From positions 1 to 64,000 of the forward strand of contig JAPLRD010000035.1 of NCBI GenBank assembly GCA_026399375.1: 64,000 nt of DNA. Reading direction: 5' to 3'. This document shows, in pieces, positions 1-64,000 of the stretch; position 1 is the stretch's first letter, and each line of letters opens with the position of its first letter. Source of the stretch: Pseudomonadota bacterium. GTDB lineage: Bacteria > Pseudomonadota > Gammaproteobacteria > Burkholderiales > SG8-39. The position numbers and the translations under genes are program-made. A model generated the notes under the pieces. It worked only from the letters and a program-made list of their open reading frames with translations. It had not been told where the DNA came from and made no database searches.

Positions 1-51
1 CGCGCTTTGGCGGCGCAGGCGGACAAGGTGCTGGAGATGCTGCGCCTGTAG
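1..51 (+). CDS. C-terminal end of a truncated upstream CDS (…RALAAQADKVLEMLRL*), function unknown
   Basis: Open frame from base 1 to TAG at 49-51; only 16 residues visible. Confidence 0.35.
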   Translation, partial: RALAAQADKVLEMLRL

Positions 52-391
52 GTTCCGCAGAACCCGAAGAAAATGAGCATGCAGCGTCACGCTGCTCTTG
101 GCGTTCGCCTGCTCTACACCTTGAGCGCGTGAAACCCGGAAAAACGTGCCATCAACCCACAAACACCGCCTACTCGCTCTGCTCAGACATTCAACAATTC
201 GGGCATCGACCTCAACGGGGGACGACTTTGACGGAACCGTGGCGATTACCGGCTTCGGTTGTTTTTGCCTGGTGGCGGCCGTACAATCATTCGCTGCAGC
301 CAGCGTCCAGTATCGTATGAGACGAATATGCGCAGCCGCCGACTTCCCTCATGGATTTCGCGGCAACCGAAAAAAGGAGGATTCAATCATC

Positions 392-1729
392 ATGTTCCAA
401 ATATCAATCAGGAATACCGCGATCGCCGCTCTCATGGGGCTCGCCTGCGCCGCCAGCCTGCCCGCATCTGCGCAGGACAATACCCAGTTCGTTCCCATCG
501 TAGGCTACCGCGTTGGCCAGTTCGCCTCGGTCGGCTCGGGCTTCTACAGCGGCATGGTCGACTATTTCAGCATGATCAACGAGCGCGACGGCGGCGTGAA
601 CGGCGTCAAGATCACCTGGGAAGAGTGCGAAACCGAGTACAACAATGCGCGCGGCGTCGAATGCTACGAGCGGTTGAAGAAGAAGGGGCCGACCGGCGGC
701 ACAGTGGTGCAGCCTATGTCTACTGGGATCACCTATTCGATTCTCGATCGCTCTGTAGCCGACAAGATACCGCTGGTCACCATAGGCTACGGCCGCACCG
801 ACACCAGCGACGGCCGCGTGTTTCCCTACGCCTTTCCGATGATCACCAATTATTGGAGCGAGACGACGGGCATCATCAAGTTCATGGGCCAGAAGCTGGG
901 CGGCATGGACAAGCTGAAGGGCAGGAAGATCGCGCTCGTGTATCACGATTCCGCCTTCGGCAAAGAGCCGATCCCGCTATTGGAGGATTTGGCGAAGAAA
1001 TACGGTTTCGACCTGCTTCTGGTACCGGTTCCACCTCCGGGCGTGGACCAGCAGGCGCAGTGGCTGCGCGTGCGCCAAGACAAGCCCGACTTCGCCCTGC
1101 TCTGGGCGGCTGGCGTGATGGTGCCCACCGCAATCAAGACCGCCGCCAAGGTAGGCTATCCGCGTGACAAAGTGATCGGCATCCACTGGTCGGGGTCGGA
1201 GGAGGACGTGATTCCCGCCGGCGACGCCGCCAAGAACTACATCTCCGCCACCTTCTCGGTCACCGGCAGCAACTATCCGATGGTGCAGGACGTGATCAAG
1301 CATGTCTACAAGAAGAACAAGGGCAGCCTGGACGACAAATCCCGCATCGGAACCATTTATTGGAACCGCGGTTTGGTCGGCGGGATGGTCACTATCGAGG
1401 CAATCCGCATCGCGCAGGAAAAGTACGGCAAGGGCAAACCGGTCACCGGCGAACAGGTCCGCTGGGCGCTGGAGCACCTCAAACTTGACAACGCGCGCCT
1501 GAAACAACTGGGCGCGGAGGGCTTCATCCCGCCGACCATCATCACCTGCGCCGACCACGAAGGCTCGGGCATGATGAAATTCCAGCAGTGGGACGGCAAG
1601 CAGTGGAAGCCGATCTCGGACTGGATCGAGCCCGAAAAGGAATTGGTGCGCGCTAAGATCGAAGCCTCGTCCACGGCGTATGCCAAGGAAAAAGGCATCG
1701 CGCTGAGGGATTGCTCCAAGGAGGGTTAG
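392..1729 (+). CDS. Branched-chain amino acid-type ABC transporter substrate-binding protein
   Basis: ATG at 392 preceded by AAAAAGGAGG; signal peptide (MFQISIRNTAIAALMGLACAASLPASAQ) and LivK-like periplasmic-binding sequence; upstream ORF extension judged spurious. Confidence 0.85.
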   Translation: MFQISIRNTAIAALMGLACAASLPASAQDNTQFVPIVGYRVGQFASVGSGFYSGMVDYFSMINERDGGVNGVKITWEECETEYNNARGVECYERLKKKGPTGGTVVQPMSTGITYSILDRSVADKIPLVTIGYGRTDTSDGRVFPYAFPMITNYWSETTGIIKFMGQKLGGMDKLKGRKIALVYHDSAFGKEPIPLLEDLAKKYGFDLLLVPVPPPGVDQQAQWLRVRQDKPDFALLWAAGVMVPTAIKTAAKVGYPRDKVIGIHWSGSEEDVIPAGDAAKNYISATFSVTGSNYPMVQDVIKHVYKKNKGSLDDKSRIGTIYWNRGLVGGMVTIEAIRIAQEKYGKGKPVTGEQVRWALEHLKLDNARLKQLGAEGFIPPTIITCADHEGSGMMKFQQWDGKQWKPISDWIEPEKELVRAKIEASSTAYAKEKGIALRDCSKEG

Positions 1730-1744
1730 GATTGGTCTGGACAA

Positions 1745-1780
1745 GCAGGGCCGGAAGGAAACCCCTCCCTCCGGCCCTGC
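1745..1780 (+). terminator. Hairpin after the substrate-binding protein gene
   Basis: GCAGGGCCGGA … TCCGGCCCTGC, 11-bp perfect stem just after the stop codon. Confidence 0.65.
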
Positions 1781-1937
1781 TGGGTTGCAGAGCCCCAAGT
1801 CAGGAGAAGTTTTCATTGCGCCATGAAAACCAACCAGATCCGGCAGCGGTTGTGCAAGCGCGGCGAACTCCGCCGCCAGCGTAGCCCTGCGCCATCCGCA
1901 GAAACCAGTTTCGCTGCTGGAATTTCGAATCCCTGCC

Positions 1938-2996
1938 ATGGCCGAGACCGCTACACGAGTGAGCCACGAGCGCCTGTGCGCCTTCATCTCAGCCACCTTT
2001 GAGCGGCTGGGTCTTCCTGCCGCCGACGCGGGCATGGTGGCGAAGCTGATGGCCGACGCTGACCTGCAAGGCTCGGACGGGCATGGCGTGATGCGTCTGC
2101 CGCAATACGCCAAGCGCATCAAGGCCGGGGGCATCAACCCTCGCCCGGATATCCGCGTGGTGCAGGAACGCGTCGGCATGGCGCTGATCCACGGCGACAA
2201 CGGCATGGGACATCTGGTGATGCAGCGCGCGGCGGGCCTGGCGATCGAGAAGGCACGCACTGCCGGGATCGCATGGGTCGGTTCGCAGTGGAGCAACCAT
2301 GCCGGGCCGGCGTCGCTGTATGCGCGCATGCCGCTCGAGCACGACATGATCGGCCTCTACTTCGCGGTCGGGAACGCCAACCACCTTCCGCCGTGGGGCG
2401 GACTGGACATGCTGCTGTCGACCAATCCCATTGCGGCCGCGGTCCCGGCCGGATCAGAAGCGCCGGTGGTGCTCGACATGGCGACCACGGTGGCTGCGTA
2501 TGGCAAGGTGAAGGCCAAGGCGCAACGCGGCGAGGCGATGCCTGAAGGCTGGATGATAGACCGCGCAGGACGCGCGCTCACCGATCCTGTTCGCGCCGAG
2601 GAGGGCTTTCTTCTGCCGATCGGCGGCTACAAGGGGTACGGCCTCGCGCTCGTGGTGGGACTGCTCGCCGGAACGCTGAACGGCGCCGCCATGGGAAAGA
2701 ACGTGGTGGATTTCAACCACGACCATACGAGCGTGACCAATACCGGGCAAGCCATCGTCGCCATCGACATATCGGCCTTCGGCGATGTCCAGGCGTTCAA
2801 AGCACGGGTCGACATCTTGGTGCGCGACCTGCGCGCAAGCGAGCGGCTGCCCGGGGTCGAACGAATCTGGTTGCCGGGAGAGCAAAGCCAGGCGAAGCGC
2901 ATTGCCCATGCGCGCGACGGCATACCGATCGCGGCGGGTCTGATGCGCAACCTGAACCTGCTCGCAGCGGAGCTTGGAATCGCAGCACTTGATTGA
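1938..2996 (+). CDS. Ldh family (malate/L-lactate dehydrogenase-type) oxidoreductase
   Basis: 352 aa; family-like segments DADLQGSDGHGVMRLPQY, NPIAAAVPAG, GGYKGYGLAL. Confidence 0.85.
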   Translation: MAETATRVSHERLCAFISATFERLGLPAADAGMVAKLMADADLQGSDGHGVMRLPQYAKRIKAGGINPRPDIRVVQERVGMALIHGDNGMGHLVMQRAAGLAIEKARTAGIAWVGSQWSNHAGPASLYARMPLEHDMIGLYFAVGNANHLPPWGGLDMLLSTNPIAAAVPAGSEAPVVLDMATTVAAYGKVKAKAQRGEAMPEGWMIDRAGRALTDPVRAEEGFLLPIGGYKGYGLALVVGLLAGTLNGAAMGKNVVDFNHDHTSVTNTGQAIVAIDISAFGDVQAFKARVDILVRDLRASERLPGVERIWLPGEQSQAKRIAHARDGIPIAAGLMRNLNLLAAELGIAALD

Positions 2997-3065
2997 TCCG
3001 GTTCGCCACGGACCGGCCCTGCGTGCAGTAAAATGAAGCCGACCGCTAACTCAGGAGTACACCAC

Positions 3066-3383
3066 ATGCGAGGTACCGTCGTCGTATCGTTTGGCCGGGA
3101 TCGCGATTACGAGCTGAGGATTACCGCAGGGGATCCGCCCCTGCCCACGGCGCAGGAAGGCGAACTGTGGCTGGCAAAGCAGTTTGATGAACTCGGCTGC
3201 ACCCCTCGAAGCCTGGTCGGAAAGATACTGATCCTCGACAAGGTACTGGAGGTCGCGCGCGACGCGGGTGAAAAGCGCTTCGCCGGCGACCTTCCCTGGG
3301 CTGAGGGCTACGCGCGCGCCGTGCTCGCTACGCTCAACCGCACGAGCGTTCGCGTCGATGTCGCCGGGGACACGGTGGGCTGA
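3066..3383 (+). CDS. Small hypothetical protein (~105 aa)
   Basis: ORF MRGTVVVSFGRDRDYELRI…; AGGAG upstream; no family recognised. Confidence 0.5.
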   Translation: MRGTVVVSFGRDRDYELRITAGDPPLPTAQEGELWLAKQFDELGCTPRSLVGKILILDKVLEVARDAGEKRFAGDLPWAEGYARAVLATLNRTSVRVDVAGDTVG

Positions 3384-3535
3384 GAAACTGGATTGATGCT
3401 CGGGGACGGATTTCCTCGTTTCCCCTGCATCGCCGCGTGTGCCGACCGGATTCGTGCGGCATGACACCGTTGCCTGCGCGTGCGGCCGCGAGGCGGGACG
3501 CAGCTGGAATCGCCTGTTCACCCGGAGAAGATCGC

Positions 3536-4523
3536 ATGTCGTTCGCCCACCGCATCGCTTTGATCGTTGTCCTCGCCGCGCTGCCGTTCGGGGCCACCGC
3601 GCAGCCGGGCTATCCGCTGAAACCAATCCGGATGATCATTCCGCTAGCAGCCGCGAGCGCGGTCGACAATGCGGCGCGCATCGTAGCGCAACAAATGTCG
3701 GCCAATATGGGTGAACAGATCGTCGTCGATAACCAGCCCGGTGCCGCAGGCTTGATCGGCGCCGAACACGTGGCGAGAGCCGCACCGGACGGCTATACCA
3801 TAGGCGGCTTCAACGACAGCATCATGACCATGCTGCCGAACCTGCATGCGAAAATGCCATGGGACATACTCCGGGATTTCGAACCGGTCTCGCTCGTCGC
3901 CACGGTGGAGTGGGGGCTGGTCGCCAGCAACCAGTCCATTTACCGGACCGCGGCGGAACTGATTGCAGCGGCCGGCGCGGCACCCGGAAGAATCGATTAC
4001 GCAACGGGAGGAAACGGCAGTCCGCAGCATGTCGCGATGGCGTTATTTGCGTCGACGGCAGGAGTGTCGCTTACGCATGTTCCTTACAAGGGCGCGACCC
4101 AGGCCGCGTTGGATGTCGCGGCGGGACAGGTACCCGTGTCCTTTCAGGGGCTGGCAACCGTCGCCTCGCTGATTCGCGGCGGCAAGCTCAGGCTGCTCGG
4201 CGTTAGCACCCGCAGCCGGCTGCCGCAATTCGCCGACGTGCCGACCATCTCCGAATCCGGTCTGCCCGGCGTCGAGCTCGACCGGGTTCGAGTTCAACTC
4301 CTGGTTCACCATCATGGTGCCGGCCGGGACACCAAGACCGATCATCGCACGCTTGAACGCGGAAGTTCGGAAGGCGCTTGCAGACCCTGGAGTGCGCGAA
4401 AAGCTGAATGCGCAGGGCTTGACTGTGCGTGGTTCGTCGCCCGAGGAACTCGGCGCCGCGACGCGCGAGCAACTGGCCAAGTACGCGCGGTTGATGAAGC
4501 AGGCCGGCGTCGTTATCGATTGA
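3536..4523 (+). pseudogene. Tripartite tricarboxylate transporter (Bug/TctC family) substrate-binding protein, frameshifted
   Basis: Frame 1 encodes MSFAHRIALIVVLAALPFGATAQPGYPLKPIRMIIPLAA…SESGLPG; the conserved C-terminus (FEFNSWFTIMVPAGTPRPIIARLNAEVRKAL…) continues in another frame, switch at ~4268-4290. Confidence 0.75.
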
Positions 4524-4539
4524 GCGGTGCGCGGGCCGC

Positions 4540-5448
4540 TCAGGCCTGCATCTGCGCAACCTGCTGGGCGACCTGCTGCATGCGCGCAGCGATCGATTTC
4601 AGCAGCGACGCACCGAATTCCGGCTTGGTCTTGACGAGGTTGAGGAAGCTGTTGCCGTTGATGGCAAGCAGTTTGCAATCGGCCTCCGCGGTGGCAGTGG
4701 CTGCGCGCGCGGCGCGGTCTACGAGCGCCAGTTCGCCCAATATCCCGCCCGGTCCGACATGCTCCACTACGCTGTTGCCCACCGAGACGGCGGCGCGGCC
4801 TTCCAGTACGACATACATGAACGCGCCGACGGCGCCCGCGCTCATGATGACCTTGCCCGCCTGAAACACCGCCGGCTCAGGCATGCCGAGTTGCTTCTGC
4901 AGATCGGCGAGAGCCTTTTTGTCGAGGATGTCGCTGCGTTCGGGGGCGGCCGTCACCGGTACAGCGGCGCCCAGTTTCGCGATGCTCTGGCGCAGCCGCT
5001 GGACCATGATGCTCATCAGCATCAATGCGAATTCCGGTTTCTTGGCCAGCGCAGCGTGAAACTGTTTTTCGTCCATCGACAACACGCGGCAATTAATCTT
5101 GGCCATGGCCGTCGCGCTCCTCGGTAGCCCGGCGATCACCGCCAGTTCACCGAACACATTGCCCGGTTTCACCACGCCGAAGAATTTGCCGCGAATCATC
5201 AGGCCGATTTCCCCCTCTAACAGCAGGTACATGCGCGCGTTCTTGGAAAAGAGACCGCCCGCTTTTTCATTTTCGGAGAAAAAAGACTTCCCGGCGGATT
5301 GTTCTTCAACCGTACCGGCGGAGCGGAAGAACTCCAACGCAACGGCGGGCTGGTACAGAGGGCTCTGCGCAGCGACCTGGACCGCCGCGCGCGCAACCGC
5401 CTCGGAACGGGGCGTGGGCTTGGCCGAGAAATCGAGGTCTTCTTCCAT
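4540..5448 (-). CDS. Protein with two cyclic nucleotide-binding (cNMP/CRP-like) domains
   Basis: 302 aa; two cNBD-like segments (FGVVKPGNVFGELAVIAGLPRSATAMA and VEHVGPGGILGELALVDRAARAATATA). Confidence 0.8.
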   Translation of the reverse strand: MEEDLDFSAKPTPRSEAVARAAVQVAAQSPLYQPAVALEFFRSAGTVEEQSAGKSFFSENEKAGGLFSKNARMYLLLEGEIGLMIRGKFFGVVKPGNVFGELAVIAGLPRSATAMAKINCRVLSMDEKQFHAALAKKPEFALMLMSIMVQRLRQSIAKLGAAVPVTAAPERSDILDKKALADLQKQLGMPEPAVFQAGKVIMSAGAVGAFMYVVLEGRAAVSVGNSVVEHVGPGGILGELALVDRAARAATATAEADCKLLAINGNSFLNLVKTKPEFGASLLKSIAARMQQVAQQVAQMQA

Positions 5449-5523
5449 GGTCTACTTTATTCTAATCCCGAATGAGGACGATCCGGAACATCCGCCTGCA
5501 TTCATTTGCGAGAATCCGAGGCC

Positions 5524-5955
5524 TCAGGACTTGGCGGTGAAATCCATCTCGTCTCCGCCAGGCGCAGGCGCCGGAGCCGCGGGCAGCGGTGCCGACGCGG
5601 CTGCTACAGGTGCTGCACCCGGCACCCTGGCTGCGGCCCGAATGGCTGCCGGCGACAGATTCGCCCCGGGCTCCGCGGACGCTCCGGGCGAGACGCCGTC
5701 CGAAGCGAATGCTGCCTCCAGATCCTGCTGGATCTGCGCCACGTCAAATGCGGCGCGACCCTGCATGCGCAGCAGTATGCGCGCCGGCATGTCCTGGATT
5801 CGGGGCACAGCGGCGCGCACGTTGGCGGCTGTGGTGAGGATGGGCACCGCATGATTGTTCTTGAATCCGGGGTTGGCGCGCTCAACAGCGTCGATGACGG
5901 CAGCCTGGGCCTTGGCGATGCCCATCAGCAGTTCGGCGAGCTGGGTGTTGTTCAT
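5524..5955 (-). CDS. Hypothetical Ala/Pro-rich small protein
   Basis: ATG at 5955 (MNNTQLAELLMGIAKAQAAVIDAVERANPGFKNN…), Ala/Pro-rich C-terminus; same strand directly upstream of the dual-cNBD gene. Confidence 0.6.
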   Translation of the reverse strand: MNNTQLAELLMGIAKAQAAVIDAVERANPGFKNNHAVPILTTAANVRAAVPRIQDMPARILLRMQGRAAFDVAQIQQDLEAAFASDGVSPGASAEPGANLSPAAIRAAARVPGAAPVAAASAPLPAAPAPAPGGDEMDFTAKS

Positions 5956-6139
5956 GATGGTGTCCTCTTTCGGGTTCGTGCGCGACAGCACGGGACTGCC
6001 GGCTTGCGTATTTTCGTAAGCATACAGCAGGAGGTGCGGCGAATGCAGTAGGTCGAACGGCCAGTTCGCGTGCCCGAGGGAATGGCGGCGCCGAGAAGCC
6101 CGCTAATGCTGGCTCTCCGGCTCGACTGGCAAAGAATAA

Positions 6140-6157
6140 AGGCGGCATTAGCCGCCT
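6140..6157 (-). terminator. Terminator-like hairpin downstream of atpC
   Basis: Minus strand AGGCGGC-TAAT-GCCGCCT followed by T-rich TTATTCTTT. Confidence 0.65.
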
Positions 6158-6178
6158 CCAATTCTTGCGCAGCGCGCA

Positions 6179-6601
6179 CTACCTGCGCTGTCTCAGTCTG
6201 CGGATGGCGGCAATCTGGGCCGCCGCTTCGGCCAGTTCCGAGACTGCCTTGGCATATTCGAGTTTGCCCGTCCGGTCCTGCAGGTTTTCTTTCGCGCGCT
6301 TCTGCGCTTCCAGCGCCTTGGCTTCGTCAAGGTCGTGGCCGCGGATGGCGGTGTCGGCAAGTACCGTGACCAGGTTCGGCTGCACTTCCAGGATGCCGCC
6401 GGCGACGAAAAACAATTCCTCCTCGCCGCCGTTCGCGGGCTTGACCCGTACCGTGCCCGGCTTGATGCGGGTGATCAGCGGCGTGTGCTTGGGATAGATG
6501 CCCAGTTCTCCCTCTTCGCCGGGAAGCACCACGAACTCGGCTTCGCCGGAGTAGATGGCTTCTTCGGCGCTCACCACATCAACGTGAATCGTATGTGCCA
6601 T
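6179..6601 (-). CDS. atpC: F0F1 ATP synthase subunit epsilon
   Basis: [42 protein letters not shown]…; last gene of the atp cluster. Confidence 0.95.
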
Positions 6602-6658
6602 ATGACTTAGAACCTTTATTCCCCGACCGCCCGGCAAGCCGGGGGTCGAACTTGGGAT

Positions 6659-8050
<1,392 letters not shown>

Positions 8051-8172
8051 CTAAGTGTTCTATTTCAAAATTCAGTTCGTCGTTCGCTAGACCGTCGCCG
8101 CTTGTGCGATCTGGTCTCGCCGCAACGGGCGCTGCGCGCCCATTAGTCTCGCCCGATCGTTCAAGTTCCTCG

Positions 8173-9036
8173 TCATACTGCCGCGGCACCGGCCACGATC
8201 TCCGACAGTTCCTTGGTGATCGCCGCTTGGCGGGACTTGTTGTAGATCAGCGTCAATTCGTCGATGACGCTGCCCGCGTTGTCGCTTGCCGCCTTCATCG
8301 CCACCATGCGCGCGCTTTGTTCGGACGCCATGTTCTCGGTCACCGACTGGTAGATCAGCGCTTCGATATAGCGCGTGAGCGTCTGGTCGAGTACGGACTT
8401 GGCGTCCGGCTCGTAGATGTAGTCCCAGGAGCCTTCGGGTGCGCCCAGCTTCTCGCCCGACAAGGGCAGAAGCTGCTCCATCACCGGCTCCTGCTTCATG
8501 GTGTTGACAAATTTCGTGTAGAAAATCTCCAGCCGGTCGAACCGGTCCGCGATATAGCCGTCGAGCATCAGCTTCAGCGCGCCGATCAGGCGTTCCATGT
8601 GCGGCTTGTCGCCCAGCCCGACCACGTGCGAGACGACGTTGGCACCCAGGCGCTGCATGAAACCCAGCCCCTTGTTGCCGATGCAGCACACTTCGAAGCT
8701 CTCGCCCTGCGACTCCCACTCGCGCATCCTGCCGAGCGCCATGCGCAGCACGTTCGTGTTCAAGCCGCCGCACAATCCTTTGTCGGCCGTGACCACGATG
8801 ATGCCGACTTTCTTCGACGTGTCGCGCGTCACCAGATAGGGATGGCGGTATTCTGGATTGGCATGAGAGAGGTGGGCGGCGACGTTGCGGATCTTCTCGG
8901 CGTAGGGTCGGGCCGCGCGCGTGCGTTCCTGCGCCTTGCGCATCTTGGACGCGGCGACCATCTCCATGGCCTTGGTGATCTTGCGCGTGTTTTGCACGCT
9001 CTTGATCTTGGTCTTGATTTCCTTTGAACCTGCCAT
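8173..9036 (-). CDS. atpG: F0F1 ATP synthase subunit gamma
   Basis: [36 protein letters not shown]…. Confidence 0.97.
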
Positions 9037-9056
9037 TGCCGTTCTCTTGGTTCGTC

Positions 9057-9080
9057 AGCCCCGCCTGAAGCGGCGGGGCT
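9057..9080 (-). other. Intercistronic hairpin between atpA and atpG
   Basis: AGCCCCGCC-TGAAGC-GGCGGGGCT, 9-bp perfect stem, 6-nt loop. Confidence 0.6.
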
Positions 9081-9086
9081 ATTGGA

Positions 9087-10566
9087 TCAGTACGTTCCGT
9101 TCTTCTTGAAGTCCTTGACCGCCTCGTGCAGCATGGCCTCGTCTTCCTTGGTCAGGTCCTTGGTGCTTTCGATCCGCTCCACCAGCGCCGCGTATTTGTC
9201 CTTGCAGAAGGCGCGCAACGCGCGCTCGGCCGCCAACGCCTTGGCGGTATCGATGTCGTCGAAATAGCTGTTGTTCACTGCAAAAAGCGTCAGCGCCATT
9301 TCCCAGACTTGCAGCGGCTCGTACTGCGGCTGCTTCATCAGCTCCGTCACCAAGCGTCCGCGCTCCAACTGCTTCCTGGTGGCTTCGTCGAGGTCGGAGG
9401 CGAACTGGGCAAAGGCCGCCAGTTCGCGATACTGCGCCAATGACAGGCGCACGCCGCCGCCGAGCTTCTTGATCACCTTGGTCTGCGCCGCGCCGCCGAC
9501 GCGCGACACCGAAATGCCGGCGTTGATGGCGGGGCGGATACCGGCGTTGAACAGATCGGTCCGCTTGGGTTTCGATCACCGGCAGCGCGGTGAGCGAACC
9601 GGTCTTGCCCTTGACAGCGCCCTTGGTGAATTTTTCGACGTATTCCGGGTTCACACGTGCGGCGCGCTCGAGCAGGCGCGAATGCAGGTAGAACACGTCG
9701 CCGGGATAGGCTTCGCGGCCCGGCGGGCGGCGCAGCAGCAGCGATACCTGGCGATAGGCCCAGGCCTGTTTGGTCAGATCGTCGTAAATGATCAGCGCGT
9801 CCTGCCCGCGGTCGCGGAAATATTCACCCATGGTGCAGCCGGAGTAGGGTGCGATGTACTGCATCGCCGCCGACTCGGAGGCCGTTGCAGCAACCACGAT
9901 GGTGTAAGCCATGGCGCCGTGCTCTTCCAGCCTGCGAACCACGTTGACCACCGAGGAGGCTTTCTGCCCGATCGCGACATAGACGCAGATCAGGTCCTTG
10001 CCCTTCTGGTTGATGATGGTGTCTATTGCCACCGCGGTCTTGCCGGTCTGGCGGTCGCCGATGATCAGTTCGCGCTGGCCGCGCCCGATGGGCACCATGG
10101 AGTCGATCGCCTTCAACCCGGTCTGCACCGGCTGCGATACCGATTGGCGCTCGATCACGCCCGGGGCGACTTTTTCGATCACGTCCGTAAGCTTGGCATT
10201 GACCGGGCCCTTGCCGTCGATCGGCTGGCCAAGCGAATTGACCACGCGGCCTATGAGTTCAGGTCCTATCGGCACGTCGAGAATGCGGCCGGTGCACTTT
10301 ACCGTGTCGCCTTCGGAGATGTGCTCGTAAGGTCCGAGCACCACCGCGCCGACCGAGTCGCGCTCAAGATTAAGGGCAAGCCCGAAGGTGTTCTTGGGAA
10401 ATTCCAGCATCTCGCCCGCCATCACGTCCGAGAGGCCGTGGATGCGGCAGATGCCGTCGGTCACCGATACGACCGTACCCTGGGTGCGAACGTCCGTGGA
10501 CAGCGCAAGATTCTGGATCTTGCTCTTGATCAGTTCGCTGATCTCGGAAGGATTCAACTGTTGCAT
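9087..10566 (-). pseudogene. atpA: F0F1 ATP synthase subunit alpha, with an internal deletion and frameshift as presented
   Basis: N-terminal ~310 aa in one frame ([25 protein letters not shown]…[13 protein letters not shown]), C-terminal part in another ([34 protein letters not shown]…KNGTY); the block expected between them (like [23 protein letters not shown]) is absent at ~9560. Confidence 0.93.
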
Positions 10567-10603
10567 GCTATCTCCTGAACCTTAAATATTTTTCACGCTG
10601 CGC

Positions 10604-11143
10604 TCAACTCGCGAGAAGTCCCGCGGCCATCGCGTTCAGCTTGCCGCGCACCGAGCCGTCGATGACTTCGTCACCGACCACTACTCGCGCGCCGCCGATG
10701 AGATCGCGATCGATGCTCACCTGCGGATTGATCTTGCGTTTGAATCGTTTTTCCAGAACCGCAACCAGTCCCGCCAACTGCTCGCCCTCGAGGGCGAACG
10801 CAGTGGTGACCTGAGCGTCGACCACGCCTTCGCGTTCATTCTTCAGCGCCTCGAACTGCGCAAAAATCTCGGGCAGCAGCGTGAGCCGGTCGTATTCGAT
10901 CAGCAGCTGGATGAAGGTTTTCGCTTCGGCCGAAAGGTCTCCCGGGCACAGCGACAGGAACAATTCCTGCAACTGGCTCGAAGTCAGATCGATTTTGTAC
11001 AGGCATTCCTGCATATCCGGATGCGCGGCCACGCGGGCCAGAATACCCAGCGTCTCCGACCAGGTAGCAAGCGTTTCCCCCGCATCGGCAAGGCGGAATA
11101 CCGCCTCGGCGTAGGGCCGCGCCAGAGTTGCGGTCTCGGCCAT
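10604..11143 (-). CDS. atpH: F0F1 ATP synthase subunit delta
   Basis: MAETATLARPYAEAVFRLADAG…; position in operon. Confidence 0.95.
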   Translation of the reverse strand: MAETATLARPYAEAVFRLADAGETLATWSETLGILARVAAHPDMQECLYKIDLTSSQLQELFLSLCPGDLSAEAKTFIQLLIEYDRLTLLPEIFAQFEALKNEREGVVDAQVTTAFALEGEQLAGLVAVLEKRFKRKINPQVSIDRDLIGGARVVVGDEVIDGSVRGKLNAMAAGLLAS

Positions 11144-11149
11144 GAGGGT

Positions 11150-11620
11150 CTAGAGCTCCCGCTTCAGCTGAGTGAGCAGATCGGCGTGCGCCTGCGCGTT
11201 GACTTCACGCTGCAGGATCTTTTCAGCCCCGCTGACCACCAAAACCGCCACCTGTTCGCGCAGCGCTTCCTTGGCGCTGGATACTTCCTGCTGGATCTCT
11301 GACTTGGCACCCGCGATCATGCGCTCACCCTCGGCCTTGGCCGAGTTTTTGGCTTCTTCGATCATCTGCAAGCCGCGTTTCTCAGCCTGGGCGATGATCT
11401 CGGCGGCACGCACCCGTGCCTTGGCGACTTCTTCGCTGGCGAGCTTTCCCGAGGCTTCCAGCTGCTGCTTACCCTGCTCACCCGCGGCCAGGCCGTCGGC
11501 GATTTGCTTTTGCCGCTCTTCGATCGCTTTCATCAGCGGCGGCCAGACGAACTTGACCGTGAACAGAATGAAGACCGCGAACGAAATCGCCTGTGCTATC
11601 AGTGTTAAATTGATGTTCAT
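11150..11620 (-). CDS. atpF: F0F1 ATP synthase subunit b
   Basis: [44 protein letters not shown]. Confidence 0.96.
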
Positions 11621-11693
11621 GTTCGGTTCCCTAATCCGGACTATCCGGAAGCAGACAAAATGTCTCCACCAGCTATGCCGGCTCGGAGATCAA

Positions 11694-12014
<321 letters not shown>

Positions 12015-12030
12015 TTAAGGGAATGCGGAA

Positions 12031-12876
<846 letters not shown>

Positions 12877-12883
12877 TTATGCG

Positions 12884-13243
12884 CTACGTCTTTTCGCCAG
12901 CAAACAATGCCATGCTGAAGATCAAGATTGAAACGACAAACGATCCGATCAGCCCGACTATGACGACTTCTTGATAGATCGTCAGAACGAGCCAAAGCAA
13001 CAAAATTGCCAGGAAAAGCTTCGCGCCTTCGGCCTTCAAAGCGACGAGCAGGACCTCCCCCGCGGATCTAATCTTGTTTCCAGCGGTCAGCAGCGCAAAC
13101 ACCAGCCCGGCGGTTATGCTTATCAGACCGCCCAGGATCGCCGAAATCGCGCCGTGAACGCCCGCAAACCAGGCCGCAATGGATGCGATGGTTATGGTGG
13201 CCAGTACTTGCAGCCCGATCACCGGGCGGAACTTTTGCCACAC
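12884..13243 (-). CDS. atpI: ATP synthase subunit I (AtpI-like)
   Basis: 119 aa membrane protein upstream of atpB; GLISITAGLVFALL, LKAEGAKLFLAILLLWLVL. Confidence 0.85.
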   Translation of the reverse strand: MWQKFRPVIGLQVLATITIASIAAWFAGVHGAISAILGGLISITAGLVFALLTAGNKIRSAGEVLLVALKAEGAKLFLAILLLWLVLTIYQEVVIVGLIGSFVVSILIFSMALFAGEKT

Positions 13244-13334
13244 TCGCCACTATCCTCGCTGCAAAACAGTGAAATTATAAGGGCTTTGACCAATCACGGT
13301 CAATTCAGAAATCCACGAACGAGCCTGCAATGCT

Positions 13335-13348
13335 TTGATCCACATCAA
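13335..13348. promoter_or_regulatory. FNR/ANR-type binding site
   Basis: TTGAT-CCAC-ATCAA, exact match to TTGATN4ATCAA, in the divergent atpI / methyltransferase intergenic region. Confidence 0.7.
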
Positions 13349-13497
13349 TATGAACGACTCGAGTTAAAGGTATTTAGCTAGGTCTGGAAACGCGGGCGAT
13401 CGGCCTGGATTAGCTTGATGGCGCGGACGAAAACCGCGATACTGTGCGGTTGCTTCATCAGTCGAATTTCTTTCCTTTTATCGCTTGAGGTAGTGTA

Positions 13498-14289
13498 ATG
13501 AATGCGTGGGTGATGACTGGGGCGTTCGCCCTGTTCTTTCTGCTGGCCTCCACCGGCCTGTTCTTCTTCGTCGTGACCCGGGGGGCGCTGGTTCTACGCG
13601 GGCTTTCCCCAGGCTCACAAAGCGACAAGTCGCACGTGTACCCAATTTACTCGAACATGCGCCTGATCAAAATGGTGGATTTTCAGCCCATCATCTCGGC
13701 CATTCTGCTGTTTCAGTATCACCGCCTGGTCTCCAAGATCGTCGCCGGACTGGAGCAGACGGATCTTCGCAACAAGAAAGTGCTGATTACGTCCTGCGCT
13801 TTCGGCAACGTGATCCCGCGCGTGGTAAAAGCCGCGGTCGGGGCCGGCGCCGAGCGCGTCCTGATCGCCGACATCATTCACAACGAGCTCATTCACGCGA
13901 AAAGCAAACTCGGCGAGTTTTCCGGGAAGGTGGACTACATTGAAGACAATGCGACCTCGATGACGCAAAAGGAAGGCAGTGTCGCCGCCAACGTCATCTT
14001 CTTTCTGCTGCACGAACTACCGCATCACCTGAAGGGCCAGGCGCTCGCTGAGGCCGGACGCATGCTCGCCCCGGGGGGCAAGCTTTACCTGGCCGAGTTT
14101 CACCGGCCGGAACTCTGGGTGCTGCGCGCTCTGAGTTGGACCTATTTCAAGGTGTTCGAGCCGCTCGGCCTCGCGCTTTGGGATACGCACGATCCGCTTG
14201 CCTGCCTGCAAGACATGGGCGGATGGAAGTGCGAGCGCACAACTTACTTCTTCGGCAATTTTCAAATAGTCACCGCGACCAAGTTGTAG
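13498..14289 (+). CDS. RquA-like class I SAM-dependent methyltransferase homolog (candidate rhodoquinone biosynthesis protein) with an N-terminal membrane segment
   Basis: 263 aa; VLITSCAFGN in place of a canonical SAM motif I, FFLLHELP, APGGKLYLAEFHRP, YFKVFEPLGLALWDTHDPL, ERTTYFFGNFQIVTATK; recalled similarity only, not searched. Confidence 0.6.
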   Translation: MNAWVMTGAFALFFLLASTGLFFFVVTRGALVLRGLSPGSQSDKSHVYPIYSNMRLIKMVDFQPIISAILLFQYHRLVSKIVAGLEQTDLRNKKVLITSCAFGNVIPRVVKAAVGAGAERVLIADIIHNELIHAKSKLGEFSGKVDYIEDNATSMTQKEGSVAANVIFFLLHELPHHLKGQALAEAGRMLAPGGKLYLAEFHRPELWVLRALSWTYFKVFEPLGLALWDTHDPLACLQDMGGWKCERTTYFFGNFQIVTATKL

Positions 14290-14405
14290 CCACCGGGTCG
14301 CCGCAGTAGCGCCTCACGAAGAAAACTGGGGCGCGAAGAGTTCCTGCTATCTGCGGGGATTGCCAGATAACGGGGGGTGCCGGATCGTCGGGCGAGGGCT
14401 CTGCC

Positions 14406-15245
14406 TCAACCTTTGAATTTGGACAGCAGATCGTCCAGGTGTTCGTGGTTGGCGTAGCTGATCACCAGTTTGCCCGCTCCCTTCTTGCCCGGTTTGATTT
14501 CGACCTTGGTCCCGAATTTTTCCGACAATTCTTCTTCGAAGCGCAGAATGTCGCGACTGGTCTTTAGCTTGTTCGGGTTTTTCAGTTTCGGGTTGAGTAT
14601 GTCCTGAACCGCCTTCTCGGTTTCACGCACCGACAGGCCGCGTTCGGTCACCCGCCGGGCGACGTCTTCCTGACGCCTCCCTTCCAGCGCGAGCAGGGCA
14701 CGCGCATGGCCCATGTCGATCTTGCCGTCGACAAGCAGTGCCTGCACCGATTGCGGCAGGTTCAACAGGCGCAGCAGATTGGTGGTGGCCGCACGCGAAC
14801 GCCCCACGGCATCGGCCGCCTCCTGGTGCGTCATCTTGAATTCGTTGATCAGACGGTGGATGCCGGTGGCCTCTTCCAGCGGATTCAGGTTTTCGCGCTG
14901 GATGTTCTCTATCAACGCCATCGCCAGGGCCGCAGAGTCCGGCACCTCACGGACCACGACCGGAACTTCACGCAGGCCGGCTATTCTCGCAGCCCGCCAG
15001 CGCCGCTCGCCGGCGATGATCTCGTAGCGACCTTTGCCGATGGTGCGTGCCAGAATTGGCTGCATCACGCCCTGAGACTTTAGCGAGCGCGCCAGCTCTT
15101 CCAGCGATGCCTGGTCCATGCGCGTGCGAGGCTGGTATTTTCCAGGCTGCAGATCGTCCAGCCTGACGCTGAGGAAAGCTTCGTTCCCCCCCGCCTCTTC
15201 GTCCTTGGCCAACAATGCATCCAGGCCACGCCCCAGTCCTTTCAT
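14406..15245 (-). CDS. parB: Chromosome partitioning protein ParB
   Basis: MKGLGRGLDALLAK…; GERRWRAARIAGL, ALIENIQRENLNPLEEA. Confidence 0.95.
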   Translation of the reverse strand: MKGLGRGLDALLAKDEEAGGNEAFLSVRLDDLQPGKYQPRTRMDQASLEELARSLKSQGVMQPILARTIGKGRYEIIAGERRWRAARIAGLREVPVVVREVPDSAALAMALIENIQRENLNPLEEATGIHRLINEFKMTHQEAADAVGRSRAATTNLLRLLNLPQSVQALLVDGKIDMGHARALLALEGRRQEDVARRVTERGLSVRETEKAVQDILNPKLKNPNKLKTSRDILRFEEELSEKFGTKVEIKPGKKGAGKLVISYANHEHLDDLLSKFKG

Positions 15246-15259
15246 CCTGATTTCCTTGT

Positions 15260-16045
15260 TCAGACCGCGGCAGCGACAGAGACCGAGCGCGACAATAGTT
15301 CGACCGCCAGCGCCACGTAGGCCTGCGAACCCTTGCACGCATTGTCCAGGCTTACCGCCGGAGCGCCATAGCTCGGGGCTTCGGCGAGGCGCACATTGCG
15401 CGGGATGATCGTTTCATACAATTTGTCGCCGAAATGCTGCTGCAGCTGGGCCGATACCTGCTGCGCGAGCGAATTGCGCGGATCGTACATGGTGCGCAGC
15501 AGGCCCTCTATTTCGAGTTGCGGATTGAGGTGTTTGCGCACCTTGCGTATGGTTTCCACCAAGTCGCTCAGACCTTCCAGCGCGTAATACTCGCACTGCA
15601 TCGGAATCATCACCGCTTCCGCTGCGACCAGGCCGTTGAGGGTTAGCAGGTTGAGTGCGGGGGGGCAGTCCAGGAGAATGAAATCGTATTCTGCCGCAAC
15701 CGAAACGAGGGCCGACTTGAGCCGTGTTTCGCGGTTATCCAGGCCAACCATTTCAACTTCGGCACCGGCGAGTTCCCGATTGGCGGGCACCAGGTCGTAG
15801 CCGCCGCTTTCCGACTTTTGACGAACCGCCTGCGCCGTCGTCAGGCCGAGCAGGACCTGATATACGGAGTTTTCCAGATTGCGTTTGTCGATGCCGCTGC
15901 CCATGGTGGCGTTGCCTTGCGGATCCAGGTCGATCAGCAGCACGCGCTTGCCTGCGCCGGCAAGGCTCGCCGCAAGATTCACACTGGTCGTGGTCTTGCC
16001 CACCCCGCCCTTCTGGTTGGCGATGGCCAGGATGCGCGCCATCAT
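15260..16045 (-). CDS. parA: Chromosome partitioning ATPase ParA
   Basis: [29 protein letters not shown]…; deviant Walker A. Confidence 0.96.
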   Translation of the reverse strand: MMARILAIANQKGGVGKTTTSVNLAASLAGAGKRVLLIDLDPQGNATMGSGIDKRNLENSVYQVLLGLTTAQAVRQKSESGGYDLVPANRELAGAEVEMVGLDNRETRLKSALVSVAAEYDFILLDCPPALNLLTLNGLVAAEAVMIPMQCEYYALEGLSDLVETIRKVRKHLNPQLEIEGLLRTMYDPRNSLAQQVSAQLQQHFGDKLYETIIPRNVRLAEAPSYGAPAVSLDNACKGSQAYVALAVELLSRSVSVAAAV

Positions 16046-16673
16046 GCAACCTGCTCGCCGAGTCCGATCAGAACCAGATGCCTCGCACCGTCCAGTCCGG
16101 GTACCGCAAGCGGCAGCACGTGCAGGACTTTGCAGTCGGTCGGCAGCTTTTCGATTTCCTCGTACGGATGCAAACCCTTCATAGCCGCGAATATCCCGCC
16201 CGTCGCGAGCAGGTGGCGCGTCACTTGCACAAATTCGCCCATGTCCGAAAACGCGCGCGAAATGATGACGTCGAACTTGTCCGGCGTCTGCCAGGACTCG
16301 ACGCGTTCGCTGCATACGCCGGCGTTTTTCAGCTTCAGTTCCATTACCGCCTGGTTCAGAAACGCAGCCTTTTTGTGATTGCTGTCGAGCAGCGTCACCT
16401 GTGTATCTGGATTGGCTATTGCGAGCGGAATCCCGGGCAAGCCGGCGCCGCTGCCGACATCCAGCAGCCGCTTGGCGTGCAGATGCGGTGCCACTGCTAG
16501 ACTGTCCAGTAAGTGATGGCTCACCATCTTGTCCGGCTCGCGAATGGCGGTGAGGTTATGCACCCGGTTCCATTTCTCGATGAGCGCGATATAGTCGAGC
16601 AGCCTTTGCTGGGTGTCGCGGTCAAGCGTCAGTCCCAGCGCGATGAGTCCGCGCTTCAGTTGATCGGCTGTGC

Positions 16674-16677
<4 letters not shown>
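16042..16677 (-). CDS. rsmG: 16S rRNA (guanine(527)-N(7))-methyltransferase RsmG (GidB)
   Basis: [35 protein letters not shown]; between mnmG and parA. Confidence 0.96.
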
Positions 16678-18659
<1,982 letters not shown>

Positions 18660-18721
18660 GCGCCAGCTGCCGTGCCAAAGAGGCGCGATTTTACGCTGTT
18701 TTCCTGCGAACCGTAAGCCTT

Positions 18722-18737
18722 TGTTCCACGTGGAACA
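18722..18737. promoter_or_regulatory. parS centromere site 1
   Basis: TGTTCCACGTGGAACA, perfect 16-bp palindrome, matches ParB parS consensus. Confidence 0.9.
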
Positions 18738-18828
18738 TCAGCGAATCTGGTTGCGCTTGATGAGAAGACGCGTGAAGCAACCTTAATCGTCGTCCGGCAT
18801 GAACGAAAACGGATTTGGATGGCTGCGA

Positions 18829-18844
18829 TGTTCCACGTGGAACA
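18829..18844. promoter_or_regulatory. parS centromere site 2
   Basis: Second identical TGTTCCACGTGGAACA (18-bp palindrome with flanking A/T), 107 bp from site 1. Confidence 0.9.
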
Positions 18845-18934
18845 TTCAGGCAAAATCCTGGCGCAAAAATCTAGACGACCACCCCGAAATGCGCCAATTC
18901 TTACGTCGAGAAAATCCGTGCATGCGCGATGCAG

Positions 18935-19672
18935 CTACTCGCTGTCCTTCCCGCTAACCAAACCGAGATAACTCTCAATGACGCGAGGATTGGACACCAA
19001 GTCGACGCTCGGCCCCTCAAGTACGATTTCACCGGTTTCCAGCACGTAGCCGTAATCGGCCACCTGCAAAGCCGCGCGCGCGTTCTGTTCCACCAAGAGG
19101 ATCGACACTCCGGTTTCGCGCAAACTGGAAATAATACGAAAAATATCGCGCACGATCAGTGGTGCCAAACCAAGACTGGGTTCGTCCAGCATCAGCAGAC
19201 GCGGTCGGCTCATCAATGCGCGGCCCAAAGCAAGCATCTGCCGCTCGCCGCCGGAGAGCGTTCCGGCAAGCTGCTTGTAACGCTCCTTCAGACGCGGAAA
19301 CAACTGGTAGACCTTTTCGAAATCATCCGCGATGGTCTTGTCACGCTTGCGATAGCGGTGAAACGCACCTAAGACGAGATTGTCCTCCACGGTCATCGCT
19401 GCGAACAATTCGCGCCGCTCAGGCACCAGGCACAAGCCCCGCCCGACGCGCTGTTCCGGCTCTACGTGCGTCATTTCCTTGCCTAGATATCTGATGCTGC
19501 CATGCATGGGCAGCATGCCCATCAGCGCCGCCAGCATAGTCGTCTTGCCCGCGCCATTGGGACCGATGACCGTCACTATCTTGCTCTCTTCCACTTCCAG
19601 TTCAGCCTGGTGTACGGCCTCCACCATGCCGTAGGCCACCGACAGACCGCGCACCTGCAGCAGCGGTGTCAT
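18935..19672 (-). CDS. Branched-chain amino acid ABC transporter ATP-binding protein (LivF-type)
   Basis: [44 protein letters not shown]. Confidence 0.93.
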
Positions 19673-21429
19673 TTGACACCGCCCAGATAAGCTTCCAGCA
19701 CCACAGGATTGGCCTGAATCTCCTTTGGCAGACCTTCGGCCAGCTTTTCACCGAAATCCATTACCACCAACCGGTCCACCAGTTTCATCACGAAATCCAT
19801 GTCGTGCTCGACCAGCAGGATGCTCATGCCTTCCGATTTCAGCTTGCGCAAGAGTTCAGCAAGCGAGCGCTTTTCCTGGAAGCGCAGCCCTGCCGCCGGC
19901 TCGTCCAGCAGCAGCAGAACCGGGTCGGCGCAAAGGGCACGCGCAATTTCCATGATCCGCTGCTGTCCCAACGCAAGGTTGCCGGCCTGCTCGTGGATGC
20001 TGTCCCCCAGCCCGACACGTTCGAGCTGGCGCGCCGCTTCAGCGAGCAGCTTCGCCTCCTCCGCGCGCTCCATATGGAGAGCGGCACTGATCACGCCCAT
20101 GTCGCCGCGTTGATGTGCGCCGATCGCAACGTTCTCCAAGACGCTCATGTCCGGCAGGAGATGCACGTGCTGGAAAGTGCGCGCCATGCCGCGGGTGACG
20201 ATGGCGCGCGACGACAAAATGTCGATGCGCTCGCCGCGAAAGTTCACCTCGCCACCCGTCGCCGGGAGCACGCCGGTGACCAGATTGAATACCGTGCTCT
20301 TGCCCGCCCCGTTGGGTCCAATCAGGCCGAGAATCTCGCCGCTGTCCATGGAAAACGACAAATCATTGACTGCCAGCAATCCGCCAAACGTCTTTCGCGC
20401 ACCCTTCAACTCCAGCACAGTTTCGCCGGCAGCCGGCCGCGCGCGCGTTGGCAGGGACTGGGTCGCCGGCGGAAGCGGCTTGTTCGGTGAGGGGAAATAG
20501 CGCACCACCAGCGGCATGATTCCGTCGCGCGCACGCTGCAGCAACAGCACCAGCAGCACGCCGAAGACAATCATCTCAAAGTTGCCGCTTTGACCCAGCA
20601 ACTTGGGTAGCAGATCCTGCAGCCACTGTTTGAGTATGGTGAGTATGCCCGCCCCGATTACCGCGCCCCAGACGGAAGCCGCCCCGCCGACGACAGCCAT
20701 AAACAGATATTCGATGCCGGCGTTGATGGAAAATGGCGTCGGGTTCACGAACCGCAGCAGGTGCGCGTAAAGCCACCCTGACAGGCTTGCAAGCAGGGCG
20801 GCATAGACGAAGATGATGATTTTCATCCGTGCGGTATTGACACCGAAACTCTCCGCCATCAAGCCGCCGCCTTTCAGCGCACGGATGGCACGGCCGGAAC
20901 GCGAATCGAGCAGGTTGTGCATGGACAGCAGCGCAAGCAATGCTAGGGTCCAGATGAGGTAATGAAACTTGCGGCCCGAGTCCAATACGATGCCAAACAG
21001 ACTGATTGCCGGCAGGCTTGAAATGCCGGTATGACCGCCGAGAAACTCCATATTGCCGAAAAGAAAGTACAGGCTAATACCCCAGGCGATGGTCCCGAGC
21101 GGCAGGTAATGGCCCGAAAGGCGCAAGCTAATAAAGCCAAGGAAAAGGGCGATAACGAAAGTAAGCGCTAACCCTCCAACTAATGTCAACCAAGGAGAAA
21201 CACCGTAGACGGTGGTCAGGTAAGCGGTCGTATATGCGCCCAGACCGACAAACGCCGCCTGGCCAAAGGAGGTCAAACCACCTACTCCGGTAAGCAGAAC
21301 CAGCCCCATCGCCACAATGCTGTACAGGCCAATGTAATTCAGCAGGGTGATCTGAAATTCGGGCAGCACCAGGGGCGCGACCAGCATGAAAGCGAGGAAC
21401 ACGCCGAGGACGATGCGTGCCCGGGTCAT
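19669..21429 (-). CDS. Branched-chain amino acid ABC transporter permease/ATPase fusion (LivM-LivG)
   Basis: N-terminal LivM-like membrane domain, C-terminal LivG-like ATPase ([34 protein letters not shown]) in one frame. Confidence 0.9.
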
Positions 21430-22466
21430 TCCTCTTCTTCCTCGATATGGTGTGCGGTGAGCGAGCGCCAGACCAGCACCGGTATGATCAAAGTGAATAC
21501 GATGACTTCCTTGTAGGCGCTGGCCCAAAACGATGAGTAGGCCTCAAGCATTCCCACCAGCAAAGCGCCGGCCGCGGCAACAGGGTAACTCACCAAACCA
21601 CCCATGATGGCGCCGACGAATCCCTTCAGCCCGACCAGAAATCCCGAATCGTAATAAATGGTCGTAATGGGCGCGACGAGAATGCCCGAAAGTGCGCCGA
21701 TCAGCGCCGCCAGCGTGAAACTCAACTTGCCGGCCATCGCCGGCGAGACGCCCACCAGCCGTGCCCCAACGCGGTTGATGGCCGTGGCGCGCAGTGCCTT
21801 GCCGTAGATGGTGCGTTCAAAGAAAAGGAAGAGCACCACGATCAACCCTAGGCTCGCACCTATCACCCACAGGCTCTGCCCGGAGATGGTGAGCACCCCG
21901 ACTTTCCATTGAGCGTCGGAGAAAGGTGGCGTGCGCGAACCTTCGGCGCCGAAGAAGACCAGCCCGAGCCCCGTCATGGCGAAATGCACTGCAACTGAAA
22001 TGATGAGCAGAACCAGAACCGACGCATTGGCCAGCGGCTGATAGGCGAGCCGGTAAACCATGGGCCCGAGCGGCACCACCAATGCGAGCGTCAGCAATAT
22101 CTGCAATGGGAGGGCCGGCTTCTGCGGTGCAGCCCACCAAGTGAGCCAGAGGATCAACGCCGGCGCGACGATGTATTTCAGAACAATGGTCGGAATGCGC
22201 CGCGCCGCGCCATGACGTATTGCTTGCACAAGTTCCACCACAGCGACGGCCATGCCCGCGCCCAACAGCAGCCAAGCGGTCCCGGGCAACTTTCCCAGCT
22301 GCAAACCTGCAAGCGTAAGCGCGCCGTAAGCGACAAATTCGCCCTGCGGTATGAATATCACCCTCGTTACCGCGAAAATCAGAACCAGCGCCAGCGCAAG
22401 CAGCGCATAGATCGCGCCGTTCGTCAGGCCGTCCTGGATCAGAAAAAGCGCTATCTCGGCATTCAA
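21426..22466 (-). CDS. Branched-chain amino acid ABC transporter permease (LivH-type)
   Basis: [39 protein letters not shown]; overlaps the fusion gene. Confidence 0.92.
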
Positions 22467-22635
22467 ATCAATAGACTCATTGGCGGTCGCGGGCGCAACG
22501 ACCGAGAGAAAGGATGCGATAAGGTTTCACCTTCCCGTTTCTCATCTCCCCCTCCGGAGATCCCCGTCTCTGCAGAAACACCATTATCTTGTTCGAATTG
22601 GTTTGTCTATCGCGCGAAGTCTACCTTGTTGTCGC

Positions 22636-25263
22636 TTAGGCCGCAGCAGTACCGCGCCGCCGTTGCGCCACGATTACCAGCGCGAGCAGCAGAAATGCCG
22701 GCAAGGTGTACCACTCCTTGTCCGGCTGCGGGATGCGAGTCTCTATCCCCACGATGCGGTTCTTGTTGGCGACGTCCAGCCGTATCTTTTCCGCCGGGCT
22801 GTCGACGCCGATATCGACGACATCCAGCTTATTGTTTTTCATTTGTGTACTCAGACCCACCCGTTCAAGGCGCTTCTCTGGCGAACCCTTAGTTACGGGC
22901 AGAACAAAAGTCCGCTCTTCGAGCTTGCCTCTATCATCGACTTCGATGCGGAGCCGCATCATGCCGCCTTCGGGAAGCTCGCCCACGACGCGCGTCACTT
23001 CACTCGCCGGCTGCAGTGCAAACGGCGGATAGAACCAGTCGCGGTAAATGTCCGGACGGAACAATGAAAAAGCGATGAGCAGCAGCGCCAGCGTCTCCCA
23101 CCAGCGGTTGGCTACGATGAAATAGCGATGCGTCGCCGCGGCGAAAGTGAAGCACGCGCCGAGGCTGACGACGACCACCAGAACAAAATGCCACCAGGAG
23201 GTGATGCCTATCATCAGCAGTTCGGTGTTGAACAGGAACACGAACGGCAGAATGGCCGTGCGCATCTCGTAGATGAAGCCCTGGATGCCGGTTTCGAGCG
23301 GATCGGCCCCGGACAGTCCAGCCGCGGCGTAGGCTGCAAGTGCAACCGGCGGCGTGGCGTCGGCCATGATGCCGAAATAGAACACGAACAAGTGCACCGC
23401 GATAAGCGGCACTTCCAACCCGTGCGAGGCGGCCAGCGCCACGATCACCGGCGCCAGCAGCGTGGCCGTGACAATGTAGTTCGCCGTGGTAGGCAGTCCC
23501 ATGCCCAGAATCAGCGAGAACAGCGCCGTCAGCAGCAGCACCCCGAAGAGCGAACCGAAGGAAAGCTTCTCCACGATGTCGGCCAGGGACTGGCCGATCC
23601 CGGTCAGACTGACCGTGCCGACAATGATGCCCGCCACCGCCGTGGCGACAGCGATGCCGAGCATGTTGCGCCCGCCGAGTTCCAGGCTCTTGTACAAATC
23701 GAAAAGGCCGTGCCGCACGGTACCGGCCAGCGGCTTCGAGCGGAACCAGGCGATCAGCGGCCGCTGGGTAATCAGCATCAGGCCGAGGAAGCTGCAGGCG
23801 TAGAACGCGGCGAGCCCGGGCGATTGCTCCAGCACCATCAGGCACCAAACCAGGATGAACACCGGCAGGATGTAGAACACGCCCGACAGAACAGTGGGCA
23901 TGGTGGGCGGCAATTCGGTCATGGTCGTGGGGTCGATCTCGGCGGTCGGATCCACTTGGTCGAACCAGCGCGCCGAATACCAGACGCAGCCGATATAGGC
24001 GGCCAGAACCAGCAGCGCCGTCAGGACGGTAGCAGCTTCGCCGAACACCTGCGGTAGCCACGCCGACAGCCATAGACACAACTGGATCAGGATCAGCGAG
24101 CCCGCGATGGTGAAGCCCCAGCCGAGCAGACGGCCCTTGAGCGGTGAAGGGCGGCGCGGAATACCCTTCATCCCGGCTTTCACTGCTTCCAGGTGAACGA
24201 TATAGAACAGCGACACGTAGGCAAGAATCGCCGGCAGGAACGCGTGTTTGACGATCTCACTGTAGGGCATGTTGATGTATTCGACCATAAGGAAGGCGGC
24301 GGCGCCCATCACCGGCGGCATGATCTGTCCGTTGGAGGACGACGCCACTTCGATGGCGCCCGCCTTCACCGGCGTGTACCCTACCCGCTTCATCAGCATG
24401 ATGGTGACATTGCCGCCGGTGAGCACATTGGCCACGGAGGAACCGGAGATCATGCCGTTGAATCCCGACGCGAGTACCGACGCCTTCCCCGGTCCGCCCC
24501 GCATGTGACCCATCAGCGCGAATGCCACGCGCGTCAGGTAGTTGCCAGCCCCGGCCTGATCGAGCATGGCACCGAACAGAACGTACAGGAACACGAAGCT
24601 GGTCGACACCCCTAGGGCGACGCCGAACACGCCTTCCGTGGTTATCCAGAAGTGCGATGCGGCCCGCCCCAGCGAAGCGCCCTTGTGCGCGATCAGGTCC
24701 GGCATGTGGCTGCCCGCAAAAACATAAATGAGGCAGATGATGCCCATCACCATCATCGGCTTGCCCAGGCAGCGCCGCGTCGCTTCGAGCAGCGTGAGCA
24801 CGCCGACGATGGCCACGCCTATGTCCATTGCGCTGGGCGAACCTTGGCGGCCCGAAAGCGCGCCATAGAAAAGGAACAGATAAGCGGCGCAGAAGGTCGC
24901 CGCCAGCGCCAGCACCCAATCGTAGACCGGCACGTACTTGCGCGGACTACTGCGCAACAGCGGAAAGGCTAGATAAACAAGGAACACGGCGAAAGACAGG
25001 TGGATGGACCGTGCCATTGAGTCGTTGAACATCACGTACTTCTGCAGACCCGAGTCCAGTTCAGCGATCCAGTACGGGATGGGCGATGATATCCACAACT
25101 GGAACAGCGACCAGAGCACCGCGATGTTGACCATTAACAACCGCGTGAGTCCCTCGGGCTGGCGCGCCCCGGATTCCGCGGTGACCACCTGTTCGATCAG
25201 ATCCGGCTTCGGCGCGTCCGGACTATTCTCGCTGCTTTCCATCCCTGCTCCTGAGAACCCCAC
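22636..25263 (-). CDS. TRAP transporter fused permease subunit (TAXI-associated 4TM/12TM)
   Basis: 875 aa; GMISGSSVANVLTGGNVTIMLMKRVGYTPVKAGAIEVASSSNGQIMPPVMGAAAFLMVEY; soluble C-terminal extension. Confidence 0.92.
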   Translation of the reverse strand: MGFSGAGMESSENSPDAPKPDLIEQVVTAESGARQPEGLTRLLMVNIAVLWSLFQLWISSPIPYWIAELDSGLQKYVMFNDSMARSIHLSFAVFLVYLAFPLLRSSPRKYVPVYDWVLALAATFCAAYLFLFYGALSGRQGSPSAMDIGVAIVGVLTLLEATRRCLGKPMMVMGIICLIYVFAGSHMPDLIAHKGASLGRAASHFWITTEGVFGVALGVSTSFVFLYVLFGAMLDQAGAGNYLTRVAFALMGHMRGGPGKASVLASGFNGMISGSSVANVLTGGNVTIMLMKRVGYTPVKAGAIEVASSSNGQIMPPVMGAAAFLMVEYINMPYSEIVKHAFLPAILAYVSLFYIVHLEAVKAGMKGIPRRPSPLKGRLLGWGFTIAGSLILIQLCLWLSAWLPQVFGEAATVLTALLVLAAYIGCVWYSARWFDQVDPTAEIDPTTMTELPPTMPTVLSGVFYILPVFILVWCLMVLEQSPGLAAFYACSFLGLMLITQRPLIAWFRSKPLAGTVRHGLFDLYKSLELGGRNMLGIAVATAVAGIIVGTVSLTGIGQSLADIVEKLSFGSLFGVLLLTALFSLILGMGLPTTANYIVTATLLAPVIVALAASHGLEVPLIAVHLFVFYFGIMADATPPVALAAYAAAGLSGADPLETGIQGFIYEMRTAILPFVFLFNTELLMIGITSWWHFVLVVVVSLGACFTFAAATHRYFIVANRWWETLALLLIAFSLFRPDIYRDWFYPPFALQPASEVTRVVGELPEGGMMRLRIEVDDRGKLEERTFVLPVTKGSPEKRLERVGLSTQMKNNKLDVVDIGVDSPAEKIRLDVANKNRIVGIETRIPQPDKEWYTLPAFLLLALVIVAQRRRGTAAA

Positions 25264-25270
25264 AAGCTAA

Positions 25271-25294
25271 AGCGGGCGCTCGACGGCGCCCGCT
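25271..25294 (-). other. Intercistronic hairpin between TAXI binding protein and TRAP permease genes
   Basis: AGCGGGCGC-TCGACG-GCGCCCGCT, 9-bp stem. Confidence 0.6.
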
Positions 25295-25318
25295 AAATGG
25301 CTGATGCGCGACCCGCCC

Positions 25319-26290
25319 CTACTTGAGCAGCCCTTTTTCACGGAAATATTTCAGCGCGCCCGGATGGAACGGGACGGTGTTCGCTTCCAGCATTTGCTCC
25401 TTGGTGATGTTTGCCACCGCCGGGTGCAGCTTCTTGAAATCCTCGAAATTGTCGAACAACGCCTTGGTGATGACGTACGCGGTCTGCTCCGGCAAATCCG
25501 CGCTCGCCACCATCGTCGCGACCACGCCGAATGTAGGCTGCGCGTTGTCAGTGCCCTTGTACATTTTGCCCGGCACGCTGGCCTTGGCGTAGAAGGGATT
25601 GTCCTTCACCAGTTTGTCGATGCCCGGCCCGGCAACCGTGGCGATGCTGGAGGCGCAGGAGGTCGCCGCTTCCTGGAAAATCGCGTTTGGATGCCCCGCG
25701 ACGAAGGTAAAGGCGTCGATCTTGTTGTCGCAAAGCGCCGGCGCCATTTCGACGAATTTCAACTCGGTCGCGAGCCGCAGGTCTTCTTTCTTCAATCCGG
25801 TCGTAGTCATGACCAGTTCCGTGGTCGCGCGCGTGCCCGAGCCCGGGTCGCCGATATTCATGCGCTTTCCCTTCAGGTCGGCAAAGCTTTTGATGTTCGC
25901 ATCCTGACGCGTTACCAGGGTGAACAGCTCGGGATAGACCGAAAACAGGGCGCGCAGCTTCGATTGCGGCTTGTCCTTGAACGGTCCAATGCCGTTGAGC
26001 GCATAAAACTGGGTATCGCTCTGCGCGAAACCGATGTCCATGTCGCCGGACATGACGGCATTGATATTGAATACCGAGCCTCCCGTCGACTCTACCGTGC
26101 AGCGATAGCCATGGTCCTTGCGCCCGGCGTTGACGAAGCGGCAGATCGCCCCGCCCAGCGGATAGTAGACGCCGACGATGCCGCCGGTGCCCACGGTAAT
26201 GAATTTGTCGGCGCTGTGCGCGCTTTGCGCAGGCAGGAACAGCGCGCCTGCAACGACGGCCGCGGCGGCCAATGTGGTACTAAAACGCAT
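25319..26290 (-). CDS. TAXI family TRAP transporter solute-binding subunit
   Basis: Signal peptide MRFSTTLAAAAVVAGALFLPAQSAHSA; ITVGTGGIVGVYYPLGGAICRFVN, NIGDPGSGTRATTELVM. Confidence 0.93.
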   Translation of the reverse strand: MRFSTTLAAAAVVAGALFLPAQSAHSADKFITVGTGGIVGVYYPLGGAICRFVNAGRKDHGYRCTVESTGGSVFNINAVMSGDMDIGFAQSDTQFYALNGIGPFKDKPQSKLRALFSVYPELFTLVTRQDANIKSFADLKGKRMNIGDPGSGTRATTELVMTTTGLKKEDLRLATELKFVEMAPALCDNKIDAFTFVAGHPNAIFQEAATSCASSIATVAGPGIDKLVKDNPFYAKASVPGKMYKGTDNAQPTFGVVATMVASADLPEQTAYVITKALFDNFEDFKKLHPAVANITKEQMLEANTVPFHPGALKYFREKGLLK

Positions 26291-26465
26291 GATGCTGGCT
26301 CCTTGAACAATGGGTAATTTGTCAGTGCGCGACGCAACGCCGGCTTGGCTGCGAATCATGCACCTTACCTTGCGCAGAAAAGTTTAGCACGGAGCCCTGC
26401 GCCGGTCGAAGGATTCCGCGGTTCGCGTGGCCGGGGTTTCGGACCGTCGTTCGCGGCGCCGGATC

Positions 26466-27836
26466 TCAGCGCGACGCGATGACCTCGTCTACCGATCTCG
26501 CCAGCTTGTCCACCGCCTCATCCAGCTGCGCTTCGCTAATGATGTAAGGCGGAGCCACCACCACATGGTCGCCAGACACGCCATCGATCGACCCGCCCAT
26601 GGGATAGCACATGAGCCCGTTTTCCAGGGCCCGCAATTTGAGTTTGGCATTGATCCTGCTACCCGGATCGAATGCGCGCTTGCTCGCGCGGTCCTCGACC
26701 AACTCCAGCGCCCAGAACAGGCCGCGGCCGCGAATATCGCCCACATGCGGATGCGCGCCGAAGCGCGCGCGCAGGCGCGCCTCCAGTCCGGCGCCGCGCG
26801 CGCGCACCCTAACCATCAACCCGCGCTCCTTGAAAATCCGCTGCACCGCCAGCGCACCGGCGCAGGCGGTGGCGTGTCCCGTGTAAGTATGGCCGTGCTG
26901 GAAAAAACCGCTTCCTTGCACCACCGCCGAATAGATCTTCCCGCTCGCGAGCAGCGCGCCTATGGGCTGGTAACCAGCGCCCAGACCCTTGCCTATGCAA
27001 ACGAGGTCGGGCACCACTCCCTCCTGTTCGCAAGCGTAGAGCGTGCCGCAGCGGCCCATGCCGCACATCACCTCGTCCAGGATCAGCAGAATGCCGTGCT
27101 TGTCGCAAACTTCGCGCACACCCTTGAAATAGCCCGGCACGGGCGTGACACACCCCAACGTCGCCCCTCCCACCGTCTCGGCGACGAAAGCGAGGACTCG
27201 GTCCGGACCCAGCCTTTGCACTTCGTCTTCCAGTTCGCGCACCAGGCGCTTGCCGTAAGCGACGTCGTCCTCGCCCTCGAGCTTGCCGCGATAGGCATAG
27301 CAGGGTGAGACATGCGACACCCCGAACAACAGCGGCTCGAATTGCTTGCGCCGCCACAGATTGCCACCCGTGGCGAGCGCACCCAGGGTATTGCCGTGAT
27401 AGCTCTGGCCGCGCGCGATCACGTGGGCGCGCTGAGGTTGGCCGATGTCAACAAAATACTGCCGCGCAAGCTTCAGCGCCGCCTCCACCGCTTCCGAGCC
27501 GCCGGAGCAGAAATACACCCGCTCTATGCCATCGGGCGCGCTCGCTATCAGTTCGTCGGCCAGCTGCTCCATCGGCCGGTTGCTAAAGAACGAAGTATGC
27601 GCGAACGGCAGCTGATCCAGCTGTGCCTTGATCGCGTCTATTACTTCCCGGTCGCTGTGGCCCAGGCAGGAGACCGCCGCGCCACAGCAGGCGTCCAGGT
27701 AGCGCTTGCCGTTGCTGTCGATGACATAGGGCCCGTCGCCGCCGACGGCGAGCGGATAGTCGTGTTTTGGATTGCGGTGAAAAACCTGGGTCATGGGGGT
27801 CTCTTTCATGGAACCTGGTTCATACGACGCCGGCAC
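26466..27836 (-). CDS. Class III (PLP-dependent) aminotransferase family protein
   Basis: FCSGGSEAVEAALKLARQY, LILDEVMCGMGRCGTLYACE, PDLVCIGKGLGAGYQPIGALL; true start may be at an internal ATG. Confidence 0.9.
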   Translation of the reverse strand: MPASYEPGSMKETPMTQVFHRNPKHDYPLAVGGDGPYVIDSNGKRYLDACCGAAVSCLGHSDREVIDAIKAQLDQLPFAHTSFFSNRPMEQLADELIASAPDGIERVYFCSGGSEAVEAALKLARQYFVDIGQPQRAHVIARGQSYHGNTLGALATGGNLWRRKQFEPLLFGVSHVSPCYAYRGKLEGEDDVAYGKRLVRELEDEVQRLGPDRVLAFVAETVGGATLGCVTPVPGYFKGVREVCDKHGILLILDEVMCGMGRCGTLYACEQEGVVPDLVCIGKGLGAGYQPIGALLASGKIYSAVVQGSGFFQHGHTYTGHATACAGALAVQRIFKERGLMVRVRARGAGLEARLRARFGAHPHVGDIRGRGLFWALELVEDRASKRAFDPGSRINAKLKLRALENGLMCYPMGGSIDGVSGDHVVVAPPYIISEAQLDEAVDKLARSVDEVIASR

Positions 27837-27851
27837 ACGATATGCGGTGCC

Positions 27852-29681
27852 TCAGGGCGCGAGCCTTGTCTCCAGCAGTTGGCGTTCCAGTGCCAGCGGC
27901 TGCGGTAGCGTGTCCTTAAGCTTGGCAAACAATTCGTCGTGAGATTTCAGCTCGCGCAGCCAGGCATCACGGTCGATGCTGGTGAGGCTGGCGAATTTCT
28001 CTTTGCCGAAATCCAGCCCGTTCCAGTGCAGGTCATCGAATTCTGGCATCCAGCCCAGGGGCGTTTCCAGGGCGTGCGCTTGCCCGAGGCAGCGTCCGGC
28101 GATCCAGCTCAGTACGCGCATGTTCTCGCCGAACCCGGGCCAGATGAATTTGCCGTTTGCATCCTTGCGAAACCAGTTGACCTGGAAAATCCGCGGTGGC
28201 GTCGACACCTTTTTTCCCACTGTCAGCCAGTGATTGAAATAATCGCCCATGTTGTAGCCGCAGAAAGCGATCATGGCGAAAGGATCGCGGCGCACCACGC
28301 CGACCTGTCCGACGATGGCGGCGGTCGTCTCCGAACCCATGGTCGCGGCCTTGTACACCCCGTCCTCCCAATTGAACGCCCCCACCACCAGGGGCGCGGT
28401 GTCGGAGCGCCGCCCGCCGAAGAGGAATGCGGAGATCGGCACACCGTTCGGGTCATCCCAGGCAGGATCGAGCGAAGGGCATCGCGTCGATGGGACGGTG
28501 AAACGTGAGTTCGCGTGCGCCGCATTGCGCCCGCAGCTTGGGGTCCATTCCTTCCCGGTCCAGTCGGTGAGTTTTGCCGGAGGCGTTTCGGTCATGCCTT
28601 CCCACCACACGTCACCTTCGGGCGTCTCCGCGACGTTGGTGAAAATGGTGTCGCGTTCGATAGCCGTCATGCAGTTGGGATTGCTGTTTGTGTTGGTCCC
28701 GGGCGCGACACCGAAATACCCCGCCTCGGGGTTGATGGCGTAGAACTTTCCATCCTCGTGCGGTTTGATCCAGGCGATATCCTCACCCACAGTCTCGACC
28801 TTCCAGCCTTCGAAACCCTTGGGTGCGACCAGCATGGCCAAGTTGGTCTTGCCGCAGGCGCTCGGAAAGGCGGCTGCAACAAAGATCTTCTGCCCATTCG
28901 GATTGGTGATGCCCAGGATCAGCATGTGCTCTGCCAACCAGCCCTGATCGCGCGCCATGACCGATGCGATGCGCAGCGCCAGGCATTTCTTGCCGAGAAG
29001 CGCGTTGCCGCCGTATCCGGAACCGTAGGACCAGATCTCGCGTGTCTCGGGAAAATGGACGATCCATTTTTCCGCGTTGCAGGGCCAGCGCACGGATTTC
29101 TCGCCGGCCGCAAGCGGCATGCCCACCGAGTGCATGCAGGGAACGAAATGTCCTTTCTCCCCGAGCACGTCGTACACTGCCCGGCCCATGCGGGTCATGA
29201 TTTTCATGCTCACCGCGACGTAGGGCGAATCCGACAATTCAATGCCGACGTGGGCGATGGGCGAACCCAGCGGACCCATGGAGAACGGGACCACGTACAT
29301 GATGCGGCCGCGCATGCAGCCGTCGAACAGGCGGCCAAGCGTGCCGCGCATTTCCGCCGGCGCGATCCAATTGTTCGTCGGACCGGCGGCGTCCTGCTTA
29401 TCGCTGCAGATGAAAGTGCGCTCCTCGACCCTGGCGACGTCGGACGGATCAGAAAGGGCAAGGAAACTATTGGGCCGCAGCTTGGGATTGAGGCGCTTCA
29501 TCATTCCCGATTCGACCATTTCCCGGCACAAGCGGTCGTATTCCTCCTGCGAACCGTCGCACCATACGATGCGATCCGGTTTGGCCAGCTGCGCCATGCG
29601 CCCGACCCATTCCTGCACACCTTTGTGCTTGACGAATTCGGGCACGCTTGCACTCGGGGTGCTCTTGCCGGGTAGGTTCAT
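27852..29681 (-). CDS. pckG: Phosphoenolpyruvate carboxykinase (GTP)
   Basis: ~609 aa; [40 protein letters not shown]. Confidence 0.95.
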
Positions 29682-29853
29682 ATTGTCGGCCTCGTGAAAG
29701 ATGAGCGTTGCCACGCTCACACTGGTTGGGATTCGGCAACACCATGGACCGCAGAAAAATCTTCAGGCATTCTACAATGAAGCCGGACCACCGGTTCTGC
29801 TGCGGGTATGATATTCGCCTGCAGCAAATCTCGCCGCTATTTCCGGAGGAAAC

Positions 29854-30828
29854 GTGAACATTCGTACCTTTGCACTTGGCATTTTGCTTGCCGCTTCGCT
29901 CGGTTTTGATCCTGCATGGGGACAGCAGGCGTGGCCGGCCAAACCAATTCATTTCGTCGTGCCTTATGCCGCCGGCGGTTTTGCCGACATCCGCGCGCGC
30001 ATGATCGGCGTCGAACTCGCGAAGACACTTGGACAGCCGGTAGTAATAGAGAACAAACCTGGCGCCGGCGGAGTGCTTGGAACCGATGCCGTGGCGAAGG
30101 CGGCTCCTGACGGCTACACCATTGGCATGGGCAACCTGGCACCGCTGGCTGTCAACGCGAGCCTGATGAAGAAGCTTCCCTACAACCCGCAGAAGGATCT
30201 TTCCCCGATCATTCTGGTCGAGACCAGCCCGCTGATCCTCACCGCCGGACCCGGTCTGCAGGCAAAAAGCGTGAAGGAACTAATCGCCATGGCAAAAGCA
30301 AAGCCCGGACAGATCGCGTTCGCTTCCTCCGGCATAGGCGGCGCGCACCACTTGTCGGGAGAGATGCTGCGCCAGATGGTGGGCATAGATATCACTCATA
30401 TCGCCTACAAGGGCGGCGCGCCCGCGGCGACGGACCTGCTCGCCGGGCATGTGCCCATGATGTTCGAAATGGGCTACGCAGCGCTACCCTCGATCAAGGG
30501 CGGAAAGATACGCGCGCTGGCCGTGACCTCGACCAAGCGCATGCCCCTCCTGCCTGAGGTCCCGACCATGGTGGAGGCCGGGGTGCCGAGCTTCGAATCG
30601 TACAACTGGCAGGGCGTGATCGCCCCGGCTGGAACCCCGCGTGAAATCATCGAACGGCTGAACCGCGAGATCAATGCCATTCTGGCACAACCATCGGCGC
30701 GCAACCTCATCGCAAGCACCGGCAGCGAGGTCGGGGGCGGCACGCCGGATGCTTTCGGTGCGCTGATCCGCAGCGAAACCGAAAAGTGGGGAAAGGTTGT
30801 GAAGCAGGCCGGAATCCAGCCGGAATAA
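29854..30828 (+). CDS. Bug/TctC-family tripartite tricarboxylate transporter substrate-binding protein
   Basis: GTG start with GGAGGA; AWPAKPIHFVVPYAAGGFADI…VENKPGAGGVLGTDAVAKAAPDGYTI. Confidence 0.9.
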   Translation: MNIRTFALGILLAASLGFDPAWGQQAWPAKPIHFVVPYAAGGFADIRARMIGVELAKTLGQPVVIENKPGAGGVLGTDAVAKAAPDGYTIGMGNLAPLAVNASLMKKLPYNPQKDLSPIILVETSPLILTAGPGLQAKSVKELIAMAKAKPGQIAFASSGIGGAHHLSGEMLRQMVGIDITHIAYKGGAPAATDLLAGHVPMMFEMGYAALPSIKGGKIRALAVTSTKRMPLLPEVPTMVEAGVPSFESYNWQGVIAPAGTPREIIERLNREINAILAQPSARNLIASTGSEVGGGTPDAFGALIRSETEKWGKVVKQAGIQPE

Positions 30829-30901
30829 GGCCATTGGGCAGCTGAAGCCGCCGCATCAATACGACTGGCTGAGTTGCGAAAGCCCGTCACTTTGCGACCG
30901 A

Positions 30902-31864
30902 CTACTCGACTTTGACGCCAGCCCTCTGCACCACCTTGCGCCAGCGCTCGATGTCGGATTTGATCAGCGCTTGAAACTGCTCCGGTGATCCACCAGCCGG
31001 AGTCACGCCGTCAGCGGCGAGGAGCTCTCCGGTTTCCTTCACCTTCAGCGCCTGGCCGACTTCGCTGTTCAAGCGATCCACGATAGGGCGCGGGATGCCT
31101 TTGGGCCCGACCAGGCCGTGCCATAAGGTCACTTCATAGCCCGGCACTCCGGCCTCGGCCACCGTCGGCAGTTCCGGTGCGGCAGGTATGCGCTTCGCCG
31201 TTGTCACCGCCAACCCGCGCAAACGCCCGGACTTGATGTGCTGCAAGGTCGTCGCGACACTGCCGAAGAGCACCTGCACCGTGCCAGCGATAGCATCGTT
31301 AAGAGCGGGTCCTGTTCCCTTGTATGGCACATGCACCATTTTGACCTTGGCCATGTCGAGAAACAGTTCGGTCGCCAGATGCGTAATGCTGCCGGAGCCG
31401 CTGGTGCCGTAGGCGAGCTTGTCCGGATTCTTCCTGGCGTAGTCGATCAGCTCCTGCAAAGTCTTGACCGGCACGGAAGGGTGAACCGCGACGACAAACG
31501 GTCCCTGCGAAAGCTGAACGATGGGAGTGATATCGTTTGCCGAATCGAAGGACAGTTTGTACAGGCTCGGGTTCACGGTGTAGCTTCCCGCAACCAGCAA
31601 CAGCGTATAGCCGTCCGCTGCTGATTTCACCGCTAGTTCGGCACCGAGGTTGCCTCCGGCTCCCGGGCGATTGTCCACGATGACCGACTGACCCAGGCGT
31701 TCGGTCAGTTTCTGCGCGACAAAGCGCGCAATGAAGTCGGTCCCGCCTCCGGGCGCGAAAGGCGCAACAATTCTGACCGGTTTGGTCGGGTATTGCTGCG
31801 CCGTGGCAAGCGCCGTCGCAAGGATGCCCAGTGCGAAAAGAACGCTGGTCAGCACGCGTTTCAT
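30902..31864 (-). CDS. Bug/TctC-family tripartite tricarboxylate transporter substrate-binding protein
   Basis: QYPTKPVRIVAPFAPGGGTDFIARFVAQKLTERLGQSVIVDNRPGAGGNLGAELAVKSAADGYTL. Confidence 0.9.
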   Translation of the reverse strand: MKRVLTSVLFALGILATALATAQQYPTKPVRIVAPFAPGGGTDFIARFVAQKLTERLGQSVIVDNRPGAGGNLGAELAVKSAADGYTLLLVAGSYTVNPSLYKLSFDSANDITPIVQLSQGPFVVAVHPSVPVKTLQELIDYARKNPDKLAYGTSGSGSITHLATELFLDMAKVKMVHVPYKGTGPALNDAIAGTVQVLFGSVATTLQHIKSGRLRGLAVTTAKRIPAAPELPTVAEAGVPGYEVTLWHGLVGPKGIPRPIVDRLNSEVGQALKVKETGELLAADGVTPAGGSPEQFQALIKSDIERWRKVVQRAGVKVE

Positions 31865-31896
31865 ACATTCCTCCACTGCATAGTCATGCATCAACA

Positions 31897-32035
31897 GTAG
31901 TGTCCGGTTAAATTCAAAATCGCGAATTTATCGAGTCTAAGCTCTTGATTTCTAGGCATGCGGTTTGATGTCTTGCGTTCAAATCGGCACCACACAAATA
32001 GCGATGTAAGCCTTCGAAAGTAAACGTTTTTCTAG
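31897..32035. mobile_element. Putative insertion-sequence end remnant abutting mnmE
   Basis: Transposon-end-like GTAGTGTCCGGTTAAATTCAAAATCGCGAATTTATCGAG at one edge; locally lower GC; reads into the 3' end of mnmE where homology stops; family not assigned. Confidence 0.45.
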
Positions 32036-33362
32036 AGCGGGAAAATATTTCTCCCAGCAAGTCGTCTGCGGCAAATTCGCCGGTAATGCTGTCGAGTTCC
32101 CGCTGCGCCAGGCGCAGTTCCTCGGCGAAGAGTTCGAACCGGCCGAGTTGCTCGCCAGCCCTGGCAAGGTGCATTGCCGACTGACGCAGCGCGACCAGAT
32201 GCCGTTCACGCGCCATGAACAGGTCTTCCGCGCCCGGCTGCCAGCCGGCAATTGCCAGCAATTCGGTTCGCAGCGGTTCCACGCCGGCGCCGGTCTTTGC
32301 GGAAAGCCAAAGCGTTGTCGCTGCGTCTTTGCGCTCTGTCCCGGGTTGCATACCGGCGAGGTCGATCTTGTTATGTACGAAAACGCGCTTTGCGCTTTGC
32401 GGGAGGCGCGCGACAAGCTCCAGATCCGCGCCGGTGACGCCGGCGCGCGCGTCTACCAGCAACAGCACGATATCGGCCTTCTCGATCTCGCTCCAGGTGC
32501 GCTCTATCCCCATGCGCTCGACTTCGTCCTGCGTTTCGCGCAGTCCCGCGGTGTCGACGATATTGAGCGGCACGCCGTCGATCTGGATTGTCTGGCGCAC
32601 GCTGTCGCGCGTGGTACCAGGAACGGGGGTGACGATGGCGAGTTCCTCGCCTGCCAGGCGATTCAACAGGCTGGACTTGCCGACGTTCGGCTGTCCGGCC
32701 AGTACGACGTGCAGACCGGTTCGCAACAGGCTTCCCTGCCTGCTCTTGGCGAGCGCAGACTCTATCGCCCGCTGCAGGAGACCATGCCGCGTCTTGGCGC
32801 CGGCCCGGTCCAGGGGGTCGAGTTCCTCTTCCGGAAAGTCGAGCGTGGCCTCCACCAGCATGCGCAGCTCTATCATCTGCCGCACCAATTCCTCGACTGC
32901 GGCGGAGAACTCGCCGCGCAAAGAACGCAAGGCACAGCGTGCAGCGCCTTCCGTGGCCGCCTCGATCAGGTCGGCGACGCTTTCGGCCTGCGCCAAATCC
33001 AGTTTGTCGTTGAGAAACGCGCGCCGCGTAAATTCGCCGGGCTCGGCCGGCCGCGCTCCCAACTCAAGGCAGCGCTTGAGCAGCATCTGCATCACCACGG
33101 GGCCGCCGTGGCCCTGCAGTTCGAGGACGTCTTCGCCGGTGTAGGACTTTGGACCTGGAAAATAGAGCGCGAGGCCGTCGTCTATGGATACACCGCGGGC
33201 ATCAAGAAACTTCGTCCTGACCGCGCGGCGTGGCGCAGGGATCTTGCCCAGCAGCGCACGGACCATCGGCGCGAGCCGCCCACCCGACACCCGCACTACG
33301 CCAATACCGCCGCGCCCTGGCGCCGTGGCTATTGCCGCGATCGGGTCATCCGGCTGAGTCAC
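31914..33362 (-). CDS. mnmE: tRNA uridine-5-carboxymethylaminomethyl modification GTPase MnmE, with aberrant C-terminus
   Basis: [26 protein letters not shown] present; conserved C-terminal FCIGK absent, replaced by [40 protein letters not shown]. Confidence 0.93.
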
Positions 33363-33441
33363 GGACTATCGCTCCTACAAGAACAAGAACGCCAACCTGA
33401 AATGTGCGTCGCTTTCAGACAGGACAACGGCGACCTGGGCG

Positions 33442-35118
33442 TCAGCGGCGTGCGAGGGGTTTTCCGCCTTCGATCATGCGGGTGATCTGCCATTGCTGCG
33501 CGATGGACAGAACGTTGTTGACTACCCAATACAGTACCAGCCCCGCAGGAAAGAAAAAGAACATGACGCCGAACGCGAACGGCATGATCTGCATGACCTT
33601 GGCTTGGACCGGATCTGGCGGCGTCGGATTCATCTTGGTTTGGAAGATCATTGTTATCATCATTACGATCGGGAGGACACCGACGGGCATGTTGATTCCA
33701 GGGATCGTGAACATCTTGTCCGGCGCCGCCAAGTCGTGGATCCAGAACCACGAAGCATGGCGCAGTTCGACGCTGGCGAGCAGCACCCAATAGAGCGAGA
33801 TGAAAACCGGAATTTGCACAAGGATGGGCAGGCAGCCGCCCAAAGGATTGATCTTCTCGGTTTTGTACAACTCCATCATGGCCTGGTTCAGGCGCGCCCT
33901 GTCGTTGCCGTACTGCTCGCGCAGTTTCGTCATCCTCGGAGTCACCAGCTTCATCTTTGCCATGGACTTGTAGCTGGCGGCGGAAAGCGGGAAGAAGACC
34001 GCCTTGATCAGCACCGTGAGCAGAATGATGGCCACACCCCAGTTGGCCACCCATTTGTACAGGAACTGCAGCAGCCAGAACAACGGGGCCGCAACCACGG
34101 TCAGCCAGCCGTAATCGACCACCAGATCAAGCCCGGGGGCGATGCTCTTCAGCGCGTCCTGCTCCTGCGGCCCGGCATAAAGCGAAGCTGAGACGCTGCC
34201 GCTGGCCTTGGGCGCAATCGCTGCCACCGGAACGATCACGCCGACGGAATAAAGGTTGTCTTCCAGTCGTTTCGCGTAATACTCGCGCTGCCCCTTTTCG
34301 CCCGGCAGCCAGGCGCTGACGAAGTAGTGCTGCAGCATCGCTATCCAACCGTTGTCGGTGGGTTTCGCGACGGCGGCCTTGCCCTTATCCAGGTCGCCAA
34401 ACGCGAGTTTCTGAAATTTTTCCTCTTCGGTATAGATCGCCGCGCCGGTGTAAGTGTTGACCATAGCGCTGTCACCCGGGGGCGCCTTGCCGTCGCGCAA
34501 CAACTGAAAATAGGCGTGGGCGGTGATGGGTGCGGCGCTGCCATTGACCAGTTCGTGGCTGACATCGATGACGTAGCTGGAGCGATGAAAGGTGAGTGTC
34601 TTAGCGGTTTTCACGCCTTCCGGTCCTGGCGCCTCCAGCCGCACCTGCAGCTTTTCCTGGCCATCTGTGAGCGCATACTCTCTTGCATTGGCGCTGTAGG
34701 TGGTCTTGTGCGTTGGAAGTCCGGGGCCGACCAAACCGCTCTGCGCAGCATAGTGATGCTCCGGCGTCAGCAGCACAAAATTGAGCTTTTCGTCCAGGGT
34801 GTCTTTCTGCTTCAGAAACTCCAGGCGCACGATATCGCCGCCGCGCAGATCGATATCCGCGACCAGGTAATCCGTCTTTACCTTGAGTCTTTCGCTCTGG
34901 GCCGGCGCCGCCGAACTCGGGGGAATCGCCTCGCCCGGCTTCGCTTGCGCTGAAGGTGTCACAGGCGCGGGCGCGCTCGGGCTGGGGACGGCCACCTGCG
35001 CCGGGTTTTGTTTTGCGATCGTCTGCGGCGGTGGCCGGTTCTCCTTCTGCCACGCATCCCAAAGGAGTAGGAGGGAAAACGAGAACACGAAAAACAGGAT
35101 CAGGCGTTGCGTATCCAT
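33442..35118 (-). CDS. yidC: Membrane protein insertase YidC
   Basis: MDTQRLILFFVFSFSLLLLWDAWQ…; C-terminal Oxa1 domain. Confidence 0.97.
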   Translation of the reverse strand: MDTQRLILFFVFSFSLLLLWDAWQKENRPPPQTIAKQNPAQVAVPSPSAPAPVTPSAQAKPGEAIPPSSAAPAQSERLKVKTDYLVADIDLRGGDIVRLEFLKQKDTLDEKLNFVLLTPEHHYAAQSGLVGPGLPTHKTTYSANAREYALTDGQEKLQVRLEAPGPEGVKTAKTLTFHRSSYVIDVSHELVNGSAAPITAHAYFQLLRDGKAPPGDSAMVNTYTGAAIYTEEEKFQKLAFGDLDKGKAAVAKPTDNGWIAMLQHYFVSAWLPGEKGQREYYAKRLEDNLYSVGVIVPVAAIAPKASGSVSASLYAGPQEQDALKSIAPGLDLVVDYGWLTVVAAPLFWLLQFLYKWVANWGVAIILLTVLIKAVFFPLSAASYKSMAKMKLVTPRMTKLREQYGNDRARLNQAMMELYKTEKINPLGGCLPILVQIPVFISLYWVLLASVELRHASWFWIHDLAAPDKMFTIPGINMPVGVLPIVMMITMIFQTKMNPTPPDPVQAKVMQIMPFAFGVMFFFFPAGLVLYWVVNNVLSIAQQWQITRMIEGGKPLARR

Positions 35119-35124
35119 AGAGGC

Positions 35125-35340
35125 TCAGGGAACTGGGTCATAACCACCGGGGTGCCAGGGGTGACAGCGTGCAATGCGCTTGAGCGCAAGCCAGCCACCA
35201 TGAATGGCACCATGTTTGTCGATCGCTTCAGCGGCAAACTCCGAGCAGGAGGGAAAAAAGCGGCAACTGGGTCCGAGCAGCGGGCTCAAACAGTAACGAT
35301 ACGCTTTGATCAAGGCCAGGAGAAGCTTGCTCATTACCAT
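35125..35340 (-). CDS. yidD: Membrane protein insertion efficiency factor YidD
   Basis: [35 protein letters not shown]; start at 35340 or 35334. Confidence 0.93.
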
Positions 35341-35345
35341 ACTTC

Positions 35346-35699
35346 CTACCCCGCGTCGGTCCTGCACCAGGCTTCTAGCAGTTTCTTGATCTCGACGCTG
35401 CTTGGCGCGCCTGGTTGGGGGTTTCGCGCTCTGATTATATAGTCGCGTTGCTGCAGCTTGGGCTGCAGCAGGCGGAAGGCTTCGCGCGCCAGACGCCGGA
35501 AGCGGTTGCGGTCCACCGCTCGCGGCCAAGCGTGCCGGCCTGCGATTACGCCCAAGCGCGGACAACTGTCGTTGGGCACGGAGTGCAGTTTCAGGCTGCC
35601 CGCGCCTGTGGCGCGAGCGCGTGCTAGCACTGAGGTGATCTGGGCCTTGCGGCGCAGCCGGCGCTCCCTGGGAAAACCGTACTGGGAGCTAGACCTCAA
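35346..35699 (-). CDS. rnpA: Ribonuclease P protein component
   Basis: …[29 protein letters not shown]…; probable TTG start at 35699 overlapping the rpmH stop. Confidence 0.88.
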
Positions 35700-35830
35700 A
35701 CCGAAAGGCGGGCTCGGCCTCGCGCCCGGCGAGCGCGAATGACCGCGCGACCGCCGCGGGTACGCATGCGCACAAGAAAGCCGTGGGTGCGTTTCCTGCG
35801 AATTACGGAGGGCTGATAAGTGCGCTTCAT
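35696..35830 (-). CDS. rpmH: 50S ribosomal protein L34
   Basis: Minus-strand translation [44 protein letters not shown]; absent from the ORF track because of its size. Confidence 0.96.
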
Positions 35831-35926
35831 TTTGGAATTCTTTCTTGCTTACGACAGAACCAAGCATTTAACCTCAGTTTGGCATTTGCTGTCAATGACG
35901 CTATGGGGCCTGGATGAATAAATGCC

Positions 35927-35935
35927 TGTGGATAA
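35927..35935 (-). promoter_or_regulatory. DnaA box in rpmH-dnaA intergenic region
   Basis: TGTGGATAA (complement TTATCCACA), perfect consensus. Confidence 0.75.
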
Positions 35936-36011
35936 CTTCGCCGTGAAGGACTAAAATACGTGCTGGTTTCCATCACTTATTCCAAGTTTCTTTACTCTTT
36001 AAAACAGGGCT

Positions 36012-37269
36012 ATGGAAAGATTCTGGCTTTCCTGCCTGAGCCGCTTAGAAAATGAGCTCCCGGCACAGCAGTTCAATACCTGGATCAAGCCCCTCCGACT
36101 CGACAGCAAGACGCCTTCCGGGCAGCTTGCTATCCTAGCGCCGAACCGCTTCGTCCTGGACTGGATCAAAAACCGCTACCTCGCCCGCATCGAGGCGATG
36201 GCGGCCGAGTATTTTTCCTCGCCCATCCGCGTCAGCCTGGCGATGAGCAAGACCGAGTCTTCCGCGCCAGGTCCCGCCACGAATCCTGCGGCCGCAGCAT
36301 ATATACCAACTGGCGCGCGCCGCCGGACTGCAGGTATCCGAACATCCCGGCACATCCTACAATCCACTATTCGTCTACGGCGGGGTGGGTTTGGGCAAGA
36401 CCCACCTTATACATGCTGTCGGCAACAACGTCCTCGCGCAACACCCTACGGCGAAAGTCCGCTATCTGCATGCTGCCCAGTACATCTCGGACGTGGTGCG
36501 GGCCTACCACCAGAAATCCTTCGACGATTTCAAGCGCTATTACCATTCGCTCGATCTGCTGCTGATCGACGACATTCAGTTCTTCAGCGGCAAGGATAGA
36601 ACCCAGGAAGAATTCTTTTATGCCTTCAACGCGCTGATCGAGGCACATAAGCAGGTAATCATTACCTGCGACACCTATCCCAAGGACATCAGCGGCATAG
36701 AAGAGCGCCTGAAATCGCGCTTTTCCTGGGGCCTTTCGGTCGGCATTGAACCGCCTGAGCAGGAGATGCGCGTGGCCATCGTACTGAAGAAGGCAGAAGC
36801 CATCTCGGTGCGATTGAATGAGGAAGTGGCCTTCTTCATCGCCAAACATATCCGTTCCAATGTGCGCGAACTCGAAGGCGCGCTGAAAAGCGTGGTCGCG
36901 TTTTCTCGTTTCAACGGCAAGGACATATCCCTCGACTTGGCCAAGGAAGCGCTTAAGGATCTCCTGTCGGTGCAGAATCGGCAGATTTCCATCGATAATA
37001 TCCAGAAGACGGTGGCAGACTTTTACAAGATCAAGATCTCCGACATGCACTCAAAGAAGCGCAGTCGTAACGTGGCCCGGCCGCGCCAGATGGCGATGGC
37101 GCTGGCTAAGGACCTGACCCAGCATAGCCTGCCGGACATAGGCGACGCTTTTGGCAACCGCGATCACACGACGGTGCTTCACGCCTGCCGCATGATTGCG
37201 TCTTTGCGCGAGAAACATACCGAGATCAATCACGATTATCACGTATTGGAACAGGTGCTCAAAGGATGA
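36012..37269 (+). pseudogene. dnaA: Chromosomal replication initiator DnaA, with an internal deletion and frameshift as presented
   Basis: Domain I/II ([30 protein letters not shown]…) in one frame; domains III/IV ([40 protein letters not shown]…[13 protein letters not shown]) in another; the NPxxTFDxFVxGxAN block is absent around 36286-36306. Confidence 0.93.
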
Positions 37270-37467
37270 CAAAGTTAGGGAACAAGTCAGTGACTTCCTG
37301 TGGATTATTCGATAATTTTCAGGATTCTAGAAAGAACCCACAAACAATAAAAAAAGGCCCACAGGCTTGTACAGACGAAAAAGCTGTTGCAGAAGCATGA
37401 ATACAAATGAAAATGCAGAGATATCCACGGAAACAGGCCGCATTATCATCATTATCAGGAAAATATA
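37270..37467. other. Candidate oriC region (dnaA-dnaN intergenic)
   Basis: AT-rich spacer with near-consensus DnaA boxes TGTGGATTA (37299-37307) and ATATCCACG (37421-37429) and an AT-rich stretch just before dnaN. Confidence 0.5.
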
Positions 37468-38571
37468 ATGAATACTATAAAGATAAATAGGGAGACCCTA
37501 CTGGAGCCGCTTTATGCTGTTTCCGGAATAATCGAACGGCGCCATACCCTCCCCATCCTTTCCAACGTCCTGCTGGAGCGCAAGGGCAACGAAATAACCA
37601 TCGTTGCCACGGACATTGAGATTCAAATATCTGCCCGGACCGTTTGCGATAATCCGGGGGACGAAAAAGCGATCACGGTCGGAGCGAGAAAATTGCTCGA
37701 TATTCTGCGCGCGTTGCCCGAACAGTCAGAGGTAACCCTGGCTCTGCAGGAAAAGAAACTTCAGGTCAAAGCCGCCAAGAGCCGCTTCAATCTGCAAACC
37801 CTGCCGGCAGAGGATTTTCCTAAATTATCGCTCGCCGAGGGCGCCAGCACAAAAATGACGCTGCAGCAGAAGGTGCTGAAGGAATTGTTTCTTTCAGTGC
37901 AGTATGCCATGGCGCAGCAGGATATTCGCTACTACCTGAACGGCCTTTTGCTTGTTACCGGTGGAGATAAAATCACCGTAGTGGCCACGGACGGCCACCG
38001 TCTGGCGCTCGCGAGTGCTGCGCACAAGACGGAAGGCACGCAGGAGGTGATTCTGCCGCGCAAGACCATCCTGGAATTGTCCAAACTCATGTCCGACAGC
38101 GACGACCCGGTAGAAGTGGAATTGTCGCCTACCCAGGCGCGCTTTTCCTTCGGCGGCATAGTTTTGATCTCGAAACTCGTAGACGGAAAGTTTCCCGATT
38201 ACACCCGGGTCATTCCGACCACGCACAACAAAAAATTATTGCTCAATCGAGTGGTCCTGCTGCAGGCATTGCAGCGCGCAGCCATTCTTACTAACGAAAA
38301 ATTCAAGGGTGTGCGCTGGGTACTGGTCGATGGCAGCCTGAAGATCATTTGTAGCAACAACGAGCAGGAAGAGGCGCAGGAGGAACTCGACGTCGACTAT
38401 GCAGGAGATGCCCTGGATATAGGATTCAACGTCAATTATCTGCAGGACGTGCTCAACAACCTCGACTGCGAGCAGGTCGAGTGCGCTTTGGGCGACGCCA
38501 ACTCGAGCGCCCTGATTACCGTTCCCGGAAACGACAATTTCAAATACGTCGTCATGCCGATGCGCATTTGA
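37468..38571 (+). CDS. dnaN: DNA polymerase III subunit beta
   Basis: 367 aa; SGIIERRHTLPILSNVLLE, C-terminal YVVMPMRI. Confidence 0.97.
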   Translation: MNTIKINRETLLEPLYAVSGIIERRHTLPILSNVLLERKGNEITIVATDIEIQISARTVCDNPGDEKAITVGARKLLDILRALPEQSEVTLALQEKKLQVKAAKSRFNLQTLPAEDFPKLSLAEGASTKMTLQQKVLKELFLSVQYAMAQQDIRYYLNGLLLVTGGDKITVVATDGHRLALASAAHKTEGTQEVILPRKTILELSKLMSDSDDPVEVELSPTQARFSFGGIVLISKLVDGKFPDYTRVIPTTHNKKLLLNRVVLLQALQRAAILTNEKFKGVRWVLVDGSLKIICSNNEQEEAQEELDVDYAGDALDIGFNVNYLQDVLNNLDCEQVECALGDANSSALITVPGNDNFKYVVMPMRI

Positions 38572-38609
38572 ACGATACAGGCAGAAGTAGCCAATTTTTT
38601 ACACCTTGA

Positions 38610-41063
<2,454 letters not shown>

Positions 41064-41100
41064 CCGGCTTCACCGCGGCAAAGCCCGGATCACGCCGGTG

Positions 41101-42237
41101 TCAGACGATGTTCAGGTGCTCAATGCCGGCGCTGATGTCGCGGTTCTTCGATTCCTTGCCGTGCAGTTTGATGTTGAGGCGCAGGTCGTTGACCGAGTCG
41201 GCGTTGCGTAAGGCGTCCTCGTAGCTGATCTTGCCTTCCTCATACAGATCGAACAGGGCTTGGTCGAAGGTCTGCATGCCCAGTTCGCGCGATTTCTTCA
41301 TGATTTCCTTGATCTCGTGCACCTCACCCTTGAAGATCAGGTCGGCTATCAGCGGCGAGTTGAGCATGATCTCGATCGCGGCGGCGCGCCCCTTGCCCTC
41401 CTTCAGCGGGATCAACCGCTGTGATACCAGCGCCTTGAGGTTGAGCGAGAGATCCATCAGCAATTGCGCGCGACGCTCCTCGGGAAAGAAGTTGACGATG
41501 CGATCCAGCGCTTGGTTGGCGCTGTTGGCGTGCAGGGTTCCCATGCACAAGTGGCCGGTTTCGGCAAAGGCCACCGCGTGTTCCATTGTCTCGCGCGAGC
41601 GGATTTCGCCGATCAGGATCACGTCCGGGGCCTGGCGCAGGGTGTTGTGCAGCGCGGCCTCCCAGGAGGCGGTGTCCACTCCGACCTCGCGCTGCGTAAT
41701 CAGACAGTTGACGTGCGGGTGCACGTACTCCACCGGGTCCTCTATGGTGATGATGTGGCCGTAACTGTTGTGGTTGCGGTAGCCGATCATCGCCGCGAGC
41801 GTGGTCGACTTGCCCGAACCGGTTCCACCCACCATGATCACCAGGCCGCGCTTGTTCATGACCACGTCTTTCAGCACCGGCGGCAGTCCCAGGTCCTCGA
41901 ACTTGGGAATCGACGTTGTGATTGTGCGCAGCACCATGCCGATCTTGCCCTGCTGCACAAAGCAATTGACGCGGAATCTGCCGATCCCCGCGGGGGCGAT
42001 GGCGAAGTTGCACTCCTTGGTTGCCTCGAATTCGGCCGCCTGCTTGTCGTTCATGATCGCGCGCACCAGGTCGGCGGTGTGCTGTCCGGTAAGTTTTTGA
42101 TCCATGACCGGCGTCATTTTTCCGTCCAGTTTCATCGCCGGCGGAAAATCGGCGGTAATGAACAAATCGGATCCCTTCTTGCTCAGCATCAGCCGCAAGA
42201 GGTCGTACATGAATTTTGTTGACTGGCCGCTATCCAT
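41101..42237 (-). CDS. pilU: Type IV pilus twitching ATPase PilU-like
   Basis: MVGGTGSGKSTTLAAMIGYRN, VNCLITQREVGVDT; downstream of pilT. Confidence 0.9.
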   Translation of the reverse strand: MDSGQSTKFMYDLLRLMLSKKGSDLFITADFPPAMKLDGKMTPVMDQKLTGQHTADLVRAIMNDKQAAEFEATKECNFAIAPAGIGRFRVNCFVQQGKIGMVLRTITTSIPKFEDLGLPPVLKDVVMNKRGLVIMVGGTGSGKSTTLAAMIGYRNHNSYGHIITIEDPVEYVHPHVNCLITQREVGVDTASWEAALHNTLRQAPDVILIGEIRSRETMEHAVAFAETGHLCMGTLHANSANQALDRIVNFFPEERRAQLLMDLSLNLKALVSQRLIPLKEGKGRAAAIEIMLNSPLIADLIFKGEVHEIKEIMKKSRELGMQTFDQALFDLYEEGKISYEDALRNADSVNDLRLNIKLHGKESKNRDISAGIEHLNIV

Positions 42238-42289
42238 CGCTCACCTCACTCGCAAATTCGTCCAAACAGGCCCGCTATTTTATGCAACT

Positions 42290-43333
42290 CTAGCCGGGGA
42301 AGGTATCTTTATTGGCGGCCTTGCTGCGCGCTTCGGCGATTGAAATCACGCCCTTTTTCACCAATTCCTGCAGATCTTGATCCAGCGTTTTCATGCCAAA
42401 CTGCTGGCCCGTCTGGATGGCCGAGTACATCTGCGCGATCTTGGCCTCGCGGATCAGGTTGTTGATGGCCGGCGTGCCGATCATGATTTCGTGCGCAGCA
42501 ACCCGTCCCGCACCGTCCTTGGTTTTCAGCAGCGTTTGCGAAATGATCGCCTTCAGCGAAGTGGAGATCATCGCTCGTATCATGTCTTTTTCCGCCGCGG
42601 GGAACACGTCAACGATACGGTCGATGGTCTTCGCGGCCGAACTGGTGTGCAGCGTGCCAAAAACGAGGTGGCCCGTTTCCGCGCCGGACAGCGCCAGACG
42701 GATGGTCTCAAGGTCGCGCATTTCGCCCACCAGAATCACGTCCGGGTCCTGGCGCAGCGCCGAACGCAGCGCATTGTTGAACGAAAGCGTGTGCGGTCCA
42801 ACCTCGCGCTGGTTGATCAGGCATTTTTTCGATTCGTGCACGAATTCGATCGGATCCTCGATAGTGAGGATGTGCCCTTCCTCGGTTTCGTTCTTGTGAT
42901 TGACCATCGCCGCCAGCGTGGTCGATTTGCCCGAGCCGGTCGGCCCAGTAACCAGCACTACGCCCCGCGGCTGGTCCGCGATAGATTCAAATATCTTGGG
43001 GCACTTCAGGTCGGCGAGCGACAGAATCTTCGACGGAATGGTCCGCATAACGGCGCCTGCGCCGCGGTTTTGCACGAACGCGTTGACGCGGAATCGCGCG
43101 AGCCCGGGGATGGCGAAGGAGAAGTCGCATTCGAGGTTTTCCTCGTAGAACTTGCGCTGGCCGTCGTTCATGATGTCATAAATCATGCCGTGGACATCTT
43201 TGTGGTCCATCGCCGGCAAATTGATGCGCTTGATGTCGCCGTGCACGCGGATCATCGGCGGCAGGCCGGACGAAAGGTGCAGGTCGGATGCCTTGTTCTT
43301 GACCACGAAGGCAAGCAGTTCAGAGATATCCAT
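42290..43333 (-). CDS. pilT: Type IV pilus twitching motility ATPase PilT
   Basis: MDISELLAFVVKNKASDLHLSSGLPPMIRVHGD…; VTGPTGSGKSTTLAAMV. Confidence 0.95.
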   Translation of the reverse strand: MDISELLAFVVKNKASDLHLSSGLPPMIRVHGDIKRINLPAMDHKDVHGMIYDIMNDGQRKFYEENLECDFSFAIPGLARFRVNAFVQNRGAGAVMRTIPSKILSLADLKCPKIFESIADQPRGVVLVTGPTGSGKSTTLAAMVNHKNETEEGHILTIEDPIEFVHESKKCLINQREVGPHTLSFNNALRSALRQDPDVILVGEMRDLETIRLALSGAETGHLVFGTLHTSSAAKTIDRIVDVFPAAEKDMIRAMISTSLKAIISQTLLKTKDGAGRVAAHEIMIGTPAINNLIREAKIAQMYSAIQTGQQFGMKTLDQDLQELVKKGVISIAEARSKAANKDTFPG

Positions 43334-43434
43334 CTATAATCGCTCCATGCTAAACGATGCGCCAGGCGGGAACGCAGCCGACCGAGTGAGAGCGATTTGT
43401 CGCCGGTTTCCCGCGCTCACGCCCGCGGCAAATT

Positions 43435-44124
43435 ATGTCCTCAATCGAGAGTAACTTGCAAGTCGTAAGAGCGCGCATCGCCGCCGTGGCGCGCGCGGCG
43501 GGCCGGGACCCCGGCGCGATCACCCTGCTGGCTGTGAGCAAGACTTTCGCGGCGGACGCGGTTCGTGCCGCGCATGGCGCAGGGCAGCGAGAATTCGGCG
43601 AAAATTACGTTCAGGAAGGAGTGGAGAAGACCGCCGCCCTGCGTGCGCTGCCGCTCATCTGGCACTTCATCGGGCCGATCCAGAGCAACAAGACGCGCTT
43701 GATCGCTGAGCATTTCGACTGGGTGCACTCGGTTGCGCGCGAAAAAATCGCGCAGCGCCTCTCGCAGGCGCGCCCGGAGCAACTCGCGCCGCTCGAGATC
43801 TGCCTGCAGGTTAACGTCAGCGGCGAAGCAAGCAAGAGCGGCGTGGCGCCGGAAGAGGTGCGCGCGCTGGCGGAGACCGTGCGTGCGTTGCCACGGCTCA
43901 GGCTGCGCGGCCTGATGGCCGTTCCAGAGCCCAGCGACAACGTCGATCTGCAACGCGGGCGCTTTCGCAGTCTGCGCCTGCTGCAGGAGGAATTGAACGG
44001 CGCGGGCTTCGGACTGGACACCCTGTCGATGGGAATGTCGCAGGATCTGGAGGCGGCGGTCATGGAAGGCGCTACCATCGTGCGCGTAGGTACCGCCATT
44101 TTCGGCGAAAGGGTCAAGACGTGA
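43435..44124 (+). CDS. YggS family pyridoxal phosphate homeostasis protein
   Basis: LLAVSKTF, FGENYVQEG, WHFIGPIQSNKTRLIAEHFDWVHSV. Confidence 0.94.
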   Translation: MSSIESNLQVVRARIAAVARAAGRDPGAITLLAVSKTFAADAVRAAHGAGQREFGENYVQEGVEKTAALRALPLIWHFIGPIQSNKTRLIAEHFDWVHSVAREKIAQRLSQARPEQLAPLEICLQVNVSGEASKSGVAPEEVRALAETVRALPRLRLRGLMAVPEPSDNVDLQRGRFRSLRLLQEELNGAGFGLDTLSMGMSQDLEAAVMEGATIVRVGTAIFGERVKT

Positions 44125-44930
44125 ACATTACCTTCATCGGCGGCGGGAACATGGCTGCAGCCCTGATCGGTGGGCTCGTTGCCAAGGGACACGCGGGCAG
44201 CGCTATTCGAGTGGTAGAGATTCAGGCCGAGGCGCGCGAGCGACTGGCCGTCCGGCACGGTGTCGACTGCGCAGTCAGCGTCGGCGCGCCGCTCGGCGAC
44301 GTGGTGGTGCTGGCGGTGAAGCCGCAGCAAATGCGGGCCGCAGCGGAGTCTTTGCGAACACTGCTCGAACGCCAACTGGTGATCACCATTGCGGCAGGCA
44401 TCCGCCTCGTTGATTTGTCGCGCTGGCTGGGTGGCTACCGCACCTTGGTGCGCTGCATGCCGAATACTCCGGCGCTCATCGGCGCCGGGTTCAGCGGCCT
44501 GTATGCGGCCGTCGAGGTCGGCGCCGACCAGCGGGCCCAGGCCGAATCGATCTTGGGCGCCGTCGGGTCCACGCTCTGGGTCGCCGAGGAGGCCATGCTG
44601 GATCCCGTCACCGCGATTTCGGGCAGCGGCCCGGCTTACGTGTTCTACTTTATCGAGGCGCTGCAGCAGTCGGCGCGTGAAATGGGCTTCTCCGCCGCCG
44701 ATGCGCGCAAACTGGCGGTGGAGACTTTTCTCGGCACCGCCAGGCTCGCCGCGCAGAGTCCGGAAGACGTGAAGCTGCTGCGCGAGCGCGTCACCTCCAA
44801 GGGCGGAACCACCGAGCGCGCGCTTGCCAGCATGGAGTCCGACCGGGTCAAGGACCTGATCGTGCGCGCGCTGCACACGGCCAACGAGCGCGCCCACGAG
44901 CTGGGCGAACAACTGGGCAGGGAGACATAA
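44121..44930 (+). CDS. proC: Pyrroline-5-carboxylate reductase
   Basis: MNITFIGGGNMAAALIGGL, AISGSGPAYVFYFIEAL. Confidence 0.95.
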   Translation: MNITFIGGGNMAAALIGGLVAKGHAGSAIRVVEIQAEARERLAVRHGVDCAVSVGAPLGDVVVLAVKPQQMRAAAESLRTLLERQLVITIAAGIRLVDLSRWLGGYRTLVRCMPNTPALIGAGFSGLYAAVEVGADQRAQAESILGAVGSTLWVAEEAMLDPVTAISGSGPAYVFYFIEALQQSAREMGFSAADARKLAVETFLGTARLAAQSPEDVKLLRERVTSKGGTTERALASMESDRVKDLIVRALHTANERAHELGEQLGRET

Positions 44931-45503
44931 ATGCTCAACCAGATTCTGCGTTTTCTGCTGGACACGGTCTTCGGGTTCTTCGTCTTCGTGCTGCTGGCGC
45001 GCTTTTATCTGCAATTGCTGCGCGCGCCGTTTCGCAATCCTCTGGGCCAGTTCGTCACCGCCCTGACCAACTGGCTGGTCCTGCCGGCGCGTCGTTTCAT
45101 TCCGGGCATGTTCGGACTGGATATGGCCAGTTTTCTGCTCGCATGGCTGCTTGAAGCGCTGCTGCTGTTTCTGCTCTATTTTCTCAGGGGGGGAAGCGTG
45201 GTCGGGACCTCCGGACTGGCGGTGGGGATTTTCTTCAGCCTCGGCCTGCTCGAACTGGCGCGCTTCAGCCTGTATCTCCTGATCGGCGTTATCCTGATTC
45301 AGGCGGTGATCAGCTGGATCAATCCTTATGCACCGCTGGCGCCGCTGTTCAATACGCTTACCGGCCCTTTCTTGCGGCCGTTCCGTCGCTTGATTCCGCC
45401 CATAGGCAACGTGGATCTGTCGCCGCTGTTTGCGCTGGTCGCGGCGCAGCTGCTTTTGATTCCACTGGAATACGTCGCGCGCTCGGTGTCGCTGCTGCTT
45501 TGA
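44931..45503 (+). CDS. YggT family membrane protein
   Basis: Duplicated YggT-like membrane segments; follows proC. Confidence 0.9.
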   Translation: MLNQILRFLLDTVFGFFVFVLLARFYLQLLRAPFRNPLGQFVTALTNWLVLPARRFIPGMFGLDMASFLLAWLLEALLLFLLYFLRGGSVVGTSGLAVGIFFSLGLLELARFSLYLLIGVILIQAVISWINPYAPLAPLFNTLTGPFLRPFRRLIPPIGNVDLSPLFALVAAQLLLIPLEYVARSVSLLL

Positions 45504-45793
45504 GCTGGTACAAGACCGGCGGCGACGGCGTCACCATTCAGATCCACGCCCAGCCCGGCGCGAAACGCACCGAAATTTCCGGATTGCATGGCGATTGTCT
45601 CAAGTTGCGCCTGGCCTCGCCCCCCGTGGACGGGAAAGCGAATGAATGCCTGATCGAGTTTCTTGCATCGCGCCTGGGTGTGAGGCGGGCTCAGGTGAGC
45701 ATAGTTCGGGGAGCAAGCTCGCGCCGCAAGACGGTGTTCGTGGCGGTGGCGGGGCTGGACCCCGCGGTCCTGCTCGAGGTCGGCGGCGCGTAG
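45500..45793 (+). CDS. DUF167 (YggU) family protein
   Basis: VTIQIHAQPGAKRTEISGLHGDCLKLRLASPPVDGKANECLIEFLA; TTG start overlapping yggT stop. Confidence 0.9.
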   Translation: MSWYKTGGDGVTIQIHAQPGAKRTEISGLHGDCLKLRLASPPVDGKANECLIEFLASRLGVRRAQVSIVRGASSRRKTVFVAVAGLDPAVLLEVGGA

Positions 45794-45820
45794 TATTTCC
45801 GCGCCTGCTTCAGACCGTGT

Positions 45821-47011
45821 TCAGTCGGTCTTGGCGTCGTAGACGATCTGGCCCTGCACCAGCGTATAGCGCACCTTGCCTGGCAACTCGATCCCGAGAA
45901 AGGGCGTGTTCTTGCCCTGGCTTCTCAGCCCGGCTGCGCTCACCTTCCGATACTCTTCCGCATCGAATATGCAGATATCCGCCGTATGGCCGACGGACAG
46001 ATGACCGCTGTCCAGGTTGAGCACCCGTGCAGCGTCATGCGTGACGCGGGCGAGCGCCTGAACCAGCGGTACCTTCATTTCAATCGCCCATTTCAACGTG
46101 AGTGGCAGCAAAAGTTCCAGACCCGTCGCACCGGCTTCCGATTCGCCGAATGGCAGCAGCTTGGAGTCCTCGTCCACGGGCGTATGGTCGGAGCAGAGCG
46201 CATCGATGGTGCCGTCCTTCAGCCCCTCGCGCAGGGCGTCGCGATCGCGCCCGCTGCGCAGCGGCGGCGACAGGTGGCAATGCGAATCGAAGTAGCCCAG
46301 GTCCATTTCCGACAGGTGCGCGTGGTGGATGCCGGCATCGCAGCTCAGCTTCAGCCCCTCGCGCTTGGCCGCGCGCACCATCGCCACGCCTTCGCGGGTC
46401 GACAGGCGGCACAGGTGGACTCGTGCGCCGGTGGCGCGCGTCACTTCGATGATGGTCGCAATGGCGATGGTCTCGGCAAAGGCGGGGATCCCCGGCAAAC
46501 CCAAACGTGTCGCCACTTCACCGTCGTGCGCGACGCCGTCTTTCGACAGGTAACCGTCCTGCGGGCGCAGCCAGACGCAAAAACCGAATGTGGCGGCATA
46601 TTGCAGCGCGCGCCACAGCACCTGATTGTCCTTCAGCGGCACATCGGCATGGGAGAAGCCGACGCAGCCGGCGTCGCGCAATTCCGCCATCTCGGTAAGC
46701 TGTTCGCCGGCCAGGCCGATGGTGAGCGCGCCGATCGGGTACACGTGCGCCAGATTGAGCGTCTTGGCGCGGTGCTTGAGCATTTCCACCAGCCCGGGTT
46801 CATCCAGCGGTGGGTCGGTATCGGGCGGACAGGCGAGGCTGGTTACGCCGCCCGCGACCGCGGCCAACATTTCCGATTCGAGCGTCGCTTTGTATTCGAA
46901 GCCCGGCTCGCGCAGGCGCGCCGCGAGGTCGACCGCGACATAAACGTCGGTCCTGGCGTCGATGTTGTTCTTGGGGTCGATCAGGCGACCATTCTTGATA
47001 TGAATTTTCAT
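45821..47011 (-). CDS. Dihydroorotase-like protein (PyrC'/PyrX type, probably non-catalytic), with apparent internal in-frame deletion
   Basis: MKIHIKNGRLIDPKNNIDARTDVYVA joined directly to VDLAARLREPGFEYKATLESEM; metal-binding HxH before LREPG is not present; downstream of pyrB. Confidence 0.85.
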   Translation of the reverse strand: MKIHIKNGRLIDPKNNIDARTDVYVAVDLAARLREPGFEYKATLESEMLAAVAGGVTSLACPPDTDPPLDEPGLVEMLKHRAKTLNLAHVYPIGALTIGLAGEQLTEMAELRDAGCVGFSHADVPLKDNQVLWRALQYAATFGFCVWLRPQDGYLSKDGVAHDGEVATRLGLPGIPAFAETIAIATIIEVTRATGARVHLCRLSTREGVAMVRAAKREGLKLSCDAGIHHAHLSEMDLGYFDSHCHLSPPLRSGRDRDALREGLKDGTIDALCSDHTPVDEDSKLLPFGESEAGATGLELLLPLTLKWAIEMKVPLVQALARVTHDAARVLNLDSGHLSVGHTADICIFDAEEYRKVSAAGLRSQGKNTPFLGIELPGKVRYTLVQGQIVYDAKTD

Positions 47012-47016
47012 CTGAT

Positions 47017-47964
47017 TCAGTTCCCCGCCAGTATGCTCATCACCGCCATCCTGACGGCGATGCCGAACGTCACCTGCGACAGGATGACCGCATGCGCGCC
47101 GTCGGCGACCGCCGAGTCGATCTCCACGCCGCGGTTCAACGGCCCCGGGTGCATGACGATGGCGTCGGGTTTGGCCAGAGCCAGTTTTTCCGGGGTCAGG
47201 CCGTAGTATTTGAAGAATTCCTGCGCCGAAGGCAGCAGCGCGCCGCGCATGCGCTCGCTTTGCAGGCGCAGCATCACCACCACGTCGACGTCGCGCAGGC
47301 CTTTTTCAAGGTCGTGATACACCGTGACGCCCAGCTTTTCCACTCCGGACGGAATCAGGGTCATGGGTCCGATCACGCGTATATCTGGCGTGCCCATGAT
47401 GGTGAGGGCGTGGATGAGTGAGCGCGCCACGCGCGAATGCAGCACGTCGCCGACGATCGCCACCGAAAGGCGCGTGAAATCCTTCTTGAAGTGGCGGATG
47501 GTGTAGAGATCGAGCAGGCCCTGGGTCGGATGGGCGTGGCGGCCGTCGCCTGCGTTGACCACGTGCAGGTGGCTGGCAACATGGCTCGCGATCAGATGCG
47601 GCGCGCCGCTCTGCGCGTGCCGGACCACGAACATGTCCGCGTGCATCGCCGAGAGATTGTCCACCGTGTCGAGCAGGGTCTCGCCCTTGGTATGCGAGGA
47701 GATCGCGATATTGAGGTTGATGACGTCCGCCGACAGGCGCTTGGCGGCAATCTCGAACGTGGTGCGCGTTCGAGTCGAGTTCTCGAAGAACAGATTGAAC
47801 ACCGATTTTCCCCGGAGCAGCGGGACCTTCTTCACCTCGCGCGCGGTGACGCCGACGAAAGAAGTAGCGGTATCCAGAATGTGGGTAAGAGTCTCCCGCG
47901 GCAGACCTTCGATGGTAAGAAGGTGCTGCAGTTCGCCTTTTTCGTTTAATTGTGGGTTACGCAT
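47017..47964 (-). CDS. pyrB: Aspartate carbamoyltransferase catalytic subunit
   Basis: [31 protein letters not shown]. Confidence 0.96.
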
Positions 47965-48454
47965 CCATTTTCAACCTGAGTTTGCCAAATTCATCCCGGT
48001 CCAGAACCAGCATGGGTCCAGGCGGAAGCTCCAGCCTGGCGCCTATGTATTGTGCGGCGACCGGCAATTCGCGCCCGCCGCGGTCGATCAGCACGGCGAG
48101 ACTGATCGACGCCGGCCGGCCGTAGTCGAACAGTTCGTTCATCGCCCCGCGCACCGTGCGGCCGGTGTAGAGCACGTCGTCGACCAGCACGATATGGCGG
48201 CCGTCGACATCGAAAGGAATCTGCGTCGGCTTTATCTGTGGATGCAGGCCGGTCTTGTCGAAGTCGTCGCGGTAGAACGAAATATCGAGCAGGCCCAGCG
48301 GCAGCGAAATGCCGAGCGCGGAATGCAACTCTTCGGCCAGCCAGACGCCGCCGGTATGAATGCCGACCAGCGCGGTGTCCGCGGTCACGTGCGGTTTCAA
48401 CTGCTGCACCAACGAGGCGCACAGCGTTTCGGGATCAGGAAGAGCCAGGGTCAT
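47957..48454 (-). CDS. pyrR: Bifunctional pyr operon regulator/uracil phosphoribosyltransferase PyrR
   Basis: [36 protein letters not shown]. Confidence 0.95.
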
Positions 48455-48956
48455 CGAAATAGCTTTGTAAAATGATTTGTGCCGATATTTGGTGCGCGTG
48501 CAGCTTGTGCTTGCGCCCGCCTTTTCCGGTTGCGCGCAACGCTTCTTCCGCCGAAGCCGAACTCAGGCGCTCGTCCACCAGCCTGACCGGCAGGCTGAAG
48601 CGCGACTCCAGCTGCCGCGCAAAGCGGCGACAGCGCCGGGTCATTTCGTGTTCCGTGCCGTCCATCGACAGGGGCAGCCCCACCACCAGAAAGACGGGCT
48701 TCCATTCGGCGACGAGCGCGGCAATCTGGTCCATGCGCTGCGCTTTGCCCTCGGCCGTGATCAGCGTCAGCGGATGCGCCGCGGCTATGCTCGATTCGCC
48801 CACGGCGACGCCGGTAAACTTTTCTCCGAAGTCAAAGGCCAGCACGGTGCCGGATACCGACTTCAAGGGAAGCAATGCGCTCCCGGAAGCTGCGTCTGGT
48901 GCAGCGATGTGCAGCGGATCCCGGTCTCTTCCTGCCCCCATATGCGCCTCAAGCAT
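48435..48956 (-). CDS. ruvX: Holliday junction resolvase-like RuvX (YqgF)
   Basis: [47 protein letters not shown]-terminal extension. Confidence 0.92.
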
Positions 48957-49506
48957 GTCCCGCGTCCTCGGACAGGCTGGCGAAATCCACACCCAGCAGT
49001 TCCATCGCTGCGGGCAATTTCTCCTCGGCCGGCAAGTCGAAAATGATCTGCTCGCCCGCATCCACGCTCAGCCACGCGTTCTGCCCCAGCTCGTGCTCGA
49101 GTTGCCCCGCCGCCCAGCCGGAGTAGCCCAGAGTGACCAGCATCTTGGCCGGACCGTTGCCCTTGCCCACCGCTTCGAGTATGTCTTTGGATGTCGTGAG
49201 GCCGAGGCTGTCTCCGATCTTCAACGTCGAGTGCCAGTCCCCGACAGGCTGGTGCAGCACGAAACCCCGGTCGGTTTGAACGGGTCCGCCGAAATAGACG
49301 GGGAGATCGTGGAGTTCGTGCGGTTCCAGCTTGATATTGATGCGCTCGAACAGCGCCTGGAGGCTCAGGTCGATGGGGCGATTGATCACCACCCCCAGCG
49401 CGCCCTGATCATTGTGTTCGCAGATAAAGGTGAGGGATTTTGCAAAATAGGGATCCACCATATTCGGCATCGCAATCAGAAAATGGTGGGTGAGATCGAT
49501 CGCCAC
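48949..49506 (-). CDS. YqgE/AlgH family protein (UPF0301)
   Basis: [40 protein letters not shown]. Confidence 0.94.
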
Positions 49507-49544
49507 TGTGCTATTTTAAACCTTCTGGCGGAACATACACAATT

Positions 49545-50990
49545 TTGGCTCACAACCGACTGCTCTACGCGAAAACCCTAGTCTGGTTCCGGCGCGATCT
49601 GCGCGCGCACGACCATGCCGCATTTTACCACGCGCTGAAAACCGGCCGGGCCGTCTACTGCGCCTTTGTATTCGACACCGAAATCCTGCGTTTGCTGCCG
49701 CCGCAAGCCGGAAGGCGCGTGGAATTCATCTGGCAATCGGTGCGGGAACTGGCCGAAGCGCTGCGCGATGCCGGCGGCGGCCTGCTGGTCCTGCACGGTC
49801 CGGCGCGCGAAGCAATCCCGAAGCTTGCCGCGAAGCTGGGTGTGCAGGCGGTTTTTGCCAATCGCGACTACGAGCCTTCGGCGCAGGCGCGCGACGCAGC
49901 GGTCGCCGGCGCGCTCGCGGCGCAGGGCGTGGAATTTCAGACCTGCAAAGACCAAGTGATATTCGAGGGTGCGGAACTCCTCACTCAAAGCGGCAGACCG
50001 TATTCCGTGTTCACGCCCTACAAGAACGCTTGGCTGAAAAAGCTGGATTGCGCGTCCTACTCGCCCTTCGTCACGGAAAAGCATTTCGGACGCCTGGCCA
50101 GGCCGCCGAGGCAGCCCCTGCCCCCGCTCCCGGATCTCGGGTTTGCGGCAACGAATCTGGCTCAACAGCGGGCAGGTGCCGGCATGAAGGGCGCGAAGAC
50201 CTTGTTGCACAACTTCGAAAAGCGCATCGACACCTACTCGGAGACGCGGGATTTCCCCGCGCTGGACGGTTCTTCACGCCTGTCGGTGCACCTGCGCTTC
50301 GGCACCGTATCGATTCGAAGACTGGTGGCGCTGGCGCAGGCACGGGCCAGCCGGGGCGCCGCGGCATGGCTATCCGAACTGGTCTGGCGCGACTTCTATT
50401 TCGCCATCCTCTCGCATCACCCTGGGGTGACGGTGTCGGCGTTTCATCCAGAATACGATGCGCTCGAATTCGAAAACAGGGAGGACTACTTCGCCGCCTG
50501 GTGCGCCGGCCGAACCGGATATCCGCTGGTGGATGCCGCCATGCAGCAGATCAACCAGACCGGCTTCATGCACAATCGCCTGCGCATGGTGAGCGCCTCG
50601 TTTCTGGTGAAGGATCTGGGTATCGACTGGCGATGGGGCGAAAAATACTTCGCCGACAATCTGCTCGATTACGACCTTGCCGCCAACAACGGCGGCTGGC
50701 AATGGGCGGCGTCGACCGGATGCGACGCGCAACCCTATTTCAGAATCTTCAATCCGGTGACCCAGTCGGAGAAATTCGACGCCCGGGGAAAATTCATTCG
50801 CAACCATCTGCCGCAGCTCGCTCGCGTTCCCGACCGTTTCATCCACGCGCCGTGGAAAATGGGACAAGAGGAGCAGGAAAAGGCGGGCTGCATCTTGGGC
50901 CGCGACTATCCGTTGCCTGTCGTCGATCACGCCGCGGCGCGTGCCAGAACGCTGGAGCGCTATGGCAAGGCCAGGAGAAACAAGGCCTAG
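49545..50990 (+). CDS. phrB: Deoxyribodipyrimidine photo-lyase
   Basis: TLVWFRRDLRAHDH, MLNR-type C-terminal FAD domain (YPLVDAAMQQINQTGFMHNRLRMVSASFLVKDLGIDWRWGEKYFADNLLDYDLAANNGGWQWAAS); TTG start. Confidence 0.95.
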   Translation: MAHNRLLYAKTLVWFRRDLRAHDHAAFYHALKTGRAVYCAFVFDTEILRLLPPQAGRRVEFIWQSVRELAEALRDAGGGLLVLHGPAREAIPKLAAKLGVQAVFANRDYEPSAQARDAAVAGALAAQGVEFQTCKDQVIFEGAELLTQSGRPYSVFTPYKNAWLKKLDCASYSPFVTEKHFGRLARPPRQPLPPLPDLGFAATNLAQQRAGAGMKGAKTLLHNFEKRIDTYSETRDFPALDGSSRLSVHLRFGTVSIRRLVALAQARASRGAAAWLSELVWRDFYFAILSHHPGVTVSAFHPEYDALEFENREDYFAAWCAGRTGYPLVDAAMQQINQTGFMHNRLRMVSASFLVKDLGIDWRWGEKYFADNLLDYDLAANNGGWQWAASTGCDAQPYFRIFNPVTQSEKFDARGKFIRNHLPQLARVPDRFIHAPWKMGQEEQEKAGCILGRDYPLPVVDHAAARARTLERYGKARRNKA

Positions 50991-51178
50991 ATTTCCACCA
51001 TCTCGAAGTCTTCCTTGCGCGCACCGCACTCGGGGCAGGTCCAGTTGATTGGCACGTCGTCCCAACGCGTGCCTGGGAGAATACCCTCCCCCGGAGAGCC
51101 CGCGGCTTCGTCGTAGATGTAGCCGCAAATCAGGCACATCCAAGTCTTGAATTCGGGGCCGGCGGATGCTGCGCTCAT
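50987..51178 (-). CDS. Rubredoxin
   Basis: 63 aa MSAASAGPEFKTWMCLICGYIYDEAAGSPGEGILPGTRWDDVPINWTCPECGARKEDFEMVEI; two CxxC pairs. Confidence 0.95.
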   Translation of the reverse strand: MSAASAGPEFKTWMCLICGYIYDEAAGSPGEGILPGTRWDDVPINWTCPECGARKEDFEMVEI

Positions 51179-51229
51179 GTTCTGGTGCCCGGTTTGGGTT
51201 AAAATAGCGCAGCATCTTACCTTGTTGCC

Positions 51230-52090
51230 ATGTCTTGTTCCAGCATGGCGCCCACCATGCCCTCCTCCCTGCCTCCGATCGTCCTGAGCTTCGCCGGAAC
51301 CGACCCCACCGGCGGCGCCGGCATTCAAGCCGATTTGCTCACTTTGTCGAGCATGGGATGCCACGCGCTGAGCGTCGTCACCGCCATCACCGTGCAGGAC
51401 ACCGCGGGGGTCGAAGACATTCTTGCGATCGAAGCCGATTGGGTCATGGATCAGGCGCGGGTGCTGCTCGAAGACATGCCGGTGGCGGCGTTCAAGATCG
51501 GAATGGTGGGAAGCGTGGAGAATTGCGCCGCCATCGCCGAGGTGGTATCGGACTATCCCGACGTGCCGCTGATCCTCGATCCCGTCCTGGCTTCGGGACG
51601 CGGCGACGAGATGGCGACCGAGGACATGATCGAGGCGATGCGTGAATTGCTGATACCGCAGACCACCATCATCACGCCGAACAGCCTGGAGGCGCGGCGC
51701 CTGGCGGACGACGGCAGCGACGAGGAGCGCTCGCTCGAGGATTGCGCCAAGCGCATTCTGGAGATGGGTTGCGAATACGTGCTGATTACCGGCACGCACG
51801 AAAATACGCCGCAGGTGGTAAACACGCTCTATGGCCAGCAAGGCGTGATCCGTAGCGACAGTTGGCAGCGTCTGCCCGGCAGCTATCACGGATCCGGCTG
51901 CACCCTGGCCTCGGCCATCGCCGCCACGCTTGCCAACGGCCTGGACATCCCCGAGGCGGTGCGCGAAGCGCAGGAATACACCTGGCAGACGCTCAACGCC
52001 GGTTTTCGACCAGGCATGGGACAGCACATCCCCGACCGGTTCTTTTGGGCGCGCGAAGCAGAGGATGAAGAAGCGAAGCCGGAGGAATGA
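51230..52090 (+). CDS. thiD: Hydroxymethylpyrimidine/phosphomethylpyrimidine kinase
   Basis: VLSFAGTDPTGGAGIQADLLTLSSMGCHALSVVTAITVQDT; start may be internal. Confidence 0.94.
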   Translation: MSCSSMAPTMPSSLPPIVLSFAGTDPTGGAGIQADLLTLSSMGCHALSVVTAITVQDTAGVEDILAIEADWVMDQARVLLEDMPVAAFKIGMVGSVENCAAIAEVVSDYPDVPLILDPVLASGRGDEMATEDMIEAMRELLIPQTTIITPNSLEARRLADDGSDEERSLEDCAKRILEMGCEYVLITGTHENTPQVVNTLYGQQGVIRSDSWQRLPGSYHGSGCTLASAIAATLANGLDIPEAVREAQEYTWQTLNAGFRPGMGQHIPDRFFWAREAEDEEAKPEE

Positions 52091-52093
52091 AGC

Positions 52094-52732
52094 GTGAAGC
52101 GCAAGCTTGCAGGTTTGTACGCAGTCACCCCGGACGAGCCCGGCACGCAAGTCCTGGTGAGCAAGGTCGGCCAGGCCTTGCGCGGCGGCGCCACTGTCGT
52201 CCAGTACCGCAACAAGACCGCGGGTCGCGAACTGCGGCTCGAGCAGGGGCGCGCGCTTGCCGCGCTGTGCCGGCAAGCGGATGCCTGCTTTATCGTCAAC
52301 GACGATCTCGCGCTCGCGCTGGAACTCGATGCCGACGGCCTGCACTGGGGCGGCGAGGACGGCGACCTGGCGGCGGCGAGAAAGCAGCTGGGACCAACCA
52401 GGCTGCTAGGCGCCTCCTGCTATGACAGAATCGAACTCGCGCAGGCTGCGGTGCTGGCAAACGTGGATTACCTCGCGTTCGGCAGCGTTTTCAGTTCCCC
52501 CACGAAACCTGCCGCAGTGCGCGCGCCGCTCGCCATCTTTTCCGAGGCGCGGCGCAGATTTTCGCTGCCGCTTGTGGCAATCGGCGGCATTACGCTGCAA
52601 AATGCGCCCCAGGTGTTCGCCGCCGGGGCGGACGCAGTGGCCGTGATCAGCGACCTGTTCGATGCCGGCGACATCGCCGAGCGCGCAGCCGGTTATACCC
52701 GACTTTCTCAACAACAGCGGATGCAGCAATGA
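52094..52732 (+). CDS. thiE: Thiamine phosphate synthase
   Basis: [40 protein letters not shown]. Confidence 0.94.
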
Positions 52733-54009
52733 GCAATGAAGCCTTATTTGCCAGAGCCCAGCAATTCATTCCCGCCGGAGTCAATTCCCCGGTGCGGGCG
52801 TTTCGCGCCGTGGGCGGTGCGCCGCGCTTTATCGCGCGCGGCGAAGGCGCCTGCATGTGGGACACCGAGGGCAGGCGTTATATCGATTACATCGGCTCCT
52901 GGGGAGCGCTGGTGGCTGGTCACGCGCACCCGGATGTCGTGGCCGCATTGTGCGCGGCGGCCAAGAAAGGCCTCTCTTTTGGCGCTCCGACCGAGGCCGA
53001 AATCGAAATGGCCGAACTGTTGTGCAAATTGCTCCCGGGCATGGAAATGGTGCGTCTGGTTAGTTCCGGCACCGAAGCAACCATGACGGCGCTGCGCCTC
53101 GCGCGCGGTTATACCGGCCGCAGCCGTTTCATCAAGTTCGAGGGCTGTTATCACGGCCACGCCGACGGATTACTGGTGAAGGCCGGCTCGGGCGCGCTCA
53201 CATTCGGCCAGCCGAGTTCCTCGGGCGTTCCGCCGGAAATCGCCGCCCATACGCTGGTGCTCGACTACAACGACGCGGAGCAGCTGGCGCGCACTTTTGC
53301 CGAATGCGGCAATGATATAGCTGCGGTGATCGTGGAAACGGTCGTCGGCAACATGAACCTCATCGCACCCAAGCCCGAATTTCTGCGCGCCATGCGCGAG
53401 CTGTGCACCAAACACGGTGCAGTGCTGATATTGGACGAGGTGATGACCGGCTTTCGCGTGGGTTTGACCGGCGCACAGGGACGCTACGGGATAACGCCCG
53501 ACCTGACTACGCTGGGCAAAGTCATAGGCGGCGGGATGCCGGTGGGCGCGTTCGGCGGTCGGCGCGAAATCATGCAGAAAATTGCGCCGCTGGGTCCCGT
53601 CTACCAGGCGGGCACGCTGTCCGGCAATCCGGTGGCGGTAGCAGCCGGTTTGGCCACGCTGAAGCTGGTACAGGCTCCGGGCTTTTACGAAAAACTCGGC
53701 GCCAGTACGCGCGCACTGACCGACGGTCTGGCGGCTGCGGCAAAAAAACACGGCGTGGTATTTTCGGCACAGGCGATCGGCGGCATGTTCGGCATCTATT
53801 TCCGCGCCGGCGTTCCTCAGACCTTTGCCGAAGTCATGCAGTGCGACAAAGAGCTGTTCAACCGCTTCTTCCACGCCATGCTCGATCGCGGCGTGCACTT
53901 CGCGCCTTCGGCTTATGAAGCGGGTTTCGTCTCCGCGGCGCACAGCGAGAAGGACATTGCCGAAACCCTGAGCGCAGCAGATGCGGTGTTTGCGGCTCTG
54001 GCCAAGTAG
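52729..54009 (+). CDS. hemL: Glutamate-1-semialdehyde 2,1-aminomutase
   Basis: [51 protein letters not shown]. Confidence 0.97.
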
Positions 54010-54072
54010 CCGGGCGAAGCGAAGTTCCGCTCAGGCACGCGCGGCCGAGCTTTCCCGGCACGCAGGCCGGCG

Positions 54073-54501
54073 CTAGCGCGGTTTGAGGTTGTCGCGGATT
54101 TCGCGCAGCAGCATCACTTCTTCCGGCGGTTCGGCCGGCGCTGGGGCGGGTGCGGCGGCATCGGCGCGCTTCAGTTTGTTGATCCATCGCACCAGCAGAA
54201 AAATAATAAACGCGAGAATGATGAAGTTGATCGAGATGGTGAGGAAGTTGCCGTAGGCGAATACGGGCACGCCGGCTTTCTTGACCGCCTCCAGCGTTGC
54301 TGCGGTGCCGGGCGGAATGTCCTTGAGCGCGACAAAGTAGTTGGAGAAATCCAACCCGCCAAGCACCCGCCCGACGACCGGCATTATCAGGTCGTTCACG
54401 ACCGAATCCACGATCTTGCCGAACGCGGCGCCGATGATCACGCCGACCGCCAGATCGATTACATTGCCCTTGATGGCGAATTCCTTGAATTCCTTTAGCA
54501 T
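54073..54501 (-). CDS. mscL: Large-conductance mechanosensitive channel MscL
   Basis: [44 protein letters not shown]…. Confidence 0.97.
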
Positions 54502-54615
54502 CGCGTCAGCTCCCTTTTCAACGGCAGGCGATTGATACATTCTCGTGCCTGCATCGAGGGCAGATTCTAGCAGTCGGGGCATGATGACGGCATCTACGTA
54601 CCAGGCAGCAATAAT

Positions 54616-55920
54616 ATGGACGATCAGCGTGTGAACGGCAGAGCCGGGCAGGTCGCACGCCCGCTTGAAATCTGGGCTTGGGCGATGTACGACTTCGCCA
54701 ATTCGGGCTACACGACGGTGGTGCTTACCGCGATCTTCAACGCCTATTTCGTCGCGGTCGTGGCAGGCAACACGCCCTGGGCGACCTTCGCCTGGACGGC
54801 GACCTTGTCCCTGTCGTACCTGCTGGTGCTCGTTACCGCTCCGGTCATCGGGGCCTATGCCGATCTGCGCGCCTGCAAGAAAGGGTTGCTTGCGTTCACC
54901 ACCGTCGGATGCGTGCTCGGCACCGCGGCGCTCGCCTTTGCCGGCCCTGGCGATTTCGCGATCGCCGTCGCCTGCGTGATCGTGTCCAATTTCTTCTTCT
55001 GCACAGGGTGCGATCTGGTGGCCGCCTTCCTGCCGGAACTGGCACGCGGCAGGAACCTGGGCAAGGTGTCGGGTTGGGGCTGGAGCCTGGGCTATGTCGG
55101 CGGCTTGCTCACGCTGGGCGCCTGTCTTGCGTACGTTTCTTCGGCCCAGGCCGACGGCCGTGGTGCGGCGCAGTTCGTGCCGGTGACCATGCTCATCACG
55201 GCCGCTCTGTTTGCGCTGGCGAGCCTGCCGACGTTCGTGATTCTGCGCGAACGCGCTTTGCCGCAGCCCTTGCCGCCTGGCGCGTCGCTGCTTGCGTCGG
55301 CGTTCGCGCGTTTGGCGGACACCTTGCGCCATGCGGCGCGCTATCGTGACTTGCGCCGGTTTCTCGTCTGCATCGTGTTCTACCAGGCCGGGGTGCAGAC
55401 GGTGATCACTCTTGCGGCGATCTACGCCGAGCAGGCGATGGGCTTCAGCACCCGGGACACGCTGACACTGGTGCTGGTGGTCAACGTCACAGCCGCGCTG
55501 GGAGCTTTCTTTCTCGGCAACGTGCAGGATCGCATCGGCCATGTTCCGGCAATCGCACTGACGCTCGCGGGCTGGATCGCGACCGTGCTGATCGTCTGGG
55601 CGGCGGACACGCGGCCCTTGTTCTGGATCGCGGCCAACCTCGCCGGCTTGTGTCTGGGTGCTTCCCAGTCTGCGGGCCGCGCGCTGGTCGGCTATCTGAG
55701 TCCGAAGGCGCGCCGCGCCGAGTTTTTCGGCCTGTGGGGGTTGGCGACGAACCTGTCTTCCATCCTCGGTCCCATCACCTATGGCGCGGTGAGCTGGATA
55801 TCGCATGGCAACCATCGCCTGGCGATGCTGATTACGGGCGTCTTTTTCGTTGCCGGTTTGCTGCTGCTTTACGGCGTCGACGCGCGCCGCGGCAGGCGTG
55901 CCGCGTTGAAAAACGCGTAG
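54616..55920 (+). CDS. MFS transporter, UMF1/Atg22-like family
   Basis: [28 protein letters not shown]; multiple TM helices. Confidence 0.9.
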
Positions 55921-55929
55921 CCCGACTGG

Positions 55930-56655
55930 CTACGGCAATTGCGCGGAAGGCATGCGCGCGCGTATGGTTTCGCTGTAGCGCTGCAGGAATTCGGAGCCGC
56001 GGTTGCGTTCGTAATACAGCGGCCGCGGCAGCATCGCCGCCAGTTGCGCCGCCTGATCGGCGCTCAGGTTGGCGGCGCTGGTGTTGTAGTAATGGCGCGC
56101 CGCCGCTTCTGCGCCAAACACGCCGCTGCCCCATTCGGCGACGTTCAAATAGATTTCCAGAATGCGTTCCTTGTCCATCAACATCTCCAGCATCCAGGTG
56201 ATGACGGCTTCCTGTCCTTTGCGCCAAAGGCTCTTTTCGCCGGAGAGGAACAGATTCTTGGCCAACTGCTGGCTGATGGTGGAACCGCCGGCGACGACCT
56301 TGCCGCGCTTCTGGTTCTTTTCCATCGCCTTCTGTATGCCCTCCCAGTCGAAGCCATCGTGTTCGGAGAACTTCGCGTCCTCGGCCACGATCACCGCGCG
56401 CTTCAGCGCATCGGAGATGCGCGCATAACTGGCCCACTGCTGCTTCAGCTTCGCGTTGGGGTCCTTTTCGCGCATGCGCTCCAGCCTCGCCTGCATGAAG
56501 CTGGTGCTCTGGGGATTGTTCTCCGCCCAGTACCAGATCTGCGCCGCGAACCAACCCTGGTAAAGCAGCAAGGCGATGAACAGGATTCCGAGCGTATAGC
56601 AGAAGGCTTTCCACACACCGACGAGGGTGCGCCTCAGCGCTCCGGCGATGCTCAC
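55930..56655 (-). CDS. mtgA: Monofunctional biosynthetic peptidoglycan transglycosylase
   Basis: RAVIVAEDAKFSEHDGFDWEGIQKAMEKN, GGSTISQQLAKNLFLS. Confidence 0.95.
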   Translation of the reverse strand: MSIAGALRRTLVGVWKAFCYTLGILFIALLLYQGWFAAQIWYWAENNPQSTSFMQARLERMREKDPNAKLKQQWASYARISDALKRAVIVAEDAKFSEHDGFDWEGIQKAMEKNQKRGKVVAGGSTISQQLAKNLFLSGEKSLWRKGQEAVITWMLEMLMDKERILEIYLNVAEWGSGVFGAEAAARHYYNTSAANLSADQAAQLAAMLPRPLYYERNRGSEFLQRYSETIRARMPSAQLP

Positions 56656-57467
56656 ACCGCCGTCTGCCGCAGAAGTTTCAGCACCGGCGCCGTGTCCGGT
56701 CGCAGGCCGCGCCAGATGAAAAAGGATTCCGCCGCCTGCTCGACCAGCATGCCCAGGCCATCCGCGAGCGGCGCCGCGCCTTCGACCCGCGCAAATGCGA
56801 GAAAGGGCGTTTCGCCGACGCCGTACATCATGTCGTAGGCCAGTGCGCCCCCGGCGAACAGGCCGGAAGGCAGCTGCGGCAGCGCACCGGTCAGGCTGGC
56901 AGAAGTGGCATTGACAACAATGTCAAACTGCCTGCCGGCCAACTCGGCGTACGTCGAAACTTCGAGACCGGCGCCGATTGTTTGCTGCAGCGCCTGGGCC
57001 TTGGCAAGCGTGCGGTTGGCGAGCGTCAGGCTCGCCGGTTGCTGCAGCAGCAAAGGCATGATCACGCCGCGCGCAGCACCGCCCGCGCCCAGCAGCAGCA
57101 CGCGCCGACCGGCGATGTCGCGGCCGAGATTGTGCGTGATGTCGCCTATCAGGCCGGTACCGTCTGTGTTGTCGCCGAAGACCGCATCGTCCTCGAACTT
57201 GAGCGTGTTCACCGCCTGCGCGGCGCTTGCGCGCCCGGACAGCCGGGTGGCGTAGCCGAACGCTTCCGCCTTGAACGGAAGCGTGACGTTCAGGCCGAGA
57301 CCGCCGCGCGCCTGGAACGCCTTGACCGCCTCCATAAAACCGTTCGCGGGTGCGAGCAGCCGCTCATACGTCAGGTCTTGTCCGGTCTGGCGCGCGAATT
57401 CAGCGTGAATCTGCGGCGATCTGCTGTGCGCGACGGGATTGCCGATGACGGCGTACTGGTCTGGCAT
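56652..57467 (-). CDS. aroE: Shikimate dehydrogenase
   Basis: YAVIGNPVAHSRSPQIHAEFARQ, LGAGGAARGVI, GLGMLVEQAA. Confidence 0.96.
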   Translation of the reverse strand: MPDQYAVIGNPVAHSRSPQIHAEFARQTGQDLTYERLLAPANGFMEAVKAFQARGGLGLNVTLPFKAEAFGYATRLSGRASAAQAVNTLKFEDDAVFGDNTDGTGLIGDITHNLGRDIAGRRVLLLGAGGAARGVIMPLLLQQPASLTLANRTLAKAQALQQTIGAGLEVSTYAELAGRQFDIVVNATSASLTGALPQLPSGLFAGGALAYDMMYGVGETPFLAFARVEGAAPLADGLGMLVEQAAESFFIWRGLRPDTAPVLKLLRQTAV

Positions 57468-57476
57468 GGCGGCGAT

Positions 57477-58397
57477 TCACTCCCCGAACAATTTGTCGCC
57501 GGGAGCGAAAGTCCAGGTGCGGGTGATGACCAGAATGTCGGTGTCGCGCGCGATGTTGGTGGGAAAGCGCGCGTAGGGCGAGGCCATTTTTACGATGCGT
57601 TCGGCAGCGCGGTCGAGAACCTGATGACCCGAGGACCGCTTGACCTCGACCGATTCGAGATTTCCGTCCGCCTTGATCGTCACGATGAGGATCAGGCTGC
57701 CGTACACCCGGCCGCGCGCGCTTTCGGGATAGTTGAGGTTGCCGATGCGCTCGACCTTGAGGCGCCAGTCCTCTACATATTGCGCAAAGCGGAATTCCCG
57801 CGCGCGCGAGCCCACGAACTCCTTTTTCGGCCGCTTGTTGTATTCCTCGAGCTGGCGTGAAATCTGAGCTTCCATGCGCGCTATCGCGAGCGCGCTGGTG
57901 GCCAGATCCTGGCCGGTCGCCTGCGGTTGCGGCGTCTCCGTTGCGGGTGTAGCGCTTTGCTGCTCGGTGCTGGTCACGATTTTTGCGGACTGCATTTGGC
58001 TCATCATTTTCTTCTGCTGCGCCTCCAGTTCCTGCACCCGGCGCGCCGCGCGCTTGGCATCCGCGCCGGGCTCGGTTTCTTTCAGCACCGGCAGAGGAGT
58101 CTTGGCGCGGCGGTCTTCGTCGGTATTGCCGCCGCCGTCCAGATTGGCCTGCGCCTGCACTTCCGCGTCGACCGGACTCGCCTTGGTCTTGCTGTTGATG
58201 AGCACCACTTCCAGCGGTAGCGATCCATACTTGTCGCGGATGATCTCGGGCAGTTTGAAATGGATGGAGAGTGCTATTGCGTGCAGCAGGATGGATGCGC
58301 CCAGCGCCAGCGACAAGCTGCGCGACGAAGGATCCATGCCGGCCATGAATTCAGGCCAGCGCAGGGTCATGGAACCGACTGAGTGCCCGCTACGCAA
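57477..58397 (-). CDS. TonB-like energy transducer family protein
   Basis: N-terminal TM anchor, central charged/Pro region, C-terminal TonB domain (GNLNYPESARGRVYGSLILIVTIKADGNLESVEVKRSSGHQVLDRAAERIVKMASPYARFP). Confidence 0.88.
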   Translation of the reverse strand: MRSGHSVGSMTLRWPEFMAGMDPSSRSLSLALGASILLHAIALSIHFKLPEIIRDKYGSLPLEVVLINSKTKASPVDAEVQAQANLDGGGNTDEDRRAKTPLPVLKETEPGADAKRAARRVQELEAQQKKMMSQMQSAKIVTSTEQQSATPATETPQPQATGQDLATSALAIARMEAQISRQLEEYNKRPKKEFVGSRAREFRFAQYVEDWRLKVERIGNLNYPESARGRVYGSLILIVTIKADGNLESVEVKRSSGHQVLDRAAERIVKMASPYARFPTNIARDTDILVITRTWTFAPGDKLFGE

Positions 58398-58512
58398 TCA
58401 GACCTCAAAAATGCTTGAAATCAACGTATTTTATGCTTTTCAAGAGAAATTAGCTTAACTTTCGATGGAAGGTTTTTCCCGGAGGTTAATCGAGAATTGC
58501 TGCAATGATCTC

Positions 58513-60360
58513 CTAGTTCTCGACCAATTCCTTGAATCTGGCTTTGACCGAATTATCAATCAAGTCTATCCCTTCAATTTCGAGCAGTACCCGGCTGCCT
58601 ACCTCGAGATCCGGCAGCGAGGGTACCCGGACGTACAGGGGAATTCCCTCGAACTTGACCAAATTATCGCGCAGCACCTGCGCTTTCGACAGTGTCACCT
58701 GCTCCTGTTGCAGCCAGCGCAGGCACCAGTAGTGCTCCATCTTTCCCTGGAAATGGTCGTAGGCCGCATACGTCAGTTCGAACTCGCGCATCGCCGCGAG
58801 CAGGTCTGCGGAATTCTTTCCGAACGGCGGCGCGGAGCCGGCGAGACAGGCGAGCAGCTGCCATTGATTCAACAGATCGATGTAGCGGCGCAGCGGCGAG
58901 CTGGCCCAGATGTAATGCGACACGCCCAGGCCCTGGTGGGGAGAGGGCACGGTAGTCATGCGTACTTTGCCGCCGGATTGCGCGCGATAGATGGCGGGCA
59001 CGCCGCGGTCGGCGAGCAGCCTGCCCCAGTTGTTGTTGGCGCTGATCATCAGTTCGGACACCAGCTTGTCGAGCGGCGCACCGCGCTTGCGCTCGACAAT
59101 GCGAACACGCTCGTTCTCGACGTAGAAGTTGTAGTCGACGCGATCCTGATGCGCGGCCGGCTGCTTGCTTCGGGCCGCTTCCAGTTCGAGCGCAAGCTTC
59201 CACAGGAAGAAGAGCTCTGCCTCAAATGGCAGTTCGCCGCGCTCCTCTCCGGCGAGAAAAGCCGCGTCCAGCGCCTCCACCTGGTGATGGCGCAGATTGG
59301 CGGCGATCTTCACCCGCTCCACGCGGGTTTCCTGGCCCTCTACCAGATGCGACAGCGGATTGATGTCCAGGTACAGCGATACCGCCGGGCACTCGCGCCC
59401 CTCGGCCAGGGTGTATCGCTCGATCACTTGCGGCGGCAGCATGGTGATCTTCTGCCCGGGTATATATGCCGTGGACAGGCGTGCGCGCGCGATCTTGTCC
59501 ATTGCCGATCCGGGAGTGAAACCGAGCGCCGGAGCGGCGATGTGGATACCGACCCGATAGCGTCCGTTGGCAAGCCGCGTCAGGGAGAACGCGTCGTCGA
59601 TTTCGGTGGTGGTGACATCGTCCAGGCTGAACGCAAGCACGTCGGCCAGGGGCAGGCTGGGCGGTTCGTCAACCGCGATATTCTCGAACACGCCGCTTTC
59701 GCGCGGGAAGTATTCGAACAGGAACGCGCCGAGGTGGTAGTCATGGCTGGAGGGCAGCGCGCCTGCGCGCTCGATCAGACTTGCTGCCGACAATCCGCTT
59801 GCTTCGCAGGCCAGCTCCAGTGCTTTGGTCTCGACGCGGTTGCGATCGGGTTGGTACAAAAGCTGGGGCAAAATCGCCATCAGCGCGTCGGGTACGCGGC
59901 CGCGCTGGAGTTCATCCGACCACGCCCTGATCTGTGCCTCCTGCGCGCGTTTCTTTTCAACGCCGGCAAGCGCAGCCTTGAGCGTATCTCCGGGCGCAGC
60001 GCGAAAACGTCCCTTGCCTTTGCGATAGAAGTACATCGGCGCCGATTGCAGCTTGATCAGTATGGCGGCGGCTTCCAGCGCATCGGGTGCATGGCCGCAG
60101 TATTCGCGCGCGAGATCGGCGAAACTGAACTCCGCATCGCGGCAGCATTGCCACAGGAAGTCGGTCTCCATCCCGGCCGCGAGCGCTTCGGCCTTGTCCA
60201 TGAGTTCGGACAGCGGCGGTTTTTCGAAACGCAGCAGCACGCTTGCCGCCTTGATCTTGCTCCTTTTCCCGTGCGGCGCCTCGACCTGCAGCGATGCGTC
60301 GCTCTCGGCGAGCACGGCGCCGACCTTGAAGGAGCCGGTCTCTTCGTACAGCACGTTCAT
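58513..60360 (-). CDS. RNase II/RNB-domain ribonuclease
   Basis: DVTTTEIDDAFSLTRLANGRYRVGIHIAAP, HYIWASSPLRRYIDLLNQWQLLA. Confidence 0.93.
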   Translation of the reverse strand: MNVLYEETGSFKVGAVLAESDASLQVEAPHGKRSKIKAASVLLRFEKPPLSELMDKAEALAAGMETDFLWQCCRDAEFSFADLAREYCGHAPDALEAAAILIKLQSAPMYFYRKGKGRFRAAPGDTLKAALAGVEKKRAQEAQIRAWSDELQRGRVPDALMAILPQLLYQPDRNRVETKALELACEASGLSAASLIERAGALPSSHDYHLGAFLFEYFPRESGVFENIAVDEPPSLPLADVLAFSLDDVTTTEIDDAFSLTRLANGRYRVGIHIAAPALGFTPGSAMDKIARARLSTAYIPGQKITMLPPQVIERYTLAEGRECPAVSLYLDINPLSHLVEGQETRVERVKIAANLRHHQVEALDAAFLAGEERGELPFEAELFFLWKLALELEAARSKQPAAHQDRVDYNFYVENERVRIVERKRGAPLDKLVSELMISANNNWGRLLADRGVPAIYRAQSGGKVRMTTVPSPHQGLGVSHYIWASSPLRRYIDLLNQWQLLACLAGSAPPFGKNSADLLAAMREFELTYAAYDHFQGKMEHYWCLRWLQQEQVTLSKAQVLRDNLVKFEGIPLYVRVPSLPDLEVGSRVLLEIEGIDLIDNSVKARFKELVEN

Positions 60361-60603
60361 GGGATCAGGACCGAAGGGAAAAGGTTTGTCGATCGCGGCC
60401 GCGGCGCCTGGCCCACAGGCAAGGCAGATGCGTTCGATTGGCGTCCGGGTCGACGCAACGGAGCGAGATTATACGCTAGGCACGCTCCGCCGCTCCAAAG
60501 GATGGGAGCGTTCGCTCCGGCCGTTGTCGCTACTGACACCGCAGCGGTCCGGCGGGTACACTGTCGCCGGGAAAACAACGCTGTTCCGGCGAAAAGGAAT
60601 GCT

Positions 60604-61545
60604 ATGAGCGCAGTCGATGTGACCATTACCGAGGTCGGCCTGCGCGACGGCTTGCAGAACACGAAGAACTTCATGCCGACCGCGGCCAAGAACGCGTGGA
60701 TAGGCGCCGAGGCGGCTGCCGGCGTGCATCGGATCGAAGTCTGCTCTTTCGTTCCGGCCAAGCTGATCCCGCAGTTCGTCGATGCCGGCGAAGTGCTCGC
60801 CTACGCCAACACCGTTTCCGGCCTGACGCCGGCGGTATTGGTGCCCAACCTGAAAGGCTGCGAGCGCGCCCTCGCGGCAGGGGCGCGCCGCATCGTCGCG
60901 CCCATATCCGTATCCGAAGCCCACAGCATGAACAACGTGCGCAAGACCACGGCGCAGGCGATCGACGACTTCGCCCGCATGGCCGGCTTGGTGAAATCGC
61001 AGGCAAATGGCGGGCGAGCGCAGCTGATCGGCGCCTGTTCCACCGCGTTCGGCTGCTCGATCCAGGGTGCGGTGGCCGAAGAAGACGTGGTGCGCGTCGC
61101 CCTTGCGTTGCGCGAGGCCGGGGCCGATGCGATCAGTCTCGCCGACACCGTGGGCTACGCCAACCCGGCGCAGGTGAAACGGCTGTTCGACAAGGTGTGC
61201 AGCGCCATAGGTGGGAACTTCCACATCGAAGCGCATTTCCATAACACCCGCGGCCTGGGACTCGCCAACGCGCTGGCGGCGTACGAGGCCGGGGTGCGCA
61301 ATTTCGACAGCACCCTGGGCGGCTTGGGCGGGTGCCCCTTCGCGCCGGGTGCCTCCGGCAACGTGGTTACCGAGGATCTGGTATTCATGTTCGAATCCAT
61401 GGGGGTGAATACCGGAATCGACATCGACAAACTGATCGAGGTGCGCAAAACGGTTTTTGCGGCACTGCCCGACGCGGAACTTTATGGCCACATTTCCCGG
61501 GCCGGCCTGCCCAAGGGATTCATGCCGGGACCGCGCCGGGCATAG
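60604..61545 (+). CDS. Hydroxymethylglutaryl-CoA lyase
   Basis: ITEVGLRDGLQNTKNFMPT, IEAHFHNTRGLGLANALAAYEAG, DSTLGGLGGCPFAPGASGNVVTEDLVFM; the long ORF starting at 58465 is antisense to rnb upstream of this. Confidence 0.93.
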   Translation: MSAVDVTITEVGLRDGLQNTKNFMPTAAKNAWIGAEAAAGVHRIEVCSFVPAKLIPQFVDAGEVLAYANTVSGLTPAVLVPNLKGCERALAAGARRIVAPISVSEAHSMNNVRKTTAQAIDDFARMAGLVKSQANGGRAQLIGACSTAFGCSIQGAVAEEDVVRVALALREAGADAISLADTVGYANPAQVKRLFDKVCSAIGGNFHIEAHFHNTRGLGLANALAAYEAGVRNFDSTLGGLGGCPFAPGASGNVVTEDLVFMFESMGVNTGIDIDKLIEVRKTVFAALPDAELYGHISRAGLPKGFMPGPRRA

Positions 61546-61575
61546 ATCGGGACTGCTTCGCGCCCGCGACCCGCC

Positions 61576-62148
61576 TCAAGTCCGAGCAAGCTGCGCGAAT
61601 TCGAGGATCAGCGGGATGTGCTCCGGAAAACTCTTCAGACTGTGGTCGCCGCCCTCGATGACGACCTGGCGCGCGCCCTGATATTTCTGCACCGCTTCGC
61701 GATAGTCGAGCAGCTCGTCCAGGGTTTCCACCAGCAGCAGATAGCGCTGCGGGTCAATGCGGGGCTGGTATAGCTCTTCCAACTGGTGCAGGTGCGCCAG
61801 CGTGAGCTCGTATTGCTCGTGGGTAAAAAGGTTTTCCTGCGCGCCCAGAAATTCGTGCAAACCACGATGCGGGTAGACCGCGGGGTTGATCAGGACGGCG
61901 CGAAGCTCATGGCGTTCCGCAAGACAGGTGGCGTAGAAACCGCCGAGTGAGCTGCCGACGAGCGTGACAGAATCGCTCGCGTGCTTGGCGATTTCACTTT
62001 CGATGGTGGTGATCGCGCGTTCGGGCAGATGGTGCAGGGCCGGGCAGCAATATTGCCCGCCCAGGCCGTGCGCGTCCATGTAGCGCTTCAGCACCTGCGC
62101 TTTGTGCGAACCGGGCGAACTATTGAAGCCGTGCAGGTAGATCAACAC
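61576..62148 (-). CDS. YqiA/YcfP-type alpha/beta-fold esterase
   Basis: MLIYLHGFNSSPGSHKAQVL, LVGSSLGGFYATCLAE. Confidence 0.9.
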   Translation of the reverse strand: MLIYLHGFNSSPGSHKAQVLKRYMDAHGLGGQYCCPALHHLPERAITTIESEIAKHASDSVTLVGSSLGGFYATCLAERHELRAVLINPAVYPHRGLHEFLGAQENLFTHEQYELTLAHLHQLEELYQPRIDPQRYLLLVETLDELLDYREAVQKYQGARQVVIEGGDHSLKSFPEHIPLILEFAQLART

Positions 62149-63497
62149 TTGAATTTGAGCTTCAGCCGATCCAGCAGTTTCTGGTGAATGCCGCCAAAAC
62201 CGCCGTTGGACATGACCAAGACCTGATCACCGGGCGCGGAATCGGCGGCGATCCGGCTTACAAGCGCTTCAAGGTTGTCCTCGCAGACGGCTTTCGACCC
62301 CATGGGGGCGAGCGCCTCCGCTGGATTCCAACCGAGATTTGCGCCGAAGCAATACACCAGATCCGCTTCGGCCAGGCTGCCGGAAAGCGCGTCCTTCATT
62401 ACGCCGAGCTTCATGGTGTTGGACCGGGGTTCCAGTACGGCGAGGATGCGTGCCCTGCCCACCTTGTGGCGCAGGCCGGCCACCGTGGTGGCGATGGCCG
62501 TCGGGTGATGGGCGAAGTCGTCATATATCGCGACGCCGCTCACGGTGCCGCGGAGCTCCATGCGCCGCTTGACGCTGGCAAAGCGTCCAAGCGCTTCACA
62601 GGCCGCAGCCGGTGCTACCCCGGCATGGCGGGCGGCAGCGATGGCAGCCAGCGCGTTGGCGCGATTGTGCCGTCCGGTCAGATTCCAGCGCACCGTGCCC
62701 TGCTCTTCGCCGGCGAGGCTGACGCGAAACGTATCGGCATCCAGCGCTTCGGACTGCCAGCCGCCGCTGTTGTCGAAGTATTCGATGGGAGTCCAGCGGC
62801 CTTGAGAGATAACACGCTCCAAGGCCTGATCCACTCCGTTCGCGACAAGCAGGCCCGACCTTGGAACTGTTCGAACGAAATGGTGAAATTGTTGCTCAAT
62901 CGAAGCAAGATCACTGAAGATATCTGCATGATCGAACTCCAAGTTGTTCAAGACGGCAGTCTTCGGGTGATAATGGACAAACTTGGAGCGCTTGTCGAAG
63001 AAAGCCGTATCGTATTCGTCCGCTTCGATCACGAAAAACCGGGAACCGGTGAGCCTGGCAGAGACCCCGAAGTCTTGCGGCACGCCACCGATAAGAAAGC
63101 CTGGTTGCTTGCCAGCGGCCTCAAGTATCCAGGCGAGCATGGAAGAGGTGGTTGTCTTTCCATGAGTGCCGGCGACTGCAAGTACCCACTTCGATGGCAA
63201 TACGTTCTCCGCCAGCCATTGGGGCCCGGAGATATAGGGCTCGCCCTGGTCCAGGATTTCCTCGATCAGGGGTGTGCCGCGGGAGACGACATTACCGACC
63301 ACCCACAGGTCCGGCTTCATACTGATCTGGTCTGCGCCAAAACCTTCGATCAAATCGATACCCTGTGCCTGGAGCTGCGTGCTCATCGGCGGGTAGACGT
63401 TGGCATCACAGCCGGTGACTCTGTGGCCCGCCTGCCTGGCGATGGCCGCAATACCGCCCATGAACGTGCCGCAGATGCCGAGAATATGGATATGCAT
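62142..63497 (-). CDS. mpl: UDP-N-acetylmuramate:L-alanyl-gamma-D-glutamyl-meso-diaminopimelate ligase
   Basis: MHIHILGICGTFMGGIAAIARQAGHRVTGCDANVYPPMSTQL, VAGTHGKTTTSSMLAWILE. Confidence 0.95.
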   Translation of the reverse strand: MHIHILGICGTFMGGIAAIARQAGHRVTGCDANVYPPMSTQLQAQGIDLIEGFGADQISMKPDLWVVGNVVSRGTPLIEEILDQGEPYISGPQWLAENVLPSKWVLAVAGTHGKTTTSSMLAWILEAAGKQPGFLIGGVPQDFGVSARLTGSRFFVIEADEYDTAFFDKRSKFVHYHPKTAVLNNLEFDHADIFSDLASIEQQFHHFVRTVPRSGLLVANGVDQALERVISQGRWTPIEYFDNSGGWQSEALDADTFRVSLAGEEQGTVRWNLTGRHNRANALAAIAAARHAGVAPAAACEALGRFASVKRRMELRGTVSGVAIYDDFAHHPTAIATTVAGLRHKVGRARILAVLEPRSNTMKLGVMKDALSGSLAEADLVYCFGANLGWNPAEALAPMGSKAVCEDNLEALVSRIAADSAPGDQVLVMSNGGFGGIHQKLLDRLKLKFKC

Positions 63498-63670
63498 GAA
63501 CAGTACCTTAGGTTACATCCGGGCGTGATGCTGCGCTATTCGGACGCGCACTATCAGACGCCGATTTGCCGATCATCCGCGTAAAAATGGCCTCTCTACG
63601 GAGTTTACAACATTTCAGTTGCAGCCCCGTTGCGCTATCATTCGTTTCCGCTAGAGCGTGGAGCGCAGCA

Positions 63671-64000
63671 GTGCCCAGGGAACAGAAAGCCAAGCAACAC
63701 CATATGCGCACCCGGATCGCCGCAGCCGCGGCACGCATCATGGCGGAAGATGGTATTGAGGATTTTGCCACGGCCAAGCGCAAGGCGGCCCGCCAGTTAG
63801 GAGCTGTTGACACCCAGTTCTTGCCAAATAACGACGAGATCGAAGCAGAACTGCGCCTTTACCAATCGCTGTACCAAGGCGAGGAGCAGCGCGACCGCCT
63901 GCGCTATCTGCGCCGCGAGGCGCTGGCGGCGATGGAGCAATTCGCAGATTTCAGGCCTTACCTGACCGGCCCGGTACTGAAGGGCACCGCCGGGCGCTAC
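63671..64000 (+). CDS. Hypothetical protein, 3' truncated by window end
   Basis: GTG at 63671 (alternative ATG 63704): VPREQKAKQHHMRTRIAAAAARIMAEDGIEDFATAKRKAARQLG…LKGTAGRY, open to the window end. Confidence 0.6.
   Translation, partial: MPREQKAKQHHMRTRIAAAAARIMAEDGIEDFATAKRKAARQLGAVDTQFLPNNDEIEAELRLYQSLYQGEEQRDRLRYLRREALAAMEQFADFRPYLTGPVLKGTAGRY

Follow-up and report, generated by a model that had tools for sequence, protein, structure and literature searches.

Does the gene at positions 13498-14289 (plus strand) of the window, by which we mean the whole analysed stretch of 64,000 nucleotides, encode an enzyme of rhodoquinone biosynthesis? RquA makes rhodoquinone from ubiquinone, using SAM and Mn2+. 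A sequence-only reading of the window had proposed an RquA candidate at this locus, and the open reading frame it described coincides exactly with the coding sequence analysed here, which has an ATG start preceded by a Shine-Dalgarno-like GAGGT (13487-13491, plus strand) and encodes a protein of 263 aa. All the motifs it listed are present: ITSCAFGN (residues 97-104), FFLLHELP (168-175), PGGKLYLAEFHRP (192-204), VFEPLGLALW (219-228) and TTYFFGNFQ (248-256). The protein is not RquA as currently defined, since it falls below the equivalog cut-off, belongs to a separate clade with a long stem and has lost 23 of 37 diagnostic residues. The family, here called W, is previously unnamed and highly conserved; a literature search for a second RquA family found no direct report.

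To place the protein we compare its profile scores with its position in a maximum-likelihood tree. The best NCBIfam match is the RquA equivalog model NF038261 (109.7 bits, 1.7e-31), and the UbiE models give at most 41.5 bits. The curated cut-off of NF038261 is 175 bits, and the members of W all score below it, at 95-121 bits. In the tree W is a single clade (100/100) whose stem is 3.9 substitutions per site long. It lies inside the clade formed by RquA and a divergent group, Z, and is split from UbiE (100/98). It is nested with RquA groups A and B (97/96), but it belongs to neither and forms a clade of its own. Groups A and B are sequences sorted by score and meant to match the groups of Stairs et al. 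2018 (PMC5953543), with R. rubrum RquA left unplaced. Due to the long W stem, the exact branching point is unsure.

In the broad sense, then, W is found within the RquA clade and away from UbiE, and a placement outside the RquA clade was not seen. The kinship to RquA that had been proposed holds, given the best profile match and the tree, but the identity as a true RquA does not. Canonical RquA is rejected on the NF038261 cut-off, the tree and the diagnostic residues. UbiE/UbiG is rejected on the NCBIfam scores and the tree, and the GxGxG motif I and the placement of UbiE/Coq5 are both absent.

One scan of species genomes returned 159 W relatives, and the 80 that were kept are 67-87% identical. 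Their hosts are Ramlibacter, Rhodoferax, Polaromonas, Herbaspirillum, Noviherbaspirillum, Methylotenera and Rhodanobacter/Lysobacter-type bins, and some genomes contain two copies. Cultured bacteria with W include Noviherbaspirillum denitrificans TSA40 and Ramlibacter lithotrophicus RBP-1, each of which has an rquA as well. Full-length relatives are present across two classes, Beta- and Gammaproteobacteria, with matches far beyond chance. Orthologues in 15 related genomes are 73-87% identical, the membrane helix included, and fragments were found as well. The mean identity within W is 70%, compared with 52-59% within the RquA groups, and W is only 22-24% identical to every RquA group.

The residues that set RquA apart were examined at 37 diagnostic positions, fixed in RquA groups A and B and different in UbiE. 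Fourteen are kept in W: Y51, L70, K137, F168, L170, H172, E173, P175, H202, P204, E221, W228, T249 and Q256. Several of these lie in recognisable segments. FFLLHELP (13999-14022, plus strand, as are all the segments that follow) is RquA-diagnostic, common to RquA groups A, B and Z and absent from UbiE. AEFHRP (residues 199-204; 14092-14109) contains H202 and P204, common to RquA A/B, and FEPLGLALW (residues 220-228; 14155-14181) contains the RquA-diagnostic E221 and W228. The C-terminal TYFFGNFQ (residues 249-256; 14242-14265) has T249 and Q256 as in RquA, with Y255 replaced by F. The other 23 positions are replaced, including the WAY segment, V101A, Q97I, Q130E, Y102F, Y201F and Y255F, so that the losses comprise VYG and one invariant Q of RquA. 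A further 51 positions are invariant and specific to W.

The SAM-binding region is also non-canonical. Motif I, ITSCAFGN (13786-13809), reads SCAFGN in W, xxCVYG(D/N) in RquA and AGGTGD in UbiE, and W has no GxGxG; C100-A-F-G103 is invariant in 34 sequences. D125 (13870-13872), the equivalent of D118 of RquA, which contacts the SAM ribose (PMC9814641), is invariant (34/34). At N151 (13948-13950), the equivalent of D143, the alignment has N in 27 of 34 sequences and D in 7. In RquA the amino group added to the quinone was shown to come from SAM, and the D118A/D143A double mutant is inactive (PMC9814641). W therefore resembles RquA in the non-canonical motif I, FFLLHE-P, the D118 equivalent, HxP, EP..LW and the C-terminal T..Q, and differs from it in the absence of WAY, VYG, Q130, Y201 and Y255 and in the mostly N at D143.

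An N-terminal hydrophobic helix had also been reported, as something foreign to RquA, and it is genuine. The Kyte-Doolittle mean over 19 residues reaches 2.29, a single helix is modelled by AlphaFold2 at residues 3-36 (13504-13605, plus strand), and it is kept across the W family. It is indeed not an RquA feature: R. rubrum RquA can do without its first 40 residues (PMC9814641). The positive residues that follow, R28 and R34, suggest an N-out orientation, with the catalytic domain predicted to be cytoplasmic. The AlphaFold2 model (mean pLDDT 76) continues with a poorly modelled linker, residues 37-68, and a class I fold like that of RquA. Its best fold match in the PDB is the SAM-bound yeast Coq5 (4obw, E 8e-11), and the Pfam match is PF01209 (Ubie_methyltran, 43.7 bits); a search of the PDB by sequence returned no solved relative. 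W thus shares fold and Pfam family with the UbiE/Coq5 ubiquinone-menaquinone methyltransferases, but differs from them in motif I, in its far lower scores against the UbiE models and in its separate clade.

The gene is divergent from the ATP synthase gene atpI (12884-13243, minus strand; Pfam ATP-synt_I), as described before, and convergent with parB. A meaningful linkage to the ATP synthase is rejected, atp genes being beside W in 0 of 80 fetched loci. Among the neighbours tested, those of the window recur near W in a single one of the 80 loci (L099, a ParA match). A PLSDB plasmid search with W gave 0 matches at a 1e-20 cut-off, so spread by plasmids is not supported, and an Rfam search of the 5' leader matched no RNA element. 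Two features of the atp genes may be recorded here. A near-consensus sigma-70 promoter for the atp operon, TTGACC-18-TATAAT (11/12; 13274-13303, minus strand), is located between atpI and W. In addition, atpA is split over two overlapping frames (9079-10566 and 9087-9509, minus strand), the N-terminal part in one and the C-terminal part in the other, most likely a frameshift caused by an error of the draft assembly.

The upstream region of W contains a perfect FNR box, TTGATCCACATCAA (13335-13348), 150 nt 5' of the ATG. No other perfect box occurs in the window, where 0.05 are expected. Of the 80 regions upstream of W genes, 22 contain a box with at most one mismatch, as do 13 of the 467 regions upstream of other genes at these loci (p 9e-12); with at most two mismatches the counts are 54/80 and 78/467 (p 2e-19). 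On this conserved box, W fits the description of an FNR-regulated gene of anaerobic respiration. A candidate -10 element of weak sequence, TATTTA (13371-13376, plus strand), lies 32 bp from the box, centre to centre, and would place the transcription start at about 13383. This is the class II (-41.5) spacing and suggests direct activation by FNR at this locus; among W relatives the spacing from box to promoter varies. By reading the sequence we also noted a second promoter-like pair, TTGATG-17-GATACT (13415-13443, plus strand), which does not appear in the promoter scan output and recurs upstream of W in the close relatives L070 and L073. Elsewhere in the source genome, a perfect FNR box is present at frdA, and the box at rquA deviates by one mismatch.

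In several genomes W is linked to fumarate reductase, as RquA is known to be near complex II genes (PMC5953543). It is directly upstream of the frd genes on the same strand at three loci (L085, L089, L095) and directly downstream of frdABCD, again on the same strand, at three others (L107, L135, L141); the order at L141 is ETF-QO, frdABCD, W, etfBA. At L071 and L078 W is followed by a true rquA and then by convergent frd genes. The six genomes with W beside frdABCD have an E. coli-type FrdA (898-967 bits), and neither RquA over the cut-off nor MenD or Mqn was detected in them. Several other W genomes have no E. coli-type FrdA.

As a control, 15 genomes of the same order with an E. coli-type FrdA have no RquA, W, MenD or convincing Mqn (G005, G022, G039, G041, G050, G057, G065, G073, G082, G083, G236, G338, G388, G410, G416). 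The few PF02621 matches in them score 20-35 bits and seem to be noise, not MqnA/D. Either the fumarate reductase of these bacteria uses ubiquinone, or another enzyme for a low-potential quinone goes unrecognised in them. The presence of frd alone is therefore no proof that a low-potential quinone is needed, which weakens this as a hard argument.

A true RquA is encoded elsewhere in the source genome, on contig C333, and is 29% identical to the W protein. It scores 266 bits over the 203 aa that were matched and 305.6 bits at full length. The source genome is 86% complete and 6.8% contaminated. Three close relatives (G018, G013, G014) carry both genes, with an rquA very similar to the one on C333 (phmmer 455-466 bits), and both genes are therefore probably native. 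Consequently, the rhodoquinone capacity of this organism does not depend on the W gene. The link that the earlier reading drew to fumarate-based anaerobic respiration is independently supported by the frdABCD operons and the FNR boxes. In a test of 50 W genomes, RquA exceeds the cut-off in 32, one has a partial match and 17 have no candidate; the six in which W adjoins frdABCD are all among these 17. Gene absences are weak evidence, since the majority of W genomes are draft MAGs; G049, which is 97% complete, has W and FrdA, and RquA was not found in it. Multiple copies also occur: one MAG (G523, the record of L076 and L100) contains three true RquA and two W genes, which could reflect either mixed binning or a genuine expansion, and G500 and G295 have two RquA each.

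The FNR switch and the fumarate reductase neighbours in bacteria lacking RquA indicate that W probably makes or modifies a quinone for anaerobic life. The reading we prefer, to which we give an even chance, is that W is an FNR-controlled, membrane-anchored, SAM-dependent relative of RquA that modifies ubiquinone for fumarate-linked respiration. At low oxygen FNR would turn the gene on. The cytoplasmic UbiE/Coq5-type domain would then bind SAM, and its substrate would be membrane ubiquinone, in which a methoxy would most likely be swapped for an amino group as in RquA. The product would be rhodoquinone or a closely related low-potential quinone, feeding the E. coli-type fumarate reductase. Where RquA is missing, the enzyme would do this job alone; where RquA is present, as in the source genome, W would be a second enzyme with a deployment of its own. 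Against this reading are the 23 replacements and the mostly N at D143, a residue that matters in RquA when it and D118 are both mutated. The presence of a true RquA in two thirds of the tested W genomes is a redundancy that needs explaining.

Given the altered active site, the product could be a new quinone, and the very long stem suggests a changed reaction. W could thus be a new SAM-dependent quinone-tailoring enzyme whose product, a low-potential quinone undescribed in Proteobacteria, serves fumarate reductase, and is made beside or from rhodoquinone where RquA is present. We regard this as rather unlikely.

The frequent company of RquA raises the idea that W is its accessory subunit or partner, for instance a catalytically altered paralogue that fixes RquA to the membrane or activates it there, or else an enzyme that modifies rhodoquinone in a second step. 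RquA over the cut-off is found in 36 of 399 genomes of the order sample, far below the 32 of 50 among W genomes. In a family sample of 98 genomes it is present in 12 of 17 W genomes and 10 of 81 others (p 3e-6; for W and FrdA p 2e-5, by Fisher tests that ignore relatedness). W adjoins rquA in two genomes, its active-site residues are altered, and both genes have FNR boxes in the source genome. A partner should not stay beside frd after the loss of RquA, and the 17 W genomes without an RquA candidate, with the six frd-linked ones among them, as well as G049, disfavour the idea. It is in our view unlikely.

It is also doubtful, and a little more so, that W is some other anaerobic membrane enzyme dependent on SAM, such as a quinone C- or O-methyltransferase or a lipid methyltransferase, linked to frd only by shared FNR control. 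The 51 invariant positions and the long stem would agree with a new specificity, the best fold match is a methyltransferase, and E. coli-type FrdA is missing from several hosts. Nevertheless, motif I is not GxGxG, the RquA-type signature of FFLLHE, H and EP..LW is kept, and the adjacency to frd arose in at least three arrangements.

The Z group consists of divergent RquA relatives (L220-L239, L241-L243; families f79, from the phylum sample, f24 and f10). It straddles the NF038261 cut-off at 155-186 bits, and one member is near frdA (G467). Many Z sequences have N at the D143 position, and their FFDHQPIINAILFGQY is close to VDFQPIISAILLFQY of W; they differ in keeping WAY and VYG, in lacking H202 and Q256 and in forming their own clade (99/86). 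That W is nothing more than an RquA that evolved fast, to be added to A and B as another group and missed by too narrow a model, would fit such scores around the cut-off and the clade and operon partners shared with RquA. It is very improbable, as W scores clearly below Z and is 22-24% identical to every RquA group; moreover, no group is more conserved internally than W, which would not be expected of an RquA in decay or under relaxed constraint.

Like RquA, the W family is found with complex II genes and in a low-oxygen setting, and it adds a membrane helix and, in most tested genomes, occurs alongside a true RquA. A second family on the same scaffold, membrane-anchored, with an altered active site and frd operons of its own, is a natural comparison for the mechanism of RquA. 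Surveys of quinone repertoires by RquA models would miss W or risk labelling it as RquA. W may explain fumarate respiration in bacteria that have neither RquA nor menaquinone.
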